Assembly: GCF_004804335.1 (NCBI RefSeq)
Contig: NZ_SRXY01000001.1
Coordinates: 372,001 to 436,000 of the forward strand
DNA length: 64,000 nt
Reading direction: 5' to 3'
DNA from: Pacificoceanicola onchidii
GTDB taxonomy: Bacteria > Pseudomonadota > Alphaproteobacteria > Rhodobacterales > Rhodobacteraceae
Notes under the pieces: generated by a model
What the model was told of the DNA's origin: nothing
What the model saw: only the letters and a program-made list of their open reading frames with translations
Database searches by the model: none
Part shown: one piece after another, positions 1 to 64,000 of the stretch
How positions within the stretch are numbered: the first letter of the stretch is position 1
Layout: every line of letters begins with the position of its first letter
Translations under genes and position numbers: made by a program

Positions 1-732
1 CCAGTCGGTCACGAACTGGCCGATGAAGACTTGGCTGCCCAGTGTCAGGGTCTTGGTTTCCTCTGCCGGGGCAAGGATCAGCGGGAACCACAGATCATTC
101 CAGATCGGGATCATGTTGAACACCGCGACCGTCGCCATCGCGGGCCGCACCAGCGGCAGGACCAGGCGAAAGAAGATCGTGTATTCGCTCAACCCGTCAA
201 TGCGCCCGGCATTTTTCAGGTCGTCAGATACCTGACGCATGAACTCGGACAGAATGAAGACGGCCAGCGGCAGGCCTTGCGCGGTATAGACCAGGATCAA
301 GGCCCAGAGCGTGTTAACCAATCCAGTGGCAACCATCATCTCAAGGATTGCCACCGTGCCGATGCGGATCGGGATCATGATGCCCAGAGCCAGATACAGC
401 CCCATCAGCATGTTACCCCGGAAGCGGTATTCGCTGAGTGCATAGGCCGCCATCGCGCCAAAGAGCAGCACGAAGAACAGCGATGCCACGGTGACCGTCA
501 TCGAGTTCTGAAAGTAGAGGAAGAAATCTCCCTGCTGCATGACCGTGTTGTAACCGATGGTCGAGTAGCTCTCAGCATTCGGCAAGGCGAGCGGTTCGCG
601 GAAAATCGACCGGCGTTCCTTGAAGCTGTTGATCAGGATGACGAAGACCGGGAAAAGCGCAATCAGCGTGTAGAGGATCAGCGCCCCGTGCATCATGAGG
701 GTGTTAAGCGGATTTGAGCGTGCCTTGTTCAT
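1..732 (-). CDS. Carbohydrate ABC transporter permease, MalG-type (partial)
   Basis: Inner-membrane permease of a CUT1-type sugar ABC importer. 244 codons are visible; the C-terminus runs off the left edge. A first membrane segment lies at residues 13-35, further hydrophobic helices follow, and the cytoplasmic EAA loop that docks on the ATPase is at about 171-197 (DLKNAGRIDGLSEY...LPLVRP). The start ATG is 10 bp after the stop of the upstream permease. It is the last visible gene of the minus-strand operon murQ, binding protein, permease, permease. The ATPase subunit is not visible and may lie beyond the edge. Substrate is inferred from the surrounding amino-sugar genes. Confidence 0.9.
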   Translation of the reverse strand, partial: MNKARSNPLNTLMMHGALILYTLIALFPVFVILINSFKERRSIFREPLALPNAESYSTIGYNTVMQQGDFFLYFQNSMTVTVASLFFVLLFGAMAAYALSEYRFRGNMLMGLYLALGIMIPIRIGTVAILEMMVATGLVNTLWALILVYTAQGLPLAVFILSEFMRQVSDDLKNAGRIDGLSEYTIFFRLVLPLVRPAMATVAVFNMIPIWNDLWFPLILAPAEETKTLTLGSQVFIGQFVTDW

Positions 733-742
733 TGTCCGATCC

Positions 743-1657
743 TCACAGCTGATACCGGCGCATCCGGGTCTGGATGCCAAAGAGATAGATGCACACACCG
801 ACCAGGATGATCGCGAACATGGCGCTTGCGATGGCCGACCCCATGTGCGGGTCGCCAAGCTGAAGCTGGAAGCCGAAGAAGGTGCGATACATGAAAGTGC
901 CCAGGATATCGGTCGAGAAATCTGGGCCAGCCAATGCGCCTTGCGCGGCATAAATCAGGTCGAATGCGTTGAAATTGCCGACGAAAGTCAGGATCGAGAT
1001 GATCCCAATCGAGGGCAGGATCAGCGGCAGCTTGATCTTCCAGAAGGCGGCCATACCGGTGATGCCGTCCACTTCGCCCGCCTCCAGGATTTCCTCGGGA
1101 ATGGTCAGAAGCGCGGCATAGATCAGCATCATCGGGATGCCCACGAACTGCCAGACTGAGACCAGCGCCAGTGTGGTCAGCGCGTATTCCTCCTTGCCCA
1201 GCCAAGGCGCGAAAAGCGCTTTCAGCCCCACCGCGTCCAACATGGAGGGCGCGATGCCCCAGATCGGCGACAGGATCAGTTTCCAGGCAAAACCCACGAT
1301 CACGAAAGACAGGATGGTAGGGATGAAAATGGCCGAGCGATAGAGCGCGGCAAAGCGCAGACGCGGATGACTCAGCAGGGCCGCCAGCGCAATGCCGATG
1401 GGGTTTTGCACCAGCATATGGATCAGGAAGAACCAGAAATTATTGCCCAACGCGTTCCAGAACTGTTCTGACCAGATCGGGTCAAAAAACAGCGTGCGAA
1501 AGTTGTCGAGCCCGACAAAAACCCGTTCCTGTTCGATCACGGAGAAAAGAGCGAGCCGAAGCGTGTTGAACAGCGGCCAGATCATAACGGCGGTGTAAAC
1601 AATAACGGCTGGCGCAAGGAATACCAAAATATGCCAGCGAATTCGGGCTCGGTTCAT
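743..1657 (-). CDS. Carbohydrate ABC transporter permease, MalF-type
   Basis: 304-residue inner-membrane permease, partner of the MalG-type permease just downstream. The N-terminal helix (residues 9-30) is followed by several further hydrophobic stretches. The EAA loop is at about 190-216 (ILEAGEVDGITGMAAFWKIK). Length is normal for the family. It sits 69 bp downstream of the solute-binding protein and is probably co-transcribed with it. Role inferred: import of an N-acetylated amino sugar or small muropeptide-derived saccharide. Confidence 0.9.
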   Translation of the reverse strand: MNRARIRWHILVFLAPAVIVYTAVMIWPLFNTLRLALFSVIEQERVFVGLDNFRTLFFDPIWSEQFWNALGNNFWFFLIHMLVQNPIGIALAALLSHPRLRFAALYRSAIFIPTILSFVIVGFAWKLILSPIWGIAPSMLDAVGLKALFAPWLGKEEYALTTLALVSVWQFVGIPMMLIYAALLTIPEEILEAGEVDGITGMAAFWKIKLPLILPSIGIISILTFVGNFNAFDLIYAAQGALAGPDFSTDILGTFMYRTFFGFQLQLGDPHMGSAIASAMFAIILVGVCIYLFGIQTRMRRYQL

Positions 1658-1726
1658 AGCTCTGTCTCCGATTGAGTGGCCCCGGGCGTTCTTGTCCGCC
1701 CGGGGCTTGTACAGCAGTGGGAGGGC

Positions 1727-2980
1727 TTACTGCTGCGGTTCGTACCAGCTGGCCAGGCCGTCCTGGAGCTCCTGGCCGAGCTCTTCAGGCGTCGAAGTGC
1801 CCTTGATCGCGGCAACCGAGGCGCCCCAGGTCTCATTTTCAAGGTTCGGCGTGCCACGCGACAGGATCTGGTAGGTCGAGCGGATCGTGCTTTCGCATTC
1901 ACCGCGCCAACCAACGATTTCTTTGGCGAGCGGATCTGTCAGTTCCACGGGTGTGCTCGACAGCGGGAAGAATCCCGGCAAAGCGTTGCCAAAGATCTCG
2001 GCGAATTCCGGACTTGCGACCCAGGTCAGGAAAGTGCGCGCCGCTTCCGGGTTGTCCGTCGCCGCATTCATGCCGATACCGATATCGGTGTGATCCGAGA
2101 TGTAGCAGGTGTCGCCTGCATTCTGAACCGGCGGTTTGAAGGCGCCCATTTCGAAATCGGCCTGCGCGTTGAAGCCGGAGATTTCCCAGGATCCGGCAGG
2201 ATAGATGGCCGCGCGGCCCAGGGTAAAGATGTTCTGGCTGTCGGGATAGGTCTGCGCCTCATAGCCAGCACCCAGATATTCGCTCCAACGCGCGAGTGTC
2301 GCGTAGGGCGCAACCCATTGCGGATCGGTCAGCTTCTGTTCGCCCGCGATCAGTGCCAGCCTGCCCTCTTCGCCCTTCCAGTAGTTCGGGCCGACATTGT
2401 TATAGCCCATCGTAGCCGCTTCCCACTGGTCGTTGGTGCCCATTGCCATCGGGATGTAGCTGCCGTCTTCCTTGAAGGCGTCCAGCACTGCAAAGAACTC
2501 GGCCTCGGTCGTGGGAACTTCGACACCGATCTCTTCGAACGCCTCCTTGTTGTAAATGAAGCCGTGGATCACCGAGGCCATGGGCACACAGAAGGTCGCC
2601 GCACCGTCGTCGGTCTGCCACGCGGATTTCGCCACATCCGAGAAGTTCGACATGGCGTCCAGATCGCTCAGATCAGCCAGATGACCGGCGTCGTAAAGCG
2701 CCAGAGAGGCATCGAACGGGCGGCAGGTGATCAGATCGCCCGCCGATCCGGCGTCGAGCTTGGAGTTCAGCACCGCGTTGTATTCCGCAGGGGCCGACGG
2801 GCTGAAATTGACTTTGATGCCCGGGTGCTTGGCCTCGAAGGCTGGGATAATCTCGGTCTGCCAGAGCTTCAGATCGTCGTTGCGCCAGCTTTCGATTGTC
2901 AGCGTTGCGTCCTGCGCAAAAGCGCTGGTTGCCACAAGCGCTGTCGTGGCGAGCGCGAGGGTCAGAGTATTGCGTTTCAT
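1727..2980 (-). CDS. Periplasmic sugar-binding protein of ABC transporter
   Basis: 417-residue extracellular solute-binding protein, family 1 (MalE-like). A Sec signal peptide covers residues 1-23 (MKRNTLTLALATTALVATSA, cut after AFA). I chose the ATG at 2980 because GGGAGGA lies just upstream and the signal peptide begins there; a longer reading to 3004 adds eight residues with no support. It follows murQ by 26 bp and precedes the two permeases, so it captures the substrate for this importer. The exact sugar cannot be read from sequence; GlcNAc, MurNAc or a chito-oligosaccharide is likely from context. Confidence 0.9.
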   Translation of the reverse strand: MKRNTLTLALATTALVATSAFAQDATLTIESWRNDDLKLWQTEIIPAFEAKHPGIKVNFSPSAPAEYNAVLNSKLDAGSAGDLITCRPFDASLALYDAGHLADLSDLDAMSNFSDVAKSAWQTDDGAATFCVPMASVIHGFIYNKEAFEEIGVEVPTTEAEFFAVLDAFKEDGSYIPMAMGTNDQWEAATMGYNNVGPNYWKGEEGRLALIAGEQKLTDPQWVAPYATLARWSEYLGAGYEAQTYPDSQNIFTLGRAAIYPAGSWEISGFNAQADFEMGAFKPPVQNAGDTCYISDHTDIGIGMNAATDNPEAARTFLTWVASPEFAEIFGNALPGFFPLSSTPVELTDPLAKEIVGWRGECESTIRSTYQILSRGTPNLENETWGASVAAIKGTSTPEELGQELQDGLASWYEPQQ

Positions 2981-3006
2981 GTTGGTCCTCCCAGTTGAAT
3001 TCAAAG

Positions 3007-3894
3007 TCAGTTTTGCCGCGCCAGAGCGGCGCGCAGATGTCCTTCGGTTTCCCGAAGAATGGCGGTGGCCCTGTCGGGCGAAATTTCTTTTGCCGCGACC
3101 AGAATTGCCGCCTTGACCTCTCCTTGCGCCGCGTCGAGCGCGGCGGCGGCCTGTTCCGGCGTTACTTGGGCGAGATGGGCCACGATGGCTTGCGCCCGGC
3201 GGCGAAGCTTGATGTTGTCTGCGCGCAAATTGACCATCATGCCGTCATGCACATGACCCAAGCTTACCGCCATGAGCGTGGACAGCATGTTGAGCGCGAT
3301 TTTTTGCGCGGTGCCCGCCCCCATCCGAGTCGATCCCGAAAGCACCTCGGGCGGCGTGGCAAGGCAGATGGGATAATCAGCGATGCCAAGCAGCGCGGCA
3401 CCGGCATTATTGGCAATCGCGACCACGGTCGCGCCTGCCGCCTTGGCCATTCGGGCCGCGGCGAGTGTGTAGGGCGTTGTTCCGCTGGCCGAAACCGCAA
3501 TAAGCGTGTCGCGCTGGCTGACTCCTTCCAACGCCTCTTGCAGGCCGTCAATGTCGTCTTCGGTATCGCCGGGCATCTCGACGCCGGTGGGCAGGCCCCC
3601 AGCCATGTGAACGCGCAATTGCCCGGGCGGGATCGAAAACGTGCCGCCCAGCTCCTGCGCATCGGCTGCCGCCATCAGACCGGACGATCCGGCCGCAACA
3701 TAATGGAGGATACCGCCAGCCCGGATCGTGTCCGCCATGGCAGTCGCGCCACGTGCGATATCCGAAGCCACAAGCGCCACCGAGGCAGCCGCTGCGATCT
3801 GGCCCTGCGCCAGGATCGCTGCGACGTCATCCAGCGGGCGCTCATCGAGCCCCATCGCCATCTCATGCAATGCTTCGGTTTGCGTTCCGGTCAT
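3007..3894 (-). CDS. murQ: N-acetylmuramic acid 6-phosphate etherase
   Basis: Cleaves the lactyl ether of MurNAc-6-phosphate to GlcNAc-6-phosphate and D-lactate. 295 residues, normal length, one SIS fold. The signature with the catalytic Glu is at residues 69-81 (GSSGLMAAADAQE, Glu81), spaced as in known MurQ (GTSGRLG...E). The second block STRMGAGTAQKIALNMLST and the following DG-MMVNLRADNIKL are typical of the family. Start at 3894 is supported by GGGAGGAG upstream, though its spacing is long. First gene of the minus-strand operon, transcribed away from the kinase, which places MurNAc catabolism or cell-wall recycling in this locus. Confidence 0.93.
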   Translation of the reverse strand: MTGTQTEALHEMAMGLDERPLDDVAAILAQGQIAAAASVALVASDIARGATAMADTIRAGGILHYVAAGSSGLMAAADAQELGGTFSIPPGQLRVHMAGGLPTGVEMPGDTEDDIDGLQEALEGVSQRDTLIAVSASGTTPYTLAAARMAKAAGATVVAIANNAGAALLGIADYPICLATPPEVLSGSTRMGAGTAQKIALNMLSTLMAVSLGHVHDGMMVNLRADNIKLRRRAQAIVAHLAQVTPEQAAAALDAAQGEVKAAILVAAKEISPDRATAILRETEGHLRAALARQN

Positions 3895-3920
3895 GCGATT
3901 CCCCCACTCCTCCCGGCAAC

Positions 3921-3937
3921 AATACCTATCCAATACC
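3921..3937. promoter_or_regulatory. Putative GntR operator, left copy
   Basis: AATACCTATCCAATACC, containing AATACC twice at 11-bp spacing. It matches 15 of 17 positions with the reverse complement of the element at 4032-4048 in front of the divergent kinase gene. It lies just upstream of murQ. Binding by the GntR/UTRA regulator encoded at 4926-5675 is inferred from position and from the known habit of NagR/NagQ-type regulators to act on GGTAT-rich sites. Confidence 0.6.
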
Positions 3938-3991
3938 TTTTGTCCAGTTTTTTGTTTTCACGCCACATATCACCCAAATGGAGCCACTTTT

Positions 3992-4021
3992 TTGACTATT
4001 GGTTTGATTTGGGTCTTTTAT
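3992..4021 (+). promoter_or_regulatory. Possible promoter of the kinase operon
   Basis: TTGACT at 3992-3997 is a good -35 hexamer. 18 bp further is TTTTAT (4016-4021), a weak -10. Transcription would start just upstream of or inside the right-hand operator, which would suit repression. Weak call based on hexamer match only. Confidence 0.3.
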
Positions 4022-4031
4022 TCTTTTCACA

Positions 4032-4048
4032 GGTATTGTATTGGTATT
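4032..4048. promoter_or_regulatory. Putative GntR operator, right copy
   Basis: GGTATTGTATTGGTATT, with GGTATT twice at 11-bp spacing, the inverted counterpart of 3921-3937. It ends only 3 bp before the ATG of the kinase gene, in the place where a ribosome-binding site would normally lie, so bound repressor would block transcription directly. Confidence 0.6.
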
Positions 4049-4051
4049 TCC

Positions 4052-4939
4052 ATGAGCATGACCAAGCATATTCTCGCCCTGGCCGTCGATGGTGGCGGCA
4101 CGCGTTGCCGCGTGGCGGCGCGGACAAAGGCGAAAACCGTCACGGTTGAAACCGGGTCGGCAAATGTCTGTACGGATTTCGAAAATGCTGTTTGTGAGGT
4201 TGGCCGCGGGCTGGAGGCGCTTGCCGAACGCATGGCCTGTCCGGTCGGGGCGCTTGCGGCGGCGCCCGCCTTTGTCGGACTTGCCGGTGTGACCTGCGAG
4301 ACCCTTGCCAACCAGCTTCGGGATGCTCTGCCGTTTCAAAATGTGCGCATCGCCGATGACAGGGTGGCCGCGGTGCGCGGCGCGCTTGGTCTACGCGATG
4401 GCGTGGTCGCTCATTGTGGAACGGGGTCGTTCTATGCCGCGCAGGTCGGTGGCGCGATCCGCCTCGCCGGCGGATGGGGGCCTGTTCTTGGGGACGAGGC
4501 ATCGGCACAGTGGGTTGGCCGGACCGCTCTCCAAATGGCACTTGAGACCGAAGATGGCCGACGCGATGCATCGACCATGACGACGCGGCTTCTGAACGAT
4601 TTCGAGGATGCTGCCGGTATCGTCCGCTTCGCGGCCGAGGCGCGACCTTCGGAATTCGGCGCTCTGGCCCCGCTGGTGACAGACCACGCAATGCGCGAAG
4701 ACTCCATTGCCCAGCACATCATGCGGCAGGGCGCAGAAGAGATCGCCCGTGGCTTGCATTCCTTGGGCTGGCACCCGGGCCAGGCGATTTGCCTGACTGG
4801 CGGCATTGGCCCGCATTACACCGCCTATCTCCCCGAAGCTCTGCGCGCCAGCGTGACCGACCGTGAGGGTGAACCTCTCGACGGGGCAATCGCGCTGGCG
4901 CTGGCATTTGCACAGGAACTTGCCAATGAACGCAGTTGA
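4052..4939 (+). CDS. BadF/NAGK-type amino-sugar kinase
   Basis: 295-residue ASKHA-fold kinase of the BadF/BadG and N-acetylglucosamine kinase family. Phosphate-1 motif DGGGT is at residues 13-17; further motifs are CGTGSF, GWGPVLGDEASA and LTGGIGP. Probably phosphorylates GlcNAc and/or MurNAc at C6; MurK-type kinases of this family act on both, and murQ next door makes MurNAc plausible. The ATG at 4052 has no Shine-Dalgarno because an operator-like repeat occupies that place; a second in-frame ATG is at 4058. The 3' end overlaps the GntR gene by 14 bp. A paralogue lies at 57984-58835. Confidence 0.85.
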   Translation: MSMTKHILALAVDGGGTRCRVAARTKAKTVTVETGSANVCTDFENAVCEVGRGLEALAERMACPVGALAAAPAFVGLAGVTCETLANQLRDALPFQNVRIADDRVAAVRGALGLRDGVVAHCGTGSFYAAQVGGAIRLAGGWGPVLGDEASAQWVGRTALQMALETEDGRRDASTMTTRLLNDFEDAAGIVRFAAEARPSEFGALAPLVTDHAMREDSIAQHIMRQGAEEIARGLHSLGWHPGQAICLTGGIGPHYTAYLPEALRASVTDREGEPLDGAIALALAFAQELANERS

Positions 4940-5675
4940 TTTTCTCCGGCAGAACGGTTGGTTCAACGAAAGCAGCGGCCCGCGCTACGTTCAATTGCGG
5001 CGAAGGCTGGAAGACGGCATTGCCTCGGGCATCCTGCCGCCGAATTCGTCGCTGCCGCCCGAGCGTGAACTGGCCGAGATCACCGATCTGTCGCGGGTCA
5101 CCGTGCGCAAGGCGATCCAGGAATTGGTCCGTGACGGGCTGGTTGAACAGCGCCAGGGTTCGGGGACTTTCATCCGCGAACCGGTGGCCAAGATGGAACA
5201 GTCGCTGTCGCATCTGACCTCCTTCACCGAGGACATGTCCCGGCGCGGCATGGAAACCACGTCGAAATGGCTCGAACGGGGCGTGTTCGTTCCCACTGAC
5301 AGGGAAGCGGAGGTGCTGGGTCTGGACGGGCGCGACGAGGTTGCCCGCATCTACCGCCTGCGCGAAGCCGGTGGTCGGCCGATGGCGCTGGAACGGGCCT
5401 CACTGCCGCTCGATATCCTGCCCAACCCGCTGGAAGTTCAGACATCGCTCTACGAGGTGCTCGATCGCCTTGGGATGCGCCCTGTCAGGGCGATGCAGCG
5501 GATCTCGGCGATCAATCTCGAGCCCCGCGAAGCTGAACTGCTCGGCGTTGTCGAGGGCGCCGCAGGGCTGAGCATCGAGCGTGTATCTTACTTGAAAAGT
5601 GGTCGGGTCGCTGAACTCACCCGCTCTCTTTACCGCGGCGACGCTTATGATTTTGTCGCTGAATTGCGCCTCTGA
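4926..5675 (+). CDS. GntR-family (HutC/UTRA) transcriptional regulator
   Basis: 249 residues. The N-terminal winged helix-turn-helix is at about residues 40-85 (LPPERELAEITDLSRVTVRK then QGSGTFI); the C-terminal UTRA sugar-phosphate-binding domain covers about 100-245. The start ATG lies inside the end of the kinase gene (14-bp overlap), so it is translationally coupled. Orthologues such as NagR/NagQ sense GlcN6P or GlcNAc6P. Here it likely controls both divergent operons through the paired repeats at 3921-3937 and 4032-4048; this target assignment is inference. Confidence 0.9.
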   Translation: MNAVDFLRQNGWFNESSGPRYVQLRRRLEDGIASGILPPNSSLPPERELAEITDLSRVTVRKAIQELVRDGLVEQRQGSGTFIREPVAKMEQSLSHLTSFTEDMSRRGMETTSKWLERGVFVPTDREAEVLGLDGRDEVARIYRLREAGGRPMALERASLPLDILPNPLEVQTSLYEVLDRLGMRPVRAMQRISAINLEPREAELLGVVEGAAGLSIERVSYLKSGRVAELTRSLYRGDAYDFVAELRL

Positions 5676-5695
5676 TAACAGAAAGGCAATCTGAA

Positions 5696-6724
5696 ATGCC
5701 CATGCAATCCACGCAGATGCGTACCGAGATTCTAGAGATATCCGGTGCTGTCGACCGGCTCTTATCGCAAGGCAGTGATGCAATTTCCGCGGCCGCCAAC
5801 AAAGCCCGGTCAGCCGATCCACGGTATCTGATCTCTGTCGCACGGGGGTCGTCAGACCACGCCTGCACCTTCCTGAAATACGCCAGCGAACTTATCCTGC
5901 GGCGGCCGATGGCATCGGTCGGACCGTCGGTGAATTCGATCTATGGCGTCGATCTGGAGGCCAGGGACGCGCTCTGCCTGTCGGTGTCGCAGTCGGGCCA
6001 GAGCCCCGACATCGTGCGGATGACCGAAAGCCTGCGTGCTGGTGGGGCAACGACGGTGGCCATTACCAACGATGACCAATCGCGCCTGGCAAAGGCCGTT
6101 GACACCACATTGGCCATACACGCGGGACCCGAGCTTAGCGTGGCTGCAACCAAGACCTTTGTGACGTCGCTGGTGGCGGGCCTCTGGCTGATCGCCGAGA
6201 TCAAGGGGGATGACGACCTGATCGCCGCCATTCGCGGTCTGCCCGACCACCTCGACCGGGCCACCCGATGCGATTGGTCGGCGGCGGCGGCGGCTATTGA
6301 CGGATCGTCGCTTTTCACATTGGGGCGGGGACCCTCCTGGGCCATCTCGAATGAGGCCGCTTTGAAATTCAAGGAAACCTGCCTCATCCATGCCGAAAGC
6401 TATTCGTCGGCCGAGGTTCTGCATGGACCCGTTTCCATTGTCGGTCAGGGCTTTCCGGTCATCGCCTTCGCGGCGGGTGACGCCGCGGGCGAAAGCGTCG
6501 CACAAACTGCTGACGCGCTGTCCGAGAAAGGCGCGCATGTTTTCGCCACAAGCGAGGCCGTGACACGGGCCACGCCGCTGCCACATGTCCGGACCGGGCA
6601 TTGGCTTACCGATCCGATCGCGGCCATCGTGTCCTTTTATGGCATGGTCGAAACCGTCGCGGTCGCGCGCGGCATCAACCCCGATGCGCCGCGCCACCTC
6701 AACAAAGTGACTGAAACCGTATGA
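5696..6724 (+). CDS. SIS-domain sugar isomerase/deaminase, probable glucosamine-6-phosphate deaminase (NagB-II type)
   Basis: 342 residues with two SIS domains (about 30-180 and 200-335) and no glutaminase domain. It resembles the isomerase half of GlmS, including SVSQSGQSPD, ATKTFVTSL, FKETC, EVLHGP and the C-terminal HLNKVTETV. Without an N-terminal Ntn domain it cannot use glutamine; in this context it most likely deaminates GlcN6P to fructose-6-phosphate, as known for NagB-II of non-PTS GlcNAc pathways. It follows the GntR gene by 20 bp (AAGG upstream of the start) and overlaps nagA by 4 bp (ATGA). Confidence 0.85.
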   Translation: MPMQSTQMRTEILEISGAVDRLLSQGSDAISAAANKARSADPRYLISVARGSSDHACTFLKYASELILRRPMASVGPSVNSIYGVDLEARDALCLSVSQSGQSPDIVRMTESLRAGGATTVAITNDDQSRLAKAVDTTLAIHAGPELSVAATKTFVTSLVAGLWLIAEIKGDDDLIAAIRGLPDHLDRATRCDWSAAAAAIDGSSLFTLGRGPSWAISNEAALKFKETCLIHAESYSSAEVLHGPVSIVGQGFPVIAFAAGDAAGESVAQTADALSEKGAHVFATSEAVTRATPLPHVRTGHWLTDPIAAIVSFYGMVETVAVARGINPDAPRHLNKVTETV

Positions 6725-7860
6725 CAGGGGCGGCGCAAATCTTTCGCAACGGGCGCGTCTTTGATGGGGCACGACTTCTGGACGGGCTTGCCCTGCGCTT
6801 CGAGGCCGGGCGGCTCACCGCTATGGGGCCAGATGCGGATGTGGCTGGAAACGGCGAGTTCATCGACCTTGGCGGGGATATCATCAGCCCGGGTTATGTC
6901 GATTTGCAGGTCAACGGCGGCGGTGGCGTCATGTTCAACGACGATCCGTCTGTTGAGACACTAAAAGAAATTGCATCGGCGCACCGCAAGCTGGGTGTCA
7001 GGGCGCTCTTGCCCACATTGATCACCGACACCCGGGGCAAGACCCGCGCGGCCATCGCTGCCGCCACCGATGCAATCCATGCCAAGGTGCCGGGGATCGC
7101 GGGGCTTCATCTTGAGGGGCCCCACCTGTCGGCTGCACGCAAAGGGGCCCATGACGCTGCGCTTATCCGCCCGATGGAGGCGGAGGATCTTGAGGCATTG
7201 TTGAGCGCGGCAAAGACCCTGCCCGTGCTCAAGGTCACGATTGCTCCGGAAAGCGTGACGGAAGATCAGGTGCAGCGCCTTTCGGCGGCTGGCGTTCTGG
7301 TGTCGCTTGGCCACACCGATTCCGGATACAATACCTGCCGACGTTACTTCGCCGCCGGTGCGCGCTGTGCCACGCATCTGTTCAATGCAATGAGTCAGCT
7401 CGGCAACCGGGAGCCGGGGCTTGTCGGAGCCGTGCTCGCCGATGGACATGTGTCCTGCGGTCTCATCGCAGACGCTGTCCATGTGCACCCCCAATCCATG
7501 CGCGCGGCCTGGGCCGCAAAGACAGGCCCGGGGCGCATTTTCCTCGTGAGCGATGCCATGGCTGTTGCGGGAACCGATGACACCGGGTTTGAGCTGGGAG
7601 GCCGAAGCATCAGACGCAACGATGGCATTCTGACCTTGTCGGATGGAACATTGGCCGGGGCCGATCTCGATCTGACGACAGCGTTGCGCACCATGGTCGA
7701 ACAGGTGGGCATCCCGGTCGAAGCCGCATTGCAGGCGGCAACCAGCGTTCCGGCATCACTGGCCGGTATTCCCTTGCCGATATTCGAACCCGGAAATGTC
7801 GCGCAATCCGAAATTGTCCGGCTATCACAGGATTTGAAAACGGTTTCTGATCTGGCGTGA
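6721..7860 (+). CDS. nagA: N-acetylglucosamine-6-phosphate deacetylase
   Basis: 379 residues, amidohydrolase fold. Converts GlcNAc-6P to GlcN-6P plus acetate. Motifs seen: VDLQVNGGGGVMFND, metal-binding GLHLEGPHLS, GHTDSG, CATHLFNAMSQ, IADAVHVHP, and the catalytic Asp in FLVSDAMAVAG. Last gene of the plus-strand operon, with an ATGA overlap to the SIS gene. It completes the route to fructose-6-phosphate. A second, clearly homologous nagA is at 56875-57987. Confidence 0.95.
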   Translation: MTGAAQIFRNGRVFDGARLLDGLALRFEAGRLTAMGPDADVAGNGEFIDLGGDIISPGYVDLQVNGGGGVMFNDDPSVETLKEIASAHRKLGVRALLPTLITDTRGKTRAAIAAATDAIHAKVPGIAGLHLEGPHLSAARKGAHDAALIRPMEAEDLEALLSAAKTLPVLKVTIAPESVTEDQVQRLSAAGVLVSLGHTDSGYNTCRRYFAAGARCATHLFNAMSQLGNREPGLVGAVLADGHVSCGLIADAVHVHPQSMRAAWAAKTGPGRIFLVSDAMAVAGTDDTGFELGGRSIRRNDGILTLSDGTLAGADLDLTTALRTMVEQVGIPVEAALQAATSVPASLAGIPLPIFEPGNVAQSEIVRLSQDLKTVSDLA

Positions 7861-8107
7861 ATAATCTTGATATTTCAAGCGCAACGGAAGAGACGCCTGC
7901 GACCTTGCCGCCGCATCGCAGATTGGATCTGGGCCAGCGCAGAAACTTCTCCCAGTCTGCGTATGCAGCAAAAATACTTAATGACGGCCATGGGCTCGCC
8001 GCAGACCTTCGCCGCGCTGTGGTCTCAGGTCTGCTGCCAGCCCGAAGCAGACTTTCGTTCAGGTGTAGGCGGAAGTCCTGAGGGCGAACGAAGCCGCCGT
8101 TGCGCAC

Positions 8108-8656
8108 CTATAGACGAAGGTCGGCTTTGGGCTGGCGCGTCCAGATAACGCCTGAAAGAAGCACGACAAGTACAGCCAAAGTTGTGATGGCGGACTTGGC
8201 GATCGTGGCGGTGCTGGCGGCATAGACCAAAGGAACTGAAATACTTGGCCAGTTCCAAATCATGGCAACGATACCAAGGTTCTCGATGTAGTCGAACAGA
8301 GCACTGCTTGCGGAAAGGGCGATACCGTATCGGACTAATTTGCTTTCTGGTATCCGTTGCCTGACCCAGAGAAGCGTGGTGATCAGCGTTAAGGCGAGCG
8401 TGGCCGGATATAGCGTGTCCAGAGGTATCTGGTAACCAAGATAATACGCGCGCCCCTCGGCACCAAGCGCCTCAAAAAGCGTCGTGGCGTCTGCAGGACC
8501 ATAACCTAAAGGACGCATGTCGAATGGGACCTGCCCCGAGACTGCCTCGATGTGGGCAAGCGTGACGCTGATCATCAGCACGTAGATTACCGTAGCAATC
8601 AACCCGCAGCCAACGGCGGCAAATCCGATGTACCTTGAAAGAAGCGTGTGACTCAT
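8108..8656 (-). CDS. Uncharacterised multi-pass membrane protein
   Basis: 182 residues with about five hydrophobic segments (near residues 8-35, 75-97, 108-125, 130-150 and 155-175), inner membrane. No catalytic motif recognised. It is divergent from the Crp-like regulator at 8734, with an intergenic gap of about 80 bp, which suggests regulation of one by the other. GGAGGTCC lies directly upstream of the start. Function unknown. Confidence 0.7.
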   Translation of the reverse strand: MSHTLLSRYIGFAAVGCGLIATVIYVLMISVTLAHIEAVSGQVPFDMRPLGYGPADATTLFEALGAEGRAYYLGYQIPLDTLYPATLALTLITTLLWVRQRIPESKLVRYGIALSASSALFDYIENLGIVAMIWNWPSISVPLVYAASTATIAKSAITTLAVLVVLLSGVIWTRQPKADLRL

Positions 8657-8733
8657 TTTGGGACCTCCTTGATCTGTGCCAAGTTGCCCTTGAGTGAAGC
8701 CTCACGCATTATCATTTGATAAGGCAGACCAAG

Positions 8734-9297
8734 ATGGATCTACGGAAATTTCTCGCACAGTCACCTGACCTGTCCGATCTGAGCCTTGCAGACGGTTTTG
8801 CGTCTCATTGGAGAGGTAAGCGTTTGAACAAAGGCGCGCGCGTAGCCCACCAAGAACAACCTGAAGCAGATGAGTACATTCTGTTGGATGGGTGCCTGGC
8901 CAGCAGCATTTGTGACCAAGACGGCAAGGAAGTGTGCGTTGGGCTCTATGTAGGTCCTTGCGTTGTCACGCCGAATATCGCGCGAACGCGAGATGGCGTG
9001 TCCCTTGTATCCATCCAGGCAACCAAAGAGGCCTCGCTTTATTGGATCGATACTGATCAGCTTACAAATCTGATGATTGAATCTGAACCCATCAGAAACT
9101 GGGCAAATGGTATTCTACGAGACGCATTGAGTAAAAAGGCGGAGCGCGAATGGTGTCTCGCCGCTCTCGGCGGGGCGGAGCGGCTGAACTGGTTCCGCCA
9201 AGCATTCCCCAGCTATGAAGAAATTTTCACTCATTCGTTGATAGCATCCTTTTTGGGGATCACGCCTGTCACGATGAGCCGTCTACGCGCTAAGTAG
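8734..9297 (+). CDS. Crp/Fnr-like transcriptional regulator
   Basis: 187 residues from the ATG at 8734. The N-terminal half has the cyclic-nucleotide-binding jelly-roll pattern (KGARVAHQEQPEADEYILLD...LYVGPCVVTPN). The C-terminus has a short helix-turn-helix, SLIASFLGITPVTMSRLRAK, and ends right after the recognition helix, as in many short CRP-like proteins. No Fe-S cysteine cluster is visible, so it is not a typical Fnr. An earlier ATG at 8716 lacks a ribosome site; AAGG stands before 8734. Base composition looks less GC-rich than the neighbours, which may indicate acquisition. Confidence 0.75.
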   Translation: MDLRKFLAQSPDLSDLSLADGFASHWRGKRLNKGARVAHQEQPEADEYILLDGCLASSICDQDGKEVCVGLYVGPCVVTPNIARTRDGVSLVSIQATKEASLYWIDTDQLTNLMIESEPIRNWANGILRDALSKKAEREWCLAALGGAERLNWFRQAFPSYEEIFTHSLIASFLGITPVTMSRLRAK

Positions 9298-9376
9298 AGA
9301 GCAAAAAGAAGCGGACATCTATGCATCATGCAGCATTCGTCAATATGGGCCCCAAGCCGCCATACCGCGCTCCGCC

Positions 9377-10039
9377 TCACTCAATCGGACAGGTCAACTC
9401 CGGCCCCGAGGCGCGGTTCGAATTCACCGCCCGGTCCACCCGATAAAACCGCAGCGCCCCCTCCGGTGCGGGCGTCATCAGCGTCGCAGCCCCTTTACCC
9501 TCTTCACCGAGCCATTTGCCCCAGACCTCCGGGCCAAGGATAACCGGCATCCGGTGGTGGATCGCCGCCATCTGGTCATTCGCGGCGCAGGTCACGATGG
9601 CGCAGGTCCGGTGGGCTTCGCCGTCCCGCTCCCAATCCTGCCAGACCCCGGCAAAGACCAAAGGTCCCTCCCCGGCAGGCTGGATGTACCAGGGCAAACG
9701 CGCGCCCTCTTCGTCCTTGGTCCATTCGTAAAACCCGCTCACCGGGATCAGGCAGCGCCGCTCGCGGCAGGCGGCTTTGAAGGCCGGTTTCTCGGCAATG
9801 GTCTCCGCGCGCGCATTGATCAGCAGCGGCCCGCCATTCGTGGCCTTGTACCAATGCGGCAGGAAGCCCCAGCGCATCGACGTCAGCCGCCGCGCACCGG
9901 CTTCGGTGTGGATCGTGTGGATCTGGTTGGTCGGGCAGACGTTGTAATTGGGCACAGGCGGCAAATCATTGGCGGGCGCGGCCTCGAAAAGCTGCGCCAT
10001 GGCGTCCGGGGGGAGCGTGGTTGCAAAGCGCCCGCACAT
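9377..10039 (-). CDS. SRAP-domain protein (SOS response-associated, YedK/HMCES family)
   Basis: 220 residues, full-length SRAP fold. The catalytic Cys is residue 2 after initiator Met (MCGRFA). Conserved blocks: MRWGFLPHW, NARAET, RCLIPVSGFYEW and HHRMPVIL. The family forms a thiazolidine crosslink through Cys2 to abasic sites in single-stranded DNA and protects them. It lies directly downstream of the methyltransferase gene on the same strand (gap 3 bp), so the two are probably co-transcribed. Confidence 0.92.
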   Translation of the reverse strand: MCGRFATTLPPDAMAQLFEAAPANDLPPVPNYNVCPTNQIHTIHTEAGARRLTSMRWGFLPHWYKATNGGPLLINARAETIAEKPAFKAACRERRCLIPVSGFYEWTKDEEGARLPWYIQPAGEGPLVFAGVWQDWERDGEAHRTCAIVTCAANDQMAAIHHRMPVILGPEVWGKWLGEEGKGAATLMTPAPEGALRFYRVDRAVNSNRASGPELTCPIE

Positions 10040-10042
10040 GTC

Positions 10043-11242
10043 TCAGCCCTTTCGCCCGAGGCTTGAGTAAAGCAGCAGACCCCAGTCTACCAGATCGCGC
10101 TCCACCTTGCCCCAGAGCATCCCGAAGGCCAGCGGATCAAGCCTTGCCCCCGCCGCGATCTCCGCCAGCGAACGCCGCCCGTCGATCCCCGCAATCACCG
10201 CCGCCGCCTCGCGCGGCAGGCGCAGCGTGGCCTTGCATTCCTTGAGTGTCACCGGGATCGGCTTGCCCTTGGCCACGGCCCCGGCCAACGCCCCGGCCTG
10301 CACCCCGCGCAGATGCGGCACCAGGGCGCGGTTGCTGCCCTTCGCCGGTTTGCGCTCCTCGCCTTTCGGCACCGCATAGCCCACCTGCACCCGGATCGTC
10401 CCACGCAGTTTTTCTGCCGCCGCCATGGCCTCGGCATCCCCCATCTCCTTGGGCCGCGTGGTGATCCGTGACAGATCGTAGAGCGCAGGTGTGGCAAAGG
10501 TTTGCAACTGCCAATCGGTCTCGTCCAGAACCGCGAGCAATTCCGTCACTGCATAGGCCCGGTCCTGTCCGTGCAAAAGCAGATCGTAGAACCCCGCATC
10601 GGAGGCATGGTGATCGCCAAGGTTCGGATTGGTCGCAAACGGATGCCCCTCCGGCAAGTCTTTCACAATCTCTTTGGCGCGCTTCAAACGCGTCTCCGGA
10701 TCAAGCCCCTCGAAGATCGCGCCAAAAGCTTCCTGCAAAGGATACACCCCCGACCGCCCATAAGGCGCGTAGACCATGAACCCAAGGCCCCCACCCGGCG
10801 CCAACGCCGCCCGAAGCGCCGCAAACCCCGCCGCAGGCTCCGGCAAATGGTGCAGCACCCCGCAGCAGTCGATATAGTCAAACGCCCCAAACTCCGGCGC
10901 ATCGAGCAGCGATCCGGTGTGAAAGGTGATCTCCGAAAGCCCCCGCGCCTCTGCCCGCGCTTCGGCAATCGCCCGGCTCGCCTCGGACAGATCGACATAC
11001 GTGATCTCATACGGCACACCCGCGCTGGTCAGCACCTGCGCCAGCTGGATCAGCCCGTCCCCGGTCCCGCCCCCGGCCACCAGCGCCTTCAAAGGCTTTG
11101 ACCAATCCCGTGCCCCGCCCCAGAGCCAATGATCCATCTCCAGAGGATGGCTGGGCGAGCCGGTGATCAGCCGCTTCGCCTCATCCGCCGGGTCGCGCTC
11201 GGGATAGGGGTAGGTCTCGTATTGCTGCCGCGTGCTAACCAT
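10043..11242 (-). CDS. SAM-dependent class I methyltransferase
   Basis: 399 residues. The N-terminal region begins YETYPYPERDP, then a Rossmann SAM site LVAGGGTGDG at about residues 55-64, acidic VDLSEAS, and CCGVLHHLPEPAAGF. The C-terminal third resembles a winged-helix extension. The ATG at 11242 is preceded by AGAGGCGCAG; the open frame extends further upstream without support. The substrate is unknown; the YPYPE start and the C-terminal extension occur in a family of large bacterial methyltransferases of unclear target. Confidence 0.85.
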   Translation of the reverse strand: MVSTRQQYETYPYPERDPADEAKRLITGSPSHPLEMDHWLWGGARDWSKPLKALVAGGGTGDGLIQLAQVLTSAGVPYEITYVDLSEASRAIAEARAEARGLSEITFHTGSLLDAPEFGAFDYIDCCGVLHHLPEPAAGFAALRAALAPGGGLGFMVYAPYGRSGVYPLQEAFGAIFEGLDPETRLKRAKEIVKDLPEGHPFATNPNLGDHHASDAGFYDLLLHGQDRAYAVTELLAVLDETDWQLQTFATPALYDLSRITTRPKEMGDAEAMAAAEKLRGTIRVQVGYAVPKGEERKPAKGSNRALVPHLRGVQAGALAGAVAKGKPIPVTLKECKATLRLPREAAAVIAGIDGRRSLAEIAAGARLDPLAFGMLWGKVERDLVDWGLLLYSSLGRKG

Positions 11243-11315
11243 CTGCGCCTCTTGTTTTGCCGCAGAGTGACATGAGGGGGCACAGAGGCCAAGGGGCGAG
11301 AAGGCCAAGGGGCGA

Positions 11316-11615
11316 CTACCCCCGCCGCGCAATCTCGATCCGCGCTTCCAGAAGCGACATATCCGACAACAGCCGTTTGCGCTCCGTCCGGTCCGTCGTC
11401 TCGCGCAACTCTTCGCGCAAACGCGCCAGCTCCCGGCTCAGGGCGACCACCTCCGGCACCGCCCCGTTGTCCTTCAAAATCCGCACCATCACGGCGTTTT
11501 CGGGATCATCGCAAGGCGGCAACGGCTTGCCCGCACCGGGCAAATCATCAAACGCGCCGTCCTCTTCGGCGGCGCGTATCTTGGCATTGATCAGGTCAAT
11601 CAGCGGGTGGTCCAT
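11316..11615 (-). CDS. DUF1992 (DnaJ homologue subfamily C member 28-like) protein
   Basis: 99 residues, starting MDHPLIDLINAKIRAAEEDG, followed by FDDLPGAGKPL, the hallmark of DUF1992. The rest is a charged helical region (RELARLREELRETTDRTERK). Cytoplasmic; function unknown in bacteria. It lies 73 bp upstream of the methyltransferase on the same strand. Confidence 0.85.
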   Translation of the reverse strand: MDHPLIDLINAKIRAAEEDGAFDDLPGAGKPLPPCDDPENAVMVRILKDNGAVPEVVALSRELARLREELRETTDRTERKRLLSDMSLLEARIEIARRG

Positions 11616-11680
11616 GGCCGCAAAATGCCAGAACCACCCGTTAAAAACCAGTCAATCGCTCGAGATTGAGACTGCAACAT

Positions 11681-11714
11681 AGGTTCGCACCCGGCCTCGA
11701 GGGCGGGGTTCGCC
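11681..11714. repeat. Intergenic repeat, outer arm A
   Basis: Segment AGGTTCGCACCCGGCCTCGA and on to 11714, centred on the palindrome CCTCGAGG. Its reverse complement recurs almost unchanged at 12678-12706 on the other side of the FMN reductase gene. Confidence 0.75.
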
Positions 11715-11772
11715 AAATGCATAACCATACCTTCAATGCACTTGTGGTACGCACACTCACATCGTCCCGCCA

Positions 11773-11830
11773 TTTCGCACCCGCCCTGGGGGGCGAGGTC
11801 GGGTGCGAACCGGATCGGCAAGCGATCCGG
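11773..11830. repeat. Intergenic double-hairpin repeat, inner arm B
   Basis: Two successive hairpins: TTCGCACCCG (11774-11783) with CGGGTGCGAA (11800-11809), then CCGGATCG (11810-11817) with CGATCCGG (11823-11830). It is repeated in inverted orientation with about three differences at 12559-12617. The second hairpin alone also occurs at 29823-29844. REP/BIME-like organisation. Confidence 0.8.
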
Positions 11831-11864
11831 GGGAAGGAACCGATACGGTTGCCAAAGCCAAAAA

Positions 11865-12413
11865 CTAGGCCGCCACCGGCAGAAGCTTGGTCAACACGTC
11901 GTCCAGCTTGGCCAGATCCACATGCGAGGTGAAGGAGCCCGTCTCCGCGTCCCACGCCTCACCCCAGTTGCCAAAGCCCTGCACGCCCACAAGCTCTGCC
12001 GCGTAGAACCCGGCAATCGCCTCCTGTCCGGCCAGCACATTGGCCCCGGCGCGGCCACCCGGGCTGGCCGAAAGCATGACAACCGGCTTGCCCTGCCAGA
12101 CCTTGAATTCCACCCGGCTCATCCAGTCAAAGATGTTCTTCCACGCCGCGGGCACGCCGCCATTGTGTTCCGGGAAAGCGATCACAACCGCATCCGCGCC
12201 GCCGATCAAGGCCAGCAGATCCTTGGCCAGCTGCGGCACACCGTTCGCCGCTTCGCGATCGGACGAGTAGATCGGCATCTCAAAATCGTTGATATCCACG
12301 ATCTCGACGGTCACAGCGGGATCCGCCGCCGTCAGCCGCGCCGCGGCAAGGTTTATCAGGGCACGGTTGATCGAAGAGCTACTGTTGCTTGCGGGAATTG
12401 CGAGAATGTTCAT
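11865..12413 (-). CDS. NADPH-dependent FMN reductase / flavodoxin-fold oxidoreductase
   Basis: 182 residues, flavodoxin-like. N-terminal FMN phosphate loop IPASNSSSSINRAL, central FPEHNGGVPAAWKNIFDW (flavin contact) and SASPGGRAGANV are diagnostic of the NADPH-dependent FMN reductase/azoreductase family. Start ATG at 12413. The gene is bracketed by inverted repeats (11681-11830 and 12559-12706). Its upstream region carries several TGCAC-type inverted motifs, suggesting control by a small-molecule-responsive repressor; that is inference. Confidence 0.88.
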   Translation of the reverse strand: MNILAIPASNSSSSINRALINLAAARLTAADPAVTVEIVDINDFEMPIYSSDREAANGVPQLAKDLLALIGGADAVVIAFPEHNGGVPAAWKNIFDWMSRVEFKVWQGKPVVMLSASPGGRAGANVLAGQEAIAGFYAAELVGVQGFGNWGEAWDAETGSFTSHVDLAKLDDVLTKLLPVAA

Positions 12414-12528
12414 GTCTGTGTCTCCTGTGTCGGCGCGGGGCGGGAGGGACCCGCGCCTTGCGTCTTGTTCTGAGGAGAAGATGGGGGAGAGTGAATTTGC
12501 ACACAATGGAGATTTATGTACAGTGCAA

Positions 12529-12542
12529 GTGCAAAAATGCAC
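12529..12542. promoter_or_regulatory. Inverted repeat upstream of FMN reductase
   Basis: GTGCA-AAAA-TGCAC, a perfect 5-bp-arm palindrome about 115 bp upstream of the FMN reductase start. TGCACACA also occurs nearby at 12498-12505 and 12538-12545. Candidate repressor site. Confidence 0.4.
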
Positions 12543-12558
12543 ACATTTGAGTTATACT

Positions 12559-12617
12559 CCGGATCGCTTGTCGATCCGGTTCGCGCCCGACCTCGCCCCT
12601 CAGGGCGGGTGCGAAAT
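12559..12617. repeat. Intergenic double-hairpin repeat, inner arm C
   Basis: Inverted copy of 11773-11830: CCGGATCG/CGATCCGG (12559-12579) followed by TTCGCGCCCG/CGGGTGCGAA (12580-12615). Confidence 0.8.
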
Positions 12618-12677
12618 CGACCCGTTTCGGGAAACTGTGATGTTTGGTCTATGAAGAAAAGACGGTGCAAGCATCAT

Positions 12678-12706
12678 GGCCCGCCCTCGAGGCCGGGCGC
12701 GAACCT
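12678..12706. repeat. Intergenic repeat, outer arm D
   Basis: Reverse-complement partner of 11681-11714 (GCCCTCGAGGCCGGGCGCGA core). Between this and the MmgE/PrpD gene (12707-12974) I see GC-rich sequence without a supportable gene. Confidence 0.75.
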
Positions 12707-12974
12707 ACCGTTTTCCGATATCCATACTCAGAAGTCGCACCACCCCCCCTAAAGCCCCCCAGCAATACGCCTCAAACCATACAGCCGTTCCGCACGGCGG
12801 CACGCCGGGCAGCGCCTGCCTGCCCCCCGGCAGGCGCTTCAAACCGGTTCGACCCTGCGGCCCCATGCGCCTCTGCCTGAAGGCCCGCCTTTGTCTCCCA
12901 ATCGCACAAGCGCCTGCCCAGGCCGGCGCTGCCCTCGACGCACTCATACATCGCCGCGCGGCTGAGCCCCCGGA

Positions 12975-14297
12975 TCAACCGGCGCTCACCAAAGGACGCG
13001 CCATACCCGTCATCACCGCCTCGACAGAGCCGCCCTCCGCCAACGCGGCCACAGCCTCCCGCAAGCCCCGCGCCGCCGTCAGCCCCAGAACCGGCCCCGC
13101 CAGCCCGTCAAACTTCTCTGCAATGCCTTCCGCCGAGACAGGCGCTTCCGGGTCGCCCCGCGCCTCCGTCACCTCGGAGGCAAACACCCTTCCATCCGCC
13201 AAGGTCACATGCACTACCGCAAAACGCCGCGCCGGAAAGGCCGCGTCAAACTCTGCGCGCTGCACCGCCGTCACTTTCCGCGCCAAAGCCACGATCTCCG
13301 GATCGCCAAAGCCGTCCGCGCTGACCTCTGCCACGCCAATCGTTCCCCGACACAGCGCCGCCGCCACGGAAAATGGCAGCGAATACTGCGCCTGCTCCGT
13401 TGTCTCCGGCAGGGCGCTCAGCCGCGTCGCTTCGTGAAACGTCTCCACCTCAACCGCCGCAACCTGCTGATAAGACAGTTTATAATCGCGCACCAATTGC
13501 AGGACCGCCTCCACCGCAGGCTGCGCCCAACGGCACACCGGGTAGAGCTTGATGTACTGCTCGTGGATATACCATCGCTCGCCCAAATCCGCCCAGACCG
13601 GGCCTTGCAATGTCTCCGCCGGCGCGCCGGTAAAGCCGTCCCGTGCCAGATAGCCCGCAGATACCCCCGCCATTGCGCCCCAGCCCGAGCCGTCCTTGAC
13701 CATGGTCGGATGGTCGATACAGCGCATCATGGGCGAGCGCGGACCGTGGTACTCCGCAATCCCCACAGCGTCCCGCGTCTGCCCCGCATTCAGCCCCAAG
13801 GCGCGCGCGGTGATCGCCGCACAGGCCAGCGCCACCCAGGCGCCCGAGGTGTGATAATCCTTGGCCGAGGCGTGCAGCGCGATCCCGGCGCGCGTGCCGA
13901 TCTCGTATCCGATGGCGATCCGGGTCAGCAGTTCCGGCCCCGAACAGCCCTCCGTCGTGGCCAAAGCCGCTGCAACCACCCCGCAGCCCACATGCCCCTT
14001 TGTGGGCTTCGAGCCGTCATGGGCATCGAGCGCATCGGTGGTCATGCCATTGGCCAGCGCAGCCCCTGCGGGCGAAACCCTGCGCCCGTCCTGCCAGAGC
14101 AAAGCCCCTGCCCCCGTCCCGGCGGCGAAGTGCTCCAGCACATGATCCTTGATAATCCGTGACAGCTCCGTGCGCGAGGCCGCCACGGCCACCCCCAAGG
14201 TATCGGTCAACCCTCTGACAGCATTCGAAATAACCTGCTCCGGCAGATCTTCGAACTGGGTGTTCAGGGCAAAGTCGATGGGGTCATTATTGGGCAT
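12975..14297 (-). CDS. MmgE/PrpD family protein
   Basis: 440 residues. Family pattern: NAVRGLTDTLGVAVAA near the N-terminus, ANGMTTDALDAHDGSKPTKGHVG, IAIGYEIGTRAGIALH, KLYPVCRWAQPAVEAVL. Members include 2-methylcitrate dehydratase and cis-aconitate decarboxylase, but no methylcitrate-cycle gene is nearby, so the substrate is unknown. I chose ATG 14297 (MPNNDPIDFAL), where family similarity begins; the frame stays open 25 codons further upstream. It stands alone on its strand, downstream of the VOC gene. Confidence 0.85.
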   Translation of the reverse strand: MPNNDPIDFALNTQFEDLPEQVISNAVRGLTDTLGVAVAASRTELSRIIKDHVLEHFAAGTGAGALLWQDGRRVSPAGAALANGMTTDALDAHDGSKPTKGHVGCGVVAAALATTEGCSGPELLTRIAIGYEIGTRAGIALHASAKDYHTSGAWVALACAAITARALGLNAGQTRDAVGIAEYHGPRSPMMRCIDHPTMVKDGSGWGAMAGVSAGYLARDGFTGAPAETLQGPVWADLGERWYIHEQYIKLYPVCRWAQPAVEAVLQLVRDYKLSYQQVAAVEVETFHEATRLSALPETTEQAQYSLPFSVAAALCRGTIGVAEVSADGFGDPEIVALARKVTAVQRAEFDAAFPARRFAVVHVTLADGRVFASEVTEARGDPEAPVSAEGIAEKFDGLAGPVLGLTAARGLREAVAALAEGGSVEAVMTGMARPLVSAG

Positions 14298-14392
14298 GGC
14301 GCGGCCTCCGGGCTGGTCCCAGTGTTCCGCAGCGAAACCGGATCCTCTAGGCCAGTCGCGACATCTGGCCATGCCTTCCGCGACAGGTTTTT

Positions 14393-14740
14393 CTAGTCGC
14401 AGAAGACGTGAAACTCATGGCCCATGAAGTCCGTCACCGTGAACTGCCGCAGGCCCCATGGCTCCTCTTTCGGCGGGCCCGAAAGCGTCGCGCCAAGGGC
14501 CTCAAACGCGGCAAAAGCCCCGTCCACATCGGCGCTGAACATCCACAAAACCACCGGCGTGATTGGCCCGTCCGTCTCGCGGAAAAACAGCGCGCAATCG
14601 CCCCGGCTGACCGCCCCGATCCGGCCCTCTTCGTGGTGCCAGCCGATCTCGAAACCAAAGCAATCGCGATAGTATTCCTGCGCTTTTCGCACATCCCGCA
14701 CGGGCAGTTCCGGGGTGGGCTGGGATAGGGTCAACGTCAT
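14393..14740 (-). CDS. VOC-superfamily (glyoxalase/bleomycin-resistance-like) protein
   Basis: 115 residues with the paired beta-alpha-beta-beta-beta modules of the vicinal oxygen chelate fold: PELPVRDVRKAQEYYRDCFGF, LFFRETDG, and the C-terminal FTVTDFMGHEFHVF. The reaction cannot be assigned. It lies upstream of the MmgE/PrpD gene on the same strand and is divergent from the GNAT gene. Confidence 0.85.
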   Translation of the reverse strand: MTLTLSQPTPELPVRDVRKAQEYYRDCFGFEIGWHHEEGRIGAVSRGDCALFFRETDGPITPVVLWMFSADVDGAFAAFEALGATLSGPPKEEPWGLRQFTVTDFMGHEFHVFCD

Positions 14741-14825
14741 GGATCACTCTGTCTCACGGGTCCTGAGCCTAAGGGCGCAGGGTAAGGTTTGCACGCCTTT
14801 CCCGGCATGGGAGCCTGCGCTAGGT

Positions 14826-15368
14826 ATGAGTGCGATGCTTATCGAGACCTTCTCCACCCCCCGCCTCATCGTCCGGCACTGGCGCTCCGATCTGGCGGCT
14901 CCTTCGGCCCGCGCGGCTCTGGAGGCGGCGCTCTCAAGCGTGCTGACCCCGCCCGTTCTGGCCCATCTGCCACCCTCGATGCAGCTTTCCTCAGGCCCGC
15001 AAGGCATCGGCTGCTGGATCGACGCGCGGCAGGCGGAGAGCACGGTTTTCGTGATCGAAACACGGGCCGAAGTCACGCTGGCCGGGCTGCTTATCCTCGC
15101 CCCGGATCAATGCAACCCGGAGGCCCCAACGGTCCATATCGGATACCTGCTGGCCCAGAGCGCCTGGGGTCAGGGCTATGCCTCGGAACTGGTCGCCGGG
15201 CTGGTCGAGGCCTGCCAGGCCCATGCCCCGCTCAAGCTGGTGGGCGGGGTCGATCTGGGCAACCCGGCCTCGGCCCGTGTGCTGCTGAAAGCCGGGTTCG
15301 CGCTGGAGCCTGAATACTCCTCGGGGGGGACGGCGATCTATGGGCGGGAAATTGCGGTTACGGGGTAG
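14826..15368 (+). CDS. GNAT-family N-acetyltransferase
   Basis: 180 residues from ATG 14826 (MSAMLIETFSTPRLIVRHW). RimJ/RimL-like: ETFSTPRLIVRHW at the N-terminus, IGYLLAQSAWGQGYASEL (acetyl-CoA pyrophosphate loop), and NPASARVLLKAGF at the C-terminus. Substrate unknown. Start uncertain: the frame is open to 14715 and the ribosome site is weak. Confidence 0.82.
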   Translation: MSAMLIETFSTPRLIVRHWRSDLAAPSARAALEAALSSVLTPPVLAHLPPSMQLSSGPQGIGCWIDARQAESTVFVIETRAEVTLAGLLILAPDQCNPEAPTVHIGYLLAQSAWGQGYASELVAGLVEACQAHAPLKLVGGVDLGNPASARVLLKAGFALEPEYSSGGTAIYGREIAVTG

Positions 15369-15590
15369 GTTTCGCGGCGAAACCTTGTTTATTAACAGAT
15401 ATTTAAGAATTCCACAGCTGCTCTTCACTCGATACTCTCTTGGACAACGAGACCAACCCAACCGTGCATCTGTCCTCTTTGTCGTGGTGTACTGTCCACG
15501 CTAGGGGCCATTAGAGGCCGTCTACCCAGCGCTGTGTAAACCCAGTCTTTGTGGCAATGCTCCGGGGAGCATCAAGCGTAAAGAGTAGAA

Positions 15591-16970
15591 ATGGCAAACG
15601 AAGAGTATCGTATTCACTACGAAAAACGCGAAGACGTAGTGTTTCCCTCCAAATCGGGGATGAAGCGGTATCTTTCGGAAGAACTCAAGAGATGGATACA
15701 CTTCCTTGATCATATGCGAGAAGGCTTCGCTCTGAGTATTAACGCCTTTCAAGGCCGACGCGCTCTGACGCCTGAGCAACAAGCAACAGCATTTAACTCC
15801 TTGATGGATCTGCTGGAATACCGGGAAGAATTCAATCGAAGAACAGTAAATGCCGGAGGCGGTCCTGTTTTACCGCCTCCGTCTGACAGCCTTGAAGGAC
15901 AACTGATCCTAGGTTTGTTTGAAGGCGACCGGACCGCAGAAGCTATGGCAGTCTACGTGTACTTTGTAGCAAAAAACAGTAGAGCCAAATACGCGGATAA
16001 CGATCAAATTGGACGAATGGTGCTGAAAGGCAGAATCCTAGCCGATGCTGCTACCGTGACGGCTGCGCTGCCCTATAGCCGTGTCTCCTCATCGAAGATG
16101 GCAAGAGCTGTCCGAAATGCAGAAAACCATGTCCAATCATTGGCAGACGAAGTTGTCGCCGCTCAGGAAATCAATGCAACACACGAGTCTAAACTGGAAT
16201 CGAACCTTGCTGAGCAAAGGCTAAATGCAAAGCGGATCAATGACGTGGTTTTGAGGCTCAATCGGAGACGGGACCGACAGCATAAGAAGTTGGTCAATAG
16301 TATCGAACAATTGTTCGAAGAGCGATTTGAAGAAACTCGCGTCAGGATCGGAGTATTCGAACTCAATAACCAACGCGCTGAGGAACAGCGGGTCGATCGT
16401 TTCAATAACTTGCAGGAGCTCTTCCGAGCACAACTACGGCTACGTGCACCTGTCGAACTATGGGACAAACGCGAAACCAACCACAGACGGAATTCAAAGG
16501 CCGCTATGAAATGGCTTTTGGGTATCGGTGGTATTGCTATCGTATTCGGCCTGAGTGTCCCGGTCTTTGGCGGGGACTATATTGCAAACAGTTTTTCGCA
16601 AGTTATTTGCCAAACGCCGGGAAGCGATGCCACTGCTCCTCAAGGCTGTCAGCGTGAATTCTCGGCGAAAGGGCCCGTCACCATAACAGGTCTGCTGCTC
16701 GTAATGTCTTTGTTGATGTGGATGGCACGCCTTCAATACCGAGTCTACCTCAGCGAACGTCATCTGGCTCTTGATGCCAGCGAAAAGAAAGCGTTTGCCG
16801 AAACCTACCTCGCGATGAAAGAAGGCAAAGACGTGGGCGACGATAGTGAAGCGATTGTTCTGGCATCGCTTTTTAGGCCTACGCAAGACGGCATTATTCG
16901 CGATGATGAAGCGGGAATGGATCTCTCTGCGGTATCGCAGATGGCCAAACAACTCAGTCGAAATGGTTAG
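15591..16970 (+). CDS. DUF6161-like membrane protein
   Basis: 459 residues. Long charged, mostly helical N-terminal part with coiled-coil character around residues 180-280 (AENHVQSLADEVVAAQE..., RRRDRQHKKLVNSIEQLFEE). Two hydrophobic segments follow near residues 304-324 and 361-380, then a cytoplasmic tail ending with LFRPTQDGIIRDDEAG, a block I associate with DUF6161. Codon use and AT content differ visibly from neighbouring housekeeping genes, which suggests transfer. It is flanked by non-coding gaps and has no operon partner. Function unknown; a stress or defence role is only a guess. Confidence 0.7.
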   Translation: MANEEYRIHYEKREDVVFPSKSGMKRYLSEELKRWIHFLDHMREGFALSINAFQGRRALTPEQQATAFNSLMDLLEYREEFNRRTVNAGGGPVLPPPSDSLEGQLILGLFEGDRTAEAMAVYVYFVAKNSRAKYADNDQIGRMVLKGRILADAATVTAALPYSRVSSSKMARAVRNAENHVQSLADEVVAAQEINATHESKLESNLAEQRLNAKRINDVVLRLNRRRDRQHKKLVNSIEQLFEERFEETRVRIGVFELNNQRAEEQRVDRFNNLQELFRAQLRLRAPVELWDKRETNHRRNSKAAMKWLLGIGGIAIVFGLSVPVFGGDYIANSFSQVICQTPGSDATAPQGCQREFSAKGPVTITGLLLVMSLLMWMARLQYRVYLSERHLALDASEKKAFAETYLAMKEGKDVGDDSEAIVLASLFRPTQDGIIRDDEAGMDLSAVSQMAKQLSRNG

Positions 16971-16995
16971 AAAGCGAACCACGTTCAAACAGTCC

Positions 16996-17080
16996 GGGAA
17001 AGTCCGACCTGGCGAGGGCATTTCCTGCATCAAGCCTTTGAGAACGGGTGGACTTTCAGGGTGATCCGGCCGTCCGCGTC
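16996..17080 (-). pseudogene. Decayed copy of the 5'-nucleotidase 3' end and terminator
   Basis: On the minus strand this encodes DADGRITLKVHPFSKA and a stop, matching the real gene's end at 17557 (TDGRITVKE, stop, then SFSKA in frame). Shared DNA includes ATCAAGCCTTTGAGAA and GGTGATCCGGCCGTCCG, plus GCGAGGGC-TTTCC of the terminator loop. It is separated from the intact gene by a dispersed repeat. Confidence 0.65.
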
Positions 17081-17153
17081 CATCTTGTCGCCGGCGCTGA
17101 CCGTGAGCAGCGCCAATGTCGAAATTTGCCTGAAGTGCTCATTGAACTAACCC

Positions 17154-17395
17154 GTCCCGGACCTGATCCGGGATCTCACGACCGGAGCGCAAGCCGCGCC
17201 GTCATGCTGGAAGCATGTCTCCGACATGACGGGCCGTGGCATGGCGATGCTCCCTCAGATCCCCTCGATTTATCCCAGCCACTGGTGCGCTAGCTAAGCA
17301 TAGCTCCCAGCGACAACCCAATCGCCGTGCCGGGGGGCGGCCCGTCGATGGCGCGGCGGCCTGCGGCCTTGATTCCGCGCCGGTGGTGAGTGGAA
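17154..17395. repeat. Dispersed intergenic repeat, copy 1
   Basis: Starts with the palindrome GTCCCGGACCTGATCCGGGA and contains ATTTATCCCAGCCACTGG, AATCGCCGTGCCG and GGCGCGGCGGCCTGCGGCCT. Related copies are at 33833-34046 and, inverted, at 43130-43445. No gene is supportable between 16971 and 17556; this repeat, the tail remnant and a terminator fill it. Confidence 0.8.
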
Positions 17396-17503
17396 TGTCC
17401 GCTTCAGGCCACTTGCGCCAAGCTCGACCAACACCAATCCAGAACAGTGAGGACGCGCTCCGGGCATGCGCTGCAGGGCAGTCCAAAGACCGCTTTCCAC
17501 GCG

Positions 17504-17532
17504 AAAAGGCCCCCGCTGATGCGAGGGCCTTT
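17504..17532 (-). terminator. Rho-independent terminator of 5'-nucleotidase gene
   Basis: Stem AAAGGCCC/GGGCCTTT with a GC-rich loop, T-tract on the minus strand (GGGGGCCTTTTCG), about 25 bp beyond the stop codon. Confidence 0.75.
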
Positions 17533-17556
17533 CCCATATCAAGCCTTTGAGAAAGA

Positions 17557-19119
17557 TTACTCTTTCACGGTGATCCGGCCGTCCGTGTAAGGCGTGTAGG
17601 GCGCGTTGGCGGCGATGAATTCTGCCGCTACGTCCGCGAGGTCCGGGCCGAAGTCGTAGGCGTTGGCGGCGTCCACGAACATCTTGTAGCCGTCGCCACC
17701 GTTGCGCACATAGTTGTTCGACACAACGCCGTAGACCTTCTCCATGTCGATCGGCGCGCCGCCGACCATGACGCCGGAGATGCGGCTGCCTGCCTCTGCC
17801 GAGGGATCGACGGTGTAGGACATGCCTGCGACCTGCGGGAAGCGGCCTGCGCCCTCTTCCATCTGGCTCACGCCGTTCTCAAGGGCCGCGACGATGGTGG
17901 CGCCGGAGACCTCGAAGGTGGAGAGCGTGTTCTGGAACGGCAGTACGGTCAGCACCTCGCCCATGGTCACTTCACCCGCGTCGATGGAGGCGCGCAGACC
18001 GCCGCCGTTCTGGATGGCGATCTCGATGCCCTGATCCTTCACGCGGTCCAGCATGGCGTCGGCGACGAGGTTGCCCATCGGGCATTCCACGGCGCGGCAG
18101 ACCGAGCGGTCGCCTTCGATGGCCTCAGCCGTTTCGGCCACGACCTTGGCGCGCATCTCTTCGAGCGGCTGGGCCAGTTCGGCAACGCGGGCCACGGTGG
18201 CGGCATCCTCGGCCACGGAGGCGTCGAGCAGTTTCGGCGCGCCGGTGAGCGCGGTCAGGTTGCCGTCGTCGTCAAAGGTGACGTTCACTTCGCCCAGGTA
18301 CTTGCCGTAGGCGTAGGCCTGCAGGATCGGCACGTCGTTCTGGATGGTCGGATAGGGGCCCTTGGCGCGTTCCATGTCGCCCAGAAGCGTGTGGCTGTGG
18401 CCGCCGATGATCAGATCGACGCCGGAGACTTCATCGGCGAGGCGCTTGTCGGCGGGCAGGCCCACGTGGGTGAGCAGGATGATCTTGTTCACCCCATCGG
18501 CGGTGAGCGCGTCCACTTCGGCCTGGGCCGCGCTGACGATGGAGGAGAAGATCACCGTCTCGCCGGGCGAGGAGGTCTCGGCCGTGTCTTCGGCCAGAAC
18601 CGAGATCACGCCGATCTTCTGACCGCCCGGTTCGAGCACCACGGATTTCGCCACGCGGCCTGCCAGCATGTTGTTCTGGCTGACGTCGATATTGGCGGAG
18701 AGGACCGGGAATTCCACGAGATCGAGGAAGTCGGAGAGGCCTTCGGGGCCTTTGTCGAACTCGTGGTTGCCCACGGCCATGGCGTCATAATCGAGCGCGT
18801 TCATGAACTCGGCAGCGAGCGCGCCGCCGTATTGGGTGAAGAACAGCGAGCCCTGGAACATGTCACCCGCGTCGAGCAGCAGGACGTCACCGGGGGCGGC
18901 GGCCTTGGCGTCGTTGATGGCGGTGACCATGCGGGCGATGCCGCCGAAGCATTTGCCCTCGGCGTTATCTTCGGCGCGGCAGGTCGAATCATACTTCGAG
19001 ATCGGCTCGAAGCGATCGTGGAAGTCGTTTGTGTGCAGGATGGTCAGCGAATAATCCGCGCTGGCCACACCGGCGACGAGGCTCAGCGCGGCAGCGCTGG
19101 TCATCAAACGGAGCGACAT
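17557..19119 (-). CDS. Periplasmic 5'-nucleotidase / UshA-type metallophosphatase
   Basis: 520 residues. Signal peptide at residues 1-21 (cut after VASA). Calcineurin-like metal motifs: LHTNDFHDRF, LLLDAGDMFQG, AVGNHEFDKG, LLTHVGLPAD and IIGGHSHT. The C-terminal nucleotidase domain (about 320-510) has QNGGGLRASIDAG and the substrate-stacking region NNYVRNGGDGY. It hydrolyses nucleotides in the periplasm to nucleoside and phosphate. Start 19119 has GAGAGGT upstream. A decayed duplicate of its 3' end lies at 16996-17080. Confidence 0.9.
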   Translation of the reverse strand: MSLRLMTSAAALSLVAGVASADYSLTILHTNDFHDRFEPISKYDSTCRAEDNAEGKCFGGIARMVTAINDAKAAAPGDVLLLDAGDMFQGSLFFTQYGGALAAEFMNALDYDAMAVGNHEFDKGPEGLSDFLDLVEFPVLSANIDVSQNNMLAGRVAKSVVLEPGGQKIGVISVLAEDTAETSSPGETVIFSSIVSAAQAEVDALTADGVNKIILLTHVGLPADKRLADEVSGVDLIIGGHSHTLLGDMERAKGPYPTIQNDVPILQAYAYGKYLGEVNVTFDDDGNLTALTGAPKLLDASVAEDAATVARVAELAQPLEEMRAKVVAETAEAIEGDRSVCRAVECPMGNLVADAMLDRVKDQGIEIAIQNGGGLRASIDAGEVTMGEVLTVLPFQNTLSTFEVSGATIVAALENGVSQMEEGAGRFPQVAGMSYTVDPSAEAGSRISGVMVGGAPIDMEKVYGVVSNNYVRNGGDGYKMFVDAANAYDFGPDLADVAAEFIAANAPYTPYTDGRITVKE

Positions 19120-19329
19120 GGTGAATACCTCTCTGTCAATTATTGTTTGTGGCGATAGTGGACCCTTGATTGCGGCAAGAGTCAAAGCCTGATCAGCGGT
19201 ATCCCTGCGTCACGTGACAGGCGCATGACGGAGAAGCGAGGGAAATGGGCGGAGGATCGCCGCCTGCGGGTTCTTGTACGCAGCCCGCCGCGCCCCGATA
19301 TGACCAAGGCAAGTGCAAAGGGTGTGGAG

Positions 19330-20061
19330 ATGAGTTGGAAAATTGCGCGGCGGATCCTGCTGGCCGGGATTGCGGCCCTCACCCTTGCCGCCTGCGCCCT
19401 GCCCGGCCCGCAGCAGGCCTTTGCGCCGGGGCTGAATGGGCTGACCGAGATTGCGACGGGCGTGTTCAGCGGTGACCCCGCACAGGCTGAAGAGCAACTC
19501 AGCGCCTATGAGGCGGGCCGCAAACGGGCGGAGGCGTTCCACAAAGGGGTGGCGGTTGTGCCGGATCGCACGATCCTGTGCAGCACGCCCGCCTGTGCGG
19601 AACGGTTCGGGCTGAAGGTGGCCGGGCTTGCCTATGGGCATCGGCTGGTGCTGATCGGCCCTGAAGGGCTGACCCCAGCCACCCTGGGCCATGAGTTCAG
19701 CCGCGTGGCCATCGCCCGCCGTATCGGCGCGCGCGGGATGCTGCGACAAAGCCTGCCGCGTTGGTTCGACGAGGGGCTGGCCGTCTGGATCTCGCCCGAC
19801 CCACGCTACAAGGCCCCCAAGACGGTGGCCGAGGCGGAATGGATCACCGAAGCGCAGAGCCTGCGCGACTGGAAAAACACCGTAACGCGCGAGAACTGGC
19901 CACATGCTTACGGCTCGGCGGGGCTTTTGGTGGCGACACTTGCACAGGAAATGGGCAGCGATGGCTTGAATACCCTCATCGACGCCGTGGCAAATGGCGC
20001 AGAATTTAACGAGGTTTTTGCCTCCAAGACCGTGAATCCAAGGGTAAACCCCGGCAATTGA
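19330..20061 (+). CDS. Lipoprotein with degenerate peptidase-MA-like fold
   Basis: 243 residues. Lipobox: hydrophobic LLAGIAALTLAAC, acylated Cys at about residue 21. The middle contains GHEFSRVAIARRIG and LPRWFDEGLAVWIS, which mirror the HExxH plus E layout of gluzincin/peptidase-MA proteins, but the second His is replaced by Arg, so zinc-protease activity is doubtful. ATG 19330 has GGAG immediately before it. Periplasmic, membrane-anchored; function unknown. Confidence 0.75.
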   Translation: MSWKIARRILLAGIAALTLAACALPGPQQAFAPGLNGLTEIATGVFSGDPAQAEEQLSAYEAGRKRAEAFHKGVAVVPDRTILCSTPACAERFGLKVAGLAYGHRLVLIGPEGLTPATLGHEFSRVAIARRIGARGMLRQSLPRWFDEGLAVWISPDPRYKAPKTVAEAEWITEAQSLRDWKNTVTRENWPHAYGSAGLLVATLAQEMGSDGLNTLIDAVANGAEFNEVFASKTVNPRVNPGN

Positions 20062-20158
20062 ACAAGACTCCCCAAAAGGTTGTAAGTGTAGACTCTGTTT
20101 GGAGAAATTCCCAAACCCTGTTAACCTCTTCCCAGTCTTTATGTGTGAGGGCATTGTT

Positions 20159-20821
20159 TTGAAATTATTCTTACTTGCGACGGCATTTTCAGCCGCAGCA
20201 GCCTGTGCGCAGGCGGCGACGACCTATTACACCGATTTACCAAGCTACGCCGGGGCCACAAACGGCACCGCCCCACTCACGCTGGAACATTTTGAAGAAC
20301 TGCCCGCGTCGTTCAACGGCGTTCCGACGCAAACCTATGGCTGGGGCACGGTTTCGGAGACCGGCGGCACCAACGCGGTCTATGCACATGAGTGGAACAA
20401 CCTGACGCCCTATTCCACCAATCCGGTGGCGGATGGCGACGGGGCGATCTGGTACAGGCAGAACGCCGGCAGCATCCTGACCTTCACGTTCCTCAGCCCG
20501 ATCACCGCCTTTGGCGTGTTCCTCAACAGCACGACGCAGGACGCGCTGTCGATCACCAATGGTGACTGGACGACCTCCTTTGTGCCGGGAACCGTGGTTC
20601 TGCCCGGTGACGTCAGTGACCCGACCTTCTGGGGCGTGGTCAGCGACACCGCCTTCAGCACCGTGTCCTTCACCACGGTATCGGGCGCGCATGTGAGCTT
20701 TGACTCGCTGAAGTTCGGCAATCTCAGCCAGGTGCCGGTCCCGGCCTCCGGCCTGCTGCTCATGGGCGGGCTTGGCGCACTGGTCCTGCGGCGGCGCAAG
20801 CAAAGCCAATCGGACGCTTGA
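20159..20821 (+). CDS. VPLPA-CTERM (exosortase-type) secreted protein 1
   Basis: 220 residues when started at TTG 20159, which gives MKLFLLATAFSAAAACAQA, a clean signal peptide, with GAGGG 7 bp upstream; the ATG at 20141 has no ribosome site. The C-terminus has VPVPASGLLLMGGLGALVLR then RRRK, the tripartite signal, hydrophobic helix and basic tail of VPLPA-CTERM sorting domains. The body is a beta-rich domain of unknown function; SDTAFSTVSF recurs in protein 3 (27056) as SDTAFTSVSI, so these two are related. Confidence 0.85.
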   Translation: MKLFLLATAFSAAAACAQAATTYYTDLPSYAGATNGTAPLTLEHFEELPASFNGVPTQTYGWGTVSETGGTNAVYAHEWNNLTPYSTNPVADGDGAIWYRQNAGSILTFTFLSPITAFGVFLNSTTQDALSITNGDWTTSFVPGTVVLPGDVSDPTFWGVVSDTAFSTVSFTTVSGAHVSFDSLKFGNLSQVPVPASGLLLMGGLGALVLRRRKQSQSDA

Positions 20822-20853
20822 TTTCCGCGTAGCATCGGGGCAATCAGGCCCCC

Positions 20854-21192
20854 ATGCTGATCTACAAAATTTTGCGGGCGGCCGAATGGGACGCTCTCCG
20901 GACGCGCGGCGAAACCGCTGGCGCGCCGGTCGACATTTCCGATGGCTATGTGCACTTCTCCACCGCCGAGCAGGCGCGCGAGACCGCCGCGAAACACTTT
21001 GCCGGCGTGGAAGGGCTGCAGCTTCTGGCCTATGACAGCGAGACGCTGGGCGACGCGCTGAAATGGGAGCCGTCGCGGGGCGGCGCGCTGTTTCCGCATT
21101 TTTACGCACCGCTGCGCTATGACCAGATCGTCTGGGACAAACCGCTGCCGCTTGGACCGGATGGCCATGTCTTCCCGGAGGGCATCGCGTGA
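20854..21192 (+). CDS. DUF952 family protein
   Basis: 112 residues, starting MLIYKILRAAEWDALRTRGE, with DGYVHFSTAEQARETAAKHF and the C-terminal FPHFYAPL, which define DUF952. Possible distant relation to ADP-ribosyl-binding folds is not demonstrable here. First gene of a tightly packed operon (DUF952, DUF1330, pyrD, arsC-like), with a GTGA overlap to the next gene. Confidence 0.85.
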   Translation: MLIYKILRAAEWDALRTRGETAGAPVDISDGYVHFSTAEQARETAAKHFAGVEGLQLLAYDSETLGDALKWEPSRGGALFPHFYAPLRYDQIVWDKPLPLGPDGHVFPEGIA

Positions 21193-21617
21193 GCCACGTC
21201 GACCCGAGCCGCGCGCAATTCGATGTATTCAAGGGGCTGGCGCGGGATGAGCCCTGCGAGATGCTGAACCTTGTGCGTCTGCGCGCGGCGGCGGCCTATC
21301 CCGAAGGCCATGCGCAACACGGCAAGGGGCTGAGCGGCGCAGAGGCCTATGCGCTTTATGGCCAGCAAAGCGCGCCGGTGCTGGCGCGTGTGGGCGGGCA
21401 TATCCTCTGGCGCGGCGATTTTCGCACCACGCTGATCGGGCCGGAGGATGAGGCCTGGGATCATGTTTTCATTGCCCGCTACCCTTCGGCCCATGCCTTC
21501 ATGGCGATGGTCAAGGATCCTGAGTATGCGGGCGCAGTGGTGCACAGGCAGGCGGCGGTGGCGGACTCGCGCCTGATCCGCAACGCGCCAGCAGAGGCCG
21601 GAGAGGTATTCGGATGA
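21189..21617 (+). CDS. DUF1330-like protein
   Basis: 142 residues, GTG start overlapping the DUF952 stop (GTGA). Pattern [49 protein letters not shown], the ferredoxin-like dimeric alpha-beta barrel arrangement of DUF1330. Overlaps pyrD by 4 bp (ATGA). Function unknown; translationally coupled to pyrD. Confidence 0.8.
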
Positions 21618-22672
21618 GTTTGATTGAACAGATTGGGCTGCGGGTTCTGCGCAGTTGTGACCCGGAGCGCGCCCACGGGCTGGCCTTGACGGCGCTGCGC
21701 AGTGGGCTGGCGCCGAGCGCGGGGGTTCTGACCTCGCCCCGGCTGAAGACGACGCTGGCGGGCATGGAGTTGCCGAACCCGCTGGGTCTTGCGGCGGGGT
21801 TTGACAAGAACGCCACGGCGCTGGACGGCTTGGCGCGCACGGGGTTTGGTTTTGTCGAGGTTGGCGCGGCCACCCCGCGTCCGCAGCCCGGCAACCCCAG
21901 GCCGCGGCTGTTCCGGCTGAGCGAGGATGCCGCCGCAATCAACCGGTTTGGCTTCAACAATGACGGGATGGAGGCGATTGCGGCGCGGCTGGCCCGGAGG
22001 CCGAAGGGCATGGTGCTGGGCCTGAACCTCGGCGCGAACAAGGACAGCGAAGACCGCGCGGCGGATTTTGCGCGGGTTCTGGCGCGCTGCGGGGCGGATC
22101 TGGACTTTGCCACGGTCAATGTCTCCTCCCCCAACACCGAAAAGCTGCGGGATTTGCAGGGCAAGGCGGCGCTGGCGGCACTGCTGGCGGGCGTCATGGA
22201 GGCACGGGACGGGCTGGCGCGGCCGGTGCCGGTGTTCCTGAAGATCGCACCGGATCTGGATGAAGCCGGGCTGGCGGATGTGGCGGAGGTGGCGCTGAGT
22301 TCCGGCGTGGCCGGGGTGATTGCCACCAACACAACGCTGTCGCGCGAGGGGCTGCGCTCTGCCCACAAGGACGAGATGGGCGGGCTGTCGGGCCAGCCGT
22401 TGTTCGAGAAATCCACCCGCACGCTGGCGCGGCTGCATGCTTTGACAGAGGGGCAGATCCCGCTGGTTGGCGTGGGCGGCATTGGGTCGGCACAGCAGGC
22501 CTATGAGAAGATCCGCGCCGGGGCGACTGCGCTGCAGCTCTATACGGCGCTGGTGTATGGCGGGCTGTCTTTGGTGCAGGAGATCGTCACCGGGCTGGAT
22601 ACGTTGTTGGAACGGGACGGGTTTGCCACTGTGGCCGAGGCCGTCGGAACCGGGAGAGAGACATGGAGCTGA
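21614..22672 (+). CDS. pyrD: Dihydroorotate dehydrogenase (quinone), class 2
   Basis: 352 residues. Fourth step of pyrimidine synthesis, oxidising dihydroorotate to orotate with FMN and ubiquinone at the inner membrane. The N-terminal helix extension ([20 protein letters not shown]) is specific to class 2. Motifs: [43 protein letters not shown] with catalytic Ser, and [20 protein letters not shown]. Overlaps the preceding gene by ATGA and the next by 10 bp. Confidence 0.96.
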
Positions 22673-23007
22673 TCCTCTGGCACAACCCGCGCTGCACAAA
22701 GTCGCGGCAAACGCTGGCGCTTCTGGAAGAGCGCGGCGTGACGCTCCGCATTCGCAAATACCTTGAGGACGCGCCATCGCTGGCGGAGATCGAGGCCGCG
22801 CAGGCGGCGCTCGGGGTGTCTGCCATCGAGATGATGCGCCCCAAGGAGGCGGTGTTCAAGGAGATGGGGCTGAGCAAGGCGGATGACGACGCCACGCTGC
22901 GCGCGGCCATGGCCGAGCAGCCGAAGCTGATCGAGCGGCCCATTCTGTTTGCCGGGGATCGGGCTGCGATCGGCCGACCGCCGGAGCAGGTCTTGTCTCT
23001 GCTTTGA
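22663..23007 (+). CDS. ArsC/Spx-family reductase
   Basis: 114 residues with a thioredoxin-like ArsC fold. The catalytic cysteine sits in [16 protein letters not shown] (Cys11), followed by the RKYLEDAPS region and [16 protein letters not shown]. Similar proteins are annotated as arsenate reductase (glutaredoxin), but no ars gene accompanies it; a housekeeping YfgD-like role is equally possible. The start ATG lies within the pyrD end, coupled translation. Confidence 0.82.
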
Positions 23008-23069
23008 CCCGGTTTTGGCTGGCGTGACGGCCTGTAGGCCGGGGCTTGGCCCCGGCTGGCTGTAGGGCT

Positions 23070-23142
23070 CGAAAATTTTGCCGGGACAAAATTTTGATCG
23101 GGGCGTTGCCCCGGACCCCAAGGTATTTGAGGCCCAAAGAAG
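23070..23142. repeat. Intergenic repeat AAAATTTT/AGGTATTTG, copy 1
   Basis: GAAAATTTTG, then AAAATTTTGATCGGGG, CCCCGGACCCC, AGGTATTTGAGGCCCAAAGA. The same string of blocks occurs at 51557-51629. Sits between convergent arsC-like and trpF genes. Confidence 0.7.
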
Positions 23143-23159
23143 CGCAGGGGCGCGAGCCT

Positions 23160-23822
23160 TTAGAGACGCGGGATGACGCGGCTGGTGGTGGCAGCGGTGA
23201 CAAAGGCGCGGATCAGGGCGGGGTCTTTGACGCCCGGAGCGCTTTCGACGCCGGAGGAGACATCGACCTGGGATGTGCCGGTCAGGCTGACCGCGTTGGC
23301 GACGGTCTGAGGGGTCAGGCCCCCCGCGAGCATCCAGGGTTTGGCCCAGCGTTTGCCCGCGACCAGGCGCCAGTCGAAGGCGAGGCCATTGCCGCCGGGC
23401 AGGTCGGCGTTTTTGGGTGGTTTGGCATCGACCAGAAGCTGATCGGCCACCTGTGCGTAGACGCCCAGTTGCGGCAGGTCGGCCTCATCGGCGATGCCTA
23501 CGGCCTTCATCACCGGCAGCCCGTAGCGGGCTTTGACCTCGGCCACGCGCTCGGGCGTTTCCTTGCCGTGCAGTTGCAGCATGTCGAGCGGCACCGCATC
23601 GCAGATCGTATCGAGCAGGGCGTTGTCGGCGTTCACCACAAGCGCGACCTTGGCCAGCCCTTCCGGAGCGGATAGGGCCAGATCGCGGGCGGTTTCAGGG
23701 GAGACATTGCGCGGGCTTTTGGGAAAGAAGACAAAGCCCGCATAAGCCGCGCCTGCCGCCGCCACCGCGGCCACGTCGGCGCGGGTTTTCAGCCCGCAAA
23801 TTTTGACGCGCACGTCCACCAT
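23160..23822 (-). CDS. trpF: Phosphoribosylanthranilate isomerase
   Basis: 220-residue TIM barrel, tryptophan pathway (PRA to CdRP). [12 protein letters not shown] carries the catalytic Cys; [37 protein letters not shown] and [16 protein letters not shown] (catalytic Asp) are diagnostic. Start 23822 is preceded by AGGAAAG. Lies downstream of lapA and ihfB on the same strand, a common alphaproteobacterial order. Confidence 0.96.
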
Positions 23823-23896
23823 AGAGGTCTTTCCTTTGGTCCCATAAGAAACGGGGGCCGCAGCCCCCGCCTGTGTTTCGGTCAATGGATGCTGGT

Positions 23897-24256
23897 TTAG
23901 CTGGCCTGGTCCAGCAGCGCCAGAACCTCGTCCTTGTCCTTGTCGCGCTCGGCCTGGGTCTTTTTCAGCTCGCGCTCCAGTTTCTTGACCTCGCCGGTTT
24001 TGCGGCTGGCTTCGGCGCGGTGCTTGTGCTCGCGCAGCCATTCCCAGACAAACCCGAGCAGGATCCCCGCCACGATCCCGCCAAAGATCACGATGAACAG
24101 GGGCAGTTCGATGGAGTAATCGACAATCCCCGATCCCGGGAAGGCGCGCAGCCCTTCGGGCAGGGTGTTGAGGGTCACGCTCTGCCGGTTGGCGAGCGCA
24201 AGCGTCACCAGCACGATGGCCAGCGCCGCGAGGAAGGCATAGCGAATATACCGCAT
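23897..24256 (-). CDS. lapA: LapA-domain membrane protein (DUF1049)
   Basis: 119 residues. Two membrane helices (about 5-24 and 50-70) with a short loop, then a long charged coiled coil ([20 protein letters not shown]...). This matches lipopolysaccharide assembly protein A domain proteins. The helix-loop-helix sits in the inner membrane with the coiled coil cytoplasmic. Placed 8 bp after ihfB and upstream of trpF, so likely one transcript. Confidence 0.85.
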
Positions 24257-24264
24257 AAAACGTC

Positions 24265-24546
24265 TTACTTTCCGTTCAGCCGGTCACGCAGCAGTTTGCC
24301 GGTCTTGAAGAAAGGCACGTGCTTTTCCTCGACCTGGACCGATTCCCCGGTGCGGGGATTGCGGCCCACCCGTGCGTCGCGCTTCTTGACGGAGAACGCC
24401 CCGAAGCCCCGGAGTTCGACCCGGTCGCCCCGGGCCATGGCATTGGTGATCTCTTCGAAGATCGTATTCACGATCCGCTCCACATCCCGCTGATACAGGT
24501 GCGGGTTGTCGTCGGCAATCTTCTGGATCAGTTCCGATCGTATCAT
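24265..24546 (-). CDS. ihfB: Integration host factor, beta subunit
   Basis: 93 residues, DNA-bending HU/IHF fold. [20 protein letters not shown] at the N-terminus, [20 protein letters not shown] with the DNA-intercalating Pro, and [15 protein letters not shown] at the C-terminus are specific to IhfB. A GTG two codons earlier (24552) fits the AGGGGGA ribosome site better; I keep the ATG, where family similarity starts. The 350 bp between this start and the divergent kinase gene at 24897 hold promoters, but no further gene is supportable. Confidence 0.95.
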
Positions 24547-24896
24547 GATCACAAATCCCCCTGCTGCGTCTTGTTTTTAACGCTTCTCGCTTATGGACTA
24601 TACTGATAGCAAATCGTTTGCGAAACCGGCAACTTCGCGGAAAAACCATGATTTGCAGCAGTTTGCGCCTTTCTGGGCGGGGCAGCATTGCGAAAGACGC
24701 GGGATTTCGCGCATTGAGCCGCGCTTGGGGCCCTTGCGGCGCTGCGGCGATTCGGCGCTGCTGCGGGTCAAAGCCGTTAGCGCCAACGCAAGCCGGGCTT
24801 TGCGCTTTGGTCGAATCTGGCGCGGCGCGGGGTTCGCCAAAGCCGCAGGATCGCCTAAGAGTGATCCCGCGTGCAGCCCGCCCGCAGAGAGGTGCC

Positions 24897-25424
24897 ATGT
24901 CCGGCCAGATCATCATCCTGCACGGCCCGTCGAGCAGCGGGAAATCCACGCTGGCCCGGGCGATCCGGGAGGCGGCGGAGGTGCCGCTTTGGCATGTCTC
25001 CATTGACCATCTGCGCGGCAGCGGCGCGCTGCCAGCTGCGCGGTTTGACTGGGCCACGCTGCGCGGGCCGGTGTTTGACGGTTTCCATCGCTCGCTAGCG
25101 GCTTATGCGGAGGCCGGGAACAATCTGATCGTCGAGCATATTCTGGACACCCCGCACTGGGCGCCGGAGTTGAAGGGACTATTGCGGCCCTTTGACGTGT
25201 TATTTGTCGGGGTGTTTTGCGGGCTGGAGGATCTGAAAACGCGCGAGGCCGCGCGGGGAGATCGCCCCGTGGGCAGCGCCGAGCAGGATTATCACACGGT
25301 GCACAAAGGCCGGGTTTATGATCTCAGGATCAATACGGACCGGGAGCCGACCGCCAAAAGCGCAGAGCGGGTTCTGGCGGCGTGGCGGTCGGGGCGGCGG
25401 TGTTCGGAGTTCGCCGGAGCCTAG
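24897..25424 (+). CDS. Chloramphenicol-phosphotransferase-like kinase
   Basis: 175 residues. Walker A GPSSSGKST at about residues 9-17; HVSIDHLRGSG; VEHILDTPHW; VGVFCGLEDLKTREAARGDR with the Arg-rich lid; DYHTVHKGRVYDLRINTD at the C-terminus. This is the pattern of the CPT family, which phosphorylates chloramphenicol in its Streptomyces member. The natural substrate here is unknown. ATG 24897 is preceded by AGAGAGG. Its last bases overlap the convergent gene at 25421. Confidence 0.8.
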   Translation: MSGQIIILHGPSSSGKSTLARAIREAAEVPLWHVSIDHLRGSGALPAARFDWATLRGPVFDGFHRSLAAYAEAGNNLIVEHILDTPHWAPELKGLLRPFDVLFVGVFCGLEDLKTREAARGDRPVGSAEQDYHTVHKGRVYDLRINTDREPTAKSAERVLAAWRSGRRCSEFAGA

Positions 25425-26077
25425 GCTTTGCGGCGACGACGGACGAGGCCGAGACCACCCAGACCAAGCAGCAGGAGCGCGCCGCCCGCAGGCAGCGGCA
25501 CGGGGGCGGTTGTCACGGTGATGGACAGGTTGTCGTAGATCACCGACGCCCCGTTCGAGAGGCTGTTGGCAGTGAAAAAGCCGAAGCGCAGGGTGTCCGC
25601 CCCCGCGCCGAAGTTCGGGTTGATCCCGGTGCCGTTGCCGGAGCCATCAATGCCGATGATGTTGCTGGCAACGAGATCGTCCACCGAAAGCACATCCCAA
25701 CCGGTGACAAAGCCGGTGAGGTGGTAGTTGATGAAATAGGTGCCGCCCTGTTCGATCACGAGGCCGAAGGCGTGTTGCAGGGATTGCACGTTGAAATCGA
25801 TCAGGAAGTCGATCTCTTCGATGGTCTCCCCCACGAGATCGAGGCTGGCCCCGGTCATGAAATGGGCGGTGTAGGTGGTGGCCCCGGTGCCGGTGGTGAC
25901 CGTATAGGTGCCGCCCGCGCCGCTTGCGGCCTGCCCGCCGGATGGTCCGGCCGCGGCCTCGACAATCATGCTTCCGGGCAGGAAATCCGCTTCGGAGAAG
26001 GTGTAGGTCGCGGCATCGGCGGCGGTGGTCGTCAGAGCGGCGGCGGCAATGGGAAGGAGTGCGCGCAAGGCGGTCAT
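25421..26077 (-). CDS. VPLPA-CTERM secreted protein 2
   Basis: 218 residues. Signal peptide MTALRALLPIAAAALTTTAA, cut near ADA. The C-terminus is VPLPAGGALLLLGLGGLGLV then RRRRKA, a textbook VPLPA-CTERM tail. The middle is Gly/Thr-rich and beta-predicted, without cysteines. GGAG precedes the start at 26077. It overlaps the convergent CPT-like gene by 4 bp. Presumably exported, then cut and anchored or released by an exosortase that is not in this window. Confidence 0.87.
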   Translation of the reverse strand: MTALRALLPIAAAALTTTAADAATYTFSEADFLPGSMIVEAAAGPSGGQAASGAGGTYTVTTGTGATTYTAHFMTGASLDLVGETIEEIDFLIDFNVQSLQHAFGLVIEQGGTYFINYHLTGFVTGWDVLSVDDLVASNIIGIDGSGNGTGINPNFGAGADTLRFGFFTANSLSNGASVIYDNLSITVTTAPVPLPAGGALLLLGLGGLGLVRRRRKA

Positions 26078-26202
26078 GGAAATCTCCGGTGGCAAAATCA
26101 CTTTTGCAGGACTGTAGCCCGCAGGTGCGGCTGCGCCAAACAAAAACCATCGGAGCGGCAGGCCGGAGAGAGTGCGGCCTGTTTTAGGGGCGTTGCCCTG
26201 CG

Positions 26203-26793
26203 TCAGCCTGCGAACCAGTCCGAGGGCGCGCGCATCTGCGGCAGGGCTTTCATGGCGGAGATCCAGCCTTGCATGGCGGGGCTTGGGGTCATGCCCGCCT
26301 CTTCGGTCCATTGGACATAGCCCCAGATGGCGCAATCACCAATGCCGGGGGTGTCGCCGTGGAAGAAGGGCCCATCGCCCAGCAGGCGGTCAAAGTTGTC
26401 GCGGTCGATCTCGAACCGCGCGGTGAGCCAGTCCACCACGTCCGGCTTCAATCCGCCGCCCTTGAGTTGCGGCAGGCACAGGCCGATGCGGTTGGCCTCC
26501 CACATCAGCAGCGAACGGCCGCGCTCCAGCCCGTGGCCGAGCGGAGCAAAGCGGTCCGCGAGGGTCATCAGGATCGCGCCGGACTGGAACAGCACCTGAC
26601 CATCCATGACCAGCACCGGCACTTCGCCCAAGGGCGAGATGCGCTGGAACTCCGGCTGACGCTGATCGCGGGGGAGCGAGATGTCCACATGCACCGTGCG
26701 ATGCGGCACACCGCAGAGCGCCAGCCCCAGCGCGACCTTACAGGCGTGGCCGCTTTCGGGAGAGCCGTAGAGGGTGATGTCGGGGGTGGTCAT
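26203..26793 (-). CDS. Glutathione S-transferase family protein
   Basis: 196 residues. N-terminal thioredoxin-like domain ITLYGSPESGHACKVALGL, ISPLGEVPVLVMDGQ (cis-Pro) and FQSGAILMTLADRF (glutathione gamma-Glu contact); the all-helical C-terminal domain contains GDTPGIGDCAIWGYVQW. Substrate unknown. Start ATG 26793. Upstream lies the duplicated rpsA tail and terminator. Confidence 0.88.
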   Translation of the reverse strand: MTTPDITLYGSPESGHACKVALGLALCGVPHRTVHVDISLPRDQRQPEFQRISPLGEVPVLVMDGQVLFQSGAILMTLADRFAPLGHGLERGRSLLMWEANRIGLCLPQLKGGGLKPDVVDWLTARFEIDRDNFDRLLGDGPFFHGDTPGIGDCAIWGYVQWTEEAGMTPSPAMQGWISAMKALPQMRAPSDWFAG

Positions 26794-26891
26794 GGGCGTG
26801 TCTCTTCTGTTCCGGTGCGCCGGTGACTTTAGCCGACCCGAAGCGCAGGACAATCGAGAAGTGGTGATGGCAGGCATAACGGGCAGGCATG

Positions 26892-26922
26892 AAAAAAACC
26901 CGCGGCCAGAGGAGGCCGCGGG
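26892..26922 (-). terminator. Terminator, second copy of the rpsA terminator
   Basis: CCCGCGGCC/GGCCGCGGG stem with a seven-base T-tract on the minus strand. Nearly identical to the terminator at 27833-27863. It now serves the VPLPA gene at 27056. Confidence 0.8.
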
Positions 26923-27020
26923 TCCGATTGATCGGGGATGTGCCCCGGTCTTGTTCGTAGCCCTTGAGCGCTGCGCCTGTGGCGGTTTCAGAGGCAAGAC
27001 TGGCCTGTTCTCTGGAGGCC
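26923..27020 (-). pseudogene. Decayed copy of the rpsA 3' end
   Basis: The minus strand reads ASLASETATGAALKGYEQD, matching the real RpsA end ASLGDILGAALKGDK; GCCCTTGAGCGC and the following CCCCGGTCTT match at DNA level, as does the adjoining terminator. No start or further rpsA sequence is present, so it is a remnant. The intact gene lies about 870 bp away, on the other side of the VPLPA gene 27056-27718. Confidence 0.7.
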
Positions 27021-27055
27021 GGGGTCATGGCGCGCAGAGCGAGTGTACGGCCCCG

Positions 27056-27718
27056 TTACCCTTGCCGCTTTTTCCGCCGTTTCAGCAAAGCCAACGCACC
27101 GACACCGGCCATCATCAGCGGCAGACCGGCAGGCAGAGGAACAGGGGCGACATTGCCGCCGAACCGCACGTTGTCGAACAAAATGTAGTCCGAGCCGGCT
27201 GGGTTCAAAATCGAAACAGAGGTGAACGCGGTGTCGGAGACGAAACCGTGGAACTGCAGCGGATCTCCGAAAGACGCCGTCGCTGAATCGCCATTCGAAA
27301 ACTGGAGGGTTGCACTGCCTCCAAACCGGCGGATGGTCGACAGTTCAAATGCAAACGATGTGATCGCGGACGAAAAATTGATCACAACATTCGCACCGCG
27401 CTCCGCGTGGTAGACGTTTCCTGTTCCCCGGTCGTAATAGGTTGGATAATACGCTGGCGCGATGACCGCCTGATAGGTGCCGCCTGTTACCGTGAACGTC
27501 GCATCACCAATGCTGAATCCGGCAACGTCTCTTGTGCTCCAGACATTCGTTCCGGCCGTCAGGCCAGCAAAAGAGCTGCCTTCAAAATCAAGCAGAGTTG
27601 TCGATGAGGTCGCGGACGCAAAGCTGGCCAGATCGCTGTAACTTGCCAGGGCCGCCTCGCTCTGGGTTGCAAACCCGAAAAAACCGGTTGCCGCAGCGAT
27701 CAAGATCGCAGTCTTCAT
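27056..27718 (-). CDS. VPLPA-CTERM secreted protein 3
   Basis: 220 residues. Signal peptide MKTAILIAAATGFFGFATQS, cut after SEA. Mature part includes LLDFEGSSFAGLTAG, an FEG-like beta-domain start, and SDTAFTSVSI, shared with protein 1. C-terminal VPLPAGLPLMMAGVGALALL then KRRKKRQG. Strong GGAGG before the start at 27718. The gene lies between two copies of the rpsA tail and terminator, which suggests it was inserted there. Confidence 0.87.
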   Translation of the reverse strand: MKTAILIAAATGFFGFATQSEAALASYSDLASFASATSSTTLLDFEGSSFAGLTAGTNVWSTRDVAGFSIGDATFTVTGGTYQAVIAPAYYPTYYDRGTGNVYHAERGANVVINFSSAITSFAFELSTIRRFGGSATLQFSNGDSATASFGDPLQFHGFVSDTAFTSVSILNPAGSDYILFDNVRFGGNVAPVPLPAGLPLMMAGVGALALLKRRKKRQG

Positions 27719-27832
27719 GTTTTCCTCCAAGAAAAGATCGCAAAAAATGGGTATCGGTTGACGAAAATCAGAAACGCAGCGTAGCACCGATGCGCTTGTC
27801 GATCAATTCTGCCGATCTGACGACAAGACATG

Positions 27833-27863
27833 AAAAAACCCGCGGCCGGGGAGGCCGCGGGTC
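27833..27863 (-). terminator. rpsA terminator
   Basis: CCCGCGGCC/GGCCGCGGG stem with a six-base T-tract on the minus strand, about 25 bp after the rpsA stop. Confidence 0.85.
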
Positions 27864-27889
27864 CGTTAGATCGGGAATTGACCCCGGTC

Positions 27890-29566
27890 TTACTTGTCGC
27901 CCTTGAGCGCCGCGCCGAGGATGTCGCCCAGCGATGCGCCTGCATCGGAGGAACCGAACTGTTCCACGGCTTCTTTCTCTTCGGCGATTTCGCGTGCCTT
28001 GATCGACAGACCCAGACGGCGGGTCTTCATGTCGATGTTGGTCACGCGCACGTCGACCTTGTCACCGGCGTTGAAGCGCTCGGGGCGCTGCTCGGCACGG
28101 TCACGGGAGAGATCGGAGCGGCGGATGAAGGACTTCATGCCTTCGTATTCCACTTCGATGCCGCCGTCTTCGATCGCGGTCACTTCGACGGTCACGATGG
28201 AGCCGCGCTTCACGCCGCCGGTCGCATCCGCGAACTTGTCGCCGCCCAGTGCCTTGACGGAGAGCGAGATGCGCTCCTTCTCGACGTCAACCTCGGAGAC
28301 AACCGCCTGAACGATGTCGCCTTTGCGGTATTCCTGGATGGCTTCTTCGCCGCGCTGATCCCAGCTGAGGTCGGAGAGGTGCACCATGCCGTCGATCTCG
28401 CCGTCGAGGCCGATGAACAGACCGAATTCGGTGATGTTCTTGACTTCGCCTTCGACCTGCGTGCCCTCGGGGTGTGTTTCTGCAAACACTTCCCACGGGT
28501 TGCGCTGGGTCTGCTTGAGACCGAGGGAAACGCGGCGCTTGGAGCCGTCGATTTCCAGAACCATGACGTCCACTTCCTGGGAGGTGGAGACAATCTTGCC
28601 CGGGTGCACGTTCTTCTTGGTCCAGGACATCTCGGAGACGTGGACCAGACCTTCGACGCCCGGCTCGAGCTCAACAAAGGCACCGTAATCGGTGATGTTG
28701 GTAACGCGACCCTTGTGCACGGAGGCCAGCGGGTACTTGGCGCCAACCAGATCCCACGGATCTTCCTGCAGCTGCTTCATGCCGAGGGAGATACGGTGAG
28801 TCTCTTTGTTGATCTTGATGACCTGAACCTTCACCGTCTCGCCGATCGAGAGGATCTCGGACGGGTGGTTCACACGGCGCCATGCCATGTCGGTCACGTG
28901 CAGCAGGCCGTCAACGCCGCCGAGGTCGACAAATGCGCCGTACTCGGTGATGTTCTTGACGACACCGTCCACAGCCTGACCTTCGGTGAGGTTGGCGATG
29001 ACTTCGGCGCGCTGTTCGGCACGCGATTCTTCGAGAATCGCACGACGCGAGACAACGATGTTGCCACGGCGACGGTCCATCTTGAGGATCTGGAACGGCT
29101 GCTTGAGACCCATGAGCGGGCCTGCGTCGCGCACGGGGCGGACGTCAACTTGCGAACCGGGCAGGAAGGCCACGGCGCCGCCGAGATCGACGGTGAAGCC
29201 ACCTTTGACACGGCCGAAGATCGCGCCTTCGACGCGGGCGTCGTCTGCGTATGCTTTTTCCAGGCGGTCCCAGGCTTCTTCACGGCGCGCCATCTCGCGG
29301 GAGATGACAGCTTCGCCGCGGGCGTTCTCTGCGGCGCGCAGGAACACTTCAACCTCATCGCCAACAGCGATTTCAGGGGCTTCGCCGGGGTTTGCGAATT
29401 CTTTGAGCTCAACGCGGCCTTCCATCTTGTAGCCGACGTCGATGATGGCCTGGCCCGCTTCGATCGCGATAACCTTGCCTTTAACGACAGTGCCCTCATC
29501 GGGCGTGTCCATTTCGAGGCTCTCGTTCAAGAGGGCTTCGAATTCTTCCATTGTTGCATTTGCCAT
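27890..29566 (-). CDS. rpsA: 30S ribosomal protein S1
   Basis: 558 residues with six S1 RNA-binding repeats, each recognised by GxVxxIxxxGxFVxL-type blocks (e.g. VVKNITEYGAFVDLGGVDGL, VTNITDYGAFVELEPGVEGL, VKNITEFGLFIGLDGEIDGM). Brings mRNA to the small ribosomal subunit. ATG 29566 (MANATMEEFEALLNESLEMD) agrees with alphaproteobacterial S1; an ATG at 29578 also follows AAGGA closely. The 325 bp between this start and irr hold the promoter region and one hairpin repeat (29819-29848). Confidence 0.97.
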   Translation of the reverse strand: MANATMEEFEALLNESLEMDTPDEGTVVKGKVIAIEAGQAIIDVGYKMEGRVELKEFANPGEAPEIAVGDEVEVFLRAAENARGEAVISREMARREEAWDRLEKAYADDARVEGAIFGRVKGGFTVDLGGAVAFLPGSQVDVRPVRDAGPLMGLKQPFQILKMDRRRGNIVVSRRAILEESRAEQRAEVIANLTEGQAVDGVVKNITEYGAFVDLGGVDGLLHVTDMAWRRVNHPSEILSIGETVKVQVIKINKETHRISLGMKQLQEDPWDLVGAKYPLASVHKGRVTNITDYGAFVELEPGVEGLVHVSEMSWTKKNVHPGKIVSTSQEVDVMVLEIDGSKRRVSLGLKQTQRNPWEVFAETHPEGTQVEGEVKNITEFGLFIGLDGEIDGMVHLSDLSWDQRGEEAIQEYRKGDIVQAVVSEVDVEKERISLSVKALGGDKFADATGGVKRGSIVTVEVTAIEDGGIEVEYEGMKSFIRRSDLSRDRAEQRPERFNAGDKVDVRVTNIDMKTRRLGLSIKAREIAEEKEAVEQFGSSDAGASLGDILGAALKGDK

Positions 29567-29818
29567 GTGGCGCTTCATTCCTTTTATGCGGTTTTCTGGC
29601 CGGGTGGTTGTCTCCACCGGTCTTGGTTGCGTTGGCTGGCAAGGCAGAACATCCGCGATGGCGCGTCTGGCACAAACACAAAACAAAGAGGGCCGGATTA
29701 CCCGACCCTGCCCATCGTCCATGCGTTGCGGCGTTTTCACCTTGTCAACAGGCGCGCGTATACGCCGGAGAGGCCTGTAGATCAAGGGCAAAGCGCGGGG
29801 TGGTCTGACGAGCATTGG

Positions 29819-29848
29819 CGCAAACCGGATCGACAAGCGATCCGGGGC
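29819..29848. repeat. Single-hairpin copy of the intergenic repeat
   Basis: CCGGATCG-ACAAG-CGATCCGG, identical in arms to the second hairpin of the repeats at 11810-11830 and 12559-12579. Confidence 0.65.
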
Positions 29849-29891
29849 ACGAAAGTCTCATGTTCAGGCAAAGCTGATCAGATCGGACGTC

Positions 29892-30308
29892 TTACTTCTT
29901 GCGAAGACGGATCACCACATCCACGGAGGCAATCTCCATGCCTTCCGGCGCTTCGGGGATGCGGACGATTTCGAGCTGTTCCGACGGGGCGTCGGACAGG
30001 CGGCTGTCGTCTTCCCAGTAGAAATGCGGGTGGTCGTGGGTGTTGGTGTCGAAGTAGCTCTTGGAGCCGTCGACCGTCACTTCCTGCATCAAGCCCGCTT
30101 CGCAGAACGCCTTGAGCGTGTTGTAGACGGTTGCGAGCGAGACGCTCTCCCCGGCCCCGCGCGCCAGATCGAACAGACCTTCGGCGGTCACGTGGCGGTC
30201 CTTGCCATCGCCGACAAGCAAAGCGGCCAGTGCCACACGCTGCCGCGTGGGACGCAGTTCTGACGTGCCCAGCCATTCCTGACCACGATCAATCGCCTGT
30301 TTTTGCAT
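29892..30308 (-). CDS. irr: Fur-family iron response regulator Irr
   Basis: 138 residues. Winged helix with [20 protein letters not shown] and [18 protein letters not shown]; the histidine cluster [10 protein letters not shown] is typical of Irr. In alphaproteobacteria Irr represses or activates iron and haem genes according to haem status. I chose ATG 30308, with GGAG 7 bp upstream; the frame is open to 30353. TATATATAC upstream resembles a -10. Divergent from fabA, a frequent Rhodobacterales arrangement. Confidence 0.9.
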
Positions 30309-30516
30309 CGGTGGCTCCATCTGCCTTAGCGCTGACCGTATATATAGTCGCACATGGGGGCAGATTTCAATCGGTTTGGCGCCTGTCGCGATTCTGCCGC
30401 AACCGGGGGCTCCCCGCGCCCTGCCCCGCCCCGATCCCCCTTGCGCGGCGCGAGCGGGCGGTGATAGTGGAAGCCGGACTTATGACGACGAAAAAACAAA
30501 CGGGAGCCTGCACGAC

Positions 30517-31026
30517 ATGGCCGATTTTCCGACCAGCTTCAGCAAGGAAGACCTTCTGAAATGCGCCGCAGGGGACCTGTTTGGTCCGGGCAACGCCCAG
30601 CTTCCGGCCCCGCCGATGCTGATGATGGACCGCATCACCGATATTTCGGGGGACGGCGGCGCGCATGGCAAAGGGCACGTTCTGGCGGAGTTCGACATCA
30701 CGCCGGACCTGTGGTTCTTTGACTGCCACTTCCCCGGCAACCCGATCATGCCCGGCTGTCTCGGCCTTGACGGTCTGTGGCAGCTCACCGGGTTCAACTT
30801 GGGCTGGCGCGGCTGGCAGGGGCGCGGCTATGCGCTTGGGGTTGGCGAAGTGAAGCTGACCGGCATGGTGCGCCCGGATCGCAAGATGCTGACCTACAAG
30901 ATCGACTTCACCAAGGCGATCCAGACCCGCCGCCTGACCATGGGTGTCGCCGACGGCATCGTCGAGGCGGACGGCGAGGTGATCTACGAGGTCAAAGGCA
31001 TGAAGGTGGCGCTCAGCGAGAGCTGA
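30517..31026 (+). CDS. fabA: 3-hydroxydecanoyl-ACP dehydratase/isomerase
   Basis: 169 residues, hot-dog fold. Active-site His lies in [14 protein letters not shown] and the catalytic Asp in CLGLDGLWQ. Introduces the double bond in unsaturated fatty acid synthesis. Partner fabB is in this window at 34172-35401 but on the opposite strand. A strong terminator follows at 31049. Confidence 0.97.
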
Positions 31027-31048
31027 CACGGTCCACGAATGATAAAAG

Positions 31049-31080
31049 AAGGCCCCGGCAGGAAACTGCGGGGCCTTTTT
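31049..31080 (+). terminator. fabA terminator
   Basis: Stem AAGGCCCCG/CGGGGCCTT with TTTTT, 23 bp after the fabA stop. Confidence 0.88.
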
Positions 31081-31103
31081 CACGTCTGAATACAAGAGAT
31101 TTT

Positions 31104-31670
31104 TCAGGCTTTCCGGCGACGCCGGGCTGCCGCGCCAAGCCCGGCCAGACCGCCAACCAGCAGCCAGCCCGCAGCGGGCAAGGGCACCTCGGAGACCGCC
31201 GCCGTGGCCACCACATGCACACCGGAAAGCGGGGTGAGATCGGTCAGACTGCCCCCCGCGTCGCGGCCAATGGCCAGTCCGTTCGCCCCGCCACCGCATC
31301 CGGGTGTGGCCTGAATGCACAGGAAGGTTGCATAGTTAAGCCCGCCTTGGAAGTGCACGTGGTCGCCCGTGGGGTCCGAGAAATCGAACAGCAGTTCGGT
31401 GGCTGTCGCGGTCCAGGCCGTCGATCCGGAGTTGTAGCTGAACCCGGCGTTGCCCGGGTTAATCGTGTCCGTCCCGCCGTTTGTGGTGATGGTCAGGCTC
31501 CAATCAAGAATGCTTCCATAGCTCAATTGCCCCAATGTGCCGTCGGTCTCAAAAAATCCGACAACGGACCCCGATCCCGGCGCCAGGTTCACGGTATAGG
31601 TCGCGGCCTGCGCCGCGCCGGACAAACTGGCAAGCACCCCTGCCAAAAGAAGATTGCGGATCGCGCCCAT
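31104..31670 (-). CDS. VPLPA-CTERM secreted protein 4
   Basis: 188 residues. Signal peptide MGAIRNLLLAGVLASLSGAA (cut after AQA). C-terminus VPLPAAGWLLVGGLAGLGAA then ARRRRKA. The body includes ILDWSLTITTNGGTDTINPG and a disulphide-capable CIQATPGC. GGGGGGA precedes ATG 31670. Located between fabA and a second VPLPA gene on the other strand. No function is known for the body. Confidence 0.87.
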   Translation of the reverse strand: MGAIRNLLLAGVLASLSGAAQAATYTVNLAPGSGSVVGFFETDGTLGQLSYGSILDWSLTITTNGGTDTINPGNAGFSYNSGSTAWTATATELLFDFSDPTGDHVHFQGGLNYATFLCIQATPGCGGGANGLAIGRDAGGSLTDLTPLSGVHVVATAAVSEVPLPAAGWLLVGGLAGLGAAARRRRKA

Positions 31671-31847
31671 GTGGTCCCCCCAAGGTCCTGCGGTGGCCAA
31701 AGCCCCCGGTCTGAATATCCCGACGCAGACTGGCAAAGGAAGGGTCGATGCGTCAAGCCGAGCGCGTGAAGTTGACGTAACGGTAAGCGTTTCGGTAGAC
31801 TGGTGACCTATTCAAATCGCCATTTTCCATCTGCAAAGGAGCGTGTC

Positions 31848-32558
31848 ATGCTGCGTCTTCGTCTCAGTTCACTTTTGCTATTGTGCCTTCTCGCCGCCGG
31901 TTTCGCCGCAAACCCCATGGCCGCAAAGGCCGCCACGATGATCCTGCTGATCGGGGATGACGATGGGTTTGGCGGCACGCAGGGTGTCATGGCCACGCCG
32001 GGACAGCCCTATTCCAACGCCGCAGCCGCAGGGCTCGGGGTGATTGCTGCCGGAACATACAGCAATGAGGCCGCGCTTGATGTGAACTCGGTCTCGCCCG
32101 CCACCAACTACACGTTTCACTTCACTTTCGCCTATAACATGACCGGCCTCGGCCCGCTGACCAGCGCGATTGTCGGGGTTCAGCATGGCTCGCTTGGCCT
32201 GCGCAGCTCCGGCGCCCCCGGTTTTGGCGCGGCGGCGGTCACAGGGGATGCGGGCGGCGGCCCATTGGGGCTGGGAAGTTTCCTCGCCTCGTCCACGGGC
32301 CCCGCGGGCAGCCCGCTGGAGGAAAGCGTCAAGCTCAGCAGCTTTGATGTGACCGCACTTCTGAGCGGCACCACAAGCGGCGTGCTGACGCTCACTATCG
32401 ACGGGAGCGGGATCGCGTCGGATCCCGTGGATCTTTTCGCCATGGATTTCGCCCGGCTGACGATCGAAACCGCCGCGGTCCCCCTGCCCGCCACCCTGCC
32501 GCTTTTGCTGCTTGCGGCTGGCGGGTTGGGGCTGGCGCGGCAGCGCAGACGGGACTGA
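31848..32558 (+). CDS. VPLPA-CTERM secreted protein 5
   Basis: 236 residues. Signal peptide MLRLRLSSLLLLCLLAAGFA..., cut near AKA. C-terminus VPLPATLPLLLLAAGGLGLA then RQRRRD. AAGGAG precedes ATG 31848. The body starts MILLIGDDDGFGGTQGV and is beta-rich with no cysteines. Divergent from protein 4, with about 180 bp between them. Confidence 0.86.
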   Translation: MLRLRLSSLLLLCLLAAGFAANPMAAKAATMILLIGDDDGFGGTQGVMATPGQPYSNAAAAGLGVIAAGTYSNEAALDVNSVSPATNYTFHFTFAYNMTGLGPLTSAIVGVQHGSLGLRSSGAPGFGAAAVTGDAGGGPLGLGSFLASSTGPAGSPLEESVKLSSFDVTALLSGTTSGVLTLTIDGSGIASDPVDLFAMDFARLTIETAAVPLPATLPLLLLAAGGLGLARQRRRD

Positions 32559-32564
32559 CGGGGA

Positions 32565-32867
32565 TCAGGCCCCGCCCGAAACGCCCCAGTCACACAGCCC
32601 GGCATGGCCACCCGAGGCGCGCAGCACAACGCCGCCCTCGAAGACCACATGGGTGTACGCCCCTTCGCTGCCATAGCTGATGCAGGCCTGATCCCAGTTG
32701 TCCGGGTTGCGCACATGTCCCGCTTCCGCGCCCATGATGTCAAAGACCTGCTCTTCGGTCATGCCCGGCGTCAGCCTCGTGGCGGCTTTGGCGGCGGTTG
32801 GCGCGGGACCGTCCGTGCAGCCCGCAAGGGTCAGTCCCAAAACGGCAATCAAAGACATACGGATCAT
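32565..32867 (-). CDS. Small lipoprotein, OmlA/SmpA-like
   Basis: 100 residues. Lipobox LTLAGC, lipidated Cys about residue 17. TRLTPGMTEEQVFDIMG is the GMT-x-xxV pattern of BamE/SmpA-type repeats, here shortened. Probably an outer- or inner-membrane lipoprotein of unknown role. GAGGAGC lies before ATG 32867. Located 25 bp downstream of fabI on the same strand, possibly co-transcribed. Confidence 0.75.
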   Translation of the reverse strand: MIRMSLIAVLGLTLAGCTDGPAPTAAKAATRLTPGMTEEQVFDIMGAEAGHVRNPDNWDQACISYGSEGAYTHVVFEGGVVLRASGGHAGLCDWGVSGGA

Positions 32868-32892
32868 GGCGCGCTCCTCGGCTTTTGGGCGA

Positions 32893-33681
32893 TCAAAGGT
32901 TGTCGTACTGCGGCATCCCCAGCACGTGATAGCCGCCATCGACGCGGACAATCTCGCCTGTTGTGCAGGCGCCCGCATCAGAGATCAGCCAGACGGCGGT
33001 GCCGCCCACGGCCTCCAGCGTGGCATTGCCGCCCAGCGGGGCGTTCTGGTCCGTGTGCTTGTAGGTCTTGCGCGCGCCGCCAATAGCGGCCCCGGCGAGC
33101 GTTTTCATCGGCCCCGGCGAAAGCGCATTCACGCGGATGCCATCGGGGCCAAGATCATTGGCGAGATAGCGCGTCGCGCTCTCCAATGCCGCCTTCGCCA
33201 CGCCCATCACGTTGTAATTCGGCGTCACGCGGGTGCTGCCCATGTAGGTCAGCGTCAGCAAAGTGCCGCCTTCGCTCATCAGCGGATGCGCCCGGCGGGC
33301 GATGTCGATGAAGCTGTAGGCAGAGATATCCAGCGAGTTCTTGAAGTTCTCGCGGCTGGTGTTGAGAATGCGGCCGGTCAGCTCGTTCTTGTCCGAATAG
33401 GCAATCGCATGGATGACAAAATCGATCCGATCCCAGCGCGCGCCCAGCGCCTCGAACGCCGCATCGAGGCTGGCGTCATCGGTCACGTCCACATCGACCA
33501 TGAAATCGCTGCCCACGGAGGCGGCCAGCGGCTCCAGACGTTTGCCAAAGGCTTCGCCCTGATAGGTAAACGCCAGCTCCGCCCCGGCTTCGGCACAGGC
33601 TTTGGCAATGCCCCAGGCAATGGACCGCTCGTTCGCCACACCCATCACAAGCCCGCGCTTGCCGTTCAATGAAATCGTCAT
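32893..33681 (-). CDS. fabI: Enoyl-ACP reductase (NADH)
   Basis: 262 residues, short-chain dehydrogenase fold. The cofactor loop GVANERSIAWGIAKA is specific to FabI; AIAYSDKNELTG and the active-site pair Tyr-x6-Lys in NYNVMGVAKAALES follow. Last reduction of the fatty acid elongation cycle. GGAGAGGG precedes ATG 33681. It lies downstream of fabB on the same strand, but a 490-bp gap containing dispersed repeat copy 2 separates them. Confidence 0.95.
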   Translation of the reverse strand: MTISLNGKRGLVMGVANERSIAWGIAKACAEAGAELAFTYQGEAFGKRLEPLAASVGSDFMVDVDVTDDASLDAAFEALGARWDRIDFVIHAIAYSDKNELTGRILNTSRENFKNSLDISAYSFIDIARRAHPLMSEGGTLLTLTYMGSTRVTPNYNVMGVAKAALESATRYLANDLGPDGIRVNALSPGPMKTLAGAAIGGARKTYKHTDQNAPLGGNATLEAVGGTAVWLISDAGACTTGEIVRVDGGYHVLGMPQYDNL

Positions 33682-33832
33682 AAACCCTCTCCGGCGTTTT
33701 TTCCCTAACTGTACGGAATGGGGGGGGAGGTCAAGTTTTGGGGGAGGATTGGCTTGCCGGGCGGGTTTTGAGGAGGTCGTTTGGCGCCGCAACCTCGGGC
33801 GTTTGGGTCAGGACGGGTCATTCGCCTCTCCC

Positions 33833-34046
33833 GTCCCGGACTTGATCCGGGACCTCAAGGTTAGAGCACAAGCCGCGCCATCGACGGGCCGTGGTGCGGC
33901 GATGCACCCGTTGACCCCTTGATTTATCCCAGCCACTGGCGCGCTAGGCCGGTTTGGCTCGGTACGTTTAGCCGATCGCCGTGCCGTGCGGACGGCCCGG
34001 CGATTGGCGCGGCGGCCTGCGGCCTTGATTCCGCGCCTGGGGTGAG
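33833..34046. repeat. Dispersed intergenic repeat, copy 2
   Basis: GTCCCGGACTTGATCCGGGA, then AAGCCGCGCC, GATTTATCCCAGCCACTGGC, GATCGCCGTGCCG, GGCGCGGCGGCCTGCGGCCT. Same orientation and block order as copy 1. The gap 33682-34171 contains nothing else I can support. Confidence 0.82.
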
Positions 34047-34171
34047 GAGAACGGCTGCATCAGGCCCAACCAGCTCTAGTGCCGCACCCTATGGAAAAAG
34101 CGGCTCAAGACTGAGGCAGCGTCCGCCAGTTCAGACCGTCGCCGCCCGGGGACCGGGCGGCTTCCCCAGCA

Positions 34172-35401
34172 TTATCCCCGATACTTGGACAGCACCATGG
34201 ACCCGTTTGTCCCGCCAAACCCGAACGAGTTGGTCATGACCGAGTCGAGGCCAGCGTTCTCAACCAAAGACGTCGCAATTTCCTCGGGCTTCAGCGCCGG
34301 GTCCAACGTCTCGACGTTGATCGACGGGATGATGAAGTCGTGCTCCAGAGCGAGCAGGCAATAGATCGCCTCCTGCGCGCCCGTCGCCCCTTGGCTATGC
34401 CCCGTCATGGACTTGGTAGAGGACACAGGCGGGGTGGAGCCATCGCCGAACACCCGGCGCACCGCTTCGATCTCACCCACATCGCCCACCGGCGTCGAGG
34501 TGCCGTGCGCGTTGATGTAGCTCACCGAACGGCCTTCGGGCAGGTTGCTCAGAGCCACCCGCATCGCGCGCTCGCCGCCTTCACCCGACGGGGCAACCAT
34601 GTCCGCGCCGTCCGATGTCGCGCCATAACCCGTCACTTCGGCATAGATCTTCGCACCGCGCGCCAAGGCGTGCTCAAGCTCTTCCAAAACGACAATCCCG
34701 CCGCCGCCGCCAATGACAAAGCCATCGCGGTTGGCGTCAAAGGCGCGCGAGGCCTTCTCCGGCGTGTCGTTGTACTTCGAGGACATCGCGCCCATGGCGT
34801 CGAACAGGCAGGAGAGCGTCCAGTCCAGTTCCTCGCCGCCGCCGGCGAACATCACATCCTGCTTGCCCAGCATGATCTGCTCGGCGGCGTTGCCGATGCA
34901 GTGCAGCGAGGTCGAACAGGCGGAGGTGATCGAATAGTTGATCCCCTTGATCTGATAGGCGGTCGCAAGGTTCGCAGAAACCGTCGAGCACATGCACTTC
35001 GGGACGGCAAACGGCCCGATCCGCTTGGTTGCGCCGGATTTCAGAACGGTCTGATGCGCGGTCAGCATGGCCGAGGTCGACGGCCCGCCGGAACCCGCCA
35101 CAAGGCCGGTGCGCGGGTTGACGATATCCGCCTCTTCCAGACCGGAATCCTTGATCGCCTGATCCATGGCGATATAGGCATAGGCCGCGCCCGGCCCCAT
35201 GAACCGCAGCGTGCGTTTGTCGATGTGATCGGCGGGGTTCAGCTTGATGTCCCCGGCAATCTGACTGCGGAAACCATGCTCTTTCATGGCTTCATTGGCG
35301 GTGATACCGGATTTCCCGGCCTTCAAAGAGGCCAGAACCTCTTCGGCAGTGTTCCCGATGGAGGAGACAACCCCCAGACCTGTGACAACAACGCGGCGCA
35401 T
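34172..35401 (-). CDS. fabB: Beta-ketoacyl-ACP synthase I
   Basis: 409 residues, thiolase fold. Active-site Cys in [15 protein letters not shown], first His in [11 protein letters not shown], Lys/His in [13 protein letters not shown], and C-terminal [13 protein letters not shown]. FabB-specific beginning [20 protein letters not shown]. Elongates the cis-unsaturated intermediate made by FabA. Gene order fabB then fabI fits the usual fabA-fabB-fabI cluster except that it is inverted relative to fabA. Confidence 0.95.
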
Positions 35402-35528
35402 GCGGCCTCCCTTCGATGTGTTGCTTTCTATCTAGGGGAAGCGAGGGGGGAGGCGCAAGGTGGGGTGGTGAAAGGAAGCGCTTTGCCTGTAGGCTTTTGG
35501 CGACTGTCCGGGAAAGGAACCGGTAACG

Positions 35529-36416
35529 ATGAAGGTGCAGACTTCCCCCCTCCCAAACCCCGCCCTCAGCGGCAAGACCTTCTTTCTCTGCATCGGGGCG
35601 GCGAAATGTGCCACCAGTTGGCTCTACCACTATCTCGCCGGGCTGGAAGGGGCCGTGGTCTCGCCGCTCAAGGAGGTGCATTTCTTTGATACAAAGCACC
35701 CTGAGACAGCGCTGGGCGATCTGGAGGGCCTCGCGCGCAGGCGTCTGAAATGGCGTCTGGAACAGGGGGGCGATCCGGGGGCGGATCCGCTCTTTCAGGC
35801 CAGCGTCGACCGGGTGCAGATGGGCTATGACGACAACGCCTACTTCGCCCATTTCGCGCGGCTTTGCGGGCCGGACAGCAAGGCTTTCTGCGATATCACC
35901 CCCGGCTATTCCGCCATTGGTTCGGAGGGGTTTCAGCGCATCAAGGACTTCGCCGCCACGCAGGACGTGCGCCTGCGCGTGCTCTTTGTGATGCGCGATC
36001 CGGTGGCGCGCTTCTGGTCACAGCTGCGCCATCTGGAGCAGGTCAATCCGGGCAATGACATATCCAACCGCTGGCGCGAGGCGATCACGGCTCTGCCGCT
36101 CACCGCCCGCGCCGATTACGCAGGCATTGTCACCGCGATGGACGCGGTGTTTGCCCCCGAAGAGCGGCTCTGTCTGTTTTATGAAAAACTGTTCGAAGAG
36201 GAGAGCCTTCGGAGGCTCTGCGGTTTTGCCGGGTTAGAGTATGCCGAGGCGGACACCGCCACGAAACACAATGAAACCAAGGGCAAGGCAGAGATGCCAG
36301 AGGGGCTGGCGGCCGCGCTGCGCGCGCAGCTTGCCCCGCAATATCGCTTCTGCGCAGAGCGGTTTGGCGCGGATGTGCCACCGCAGTGGGCGCGCGCAGG
36401 GCATGGAATACCGTAA
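35529..36416 (+). CDS. Sulfotransferase family protein
   Basis: 295 residues. PAPS-binding 5' phosphosulfate loop FFLCIGAAKCATSWLYHYL at about residues 18-36 (K/T in AAKCATS) and 3'-phosphate motif VLFVMRDPVARFWSQL at about 150-165. SPLKEVHFFD carries a typical acceptor-side motif. Likely cytoplasmic, sulfating a carbohydrate or lipid. The acceptor cannot be told. No other sulfur-activation gene is adjacent. Confidence 0.87.
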   Translation: MKVQTSPLPNPALSGKTFFLCIGAAKCATSWLYHYLAGLEGAVVSPLKEVHFFDTKHPETALGDLEGLARRRLKWRLEQGGDPGADPLFQASVDRVQMGYDDNAYFAHFARLCGPDSKAFCDITPGYSAIGSEGFQRIKDFAATQDVRLRVLFVMRDPVARFWSQLRHLEQVNPGNDISNRWREAITALPLTARADYAGIVTAMDAVFAPEERLCLFYEKLFEEESLRRLCGFAGLEYAEADTATKHNETKGKAEMPEGLAAALRAQLAPQYRFCAERFGADVPPQWARAGHGIP

Positions 36417-36522
36417 TGAGGTTTTCCGGACTGCCTCCCCTAACGTCAAAGTCGTATCCTGATCTCAGAATTTCAAAGCCCCCGCCGAGACCGGCAAAAG
36501 GGCCTTTTCAGGAGACAAAACA

Positions 36523-36735
36523 ATGGCCGAAGACACAATTTTCTCATTCAAGCCGTCCATCAAAGGCAGCGTGGATCCCATCGGTGACCAGATCGAGGCG
36601 GACATCCGCGAATACATGGCCTTCGATCATCTCGAAAAGTCCCGCGAGGCGGCACAAAAGGCCGACGAGCCTGCCCCGCAGTGGGAAGACAACGTGCCGC
36701 CGGATTTCACCGACAGCTTTGATTTCATTCTTTGA
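36523..36735 (+). CDS. Small conserved hypothetical protein
   Basis: 70 residues, acidic, with no membrane segment (MAEDTIFSFKPSIKGSVDPI ... VPPDFTDSFDFIL). CAGGAGAC stands at ideal distance from ATG 36523, and a stem-loop follows the stop, so it looks like a genuine independent gene. No domain recognised. Confidence 0.65.
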   Translation: MAEDTIFSFKPSIKGSVDPIGDQIEADIREYMAFDHLEKSREAAQKADEPAPQWEDNVPPDFTDSFDFIL

Positions 36736-36742
36736 TTTTTGA

Positions 36743-36768
36743 AGGGGCCGCCAAAACGGCCTCTTATT
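36743..36768. terminator. Bidirectional stem-loop between convergent genes
   Basis: AGGGGCCG-CCAAAA-CGGCCTCT followed by TATTT; sits between the 70-aa gene and the convergent gene at 36764. Confidence 0.55.
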
Positions 36769-37390
36769 TCAAGGCCCGCCGCTGCCTCAGCGGCTCGCTT
36801 TCGACCGCCACGCGCTGCACGTATTTCAGGTGCCCGATGGCGCGCAGAAAGTCCTGGTGGTCGCGCATTTGCTCCAGGTAATCCGACAGCCGCAGCAGGT
36901 TGATCGGGTGCCGGACCACCAGCGCCTTGATCCGCATCACCGCCTCATCCACCGGATAGTGCTGGACAATCTGGCAGGCCGCTTGCGTCGGGGTCAGGAC
37001 GTAATAATCCTGCGCCCGGCGCGGCGTGTCGCGGATCGCGTCAAAGGGTGACGCCCCAAGCGCGCGGAACTTCGGGAACAGCATTCGGATGTCGAGATCC
37101 GGGTTCTCCAGCACGGAGCCCGTGACCTGCCGAAACCCCAGCGGTGCCAGCGCCCCGACCACGTGGCGGCGCATCGGCCCGGCCATCATGTCCATGTCCG
37201 AGCGGTCATAGCGCAGATCGTCGAACACCGAGATCAGCCGCCGACCCCGGTCCGCGACCATCAGGTAGGGGTCCTTGTCGATCACGGACAGCTCTGCGGC
37301 GAACGCCACCGCCCGCGCGCGCCCTTCCGCATCGAGCGGCACATACGGCGTGACGCGCGGGGTCAGGCGGTTCGTGATCCATCGGAGCAT
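36764..37390 (-). CDS. Conserved hypothetical protein
   Basis: 208 residues, soluble. No family recognised with confidence. Features: DKDPYLMVADRGRRLISVFD, RYDRSDMDMMAGPMRRHVVG, an RAQDYYVLTPTQAACQIVQH block and a basic C-terminus. ATG 37390 is preceded by AGGAAAG. Convergent with the 70-aa gene. Confidence 0.65.
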   Translation of the reverse strand: MLRWITNRLTPRVTPYVPLDAEGRARAVAFAAELSVIDKDPYLMVADRGRRLISVFDDLRYDRSDMDMMAGPMRRHVVGALAPLGFRQVTGSVLENPDLDIRMLFPKFRALGASPFDAIRDTPRRAQDYYVLTPTQAACQIVQHYPVDEAVMRIKALVVRHPINLLRLSDYLEQMRDHQDFLRAIGHLKYVQRVAVESEPLRQRRALK

Positions 37391-37470
37391 GGCGGGCTTT
37401 CCTGATCTGGACAAAGGCGCGCGGGCGCTTACCTCAGAGAAGTAGGCGACAGAGGCGGAGGGGCCAGCCC

Positions 37471-37704
37471 ATGCTACAGGACAACCGCAAGGATCTGGAT
37501 GCGGAGCGGCGCAAACCGCTCTTGGAACGGCTGCTCAAAGAAATCGGAAGGGATAATCCGGACCTCTATTACCGCTCCACCAGCGAGATCGCCCAGCTGA
37601 TCGCGGCGCATATCGAACGGGGCGCCACGCTGCACCCCGAAGAGCGCGCGCTGGTTCAGGGCCTCAGCCCGCGGGACATCGCGGTGGTGTTAAGCCTGCA
37701 CTGA
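37471..37704 (+). CDS. Small hypothetical protein
   Basis: 77 residues, helical and charged (ERRKPLLERLLKEIGRDNPD, STSEIAQLIAAHIERGA). Begins just after GGAGGGGCC at good distance. Divergent from the 208-residue gene. Could be a short regulator or partner protein; no family recognised. Confidence 0.55.
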   Translation: MLQDNRKDLDAERRKPLLERLLKEIGRDNPDLYYRSTSEIAQLIAAHIERGATLHPEERALVQGLSPRDIAVVLSLH

Positions 37705-37737
37705 CCGGCGGGGCCGCCGCCCCGTGCAAAGCGCGCT

Positions 37738-38607
37738 TCAGAACCACTGCCCCGGCTCCATAAGACCCAGATCCAGCAGTTGCCGGGAATGCCATTCGAA
37801 CGGCACGGAGTTGTGCCATTTGAAGGTTGGAATGTCGAAGGTGCTGCCCGGATTGCTTTTCAGCGCCTTGGCGGTGCGGAAAGAGACAATCGCCGCTGTC
37901 AGGTTGTTGTGCCATGGGCAGGCATAGGTGTTGTATTCCTCGTCCGAGAGCGTGTTGTCATCGCGCAGTTTCAGCCCCGATTTGGCCCGGAACAGGGCGA
38001 TCCGGTCGATCTTGCGCCGCGCCTGCGGGACGTGTTCCTCGTAGCGCCAGCGCAGGCCACCGTAGAAATCCAGCTGCCGTTCCTTGGGGTGGTTGTGGTT
38101 GGCCGCATCGTTCCGCGCCAGCGCGTAATAGCCCGAGCGGTCGATGTGGGCATCGTCCAGGGACACCGCCAGAGGCCAGCGGTTCAGGTCGCCCGCATAA
38201 AGATCCACCACGTAGGCCAGCATGGCATCGCGGCGTTCTTCGGCGTGGAAAGCCAGCAGTTCCGTCACCCGGCGCGTCTCGCAGAAGGGATAGAACAGAT
38301 ACTCGGCGTTGTAGCAGTAATAGACCCATTGCCCCGGCGCGGCGGCGATCACCGTGTTGACCGCCTCCTGCAGCGCGCCGTCCTGGCGGGGGTTGTGGTC
38401 GATGCGGATGACCTTCTTGCGCAAATCCTGCGGCAGGGAAAAGCGCCCTTCCATGAAGGCAAGCGTCGTCTCGAACCCAAGCTGGCGGTGGTGGCGCAGG
38501 GTGGTGGCCAGCTCCACGTCATCTTCGGCAAAGACCATGGCAATCGGCCCGCGCAGCAGGGCGGCGCGGTCGGCTTCGATAAATTGCTTGAGTGACTGGT
38601 ATCGCAT
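37738..38607 (-). CDS. Putative glycosyltransferase (GT2/GT-A-like)
   Basis: 289 residues from ATG 38607, which has GAGG at correct spacing; the frame continues upstream to 38745 but would run into the divergent miaB start. PIAMVFAEDDVELATTLRHH at the N-terminus resembles a nucleotide-sugar fold beginning, and WVYYCYNAEYLFYPFCETR, VDLYAGDLN, and HNHPKERQLDFYGGLRWRY are features of a little-studied group often labelled glycosyltransferase family 2. The assignment is tentative. Confidence 0.6.
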   Translation of the reverse strand: MRYQSLKQFIEADRAALLRGPIAMVFAEDDVELATTLRHHRQLGFETTLAFMEGRFSLPQDLRKKVIRIDHNPRQDGALQEAVNTVIAAAPGQWVYYCYNAEYLFYPFCETRRVTELLAFHAEERRDAMLAYVVDLYAGDLNRWPLAVSLDDAHIDRSGYYALARNDAANHNHPKERQLDFYGGLRWRYEEHVPQARRKIDRIALFRAKSGLKLRDDNTLSDEEYNTYACPWHNNLTAAIVSFRTAKALKSNPGSTFDIPTFKWHNSVPFEWHSRQLLDLGLMEPGQWF

Positions 38608-38722
38608 GAGAGCCTCTGCCCGGCCTTTTGGCACAAAATCGGTGAAAATCTCGTGCATTGCAAGACAAGGGGGATTCGGGGTATCTGCGGCCTCTGAAAC
38701 GGCGGACGCGACAGGATAGCCC

Positions 38723-40048
38723 ATGACCAAGAAGCTCTTTATCAAGACTTACGGTTGCCAGATGAACGTCTACGACAGTGAGCGTATGGCCGAGGCCATG
38801 GGCGGCGAAGGCTATGTCACCACGGACAAGCCCGAAGACGCGGACATGATCCTGCTCAACACCTGTCACATCCGCGAAAAGGCCGCCGAGAAGGTCTATT
38901 CCGAACTGGGCCGTTACAAAGGTCTGAAAGCGGATAAGCCTGATCTGAAGATCGGCGTGGCAGGCTGCGTGGCGCAGGCCGAGGGTGAAGAGATCATGCG
39001 GCGCCAGCCGATGGTCGATCTGGTGGTTGGCCCGCAGAGCTATCACAAATTGCCGGAACTGACCCAGCGCACGCACAACGGCGCAAAGGCGCTCGACACG
39101 GATTTCCCCGAAGAGGACAAGTTCGAGCATCTCAAGGCCCGCCCCAAGGCCAAGCGCGGACCAACCGCGTTTTTGACGGTGCAGGAAGGCTGCGACAAGT
39201 TCTGCGCCTTCTGCGTTGTGCCCTATACGCGCGGGGCCGAGGTGTCTCGCCCGTCGCAGCGCGTGATGACCGAGGCGCGCGATCTGGTGGAGCGCGGCGT
39301 TCGCGAGATCACCCTTCTGGGGCAGAACGTCAACGCCTATCACGGCCATGACGGCGGTCTTGCCGGGCTGATCCGGGAACTGGCCGGGATCGACGGGCTG
39401 GAGCGCATTCGTTTCACCACCTCGCACCCCAATGACATGGACGAGGCGCTGATTGCCGCCCATGGCGATTGCGAGAAACTGATGCCCTATCTGCACCTGC
39501 CCGTGCAGGCGGGATCGGACAAGATTCTCAAGCGGATGAACCGCTCGCACACCGCTGAACAATATCTCAAACTGATCGAGCGCCTGCGCGCCGCACGGCC
39601 TGATCTGCATCTGTCGGGTGATTTCATCGTCGGCTTCCCCGAAGAGACCGAGGCGGATTTCCAGGACACGCTGGCGCTGATCGAGGCGGTCAAATACGGC
39701 AGCGCCTTCTCCTTCAAATACTCCGAGCGCCCCGGCACCCCCGCCGCAGAGCGCCCGCAGGTGCCCGAAAACGAAAAAGACGACCGGCTTCAGCGCCTGC
39801 AGGCCCTGCTCACCAAGCAGCAGCGCGAGTTGCAGGACGCCATGGTGGGCCGCGATGTGACGGTTCTGTTCGAAAAAGCGGGCCGCCTGCCCGGTCAGAT
39901 GGTCGGCAAATCCGAATATCTGCACGCGGTGCATGTGGAGACCGATCAGCATCAGCGCGGCGATCTGGCCAAGGTGCGAATCGTCTCCTCCGGGCCGAAC
40001 TCGCTCAAGGGCGCGTTGATCCCTGAACTTCACACCGCAACTGCCTGA
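38723..40048 (+). CDS. miaB: tRNA-2-methylthio-N6-dimethylallyladenosine synthase
   Basis: 441 residues. N-terminal UPF0004 domain [15 protein letters not shown] with cluster cysteines in NTCHIRE and [10 protein letters not shown]; radical-SAM CxxxCxxC in [17 protein letters not shown]-terminal TRAM domain with [12 protein letters not shown]. Adds the ms2 group to i6A37 of tRNAs. Alone on its strand next to the putative glycosyltransferase; phoH, ybeY, corC, lnt and metK follow a few kb later in the usual order. Confidence 0.96.
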
Positions 40049-40254
40049 AATCCAAGCCGGGTTCGAATTATCCACAATCTCGCACCAATAAGGCGGGAAT
40101 TGTTTCCGATTCCGCGCCAATCGCCTGAGCTTTTCGCTTCACACGCGGACATTGTTTGCTAATGTGTTGATTATAGTAAATTTGCGTGCGCCCGCTGCCA
40201 ATTGGGCCTCATGCACGCAGGGGGAAGCAACCAAATAAAGGGACAGAGGCTGTG

Positions 40255-40851
40255 GTGACACGTATTTCCAAAGCCATCGGTGTTCTCGCGCTTTCCGCCC
40301 TGACGGCTCTCTCGGCGACTGCGCCGGGATATGCTGACGGGACGGAGACACGGACGCCGGTGATTTCAACCCAAGGGGCCACCGCTGGGGACGGCGAACA
40401 GTACATCCCGGGCATCTGGATTGATCCGGACGGCTGCGAGCACTGGGTCATGGATGACGGGATCGAGGGCTACATGTCCCCGCACGTCACCCGCAAAGGC
40501 ATCCCGGTCTGCAACCGTGGCAACACCTGCGGCGTGATGAACACCGATCAGTTCTTTGCCACCGACAGCTATCGCATCTCGAAGCACGGCAAGGCGAAAC
40601 TGACCGAGTTCTTCAAGGGCGCATCCGCGCGGGCCTTCATCATTTCGGGCCACACCGACAGCCGCGCATCGGATGAGTACAACATGAAGCTCAGCTTCAA
40701 CCGTGCCATGTCTGTTGCCCGCGTGGCCAAGGGCATTGGCGCAAACATCGTGGATGTGCGCGGCTATGGCGAACGCTGGCCGGTGGCCTCGAACGGCACC
40801 CGCACCGGCATGGCGAAGAACCGCCGCGTCGAAATCATCTGCCTGCGCTGA
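40255..40851 (+). CDS. OmpA-family protein with novel GIW-DDG domain
   Basis: 198 residues from GTG 40255, preceded by AGAGG. Signal peptide to about residue 27 (cut after GYA). Residues 53-86 form a compact domain (GIWIDPDGCEHWVMDDGIEG...PVC) that recurs in the lipoprotein encoded next. The C-terminal OmpA/MotB peptidoglycan-binding domain has SGHTDSRASDEYNMKLSFNR and VRGYGERWPVASNGT then KNRRVEI. Likely periplasmic, binding peptidoglycan. The two genes lie 14 bp apart and probably form an operon. Confidence 0.85.
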   Translation: MTRISKAIGVLALSALTALSATAPGYADGTETRTPVISTQGATAGDGEQYIPGIWIDPDGCEHWVMDDGIEGYMSPHVTRKGIPVCNRGNTCGVMNTDQFFATDSYRISKHGKAKLTEFFKGASARAFIISGHTDSRASDEYNMKLSFNRAMSVARVAKGIGANIVDVRGYGERWPVASNGTRTGMAKNRRVEIICLR

Positions 40852-40865
40852 AGGGATAAAGAGAT

Positions 40866-41174
40866 ATGACCATGTTCAAACCCTTCTTCGCGCTTGGCGT
40901 CATCGCCGCCCTTGCCGCCTGTGATCCGGTTGGCCCGGACAAGAGCCAGGACCGCCAGTCCTTTGACCGTGATGGTCTGAGCGAAATGCAGGCTGGTATC
41001 TGGGTCGATCCGAACGGCTGTGATCACTGGATCATCGACGACGGTGTCGAGGGCTACCTCTCGGCGCGTCTCGACAAATACGGCAAGCCGGTCTGTTCTG
41101 GCGCGGCTCCGCCGACGATGATCAGCGGCGACTTCAAGCAAGGTTCGACCTCGATCATCGGCGACCCGCTCTGA
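40866..41174 (+). CDS. Small lipoprotein with GIW-DDG domain
   Basis: 102 residues. Lipobox LAAC, lipidated Cys at residue 19. Residues 44-77 (GIWVDPNGCDHWIIDDGVEG...PVC) repeat the domain found in the upstream OmpA-like protein with about two thirds identity over 34 residues, including two conserved cysteines. Two start codons, 40866 and 40872, are possible. A terminator follows. The shared domain and co-transcription suggest the two proteins act together at the cell envelope. Confidence 0.8.
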   Translation: MTMFKPFFALGVIAALAACDPVGPDKSQDRQSFDRDGLSEMQAGIWVDPNGCDHWIIDDGVEGYLSARLDKYGKPVCSGAAPPTMISGDFKQGSTSIIGDPL

Positions 41175-41202
41175 TCCTTGGGCTTGCCTTCAAACAGACA
41201 AG

Positions 41203-41233
41203 AAACGCCCTCGCAGGTTTGCGGGGGCGTTTT
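41203..41233 (+). terminator. Terminator of the OmpA/lipoprotein operon
   Basis: AACGCCCTCGCA/TGCGGGGGCGTT stem ending in TTTTC. Confidence 0.8.
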
Positions 41234-41249
41234 CATGTGAGCGGCCCGT

Positions 41250-42029
41250 TTGTCTGAGTTTGCCCGCGCGCCCTCCCCGGCTCTGCCCCAACGGCAGGAC
41301 TACCTTGCGTCCTTGCCAGAACCGCAGGAGTGGTTCCTTGAAGAAATGGTCCGCTCCGGCGAAGCGTGGGGCCATGCGGACGGCAGCTATGCAATCTTGC
41401 GGGGCGCGACCCTCGTCGAGTTTTTCAGCGCGGATCGGGCGCTCTGCACAGACCGGTTGCGGCTTTTTCTGGCGCAGATCCCGATTGCCACGGCGCTGGT
41501 CAAATCCTTTGACCGGCCCGTTGTGCAAGCCTGTCAGCAGCTTGGCTGGGTCTCCAAAGTGGGAGGGCACCTGTTCCGCAAACGCCTGCCGCGCCCGCCC
41601 GCAGTCTTTGATGGTGCCGAGATCCGCGCCGCCGCGCAGGGTGACATCGCGCCGCTTTGGCACATGAACGATGGTTTTTTTGACAGCGAAGAAGAAGTGG
41701 CCGATCAGCTTCGCGCAGGCGCGCTCTGGACCGTCACCCTGGGCGGCGAGATCGCAGGCTGCGGCCTGACCAACCGGGTGATCGAGAGCCGCAACGCGGT
41801 GGACATCGGCATGATGGTCGCCCCGGACTTCCGGCGCACAGGGCTCGGGACCTATATCGCCTGCACCCTTGCCGACGATGTCGCGCGGCTTGGCGGGCGG
41901 GCCATCTGCGGATGCGGTGCGGGCAATCTGGCTTCCAAAGCGACGCTGGAGAAGGCCGGTTTCCGGTCAGACCACCAGTTGCTGTCGTTTGCACTGCGCC
42001 CTCCTGAACACGATGCATTGCCCAAGTGA
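41250..42029 (+). CDS. GNAT acetyltransferase, two-domain
   Basis: 259 residues if started at TTG 41250 (MSEFARAPSPALPQRQDYLA). The C-terminal half is a GNAT domain: VDIGMMVAPDFRRTGLGTYI (acetyl-CoA loop) and CGAGNLASKATLEKAGF. The N-terminal half is a degenerate second module. TTG is the only upstream start I see before an in-frame ATG deep in the protein at 41346, so the start is uncertain. Substrate unknown. Confidence 0.7.
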   Translation: MSEFARAPSPALPQRQDYLASLPEPQEWFLEEMVRSGEAWGHADGSYAILRGATLVEFFSADRALCTDRLRLFLAQIPIATALVKSFDRPVVQACQQLGWVSKVGGHLFRKRLPRPPAVFDGAEIRAAAQGDIAPLWHMNDGFFDSEEEVADQLRAGALWTVTLGGEIAGCGLTNRVIESRNAVDIGMMVAPDFRRTGLGTYIACTLADDVARLGGRAICGCGAGNLASKATLEKAGFRSDHQLLSFALRPPEHDALPK

Positions 42030-42132
42030 AACACAAAGTGCGCGGATTTCCATGACAATTGGTTATCCAGACTTGCGCGACTCGGGGGCAGTTGGCACCA
42101 TATATAGACAGAACCCCTCGCAGGAGAGATGC

Positions 42133-43116
42133 GTGAACACGGCGACCATGACCGAAGCCATCCTTGAATTCCCTGACAACCGTCTGTTGATAGACCTGTG
42201 CGGCGAGTACGACCGCAACCTCACCGACATCGAGAGCCGAACCGGCGTGCAGATCCTGCGGCGTGGCAACCAGCTTGCCATCCACGGCGAACCCGAAGCG
42301 CAGGCCGAAGCGACAGAAGTGCTGCGTGCCTTGTACGAGCGCCTTGAGCAGGGCCGTGAGGTCGGCAGCGGCGAGATTGACCGCCAGTTCCGCCTGCACG
42401 ACGATGAGCAAGATCAATCGCCCGGTCAGCTTGAGATGTTCGGCGGCGGCAAGGTCGAGATCAAGACCCGCAAGAAGCTGGTGGAGCCGCGTACCGACGC
42501 GCAGAAAGCCTATGTGCGCTCCCTGTTCGAGAATGAGCTGGCCTTCGGCATTGGCCCGGCGGGCACCGGCAAGACCTATCTGGCCGTGGCGGTGGGTGTG
42601 AACATGCTGATCACCGGTGCGGTGGACAAGATCATCCTCTCCCGTCCGGCGGTGGAAGCGGGCGAAAAGCTCGGCTACCTGCCCGGCGACATGAAGGACA
42701 AGGTCGATCCTTACATGCAGCCGCTTTATGACGCACTGAACGACTTCCTGCCGGGCAAGCAGCTGGCCAAGATGATCGAAGAGAAGACGGTGGAGATTGC
42801 GCCTCTGGCCTTCATGCGCGGGCGGACGTTGTCGAATGCTTTTGTGGTGCTTGATGAGGCGCAGAACGCCACCTCGATGCAGATGAAGATGTTCCTGACC
42901 CGTCTGGGCGAAGGCTCGCGCATGGTGATCACCGGGGACCGGACGCAGATCGACCTTCCGCGCGGGGTGCCGTCGGGGCTCGCGGATGCGGAGCGGCTTT
43001 TGAACATGATCCCGAACATCTCGTTCAACTATTTCACCGGCAAGGACGTGGTGCGCCATCCGCTGGTGGCGGCCATCATCGAAGCCTATGAAAAGGATGC
43101 GGAAAAGGTCGGGTGA
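42133..43116 (+). CDS. phoH: PhoH family ATPase
   Basis: 327 residues from GTG 42133, with AGGAG at ideal distance; an ATG follows at 42148. N-terminal KH-like part (DIESRTGVQILRRGNQLAIH), then Walker A FGIGPAGTGKTYLAV, ILSRPAVEAGEKLGYLPGDM, Walker B VVLDEAQNAT and ITGDRTQIDLP. Predicted RNA-associated ATPase/helicase that works with YbeY in RNA metabolism. A 390-bp gap with dispersed repeat copy 3 separates it from ybeY, normally its immediate neighbour. Confidence 0.95.
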   Translation: MNTATMTEAILEFPDNRLLIDLCGEYDRNLTDIESRTGVQILRRGNQLAIHGEPEAQAEATEVLRALYERLEQGREVGSGEIDRQFRLHDDEQDQSPGQLEMFGGGKVEIKTRKKLVEPRTDAQKAYVRSLFENELAFGIGPAGTGKTYLAVAVGVNMLITGAVDKIILSRPAVEAGEKLGYLPGDMKDKVDPYMQPLYDALNDFLPGKQLAKMIEEKTVEIAPLAFMRGRTLSNAFVVLDEAQNATSMQMKMFLTRLGEGSRMVITGDRTQIDLPRGVPSGLADAERLLNMIPNISFNYFTGKDVVRHPLVAAIIEAYEKDAEKVG

Positions 43117-43129
43117 GCCGGAACACCGC

Positions 43130-43445
43130 GTCCCGGACCTGATCCGGGACCCCATGGTCAGCGGCCCCCAGCGCGGAATAAAGGCCGCAGGCAGCCGCGC
43201 CAATCATGCTGGAAGCATGTCTCCGACATGACGGGCCGTCCCGTCGCACCAAGGGTGCGCCAACAAGATCTCGGCACGCCTTTGGCGTGACGGCACGGCG
43301 ATTGGGTTGTCGTATCGAGCCACACAAGACGAGCGCGCCAGTGGCAGGGATAAATCGAGGGGACCAAGGGTTGGATCGCCGGACCACGGCCCGTCGACGG
43401 CGTGGCTTGTTCTCTAGTCATGAGGTCCCGGACCAAGTCCGGGAC
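43130..43445. repeat. Dispersed intergenic repeat, copy 3 (inverted, mosaic)
   Basis: Bounded on both sides by GTCCCGGACCTGATCCGGGA-type palindromes (43130-43150 and 43425-43445). Holds inverted versions of the copy 1/2 blocks (CGGAATAAAGGCCGCAGGCA, CAGTGGCAGGGATAAATCGA) and a hairpin stretch 43204-43239 shared with 17202-17237. No gene is visible here. Confidence 0.8.
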
Positions 43446-43507
43446 GCGGTGTTCCCAAGGCCGCCATGCGGCAATCCATCAATCGACTCCCCCACCCGAT
43501 CTGCCCT

Positions 43508-44020
43508 ATGAGCGCCTGCATGTTGACCGATACCATTCTCGAAGACGACTCCTGGCAAGCCGCCGATCTGCCCGCGCTGGCGGAGCGGGCGGCCAAGGCC
43601 GTGCTGGATCATCTGGGCCATGGCGCCTTCGAGATCGCCGTTCTGGGCTGCAATGACGCGCGCATCGCGGAGCTGAATGCCCAGTTCCGGGATAAGCCCA
43701 CCCCCACAAACGTGCTCAGCTGGCCATCCGAGGACCTCTCCGCAGACGATCCCGGCGGCGCTCCGCTTGCACCGGAGATGGAGGAACTGGGCGACATTGC
43801 CATTGCCTTTGAAACCTGCGAACGCGAGGCCGAAGAGCAAGGCAAGACCTTTGCCGATCACGTCACCCATCTGATCGTTCACGCGGTGTTACATCTGCTG
43901 GGCTATGATCATATCCGTGACGCGGATGCCACGGTGATGGAAGGGCTGGAAACCGCCATACTTGGCAAACTGGGTATTGACGACCCATATAGAGAGAGTA
44001 ACGGCCCGCAAGGCCTTTGA
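43508..44020 (+). CDS. ybeY: Endoribonuclease YbeY (16S rRNA maturation)
   Basis: 170 residues from ATG 43508. The zinc motif HLIVHAVLHLLGYDH (H-x3-H-x5-H) is diagnostic, preceded by PTNVLSWPSE and LGDIAIAFETC. Involved in 16S rRNA 3' maturation and ribosome quality control. Start could also be ATG 43520. It belongs to the phoH-ybeY-corC-lnt cluster. Confidence 0.94.
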   Translation: MSACMLTDTILEDDSWQAADLPALAERAAKAVLDHLGHGAFEIAVLGCNDARIAELNAQFRDKPTPTNVLSWPSEDLSADDPGGAPLAPEMEELGDIAIAFETCEREAEEQGKTFADHVTHLIVHAVLHLLGYDHIRDADATVMEGLETAILGKLGIDDPYRESNGPQGL

Positions 44021-44069
44021 GTACGGCCCTTCGGGGCATGTTGGATCAGAACAGGACAAACAGGAACCG

Positions 44070-44987
44070 ATGGGCGACACCGACGACTCGTCTAACGCGG
44101 CGCAGAGCGCGCACGACATGGAAACCATGAACGGCAAAAGCCCCGGTTTGATCCGGCGGCTGTTTGGCTGGTCACGCGGCGAGAGCGACAGCGCGCCGCC
44201 CCAGAACGGCACGGCTGCCAAACTGCCCGACACCCCTCAGCACGGCATGATCAACCTGCGACGCATGCGCGTCGAGGACGTGGCGATTCCCAAGGCGGAG
44301 ATCGTCGCCGTGCCCGCCACCACATCCAAAGACGATCTGGTGCAGGTGTTCCGCGACAGCGGGCTGACCCGGATCCCGGTGTTTGACGGCACGCTCGACA
44401 ACCCTGTCGGCATGGCGCACCTGAAGGACTTTGCGCTCAGCCACGGCTTCAACGGCACCGGCCAGCGGTTTGACCTGCAGCGCATGGCGCGGCCTTTGCT
44501 GTTTGTGCCGCCGTCGATGCCGATTGGCGTTCTGCTGACCAAGATGCAGACTGAACGGATGCACATGGCGCTGGTGATCGACGAATACGGCGGCGTGGAC
44601 GGGCTTGTGACCATCGAAGACCTGATCGAACAGGTGGTCGGGGAGATCGAGGACGAGCACGACACCGAAGAGGTGGACCTGTGGACGCGCGAGCGCAGCG
44701 GATGCTATCTCGCGCTGGCCAAGACACCGCTGACCGAATTCGAGGCGGAACTGGGCATGGCCCTGACCGAACACGAAGAGATCGACGAAGAGGAAATCGA
44801 CACGCTGGGCGGGCTGGTCTTCATGCTGGCCGGGCATGTCCCGGCGCGCGGCGAGGTGGTGCGCCATCCCGAAGGGCTTGATTTCGAGGTGGTCGATGCG
44901 GACCCGCGCCGGATCAAGCGCTTGCGCGTGCGGCTGCCGGGCACGGTGCCGTCCGCGGCACAGACCGCGCCGCAGCCCGAGGCCTGA
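44070..44987 (+). CDS. CorC/TlyC-type CBS-domain protein
   Basis: 305 residues. Two CBS domains: RVEDVAIPKAEIVAVPATTS through ~LKDFA, and FVPPSMPIGVLLTKMQTERM with ALVIDEYGGVDGLVTIEDL; C-terminal CorC/HlyC domain (EEIDTLGGLVFMLAGHVPAR). No transmembrane domain, as in stand-alone CorC. Proposed role in magnesium/cobalt efflux or in supporting Lnt, its neighbour two bases downstream. CAGGAA precedes ATG 44070. Confidence 0.92.
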   Translation: MGDTDDSSNAAQSAHDMETMNGKSPGLIRRLFGWSRGESDSAPPQNGTAAKLPDTPQHGMINLRRMRVEDVAIPKAEIVAVPATTSKDDLVQVFRDSGLTRIPVFDGTLDNPVGMAHLKDFALSHGFNGTGQRFDLQRMARPLLFVPPSMPIGVLLTKMQTERMHMALVIDEYGGVDGLVTIEDLIEQVVGEIEDEHDTEEVDLWTRERSGCYLALAKTPLTEFEAELGMALTEHEEIDEEEIDTLGGLVFMLAGHVPARGEVVRHPEGLDFEVVDADPRRIKRLRVRLPGTVPSAAQTAPQPEA

Positions 44988-44989
44988 CC

Positions 44990-46507
44990 ATGCCACAGGC
45001 AGCCGAAGCCGAGACGCGCGCCCTGCCGCGCTGGACCCGGCTGCCTCTGGCGCTTGGCTTTGGCATTCTGCTGGGGCTGGGTGCCGCCCCCTACAACCTG
45101 TGGCCGCTGGCCTTTGCCGGGCTGACCGGGATCGTCTGGCTGTTTGGCCGGACCGCGCCGGGGGTGACGGCAGCGGGCACAGGCTGGGCCTTTGGGCTGG
45201 GCTATTTCGGCCTGTCGATGGGCTGGATCATCGAGCCGTTTCTGGTGGACATCGAACAAACCGGTTGGATGGCCCCCTTTGGCCTGCTGGGCCTGGCTGG
45301 CGGGCTGTCGCTGTTCTGGGCGCTGGCCTTCTGGGGCGCGGCGGCGGGGCGGCACCCATTGCTGCGCCTCGTGCTCTACTGGAGTGCGGCGGAACTGGCC
45401 CGCGCCTATGTGCTGACCGGCTTTCCATGGGGACTGGTGGGGTATCTGTGGGAGCCGACACCGGCCATTCAATGGGTTTCCGTCATCGGACCGCACGGGC
45501 TGACCCTGCTGACGCTGACCACGGCAGCGCTGCTCGCCCACACCATCCAGAACCCGGCGCCGCGCCGCGCGCTCCTGCCTGCGGCCGCGCTGGTGGTGCT
45601 TTTGGGTGGGGGTTTCCTGCTGACACCGGCCAAGCAAGACCTGAGCGGCCGCCCCACGGTGCGCCTGATCCAACCCAACGCCGCGCAGCACGAGAAATGG
45701 GACCGCCGGCTGATCCCGATCTTCTTCCAGCGTCAGATCGACTTCACCGCCGCCCCGCCACAGGACGGCGCGCCGCGCCCCGACCTGATCGTATGGCCCG
45801 AAACGGCGGTGCCGACCCTTTTGCACAACGCCGCGTCGGCGCTGGCCTCGATCACTGAAGCTGCGCAGGGCACCCCGGCGATTGTCGGCATTCAGCGCTA
45901 TGACGGGGCGGGTTATTACAATTCGCTGGCGGTGCTCGATGGCTATGGCGACGTGGCGCAGGTCTATGACAAGCATCACCTTGTCCCCTTTGGCGAGTAC
46001 ATGCCCGCCGCCGCCCTGTTCCAGCGCTGGAACATCGCCGGGCTCGCGGCACGGGCCAGCGGTGGCTATGCCGCCGGACCGGGGCCACAGCTGATCAACC
46101 TTGGCCCGCTGGGCAAGGCCCTGCCGCTGATCTGCTACGAGGCGGTGTTTCCGCAGGACGTGCACCGTGCGCCGGAGCGCCCGGCGTTCCTGCTGCAGAT
46201 CACCAATGACGCCTGGTTCGGCACATGGTCCGGCCCGTATCAGCATCTCGCGCAGGCGCGCATCCGGGCGATTGAACAGGGGTTGCCCATCATCCGCGCC
46301 GCCAACACCGGCGTCTCGGCGGTGATCGACGGCGGCGGACATGTGATGGCGGCGCTGCCGCTTGGGGAAACCGGGTTCATCGACGCGCCCCTGCCACCGC
46401 CCGCACGCTTAACGCTTTACTCACGCAGCGGCGATTTACCGTGGCTCCTGTCGCTGATCGTGCTTTGCGCCGCGTCATTGCTGCGCGGTCGCCGCGATTG
46501 GCATTGA
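44990..46507 (+). CDS. lnt: Apolipoprotein N-acyltransferase
   Basis: 505 residues. N-terminal membrane helices (about 20-200), then a nitrilase-like periplasmic domain: catalytic Glu in VWPETAVPTLL, Lys in YDKHHLVPFGEY, Cys in LICYEAVFP, and ITNDAWFGTWSGPYQHL. A final C-terminal helix is SLIVLCAASLL. Adds the third acyl chain to lipoproteins in the inner membrane. Two bases after corC, so one operon. Confidence 0.96.
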   Translation: MPQAAEAETRALPRWTRLPLALGFGILLGLGAAPYNLWPLAFAGLTGIVWLFGRTAPGVTAAGTGWAFGLGYFGLSMGWIIEPFLVDIEQTGWMAPFGLLGLAGGLSLFWALAFWGAAAGRHPLLRLVLYWSAAELARAYVLTGFPWGLVGYLWEPTPAIQWVSVIGPHGLTLLTLTTAALLAHTIQNPAPRRALLPAAALVVLLGGGFLLTPAKQDLSGRPTVRLIQPNAAQHEKWDRRLIPIFFQRQIDFTAAPPQDGAPRPDLIVWPETAVPTLLHNAASALASITEAAQGTPAIVGIQRYDGAGYYNSLAVLDGYGDVAQVYDKHHLVPFGEYMPAAALFQRWNIAGLAARASGGYAAGPGPQLINLGPLGKALPLICYEAVFPQDVHRAPERPAFLLQITNDAWFGTWSGPYQHLAQARIRAIEQGLPIIRAANTGVSAVIDGGGHVMAALPLGETGFIDAPLPPPARLTLYSRSGDLPWLLSLIVLCAASLLRGRRDWH

Positions 46508-46549
46508 CCCCGCCTGCCCACACGCGTAACGCGTATCCCATCTTATCCC

Positions 46550-46592
46550 GTCACAACGGCTTCCTGGCGTGGCGGTGGACCTCAATGGAGCA
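46550..46592 (+). promoter_or_regulatory. SAM/SAH riboswitch in front of metK
   Basis: GTCACAACGGCTTCCTGGCG at 46550-46569, closed by GTGGC (46569-46573), and TGGAGCA at 46586-46592, match the known SAM/SAH riboswitch of Rhodobacterales. GTCAC/GTGGC forms P1; CTTCC in the loop can pair with the GGAG ribosome site to make the pseudoknot. SAM or SAH binding hides the ribosome site and lowers metK translation. Position 7-9 bp before the metK ATG is as expected. Confidence 0.9.
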
Positions 46593-46598
46593 CTCTTC

Positions 46599-47777
46599 AT
46601 GACCCGCAAGAACTATACTTTTACCTCCGAGTCCGTCTCCGAAGGCCATCCGGACAAGGTTTGTGACCGCATTTCCGATGCCGTTCTTGACGCCTTTCTT
46701 GCGGAAGATCCGCTGGCGCGCGTGGCTTGCGAGACCTTTGCAACCACGGACCGCGTTGTTATCGGCGGCGAGGTGGGCCTGACCGATCAGGCCAAGCTGA
46801 CCGAATACATGGGCAAGATCGACGAGATCGCCCGCGCCTGCATCAAGGACATCGGCTACGAGCAGGACAAGTTCCACCACGCCACCTGCGAGATCACCAA
46901 CCTGCTGCACGAGCAATCGGCCCATATCGCGCAAGGCGTGACCGGTGAGCGCGGCGACGAAGGCGCAGGCGATCAGGGCATCATGTTCGGCTATGCCACC
47001 AACGAGACCGACGCGCTCATGCCCGCGCCGATCCAGTACAGCCATGCGATCCTGCGCCGTCTGGCAGAGGTGCGCAAGAACGGCACCGAACCGGCGCTTG
47101 GCCCGGATGCGAAATCGCAGCTGTCGGTGCGTTACGAGGATGGCAAACCGGTGGGCGTGTCCTCGCTGGTGCTCTCGACGCAGCATCTCGATGAGGCGCT
47201 GACCTCGGAGGACATCCGCGCCATCGTTGCCCCCTACATCACCGAGGTCCTGCCCGAAGGCTGGCTTTCGGACGAGACCGAATGGCACGTGAACCCCACC
47301 GGCAAGTTTGTCATTGGCGGGCCGGATGGCGACGCGGGCCTGACCGGCCGCAAGATCATCGTGGACACCTACGGCGGCGCGGCGCCGCACGGCGGCGGCG
47401 CGTTTTCCGGCAAGGACCCGACCAAGGTGGACCGTTCGGCGGCTTACGTGGCGCGTTATCTGGCGAAGAACGTCGTGGCTGCGGGCATGGCGGATCGCTG
47501 CACGGTGCAGCTCAGCTACGCCATCGGCGTGGCCAAGCCGCTGTCGATCTATGTGGACACCCACGGCACCGGCCACGTGGAAGCGCGCGACATCGAACTG
47601 GCGATCCCGCAGGTGATTGACCTCACCCCGCGCGGCATCCGCACGCATCTTGAGCTGAACAAGCCGATCTACCAGCGCACCGCGGCCTATGGCCACTTCG
47701 GCCGCGCGCCGGACGCGGATGGCGGCTTTTCGTGGGAGAAGACGGACCTCGTCGAGGCGCTCAAAAAAGCGGTCTGA
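46599..47777 (+). CDS. metK: S-adenosylmethionine synthetase
   Basis: 392 residues. [20 protein letters not shown] at the N-terminus; [16 protein letters not shown] (ATP site); [20 protein letters not shown] and [19 protein letters not shown] signatures. Makes SAM from methionine and ATP. ATG 46599 is set by the riboswitch's GGAG. A terminator follows at 47798. Confidence 0.97.
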
Positions 47778-47797
47778 GGTTTCTCAGGATCACAGTG

Positions 47798-47833
47798 AAA
47801 GCCGGGCGAGATCTCTCTGCCCGGCTTTTTCTT
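47798..47833 (+). terminator. metK terminator
   Basis: AAAGCCGGGC/GCCCGGCTTT stem, then TTTCTTT; 20 bp after the stop. Confidence 0.88.
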
Positions 47834-48114
47834 TACCCGATCAGCCGGATCCGGCAATCGCCGGAGGCGCGGCGCAGCGCGTGGACCTCCCGCAGCTCCG
47901 GGTCTTCGATCCAGCCCAGCGCCGCCGCCTTGTCCGGGAAAGACAGCAAGACCATGCGCCCCGGCGCGGCCCCTGCCCCTTCGATTTGCGTCGGCTCCGT
48001 GCTCATCGCTTCGGGCTTGGCCCCGTATTTGACAAGCGCCGCCCCGGCCTGTTTGGCGTAGGCGTCAAAGCTGGCTTGGTCCGAGATGGTCAGTTCCACA
48101 ACGGCATAGATCAT
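47833..48114 (-). CDS. DUF1330 family protein
   Basis: 93 residues, MIYAVVELTISDQASFDAYA, YGAKPEAMS, MVLLSFPDKAAALGWIEDPE. Ferredoxin-like dimer fold of DUF1330. GAGGAG precedes ATG 48114. Divergent from the LysR gene with paired palindromes between them, so likely the LysR target. A longer DUF1330-like protein is encoded at 21189. Confidence 0.83.
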   Translation of the reverse strand: MIYAVVELTISDQASFDAYAKQAGAALVKYGAKPEAMSTEPTQIEGAGAAPGRMVLLSFPDKAAALGWIEDPELREVHALRRASGDCRIRLIG

Positions 48115-48165
48115 GGCAGGCTCCTCTGTCTGGTGATGCAAGCAGAGATACGGCGCGACGGTCGG

Positions 48166-48177
48166 CGCGAAAACGCG
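48166..48177. promoter_or_regulatory. Palindrome 1 in LysR/DUF1330 gap
   Basis: CGCG-AAAA-CGCG. Same CG-AAAA-CG core as the larger palindrome 31 bp (centre to centre) to the right. Probable LysR binding site. Confidence 0.5.
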
Positions 48178-48193
48178 TGTGTTTGCACGCAGA

Positions 48194-48211
48194 GCATGCG
48201 AAAACGCATGC
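48194..48211. promoter_or_regulatory. Palindrome 2 in LysR/DUF1330 gap
   Basis: GCATGCG-AAAA-CGCATGC, perfect 7-bp arms, ending 1 bp before the LysR ATG. Probable autoregulatory site. Confidence 0.5.
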
Positions 48212-48212
48212 C

Positions 48213-49085
48213 ATGGAGCCACAGTGGGATGATCTCAGAACCGTTCTGGCGCTGGTGCGGGGAAAGACCCTTGCGGCGGCGGCAGAGGCTTTGGGCGTCA
48301 ACTACACCACCGTCGCGCGCCGGGTGTCGCGGCTGGAGACGGCGCTTGGGCTGACGTTGTTTGAACGGCTGGCCGACGGCTATCAGCCGACAGAGGCGGG
48401 CCTGCGCGTGGCGGAGCGCGCGGCGGCCATGGCGGCGGAGACCGACAGTTTGCTGCGGCAACTGGCCGGGGCGGATGCACGGCTGAGCGGGCCGCTGACC
48501 ATCACCGCCCCGCAGCTGCTCATCGCCCATGTGCTCGCCCCAAGTTTGAAGCGCTTCCGTGAGACCTACCCGGACGTTTCGTTGCAGGTTCGGGCGACAA
48601 ACGATCTGCTGGACCTGACACGCCGCGAGGCGGATGTTGCGATCCGTGTGAGCCGCGCGCCCGGCGATACGCTGAAAGGCTTGCGCCTGACCGAGCAGCA
48701 CACGGCCAGCTTTGCCACGAAGGACTGGGCCGATCGCATCCGCGATGACCCGAAAGGCCCGCACGACTGGATCCTCTTTGCCGATCACTCGGACCTGCCG
48801 AAAAGCGTGCAAAGCGCCTATCCCGGCGCGCGCGTTCGCTACCGGTTTGACGATATGATCGCCATGGCCGGGGCGGCGCAGGCCGGGCTGGGGATCGTGC
48901 GGATGCCGATGTTTCTGGGCCGCGCCCTGCCCGGGCTGGTGCAGGTGCCCTGCCTGCCGCCGCAATCCTACGCCGACATCTGGATTGTCGCCCATCCCGA
49001 TGTCTGGACGGGCGCGCGGGTGAAAGCATTCCGGGATATTCTGGTACCAGACATGAAGACCGCGCGGCCCCTGTTTGTGGCCTGA
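48213..49085 (+). CDS. LysR-family transcriptional regulator
   Basis: 290 residues. N-terminal winged HTH WDDLRTVLALVRGKTLAAAA, LGVNYTTVARRVSRLETALG, LFERLADGYQPTEAG; C-terminal periplasmic-binding-like effector domain from about residue 90. Likely controls itself and the divergent DUF1330 gene. Effector unknown. Confidence 0.92.
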   Translation: MEPQWDDLRTVLALVRGKTLAAAAEALGVNYTTVARRVSRLETALGLTLFERLADGYQPTEAGLRVAERAAAMAAETDSLLRQLAGADARLSGPLTITAPQLLIAHVLAPSLKRFRETYPDVSLQVRATNDLLDLTRREADVAIRVSRAPGDTLKGLRLTEQHTASFATKDWADRIRDDPKGPHDWILFADHSDLPKSVQSAYPGARVRYRFDDMIAMAGAAQAGLGIVRMPMFLGRALPGLVQVPCLPPQSYADIWIVAHPDVWTGARVKAFRDILVPDMKTARPLFVA

Positions 49086-49088
49086 CCC

Positions 49089-49658
49089 CTAGGCGGTCTT
49101 GCGGCGCTTGCGCAGGCCCAGGGCCGCGAGCGCCCCGGCCAGCAGAAGGCCACCGGCAGGCAGCGGCACCGGGCTGATGCCGACATTCAGCGTGATCGTC
49201 TCGCCATTGCCCAGCGTCCAGACATAGCTACCCAGATCCGGCCCCAACGTGGCGAGAGAGCCGCTGGTAAAGCGGGCCGAGCTGGAGATCGCGCTGCCGG
49301 AGACATAGGTGGTCGCGAGGCCGATCGTCTCACCATCGTGGTTGAACCAGAAGGTATCGCCGGTGTTGAAGAGCGTGTTGCGCGTGGGCGACAGGGTATA
49401 GCTGACCCCTCCCGACAGATCCGCATCGTAGAAGTTGTAGCTTTGCGTGCGAATGCCGAAGTAATCGGTGGAAAAGCTGCTGCCGTAATTCGAGAAGGAC
49501 CCGAAATATTTGAGCAGGCTGTCGGTGTTCAGGCTGCCGGTCACCTGCATGACGAGGTCAGAGCCGTCTTCGGTGATGTTGACCACAACCGAGGCCGGGG
49601 CGGCGCTGGCGAAGGTGGCGGCGGCAAGGAGCGGGGCAAAAAAGCGACTGATCATCAT
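49089..49658 (-). CDS. VPLPA-CTERM secreted protein 6
   Basis: 189 residues. Signal peptide MMISRFFAPLLAAATFASAA. The body contains VVVNITEDGSDLVMQVTGSL and YNFYDADLSGGVSYTLSP, beta-rich, resembling PEP-CTERM-type domains. C-terminus VPLPAGGLLLAGALAALGLR then KRRKTA. Convergent with the LysR gene, 3 bp between stops. The neighbour upstream is another VPLPA-CTERM gene on the same strand. Confidence 0.86.
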   Translation of the reverse strand: MMISRFFAPLLAAATFASAAPASVVVNITEDGSDLVMQVTGSLNTDSLLKYFGSFSNYGSSFSTDYFGIRTQSYNFYDADLSGGVSYTLSPTRNTLFNTGDTFWFNHDGETIGLATTYVSGSAISSSARFTSGSLATLGPDLGSYVWTLGNGETITLNVGISPVPLPAGGLLLAGALAALGLRKRRKTA

Positions 49659-49900
49659 TTGGGTGTCCGTTTGGAGAAAGGATGACGATTCTCTCTCAAG
49701 GCGAGTCTCAGCCCGCAAGTGCACGCGGAATGATTTGCGCAACCCACTCCAGCGCGTTGCACAAATGACTCACCCAATCCGCGAACACCAATTCGCACAT
49801 AGTGCTTACGACAAACGGCGGTCTGCATCCGAGCTGACCGCCGTTCCAATGTGGTTTTGCACCCTGCTGCTTTTCAGGACGCCTGTGCTTCAGGCTTTTA

Positions 49901-50575
49901 CTAGACTTCGCGCGACTTGCGGCGGCGCATGAAGGCCAAACCTCCGAGCCCAAGGGTCAGCAAACCACCCGCAGCGGGCAGCGGCACTTCTGACGTTTCT
50001 GGCGTTGTGGGCCCAGGTTCTGACAACAATGACAAAGCGATCCCGTCAATTGACAGATAGGACGGAACGTTGGACGTGGACGCAAAGGACAAGACTTGTG
50101 ATGCGGACGTTGCTGTGAAGGAAATCGACTCTGCGATCCATGAAGAGCCAAGCGTCAATGCCGAGCCGGTCCCAACGAGTTGTCCATCAAGAAAGACGGA
50201 AATCGAATTTGTCGAGGTGTAAGACAGCGCGCCAAAGTTTCCAGCATACCATGACAGCGAATAGGTTGCCCCGGCCAAAAAGTCGGAAATTGTCTGAGCG
50301 AAGCCTTCGTTGAAAGAGGTCGCGGCACCAATACCCACCCATGTTCCACCATCGGGCGAAGCGCCACTTGGGGGAGCATTAAATCCAATGCTGGACAAGC
50401 CAACGTTGTTGGACAGGTCATTTGTATCAGGAGATCCGGATGTTGACGACCAACCAGAAGGAACGAACCCATTCGCCACGCCCCCTGTGAGCGATCCATT
50501 TGTCAACGTTGCAGCCTGTGCAGCACCAGACAGCATAACTCCAAAGGCGAGCGCGCCCAAGAAACTGAATTTCAT
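49901..50575 (-). CDS. VPLPA-CTERM secreted protein 7
   Basis: 224 residues. Signal peptide MKFSFLGALAFGVMLSGAAQ (cut after AQA). TNGSLTGGVANGFVPSGWSS begins a DUF642-like or carbohydrate-binding-type beta-sandwich (a suggestion from pattern, including YSLSWYAGNFGAL and ISVFLDGQLVG). C-terminus VPLPAAGGLLTLGLGGLAFM then RRRKSREV. GAGGGA precedes ATG 50575. The gene looks less GC-rich than its neighbours. The 257 bp upstream to trmB hold no gene I can support. Confidence 0.86.
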   Translation of the reverse strand: MKFSFLGALAFGVMLSGAAQAATLTNGSLTGGVANGFVPSGWSSTSGSPDTNDLSNNVGLSSIGFNAPPSGASPDGGTWVGIGAATSFNEGFAQTISDFLAGATYSLSWYAGNFGALSYTSTNSISVFLDGQLVGTGSALTLGSSWIAESISFTATSASQVLSFASTSNVPSYLSIDGIALSLLSEPGPTTPETSEVPLPAAGGLLTLGLGGLAFMRRRKSREV

Positions 50576-50832
50576 GTAGTCCCTCAATATTTGAAATAAC
50601 TCTGGGGTGTTTGCCCCAACTGAAGGACGGTAGTTGGAGTCTCTTAACCTTACAACATAAATCACCTTTAGATGGACCGACAAACAGAGACGCAATCGGT
50701 CTGTGCAACGCCGTCACAAGTGTTTATAGAGGGTTCCTTTCCGTCCCCAAGCACCTACGACAGAAGCGCATTTGATCCCTATGGTTCAATCCCCTTGATC
50801 CACCGTCGCTCCACGCGCTATGAGCGCGGCCC

Positions 50833-51549
50833 ATGACAACCTCGAACAAACATCCCGACGCGCCCTGGCGCAATTTCTATGGTCGCGTGCGGGGCAAGAC
50901 GCTGAAACCGGCGCAGGAGGCTTACCTGCAGGAGGACCTCGACGCGCTGTCGCCGGGGGCTGTGGATTGGGAAGAGAACCCGGAGCGGGAACCGCTGGAT
51001 GTGGACGCGCTGTTTGATGGAAGGCCGCTGTGGCTGGAGATCGGCTTTGGCGGCGGGGAGCATCTGGTGCATCAGGCGCAGACCTATCCCGACATCGGCA
51101 TCATCGGCTGCGAGCCCTTCATGAACGGGGTGGCGATGCTGCTGGGCAAGATCCGCAAGGCCGGGGTGACAAACCTGCGGGTGCATCCGGGCGATGTGCG
51201 CAACCTGTTTGACGTGCTGCCCGAGCAGTCCGTGGAGAAAGCCTTCCTGCTCTACCCCGATCCCTGGCCAAAGAAACGCCACCACAAGCGCCGGTTCGTC
51301 ACGCAGGAGCACCTTAAGCCGCTGGCCCGGGTGATGAAGCCGGGCGCAGAGTTTCGCGTGGCGACGGATATTCCGGACTACGTGCGGCAGACCTTGCTGG
51401 AAGTGCCGAAAGCCGGGTTCGAGTGGCCGGCCGAGGGGCCCGAAGACTGGCGCGTGGCTTGGGACGACTGGCTCTCGACACGCTACGAGCAGAAGGCCCT
51501 GCGCGAGGGCCGGACCCCGCATTACATGACGTTCCGGCGCCTGGGCTGA
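50833..51549 (+). CDS. trmB: tRNA (guanine-N7-)-methyltransferase
   Basis: 238 residues. LWLEIGFGGGEHLVHQA (SAM loop), IGCEPFMNGVAMLL, LLYPDPWPKKRHHKRRFVT (catalytic signature) and the C-terminal STRYEQKALREG. Methylates G46 in tRNA. Alone between the VPLPA-CTERM pair and aroA. Confidence 0.96.
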   Translation: MTTSNKHPDAPWRNFYGRVRGKTLKPAQEAYLQEDLDALSPGAVDWEENPEREPLDVDALFDGRPLWLEIGFGGGEHLVHQAQTYPDIGIIGCEPFMNGVAMLLGKIRKAGVTNLRVHPGDVRNLFDVLPEQSVEKAFLLYPDPWPKKRHHKRRFVTQEHLKPLARVMKPGAEFRVATDIPDYVRQTLLEVPKAGFEWPAEGPEDWRVAWDDWLSTRYEQKALREGRTPHYMTFRRLG

Positions 51550-51556
51550 TCGGGGC

Positions 51557-51629
51557 GAAAATTTTTCGGTGAAAATTTTCATTCGGGGGCCAGCCCCCGG
51601 ACCCCCGAGGTATTTGCGGGCCCAAAGAA
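51557..51629. repeat. Intergenic repeat AAAATTTT/AGGTATTTG, copy 2
   Basis: GAAAATTTTT, GAAAATTTTC, a CGGGGGC-CAG-CCCCCG hairpin, then AGGTATTTGCGGGCCCAAAG. Same block order as 23070-23142. Lies between trmB and aroA. Confidence 0.7.
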
Positions 51630-51695
51630 ACACGGTCTGGACGCTAACAGCGGCAGCGTTTATCAGGCTGCGAGCAGTTTTCCGGAGGTCCCCCC

Positions 51696-53039
51696 ATGTC
51701 TGCCCACGGCACACCCATTCCGATGACATCGCACAAGAGCGGCCCGCTGACCGGGGAGGCGCATGTGCCCGGCGACAAGTCGATCTCGCACCGCAGCCTG
51801 ATCCTTGGCGCGATGACCGTGGGCGAGACCAAGGTCACAGGGCTTCTGGAGGGGCAGGATGTGCTTGATACCGCGAAGGCGATGCAGGCCTTTGGTGCGG
51901 ATATCGAGAAAATGGGGGAGACCTGGCACATTCATGGTGTCGGGGTTGGCGGCTTTGCCGAGCCGGAGAATGTGATCGACTGTGGCAACTCCGGGACCGG
52001 GGTGCGGTTGATCATGGGAGCGATGGCGACCTGCCCGATTGCCGCGACCTTTACCGGAGATGCGAGCCTGAACAAGCGGCCCATGGCGCGGGTGACCGAT
52101 CCGTTGGCGCTGTTCGGGGCGAAGGCTTATGGCCGTTCGGGTGGGCGTTTGCCGATGACCATTGTCGGCGCGAAGGAGCCGGTTCCGGTGCGTTATGCGA
52201 CGCCTGTACCGTCCGCGCAGGTGAAAAGTGCGGTGCTGCTGGCGGGGTTGAATGCGCCCGGCGAGACGGTGGTGATCGAGCGCGAGGCGACGCGGGACCA
52301 CTCGGAGCGGATGCTGGCCGGTTTCGGCGCGACCCTGTCCAGCGAGGACAGCGCGGAGGGCCGCGTGATCACGCTGCAGGGGCGTCCGGAGTTCAAGCCG
52401 CAGACCATTGTCGTGCCGCGCGATCCGTCCTCGGCCGCATTCCCGGTTTGTGCCGCTTTGATCACCGAAGGCTCGGACGTGTTGGTGCCGAACATCGGTT
52501 TGAACCCGACGCGGGCGGGCCTGTTCTTTACCCTGCAGGACATGGGTGCGGATCTGACATTCGAGAACATGCGCGAGGAAGGCGGCGAGCCTGTGGCGGA
52601 CCTGCGGGCGAGGTTTTCGCCGGATCTCAAGGGGATCGAGGTTCCGGCGGAGCGGGCCGCGAGCATGATTGACGAATATCCGGTGCTGTCCGTGGTGGCG
52701 GCTTTTGCGCAAGGCAAGACGCATATGCCCGGCGTGAAGGAGCTGCGCGTCAAGGAGAGCGACCGCATTGATGCCATGGCCACCGGGCTGCGCGCCGCCG
52801 GAATTACCGTGGATGAAGGCGAGGATTGGTGGACCGTGCATGGGCGCGGCTTTGGCGATGTGCCGGGCGGGGTGACCGCCGAGAGCCATCTCGATCACCG
52901 CATCGCCATGTCTTTCCTTGTCATGGGCTTTGCCACCGAAGCGCCGATGAGCGTGGATGATGGCCAGCCCATTGCCACCTCCTTCCCGATTTTCGAGCGC
53001 CTGATGGGCGATCTGGGGGCTGTGATCCGCCGTGACTGA
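51696..53039 (+). CDS. aroA: 3-phosphoshikimate 1-carboxyvinyltransferase (EPSP synthase)
   Basis: 447 residues. [36 protein letters not shown] (substrate loop), [14 protein letters not shown], and [17 protein letters not shown]. Shikimate pathway. The [13 protein letters not shown] loop has Ala at the position that in class II enzymes lowers glyphosate binding; I note it without claiming a phenotype. Followed by an overlapping gene. Confidence 0.95.
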
Positions 53040-53568
53040 CGCGCGCGCGCAAACCGCCAACCGCGTCGGGGTGCTGGCGCTTGTGGTGCTGTTGATACAG
53101 GCCGGGGTATTGCTTGGGCTGATCGCGCCGGTGACGGAAGGGTTCCTGCCGCAGATGCAGATCGGCCCTTACACATCGGGGGATTTCTTTACCTTTGTGG
53201 TGAACCTCGATGCGCGCCCGGATCGCTTTGATCTTTATGAGCCGCTCTTGCAGTGGGTCGATCCGATCTTTGTGCTGCTCTTCTCGCTCTGGCTGTTTTT
53301 TGCCATGCGCCCGAGGGTCCTGGCGCTGATCGTGATCGTGGTCTACGCCGGGCTTGAGATCACCGAAAACGCGCTGCTCTTTGCCTATCTGGACCAGCTG
53401 CGCAGCGCCATTCAGGTGGCGGAACCAGCGGTGATCGAGAGCGGCATGGCGGACCCGAAGGTGCTGACGGTGATTTCGACCGTGACCCCAATCAAGCTGG
53501 GACTGGCGGTGCTGGCGGCGGTTTACACGCCGGCGCGCATGTTTCTGAGCCGAAAGGACGCGGTATGA
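53032..53568 (+). CDS. Uncharacterised membrane protein
   Basis: 178 residues, GTG start overlapping aroA by 8 bp. About four hydrophobic helices (near residues 14-35, 80-97, 100-122 and 145-165), with [14 protein letters not shown] in the third. Topology and the EN motif recall the 182-residue protein at 8108-8656 (FDYIENLGIVAM). Function unknown. Coupled to aroA and to the next gene by an ATGA overlap. Confidence 0.75.
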
Positions 53569-54185
53569 GCCCGTTTTACATCAGCCTGCATCTTTATGAT
53601 CCGCTTGGCCCGTTGCAGCTGGCCGAGGGCGGTCAGTATGGCGGCGCGGCGCAGCTGTTCGTGGTTGAAGCCGAGGGGCTGGCGGAGGCGCTGCTGGACG
53701 TTGTGGAGGCGATTGCCGATCAGAGCTGCCGCCTTTTGCGGATCGGCCATGCGGGGCCTTTGTCGGAGTATCTGGACGAGCATTTTCCCTTCCCGGCGGA
53801 CGTGGGCGCGATGGCGCAGGATGCCAGGGCCGGGATGGTCAGCACACCTGCCTACAGCTTTGAGCCCTGGGGCGCGGAGGTGGCGAGCGGGGTGAGCATC
53901 GCCGTGCTCGACGTCTATGATCCGTCCATGGAGGGGGGCGAGCCCTATGCGGGTGAGTTGACCCTCGCCGCCTGCCCCGGCACGCCGGAAGAGGCGCTGC
54001 GGGTTTTGCTGGAAGTGCTGGACGGCAGCGGGGTGCGCCTCAAGCGGCTCGAAGACCTGCGCGAGAGCGCCGAGGCGAGCGCGGATGAGTATGACGACGA
54101 CTGGCCGCTGCTGGAGATCGTAGCGGAGGCCGGGCAATCCGGCGCGCCGAGCTTTTCACCGGCTTTTGTCTACGAGGCGGATTGA
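53565..54185 (+). CDS. Conserved hypothetical protein
   Basis: 206 residues, strongly acidic, soluble; begins [20 protein letters not shown]. No recognised domain. ATGA overlap with the preceding membrane protein. Lies in a chain aroA, membrane protein, this, cmk, which suggests a single transcript. Confidence 0.65.
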   Translation: MSPFYISLHLYDPLGPLQLAEGGQYGGAAQLFVVEAEGLAEALLDVVEAIADQSCRLLRIGHAGPLSEYLDEHFPFPADVGAMAQDARAGMVSTPAYSFEPWGAEVASGVSIAVLDVYDPSMEGGEPYAGELTLAACPGTPEEALRVLLEVLDGSGVRLKRLEDLRESAEASADEYDDDWPLLEIVAEAGQSGAPSFSPAFVYEAD

Positions 54186-54283
54186 CGGGGCGCGCCAGAT
54201 GCGGGCGATTTGGCGAGATAAGACGGAAGCCCATCATCGACCCTGACGGGTCGCCTCTGTTGTAACGGGACAGGAGTGAAACC

Positions 54284-54895
54284 ATGCGCTTTACCATTGC
54301 CATTGATGGCCCGGCGGCGGCCGGGAAAGGTACGATTTCAAAGGCCGTGGCGGCGCATTACGGCTTTGCCCATCTCGACACGGGGCTGCTCTATCGGGCC
54401 GTGGGGCGCAAGACGCTGGACGGAACGCAGGCTGTAGCGGCCGCGGAGGCGCTGACGCCGGAGGATCTTGAAGCCAGCGATCTGCGCACGCCGCAGGTGG
54501 CGCAGGCGGCGTCCAAGGTTGCGGCGATCCCCGAAGTGCGCGCGGCCCTGACCGATTTTCAGCGCGCCTTTGCCCGCCGTTCCGGCGGGGCGGTTCTGGA
54601 TGGGCGCGACATAGGCACGGTGATTTGCCCGAGCGCCGAGGCCAAGCTCTTTGTCACCGCCAGCGCCGAGGTGCGGGCGGAACGCCGTTTCAAGGAACTG
54701 ATGGCCGGTGGCCATGACACGGGCTTTGAGACCGTGCTGAAAGACGTCAAGGAACGGGATGCGCGGGATATGAACCGCGCCGATGCGCCCTTGAAACCGG
54801 CGGAGGATGCGGTGTTGATTGACACGTCGAGCCTTGGCATCGACGAGGCCATCGCCGCCGCCATCGCCGCCATCGACGCCCGCCGCACCGCCTGA
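54284..54895 (+). CDS. cmk: Cytidylate kinase
   Basis: 203 residues. Walker [18 protein letters not shown], substrate residues [27 protein letters not shown], and [20 protein letters not shown] at the lid. Phosphorylates CMP/dCMP. Often between aroA and rpsA in bacteria; here rpsA is far away at 27.9 kb. AGGAG precedes ATG 54284. Confidence 0.95.
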
Positions 54896-54906
54896 GGAGA
54901 TCCAAG

Positions 54907-55905
54907 ATGAAACAGGTTCAGATTGGCCGGAACGGCCCCAAGACCTCCTGCCTTGGCATCGGTGCCATGTCCTTTGCAGATTTCTACGGGCCGACAACCG
55001 AAGAAAACTCCTATGCCATTCTCGACGCGGCGCTTGAGGCCGGGGTGACCCATATCGACACCTCGAATGTCTACGGCATGGGGCGGTCGGAGACGGCGAT
55101 TGGCACCTATCTGAAGGCGAACCCCGGCGCGCGGGATCAGTTCCACATCGCCACAAAAGGCGGGATCACGGCGGATGCGGATGGCACCCGGCGGTTTGAC
55201 AACTCACCCGAGCATCTGGAGGCGATGCTGGATGCCTCGCTGGAGCGGCTCGGAATTGACTGTGTTGATCTGTATTACGTGCACCGGCGCGAGGCGGAGC
55301 GGCCCATCGAAGAGGTGGCGCAGACTATGGCGGCGCTGGTGACCAAGGGCAAATGCAAGTCCATTGGGTTTTCTGAGATAGCGCCAAGCTCCCTGCGCCG
55401 GGCCAATGCGGTCTACCCGGTGGCGGCGGTGCAGTCGGAGTATTCGCTGGCGACGCGCTTCCCGGAGTTGGGGCTGGTGCAGACCTGCAAGGAACTGGGC
55501 ACGGCGCTGGTGGCGTTCTCGCCGGTGTGTCGCTCGCTGCTGACGGACACACCGCTGGCGGCAGAGATCATCCCAACGTTGCCCTTCCTGAAAGCCGCGC
55601 CGCGCTTTGCGGAGCCGAACTTCTCGGCCAACCTCGCGTTGACCGAACCGTTCCGCAAGCTGGCCGCCGAGATGGAACTGCCCGCCGCCGGGCTGGCGAT
55701 TGCCTGGGTTCTGGCGCAGGGCGCACATATGCTGCCGATCCCCGGCACGCGCTCCGTGGCGCATTTTGCGGAACTGGTGAAAGGGGCGAATACAGAGTTG
55801 AGCGCCGACGATCTGGCTCGCATTGACGCGATCCTGCCGGTCGGCTGGGCGCATGGCGATCGATACAACGATGAGCAGTGGATCGGGCCGGAGCGCTATT
55901 GCTGA
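54907..55905 (+). CDS. Aldo/keto reductase
   Basis: 332 residues, NADPH-dependent TIM barrel. HIDTSNVYGMGRSETAIGTY (catalytic Asp/Tyr), IATKGGITADADG (Lys), DLYYVHRREAERPIEE (His), and IPGTRSVAHFAELVKG near the C-terminus. YakC/AKR13-like. Substrate unknown. 11 bp after cmk. The 269 bp after it contain no gene I can support. Confidence 0.9.
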   Translation: MKQVQIGRNGPKTSCLGIGAMSFADFYGPTTEENSYAILDAALEAGVTHIDTSNVYGMGRSETAIGTYLKANPGARDQFHIATKGGITADADGTRRFDNSPEHLEAMLDASLERLGIDCVDLYYVHRREAERPIEEVAQTMAALVTKGKCKSIGFSEIAPSSLRRANAVYPVAAVQSEYSLATRFPELGLVQTCKELGTALVAFSPVCRSLLTDTPLAAEIIPTLPFLKAAPRFAEPNFSANLALTEPFRKLAAEMELPAAGLAIAWVLAQGAHMLPIPGTRSVAHFAELVKGANTELSADDLARIDAILPVGWAHGDRYNDEQWIGPERYC

Positions 55906-56174
55906 ACGGTCGCCCGCCACGGCGGGTTTGCCGGACGGGTCTTGCATGTCTTTGATGTGAAAGCCTGAAAGAGGCGGCCGCCAAGTCACGGATATTCAAG
56001 GCCAGGGCGTTCAAACCCGGCTTGCACGTCTGATCAGATCGAACATCCCCCTTTGGGGCGGTCCGCGCGGGCTTTGTCAGAGCCTAAGCGGTTCAATCCG
56101 GTTTTCCAGTTGGTACCGGGGAGGAATCTGCTGCGGGGATGTAAACAAAGGGTTGGGACAGCGTGCGGTGCCCC

Positions 56175-56765
56175 TTACTCAGGCCCCGCATCTTTCAGCC
56201 GCGCACGGGATTCGTCGAGCCGCGTGATGTAGTCTTTTGCATCGCCATACTCCAGGAACCCGGCATAGCGCGGATGCGATCCGGCAACCTTGGAGGCGTG
56301 TTTGATCGGGCACCAGAAGGCCTCTGTCCGCCCCGCCACCTCGCGCACGTAGGCGACAACCCCGTTGCAGTAACCGCAATAGGCGCAATAGATTTTCTGA
56401 AAGACGTTGAGATAGGCCAGCAGATGGCGGTCGATTTTGACATATGCGCTGCGGCGGACAAGCGGGATGCCGTAGACCGGAAAACAGATCCACATGTAGA
56501 GCGTGACCCAGAGGTCAATGATGGCGAATGGCACGATCAGGCTGAAGATCACCGGCCCGGTGAGCAATTGCCCGATGGGCGTGCGGTGGCGCAGTTCCTT
56601 TAGCGTGACACGGTGCTTGCGGTGCTCTGTGCGGGTTTCGGGATCGAAATGAGGCTTGCCGCCTTTCATCTTGAAGCAGCCGTCACAGGCGCGGCGGGCG
56701 CGTTCCGCTTCAAGCTCTGCTTCCAATTCGCTGATACGTTGGGAAATTTCTTCTGCACGGGACAT
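56175..56765 (-). CDS. Membrane protein with CxxCxxC motif
   Basis: 196 residues. N-terminal coiled coil (AEEISQRISELEAELEAERA) with RACDGCFKMKGGKPHF, then helices near residues 66-80 and 82-99, and after them IYCAYCGYCNGVVAYVREVA. Five cysteines in CDGC and CAYCGYC could bind a metal or redox cofactor near the membrane. No known family recognised; likely an inner-membrane protein of unknown role. Confidence 0.7.
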   Translation of the reverse strand: MSRAEEISQRISELEAELEAERARRACDGCFKMKGGKPHFDPETRTEHRKHRVTLKELRHRTPIGQLLTGPVIFSLIVPFAIIDLWVTLYMWICFPVYGIPLVRRSAYVKIDRHLLAYLNVFQKIYCAYCGYCNGVVAYVREVAGRTEAFWCPIKHASKVAGSHPRYAGFLEYGDAKDYITRLDESRARLKDAGPE

Positions 56766-56874
56766 GGGAAAACCTGAATTCTGTTCGCCGGCGCATCCTA
56801 AAGGGTTTCAACGGGAGGGTGAATCGCAAATTCCTTCGAAGGAATTTGCAAAAGTCATGGATGACTTTTGTCCG

Positions 56875-57987
56875 CTAGAGCCGAACGCCGCGCCGCCAGA
56901 CGCCGCGCAGGTCAAAGTTCTCGGAGAGCCAGACCATATCCGCCGCCGCGCCCGGTGTCAGACGGCCTGCATCAAGCCCTGCGATCTCGGCCGGGATGCG
57001 CGTGGCCATGGCGAGCGCCTGGTCGGGCGGAATGTCGAGAGCGGTCACGTTGCGGATGGCCGTGGCGAGGTCCAGATCAGCGCCTGCAAGCGTGCCGTCT
57101 TCCAGCGTCAGCCGCCCTTCCGCGCGCAACACAGTGCGACCGTTGAGAGAAAAGCCCTGCGCATCGCTTCCGGCCACGGCCATGGCGTCACTCACCAGAA
57201 AGACCTGCCCCGGCCCCTGTTTGGCTGCCAGCGCAAGCGCCATGGTGGCCGGATGCACGTGGATGCCGTCGGCGATCAGCCCGGCGGAGAGGCGGCCATC
57301 GGCCAGCGCCGCACCCGCGAGACCGGGCGCGCGGGAGGTGATCTGGCTCATGGCGTTGAACAGATGCGTGACGCAGCGCGCCCCCGCGCCTGCCGCCGCC
57401 TGCGCCGTTGGAAAATCGCAATCGCTGTGGCCGAGCGAGACCAGACCGCCTGCACCTGCAAGCCGGGCGATTTGGTCTGGCGTCACGGTTTCAGGCGCGA
57501 CGGTGATCTTGAGCAAAGGCAGGAAGGATGCCGCCTCCAGCAGCAGCGCCAGATCGCTTTGTGTCATGGGGCGGATGAGATCCGGATCATGCGCCCCGGC
57601 TTTTGGACGGGCGAGGTGCGGGCCTTCGAGATGCAGACCGGCTATGCCCGGCACGCCTTGCGCGATGGCGTCCCGGACGGCGGTGATGGCGGCGGCTGTG
57701 ATCTCTGGCGTGTCGGTGATCAGGGTCGGCAGGAAGGTGGTTGCGCCGAGCCGCGCGTGGGCCTCGGCCATGATCCGAAGGGTTTCGACATCGGGGCTGT
57801 GGTTGAACATGCGCCCGCCGCCGCCGTTCACCTGCAGATCGACAAAGCCGGGGACAAGCAGCCCGCCGTCAAGCGTGACGGTCTCGCCTGCGCCGTGCTC
57901 GGCGATGGTACCCTCCGACACGACCAGCGGGCCGTCGCGGAACGCCTTCCCGTCAAAGATCCGTGCGCCTGTGTAGACCTGCGTCAT
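56875..57987 (-). CDS. nagA: N-acetylglucosamine-6-phosphate deacetylase, second copy
   Basis: 370 residues, clearly homologous to the first nagA: VDLQVNGGGGRMFN, GLHLEGPHLA, GHSDCDFP, VTHLFNAMSQ, FLVSDAMAVAGSD. All metal and catalytic residues look intact. It forms a two-gene operon with the kinase just upstream (ATGA overlap). There is no transporter, regulator or deaminase next to it, so it may serve internal peptidoglycan recycling or another substrate range. Confidence 0.94.
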   Translation of the reverse strand: MTQVYTGARIFDGKAFRDGPLVVSEGTIAEHGAGETVTLDGGLLVPGFVDLQVNGGGGRMFNHSPDVETLRIMAEAHARLGATTFLPTLITDTPEITAAAITAVRDAIAQGVPGIAGLHLEGPHLARPKAGAHDPDLIRPMTQSDLALLLEAASFLPLLKITVAPETVTPDQIARLAGAGGLVSLGHSDCDFPTAQAAAGAGARCVTHLFNAMSQITSRAPGLAGAALADGRLSAGLIADGIHVHPATMALALAAKQGPGQVFLVSDAMAVAGSDAQGFSLNGRTVLRAEGRLTLEDGTLAGADLDLATAIRNVTALDIPPDQALAMATRIPAEIAGLDAGRLTPGAAADMVWLSENFDLRGVWRRGVRL

Positions 57988-58835
57988 GTCCTGCGCTCCG
58001 CCAGCATCAGAGCGCCGTCGAGGGCGCTGCCTTTAGGCTCTCTCAGAGAGGCTTGCATCGGCTCCGGCAACCAAGCCGCGTAGCGTGGGCCGAGGCCGCC
58101 GGTGAGCACCACAGGCTCAACGCGCCAGCCGAGGGCCATCAGCCCGTCCGAGATGTACCCCGCGCCGCGCATCAAAAGAGTTGTCGCCAAAGCATCCCCC
58201 GCGCCCGCCGCAGCGGTGATGTCCGGGGCCAGTTCGGCCAGCGCCTGTGGGCTGGCCTCCAACCCAAAGGTAATCACCCCGGCAGGACCGCCGAACCGGG
58301 TCAGGAGCGCGTGGCCCAGATCGCTTTGAGGACCAAACCCGTCCTGTGCGCGCAGCGCGGCGCTCAGCATCTCGCGGCCAAGCCACGCGCCGGAGGCCTC
58401 ATCGCCGAGCCGCAGACCGTAGCCGCCCTGATAGCGCACCGCCCCGTCCGATTGCCGCGCCAGGAACGAGCCGGTGCCCAATGCTGCGAGACAGCCGTCC
58501 TCTGTGCCGAGTGCCCCGGCCACCGCCGCCGCGCGGTCCTCTTCGATCACGGCGCGTGGCAGGCCAAGACCAGATCGGATTTGGGCGGCGATCTGCGGTC
58601 CGGTGACCCCGGCGAGGCCGATATAGACCTGCGCCGCAGCGCGCTGATCCGGTGTCAGACCCGCCTCTTGCGCAAGGCTGTCCAGAACCGCGCGCAGGCG
58701 GGTGACGCATAAATCGGGATGAGACGAGGCATTGGCCCCCGACCCCTCCACTTCGAAGCGGGTCCCCCCCACACGGGCGGCCGCGCGGCAGAGCGTTCCG
58801 CCGCCGTCAACGCCGATGAGGACTGTCTTTGTCAT
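57984..58835 (-). CDS. BadF/NAGK-type amino-sugar kinase, second copy
   Basis: 283 residues. Phosphate-1 motif GVDGGGTLCRAAA, ALGTGSFLARQ, GGYGLRLGDEASGAWLGRE, and VVLTGGLGPRYAAWLPE. Same family and motif spacing as the kinase at 4052-4939. First gene of the kinase-nagA2 operon. No copy of the 17-bp operator was found in its upstream region; a CCACGTGG palindrome lies at 58893-58900. Confidence 0.85.
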   Translation of the reverse strand: MTKTVLIGVDGGGTLCRAAARVGGTRFEVEGSGANASSHPDLCVTRLRAVLDSLAQEAGLTPDQRAAAQVYIGLAGVTGPQIAAQIRSGLGLPRAVIEEDRAAAVAGALGTEDGCLAALGTGSFLARQSDGAVRYQGGYGLRLGDEASGAWLGREMLSAALRAQDGFGPQSDLGHALLTRFGGPAGVITFGLEASPQALAELAPDITAAAGAGDALATTLLMRGAGYISDGLMALGWRVEPVVLTGGLGPRYAAWLPEPMQASLREPKGSALDGALMLAERRT

Positions 58836-59000
58836 GAAATGCCACCCAAAACTGCGCCCCGATCCGGGTGTTGCCGTCCGTTTTAAGTCAGGCCACGTGG
58901 CTTTTCCACCGGCTTGTGCCACGAGGCGTTTTGCACCTTATCCGGAAAGGGACTGCCCCACTCGGCTACCGTCGGTCAGGGGAACAGGGGGGGATGTGTC

Positions 59001-59654
59001 TTGAAACTGACCGGATGGATTGCCGCGCTTGCGCTGCTTGTCAGCCCGGTTGCCGCTCAGGCGACCACATACATACAACTGCTGATCGATGATCCGGCAC
59101 ATATTCTGGATGGCGCAACGGTCGAGACCAGCATCACCGGCCTTCTGACCTGGGAAAGTCCGGCGGCGTTTACCGGTGGATACGAAGCATACCAATATGC
59201 TGGCGTTGGTGGGGATTGGGTCACCACGATTTCCGGGGCCATTGGCGCGGGCGCGCTTTGGAATGGCAGCTACACTTACAAACAGACAGGCGGTCCTTCT
59301 CAACCGGGTATGTACTGGAATGGCGGAACCATCTTTAGCCCGCAACGGATCGGCACCACGGGGGCCGGATCGGTGGCGGAATGGACCAATGGATTTCGCA
59401 GCTTCAACTTCTCCGTGACCTCTTATGGCAACGCTGCGCCGCCGCCTGACGGCACCGAGGTCAACCTGACGGGCGCGGTTTTCTCCGCCTATCTTTTGGC
59501 GTCTCAGGGGACCGGCGGGGCGGCAAGCTTTTCTGATCCTGCGGGAGCCACGCTGACCGCTGGCACGCTCTCGGCGGTGCCTCTGCCCGGCGCGTTCGGG
59601 CTTTTGCTTCTGGCTGGTGGCGGGCTCGGGATTGTCCGGCGCAGGCGCGGTTGA
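59001..59654 (+). CDS. VPLPA-CTERM secreted protein 8
   Basis: 217 residues if started at TTG 59001 (MKLTGWIAALALLVSPVAAQ, cut after AQA). GGGGGGA lies 7-8 bp upstream, and no in-frame ATG or GTG would give a signal peptide; the nearby ATG at 58994 is in another frame. C-terminus VPLPGAFGLLLLAGGGLGIV then RRRRG, a slightly altered VPLPG tail. The body is beta-rich. Confidence 0.83.
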   Translation: MKLTGWIAALALLVSPVAAQATTYIQLLIDDPAHILDGATVETSITGLLTWESPAAFTGGYEAYQYAGVGGDWVTTISGAIGAGALWNGSYTYKQTGGPSQPGMYWNGGTIFSPQRIGTTGAGSVAEWTNGFRSFNFSVTSYGNAAPPPDGTEVNLTGAVFSAYLLASQGTGGAASFSDPAGATLTAGTLSAVPLPGAFGLLLLAGGGLGIVRRRRG

Positions 59655-59852
59655 GACGGCTTCTGCGGGCTTGAATTCACCGGCACGCACAGCCGGAGCG
59701 GATCGCTCATTGTCGCACCATACGGAAATATGAAAACGGAAAGCTTGCTACCTATGGTGGTGGGCTTGAAAGCCATCGCGCAATGCGTCAGAATCGCATG
59801 ACGACCAAGTCACTTGGGACATATTGGTTTTCTTGTTGGACGCGCTCTTCCC

Positions 59853-61157
59853 ATGACGACCTTTTTGGTTATTTGCCCAACCTTCAACCACGCCGACGCG
59901 CTGTTCATGTCAATCTCGAGCGTCCGGGCGCAGGACTTCACTGACTGGGAAATGGTTGTGATTGGCGATGGCGCGCCTGAGCGCACCGCCGAGATTGTCG
60001 AGCAGTTCTCAAGGCAGGATGACCGGATCCGCTACGTGGCGCAGCCCAAGGGGCCGCGGTATGGCGAGGCCTACAGGGATCCCGTTATTCGCGAAAGCGC
60101 GGCAAAGTACGTGTGTCATTTGAGCGATGATGACCTGTGGGCGCCGGATCATTTGTCGATCATGCTCGGACTGCTGGAAGAGGCCGATTGGGTAACGCAG
60201 TCAGAGATCAGGTTGCTTCCAAACGGGGCCGTGCAATGGGGCGCGCTCAACCACGGAGTGCCGTCGATCCGCGAGGCGGTACGGCGCCACAGTCACCTGT
60301 CGAGCGGGCTGAACTACGTCGCCTACCGCCGCCAAACCTATGTCGATCTGCCGGTGGGCTGGGAGGATGCGCCCTGGGAGTACGGCCAGTCCGATCTGTA
60401 CATGTGGGCCAAGTTCATGCACGCGGGTGATTTGCGTATTGCCAGCACCGGCGCCTCTGGCGCGCTGAAACTGACCAGCCATACGCCGGAACGGTTTGCC
60501 GCGACACCCGAGGCGCGGGCCGTTGAACTGGGGACCTGGCTGGCCAGGATCGGACGGCCCGGATTTCTGAACCAGATGAAGCGCGAGGCCAGCATCCAGT
60601 TCAAGATTGCCCGGCTGTTTTCGGCCTGTGGCGGTGCGATGGCGCAAAGCGTTGAGGAGGCCTGTGCCATGGCGGGGCTGCGGCTTTGCGAGCCCGATGC
60701 GCAACCGAATATCGCCGTGAACGGCGCGCCGATGGATCTTGGCCTGATGCCCGCACAGCGCAAGGAGGCGGAGAATGCCTGGCTCGCGCTGCGCTGTCTG
60801 GCGAGGGGCGAGGAGAACGCCGCGCCCAAAGAGCTTCTGGCGCAGTCCCTTGGCAAAGATCGCGGCGCATGGATCAAGACGCTGCACATCCTGAACCAGG
60901 ACCATCCGGAGGCGGCGCTGGCGGGTGTGGATCTGCTGGAGCAGGCAGTGCCGGACTCGGATCGCCCCGCGCATTTCCTCCGCATGGTGCTTCTCGCGCG
61001 CACGGGCGACACCGCCACCGCACAACGCCTGTTGAACGAGACGCCGGAGACATGGCAGGACGGGGCTGATTTTGCCAACGCCCGGAGCGTTGTCACGTCG
61101 TTTGCCAGCCCGTCCGCCATGCGTCCCTGGCAAAAACAGACAAAGCCACAAAAGTGA
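59853..61157 (+). CDS. Glycosyltransferase family 2 protein with C-terminal helical region
   Basis: 434 residues from ATG 59853. GT-A fold: TFLVICPTFNHADALFMSIS at the N-terminus, VVIGDGAPERTAEIVEQF, and HLSDDDLWAPDHL (DxD metal motif, about residues 90-96). The C-terminal 180 residues are helical with TPR-like spacing (AENAWLALRCLARGEE...). Likely cytoplasmic or membrane-associated, acting in polysaccharide assembly. The cupin gene follows after 49 bp. Confidence 0.85.
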   Translation: MTTFLVICPTFNHADALFMSISSVRAQDFTDWEMVVIGDGAPERTAEIVEQFSRQDDRIRYVAQPKGPRYGEAYRDPVIRESAAKYVCHLSDDDLWAPDHLSIMLGLLEEADWVTQSEIRLLPNGAVQWGALNHGVPSIREAVRRHSHLSSGLNYVAYRRQTYVDLPVGWEDAPWEYGQSDLYMWAKFMHAGDLRIASTGASGALKLTSHTPERFAATPEARAVELGTWLARIGRPGFLNQMKREASIQFKIARLFSACGGAMAQSVEEACAMAGLRLCEPDAQPNIAVNGAPMDLGLMPAQRKEAENAWLALRCLARGEENAAPKELLAQSLGKDRGAWIKTLHILNQDHPEAALAGVDLLEQAVPDSDRPAHFLRMVLLARTGDTATAQRLLNETPETWQDGADFANARSVVTSFASPSAMRPWQKQTKPQK

Positions 61158-61206
61158 CCTCGCAAATACCCGTTTACCGCGTTCCGCATTTGAGATCGGA
61201 TGAGCC

Positions 61207-61767
61207 ATGACCAAAATTCAAGACAACCTGCTCGAAAAAACCATTGCGGCCGCGCAAGCCGACCAACGCACCGTGTCAGACCAAGGCGAGCCTGTGCGCA
61301 CCCTGCCCGATGGCATGACACAGCGCATGTCGCGCAAGCACATTGATGATCGCGGCTCGATTATCGAGATGTTCGACAAACGCTGGGATTGGCACCCGGA
61401 TCCTGTCGAGTTTGTCTATCGCTTCACCATTCGCCCGGGCGTGGTCAAAGGCTGGGGGCTGCATCAGCACCATGAAGACCGCTACTTCCTGTTGCAGGGT
61501 GAAATGGAGCTGATCCTCTATGACGTGCGCCCCGAAAGCAGCACCTACGGACAGGTGTCCAAGATCGTTCTGAGCGAAGATCAACCCAGCATCGTAAACG
61601 TGCCGCGCAATGTCTGGCACGCGGATCACAATATTGGCGACAAGGACGTGCTGGTGGTGAACTTTCCGACGATTCTCTACAACCACGGTGCGCCGGACAA
61701 GCTACGCCTGCCGCTTGATACGCCGCTTATCCCTTACGATTTCGGGCCGGATGCCAAAGGCTGGTGA
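61207..61767 (+). CDS. RmlC-like cupin, dTDP-4-dehydrorhamnose 3,5-epimerase-related
   Basis: 186 residues. Single cupin with DDRGSIIEMFDKRWDWHPDP, VVKGWGLHQHHEDRYFLLQG (paired His) and VNVPRNVWHADHNIGDKDVL. Resembles RmlC-type sugar epimerases and the FdtA/WxcM-like sugar isomerases. It lies downstream of the glycosyltransferase and probably makes or modifies a nucleotide sugar for surface glycans. Exact reaction undetermined. Confidence 0.8.
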   Translation: MTKIQDNLLEKTIAAAQADQRTVSDQGEPVRTLPDGMTQRMSRKHIDDRGSIIEMFDKRWDWHPDPVEFVYRFTIRPGVVKGWGLHQHHEDRYFLLQGEMELILYDVRPESSTYGQVSKIVLSEDQPSIVNVPRNVWHADHNIGDKDVLVVNFPTILYNHGAPDKLRLPLDTPLIPYDFGPDAKGW

Positions 61768-61811
61768 CCTCGTTTTGCGCAGGGTCGCGTCGCTCTTTGC
61801 CTTTTAATAGC

Positions 61812-61897
61812 TGGTACCCACGGCCGGACTCGAACCGGCACGGCACTAAGGCCTAGAGATTTTAAGTCTCCTGTGTCTACCATTCCACCACGCGGGC
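61812..61897 (-). tRNA. tRNA-Leu (anticodon TAA)
   Basis: Acceptor GCCCGCG pairs with CGTGGGT, followed by ACCA encoded in the DNA (61812-61815). D arm TGGTGGAATGGTAGACACA; anticodon stem GGAGA with loop CTTAAAA giving anticodon TAA at 61862-61864; long class-II variable arm; T arm GCCGGTTCGAGTCCGGC. Reads Leu codon UUA. Confidence 0.95.
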
Positions 61898-61960
61898 CAG
61901 CGCCCCCTGTCTACCAAGCGCGGGGCGGAAGTACAGAGGGAATGGCACGCTTAAAAGCGA

Positions 61961-62503
61961 TCAAAGCTTGTCTTCGGCAGGCGTCTTGAGCAACCCGCGT
62001 TCCGGCAACCATGGATTGAGCGCAAGCGCCGCGCGCAGCGTCTCTTGCCCCTCGTCTTCGCGCCCGAGCCGCATCAGGGTCAGCGCCTTCCCCGACAGCG
62101 CCCCGACATGCGCCGGGTTGATCCGCAGCGCCTCGTCCAGATCCGGCAAAGCGGCCAGATAGTTGCCGCGCAGAAAGGACGTGAAGGCGCGCTGGTTGTA
62201 GCCTTCGGCATAGAACGGGCAGTAGCCGATCAGCGCGTCAAACCGCGCTTCGGCCTCGTCCCAATCGGAGACGCGCTGCGCCGAGCGGCCTTCGTCCAGC
62301 ATCCGCCCGCTGGCCTCATCCGGAGTCTGGAGCCACAGCGTCCAGAGTTGCGCCGTCAGGCCCCGCGCTGTCATGTAGTTGGGCGCCGCCTGCAAGTTTT
62401 CCAGAAGCTGTGCCTGTTCGGCTTCGATTTTCGGCGCGACCGGGCAGCCATCGGCCAGGGCCGCGCTGGCCATGACGGCCAGAAGAGCAGAGGTTTTCCA
62501 CAT
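61961..62503 (-). CDS. TPR-repeat periplasmic protein
   Basis: 180 residues. Signal peptide MWKTSALLAVMASAALADG. TPR-like helices: DWDEAEARFDALIGYCPFYA, GYNQRAFTSFLRGNYLAALP, DLDEALRINPAHVGALSGKA. Probable periplasmic scaffold of unknown partner. GGGGAGG lies 10 bp upstream of the start. Neighbour to the tRNA on the same strand. Confidence 0.8.
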   Translation of the reverse strand: MWKTSALLAVMASAALADGCPVAPKIEAEQAQLLENLQAAPNYMTARGLTAQLWTLWLQTPDEASGRMLDEGRSAQRVSDWDEAEARFDALIGYCPFYAEGYNQRAFTSFLRGNYLAALPDLDEALRINPAHVGALSGKALTLMRLGREDEGQETLRAALALNPWLPERGLLKTPAEDKL

Positions 62504-62533
62504 GATCCAAGCCTCCCCGCGCAGGCGCAAAAA

Positions 62534-63004
62534 TCAAATCACATCCGCGAGACCGTCGTCCTTGACCGCCTGCATGGCAACATAGGTCGAGGTGACGGAC
62601 ATGCCCGGCAAGCTCGAAAGTTTTTCTGCCAGAAACCGCCGATAGGCGCGCATGTCGGCGGTGCGCACCTTGAGGAGGTAGTCGAAATTCCCGGCAATCA
62701 AGTGCGCCGATTCTACCTCCGGGATCGCGGCCACAGCGGTGTTGAACGCCTCGAGCGCGGCTTCGCGGGTGTCGTTCATACGCACTTCGACAAAAGCCAC
62801 GTGATCAAGCCCGAGCCGGATCGGATCGAGGATCGCGCGGTAGCCGCGAATAACACCGCTTTCCTCAAGCCGTTTGAGGCGCGCCTGCGTGGGCGACTTT
62901 GACAATCCGATCCGGCGCGCCAATTCTGTAACAGAGACGCGGCCCTCTTCTGCCAGAACCCTGAGAATCGCGTGATCGAAGCTGTCGAGATCTTCCGTCT
63001 TCAT
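62534..63004 (-). CDS. putR: Lrp/AsnC-family regulator, probable PutR
   Basis: 156 residues. HTH: VSVTELARRIGLSKSPTQAR LKRLEESGVIRGYRAILDP; C-terminal RAM ligand domain with GNFDYLLKVRTADMRAYRRF. Divergent from putA with 144 bp between starts, the classical layout of PutR, an Lrp-type activator of proline catabolism in alphaproteobacteria. GGAAGG precedes ATG 63004. Confidence 0.88.
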   Translation of the reverse strand: MKTEDLDSFDHAILRVLAEEGRVSVTELARRIGLSKSPTQARLKRLEESGVIRGYRAILDPIRLGLDHVAFVEVRMNDTREAALEAFNTAVAAIPEVESAHLIAGNFDYLLKVRTADMRAYRRFLAEKLSSLPGMSVTSTYVAMQAVKDDGLADVI

Positions 63005-63048
63005 CGGCCTTCCAATCGCCAAATATCTTTTCACTTTTCCTGCGAGTT

Positions 63049-63065
63049 ATGGCATTTTTCGCCAT
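63049..63065. promoter_or_regulatory. Candidate Lrp/PutR binding palindrome
   Basis: ATGGC-ATTTTTC-GCCAT, 5-bp arms with an AT-rich centre, 45 bp from the regulator start and 84 bp from the putA start. Typical Lrp-type box. Confidence 0.5.
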
Positions 63066-63148
63066 TTCGCCTGAACTTCCCCCAATCATAAGGCAAAAGT
63101 CCTGCAAAGAATAGCATAACCTGAGCCTGTCACTTTGAAAGGCTCGCC

Positions 63149-64000
63149 ATGTCCCTCGATCACACCGTTTCCCGCTCACCGCGCCAGCGGATTCTGCATG
63201 GCGCTTATGCCGATGAGGCCGCGACTGTCGAGGCCCTGATCCGGCAGGCGGATCTGTCCGAGACGGACCGCAAGGCCATTGTCGCGCGGGCGGCATCCCT
63301 CGTGCGGGACATCCGCGGCACGACCAATCCGGGCCTTATGGAGGTTTTCCTCGCTGAGTACGGGCTGTCGACCGATGAGGGCGTGGCGCTGATGTGTCTG
63401 GCCGAGGCCCTGCTGCGCGTGCCGGATGCGGAGACCATCGACGCGCTGATCGAAGACAAGATCGCCCCCTCCGACTGGGGCAAACACATGGGGCATTCGA
63501 CCTCGCCGCTGGTCAACGCCTCCACTTGGGCGCTGATGCTGACCGGCAAGGTTCTGGACGAAGGCAAACCCAGCCCCGTGGGCGCGCTGCGCTCGGCCAT
63601 CAAACGACTGGGCGAGCCGGTGATCCGCACCGCCGTCAGCCGCGCCATGAAGGAAATGGGCGCGCAGTTTGTTCTGGGCGAAACCATTGAAAAGGCGATG
63701 AAACGTGGATCTGGCATGGAGGAGAAGGGCTATACCTACTCCTATGACATGCTGGGCGAGGCGGCGCGTACCGAAGGGGACGCAAAGCGCTATCATCTGG
63801 CCTACTCTCGGGCGATTGGCGCCATCGCAGAGGCCGCCAAGGGCAATGACATCCGCACCAATCCGGGCATTTCGGTCAAGCTCTCTGCCCTGCATCCGCG
63901 CTATGACACGTTGCAGAAACAGGCCGTCATGGAAGAGCTGATGCCGCGTCTGCGGACCTTGTGCCAACTGGCGCGCTCTGCCGGGATCGGGCTGAACGTT
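63149..64000 (+). CDS. putA: Bifunctional proline dehydrogenase / P5C dehydrogenase (N-terminal part)
   Basis: 284 codons visible; the frame runs past the right edge. ATG 63149 (MSLDHTVSRSPRQRILHGAY) follows AAAGG. The visible part is the arm plus the beginning of the PRODH barrel: GHSTSPLVNASTWALMLTGK, KRLGEPVIRTAVSRAMKEMG, QFVLGETIEKAM, YSYDMLGEAARTEGDAKRYH, ISVKLSALHPRYD. Oxidises proline to glutamate in two steps. Divergent PutR-type regulator upstream. Confidence 0.95.
   Translation, partial: MSLDHTVSRSPRQRILHGAYADEAATVEALIRQADLSETDRKAIVARAASLVRDIRGTTNPGLMEVFLAEYGLSTDEGVALMCLAEALLRVPDAETIDALIEDKIAPSDWGKHMGHSTSPLVNASTWALMLTGKVLDEGKPSPVGALRSAIKRLGEPVIRTAVSRAMKEMGAQFVLGETIEKAMKRGSGMEEKGYTYSYDMLGEAARTEGDAKRYHLAYSRAIGAIAEAAKGNDIRTNPGISVKLSALHPRYDTLQKQAVMEELMPRLRTLCQLARSAGIGLNV

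Follow-up and report, generated by a model that had tools for sequence, protein, structure and literature searches.

How did a housekeeping gene come to be followed, beyond about 440 bp of unrelated DNA, by a degraded second copy of its own 3′ end? The question is raised by a 64,000-nt stretch of the genome of Pacificoceanicola onchidii (hereafter, the window), in which a sequence-only reading had noted a direct repeat involving the end of a 5′-nucleotidase gene. This gene codes for 520 aa from its likely start (the mechanical ORF extends to 19185; the stop is at 17557) and shows 57-70% identity to orthologues in 22 relatives. The gene and the two copies of its end are arranged as follows:

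17557..19119, minus strand: 5′-nucleotidase gene (PF00149 and PF02872, both over cut-off)
17521..17588, minus strand: attached repeat copy, comprising the last 10 codons, the stop, the 3′ flank and the first terminator arm
17509..17538, minus strand: intrinsic terminator of the 5′-nucleotidase gene (hairpin of -26.9 kcal/mol, z -4.98)
17090..17430, unstranded: dispersed repeat (element A); the block present in most copies spans about 17151-17411, and some copies reach 17095 or 17090
17012..17079, minus strand: displaced copy, a gene end without a stop codon and with one terminator arm only

Self-BLAST of the window confirmed the direct repeat, aligning 17012-17079 with 17521-17588 at 56 of 68 bases (82.4%, E 3.9e-12), while a repeat search of the window framed it as 95 nt at 74%. 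The alignments also confirmed that the reading frame is conserved, with T-D-G-R-I-T-V-K-E-stop in the gene and A-D-G-R-I-T-L-K-V in the displaced copy, where the stop codon is lost and the frame continues to a later TGA. Part of the terminator matches, as had been proposed, but the matching part is one arm of the stem and not the loop, and the displaced terminator stretch folds no better than its shuffled versions (z +0.40). The view of this copy as a displaced and decayed gene end, with its stop lost and one terminator arm left, is therefore borne out. Followed in the direction of the gene, the order is the gene’s own terminator, a spacer, the dispersed repeat and the second gene end (17079-17012), so that the dispersed repeat does lie between the copies.

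The secure similarity has its limit at about 17080. A profile built from the C-termini of 101 relatives detected no longer 5′-nucleotidase remnant upstream of that point, and a weak DNA match between the region upstream of the displaced copy and an inner part of the gene was equalled by 6 of 500 shuffles and is not relied on; a longer remnant was thus discarded. Neither could the copy be assigned to the end of another gene, since its frame, 38 residues long, matches nothing in the rest of the genome (next E 0.94), on plasmids or in Pfam. In the genome as a whole, the displaced stretch finds the two known copies and then only a 31-base match with an E of 0.001, and no further copies of either of the two gene ends duplicated in the window were found above background deeper in the inserted DNA.

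The claim that a second housekeeping gene in the window, rpsA, shows the same order proved real. Its relevant features are these:

27826..27916, minus strand: attached rpsA end with its terminator (-24.6 kcal/mol)
27059..27718, minus strand: VPLPA-CTERM protein gene between the rpsA copies (TIGR03370 over cut-off at window positions 27068-27142, G000:C1:399068-399142)
26885..26977, minus strand: displaced rpsA end, stop lost and terminator intact (84% identity over 93 bases; -25.6 kcal/mol, z -4.97)

Here the displaced terminator has lost no stability relative to the attached one, and the VPLPA gene reads straight into it. A displaced end “plus terminator”, as suggested for both genes, is accordingly found intact at rpsA and broken at the 5′-nucleotidase gene. 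The full order of gene end, terminator, insert, and displaced end with terminator is present, but in neither window case does the displaced end close the insert: additional inserted genes follow it before the ancestral neighbour is reached.

The search for more gene-end repeats in the genome, which the same reading had called for, yielded one further case, at the 3′ end of a gene for a class-I glutamine amidotransferase (PF00117) on contig C4, where positions 2738-2772 and 2320-2354 of locus L196 agree at 34 of 35 bases. These copies are 418 bp apart, and the intervening 383 bp contain an open frame of 43 residues as well as a stretch resembling a hairpin. A non-homologous insert thus separates the copies in all three cases, measuring about 440 bp (5′-nucleotidase), 850 bp (rpsA) and 383 bp (amidotransferase); judged by its 34 of 35 matching bases, the amidotransferase case appears to be the younger one. 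Nothing found in 40 relatives exceeds about 43% identity to the protein encoded by this gene.

To gauge how common such repeats are, we scanned for direct repeats no more than 6 kb apart (E <=0.01) in which one copy spans the stop codon of a predicted gene coding for 80 residues or more; because gene calls followed a crude frame-composition rule, the gene-end counts are approximate. The window holds two gene-end cases among five repeats, and their joint presence in a single 64-kb window is a post-hoc observation. Sixty stretches of 20 kb (1,085 genes, 114 repeats) yielded only the amidotransferase case, and 40 further stretches of the genome (756 genes, 25 repeats) yielded none. The total sample of 2.0 Mb and 1,841 predicted genes, about 40% of the genome, thus contains one case; it is a non-random sample, picked in part around VPLPA genes, and the single case comes from such a stretch. 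No bare tandem copy of a gene end was flagged anywhere in these 2.0 Mb.

Among 80 loci from relatives (1.02 Mb, 1,017 genes), two were flagged, both containing tandem arrays rather than copies set apart. In the 5′-nucleotidase gene of Mesobaculum littorinae (L069, 7555-7933), the last five codons, stop included, form together with the terminator a 118-bp unit present in 3.2 tandem copies, while in Wenxinia saemankumensis (L061, 12424-13146) an array with about 420 bp between copies starts within the end of a gene of 699 residues. When the 5′-nucleotidase tail was scored against its own downstream 6 kb, the window reached 76, and 87 of the 88 relatives’ tails remained at or below 39 with the same scoring, the sole exception being the M. 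littorinae array of gene end and terminator (98); the rpsA tail of the window reached 110, with none of 36 relatives’ tails above 39. These tail scores and the E value of 3.9e-12 rule out chance as the origin of the 5′-nucleotidase repeat. A narrow search of the literature found no description of copies of a gene end with its terminator. Overall, gene-end cases are rare, giving no indication of a busy process. A different kind of duplication was seen at L140, where two 87-base copies (254-340 and 399-485), 95% identical, form a tandem that resembles tRNA genes.

If the gene ends were separated by insertion, relatives should retain uninterrupted junctions, and this gene order does exist in them. 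The features on the far side of the 5′-nucleotidase repeat are:

15591..16970, plus strand: DUF6161-domain gene, part of the inserted DNA (PF19658 over cut-off; third-position G+C 0.49)
11865..15368, unstranded: rest of the inserted DNA, with FMN reductase, MmgE/PrpD, glyoxalase-fold and GNAT genes (Pfam matches)
11316..11615, minus strand: ancestral next gene, with a DJC28_CD domain (PF09350 over cut-off; gene order and gaps)

In the one congener compared (G001), the genes run rpsA, ihfB and, further on, 5′-nucleotidase and the DJC28_CD gene. The gap between the latter two is 105 bp in the congener versus 5,942 bp here, and that between rpsA and ihfB is 288 bp versus 3,338 bp; the window has the longest gap among the 19 junctions compared in the first case and among the 42 in the second. 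Both junctions vary among relatives: the gap between 5′-nucleotidase and the DJC28_CD gene ranges from 70 to 2,480 bp in 18 relatives’ loci, and that from rpsA to an ihfB-like gene from 196 to 1,823 bp in 41, being at most 371 bp in 25 of them, with the proviso that several loci are short and some of the longer rpsA gaps may run to another HU-like gene. Just upstream of ihfB, positions 24597-24670 are 86% identical to the rpsA-ihfB spacer of the congener, so native sequence resumes there, with the displaced rpsA end about 2.2 kb within the insert. At the other site, about 5.4 kb of further inserted DNA extends beyond the displaced 5′-nucleotidase end.

The inserted genes have few counterparts. 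At an E of 1e-5, no relative of the FMN reductase, MmgE/PrpD, glyoxalase-fold, GNAT, CPT-like kinase, two VPLPA or GST proteins was present in 119 relatives’ loci, and the one relative of the DUF6161 protein was in L341, a locus taken because of that gene. The DUF6161 gene, which has an unusual composition, is matched in 8 of the 295 family genomes searched, a count that includes its own genome; it does not appear to be a 5′-nucleotidase companion elsewhere, since its best relative (G106, 43%) has no other window gene within 14 kb. Among 394 family genomes, with two candidates scored per genome, the cargo DNA has remote matches only (in 118 and 43 genomes, own included), which are at most about 70-79% identical for any stretch longer than 100 bases. 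No integrase was recognised by Pfam or NCBIfam among the inserted proteins tested, although one may have been lost. The FMN reductase gene is flanked by members of a second dispersed repeat family in inverted orientation (11675-11832 and 12559-12708), which share 59 bases at 95% and have more matches on several contigs of the genome.

The proposal of a common insertion mechanism associated with VPLPA genes found no support. Over cut-off, 35 VPLPA-CTERM matches are present in the genome and 7 of these fall within the span of the window. Only 1 of the 30 VPLPA loci examined (that of rpsA) has a gene-end repeat around its VPLPA gene; the amidotransferase pair of L196 lies about 740 bp beyond the VPLPA gene of that locus. 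Two other repeats near such genes were set aside: the direct repeat at L194 contains no gene end, and that at L190/L200 corresponds to the sorting-signal region that neighbouring VPLPA genes have in common. Elsewhere in the window (20099-20821), a VPLPA-type gene separates two genes that in the congener are direct neighbours, with no visible gene-end copy.

Whether the displaced ends are decayed duplicates or divergent alleles can be judged from the differences between copies. All four differing codons at the 5′-nucleotidase end and three of four at the rpsA end change a residue or the stop, and the only differing codon at the amidotransferase end is silent. As the coding differences mostly alter the protein or its stop, they appear to reflect decay after loss of coding use rather than an allele kept under selection in a donor, and the 34 of 35 bases shared in the third case suggest that the copies were nearly identical at the start. 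Comparison with five relatives is divided: at positions -5, -3 and -1 all five carry the base of the attached copy, and at position -30, one of six differing coding positions, all five carry that of the displaced copy. The 3′ flank common to both copies is absent behind the gene in relatives, where matches of the displaced stretch to 5′-nucleotidase loci fall on the coding end; the duplication is therefore probably younger than the split from the relatives compared.

The duplication, its decay, the insert separating the copies and a spacing in excess of that in relatives are established; that duplication and insertion coincided, like the choice of enzymes, is an inference. We tentatively favor an origin in which host repair or recombination inserted DNA and duplicated the gene end in a single event. 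DNA would be added just behind a gene, with its end being duplicated simultaneously. Template switching by polymerases offers one route: a polymerase might copy past the gene end, switch template and return upstream of that end. Alternatively, one-sided recombination might occur with DNA of a very close relative having the same gene end. Either way the gene itself would still end intact and with its terminator, the spare end, having dropped out of the gene’s translation, would decay, and further genes could be added beyond it, breaking its terminator, as may have happened behind the 5′-nucleotidase gene. A single event is suggested by the insert found in all three cases together with the lack of any bare tandem copy in 2.0 Mb, by the location of both window cases at junctions whose gaps are small in the congener and largest here, by the near-identical start and later decay of the copies with a 3′ flank unmatched in relatives, and by the failure to recognise an integrase among the inserted proteins tested. 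We nevertheless put it forward with caution, since there are only three cases, their joints bear no diagnostic signature, and position -30 agrees with all five relatives.

A close rival, and one with a substantial chance of being right, is a succession of two steps, in which slippage first made a tandem copy of gene end and terminator, with later insertion of either the dispersed repeat or the VPLPA gene between the copies. Such duplication without an insert exists at the orthologous gene of M. littorinae, with its 118-bp unit repeated 3.2 times, which makes duplication first and insertion later possible, and a longer tandem array in Wenxinia has its start within the end of a different gene. 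A second unit should, however, have left its spacer, and none is detectable: the similarity between the stretch following the terminator and that behind the displaced copy is equalled by 322 of 500 shuffles, and the stretch behind the gene’s terminator has no match in the inserted DNA. Two events would moreover be required at each of three sites, and no bare tandem copy of a gene end was flagged in the 2.0 Mb scanned. A horizontal seam, in which the 5′-nucleotidase end of a diverged donor arrived with the extra genes through a homologous joint on one side and none on the other, would account for a displaced end that borders extra genes and for the base at -30 shared with all five relatives, and the process, homology-facilitated illegitimate recombination, is documented both for naturally competent bacteria and for E. 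coli conjugation (PMC3240628). We regard it as unlikely, because an allele under selection in its donor should differ mostly silently, whereas seven of the eight differing codons in the two window cases change a residue or the stop, and because a donor-like arrangement was not seen in the 394 family genomes, two candidates being scored in each.

Mobile elements fare worse. An integrase-bearing element might have used the 3′ end of the gene as its attachment site, supplied an end of its own and displaced the old one, losing the integrase later; an intact end on the gene with a displaced fragment some way off does resemble the familiar signature of such integration. The displaced ends, however, are not at the far edge but inside the inserted DNA, with about 5.4 kb (5′-nucleotidase) and 2.2 kb (rpsA) of it beyond them, the pairs enclose only about 440, 850 and 383 bp, and the inserted proteins tested include none recognised as an integrase; gene-end replacement of this type is therefore disfavored and seems quite improbable. 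We give still less credence to the dispersed repeat as a transposable element that makes long target duplications. The displaced copy does adjoin an end of element A, since 17095-17135 belongs to a long form of the element that is found in a few copies, in both orientations. Yet of its 40 scored places in the genome only the window copy has a long flank repeat, and this repeat does not abut the element on the gene side; the other own-flank scores fall within the range of mixed pairs, the next best (25) being reached by 2.9% of these. A transposon with target-site duplication should have short direct repeats of fixed length against both ends at many copies, a pattern that a long flank repeat at a single copy does not match; the rpsA and amidotransferase pairs do not enclose element A. 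With a flank repeat at 1 of 40 copies, the dispersed repeat is rejected as the cause, and the suggestion of an insertion mechanism common to its copies is unsupported.

Known systems resemble these loci in part. Homology-facilitated illegitimate recombination, or additive integration, adds DNA beside a homologous stretch through one homologous and one non-homologous joint, and may duplicate a piece; it differs in that there is no known donor here and the copies would have been near-identical at first and then decayed. The M. littorinae slippage array shares the same unit (last codons, stop and terminator) at an orthologous gene, but its units lie head to tail with no insert, while here about 440 bp separate the copies. 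Elements that integrate into the 3′ end of a protein-coding gene leave it with an intact end and a displaced fragment downstream. This likeness holds at our loci, in contrast to which such elements would be expected to show an integrase, more than a tiny enclosed segment, and the fragment at the far edge.

Most likely, the displaced copy is a scar of insertion, neither a functional element nor a new kind of element; the scar is real but minor, and ordinary as biology. The lineage might in addition have some recurrent mode of insertion in which the preceding gene has its end and terminator copied, so that the added gene obtains a ready terminator, an idea prompted by the VPLPA gene reading into a displaced rpsA terminator that stayed intact while the displaced coding end decayed. 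We consider this very doubtful: it would, if true, account for the avoidance of read-through by added genes, but the counts obtained here do not support a general process, and only the intact displaced rpsA terminator behind the VPLPA gene deserves another look. Duplicated gene ends are nonetheless readable scars of DNA added behind housekeeping genes, and they are a warning against taking such repeats for the attachment sites of mobile elements.
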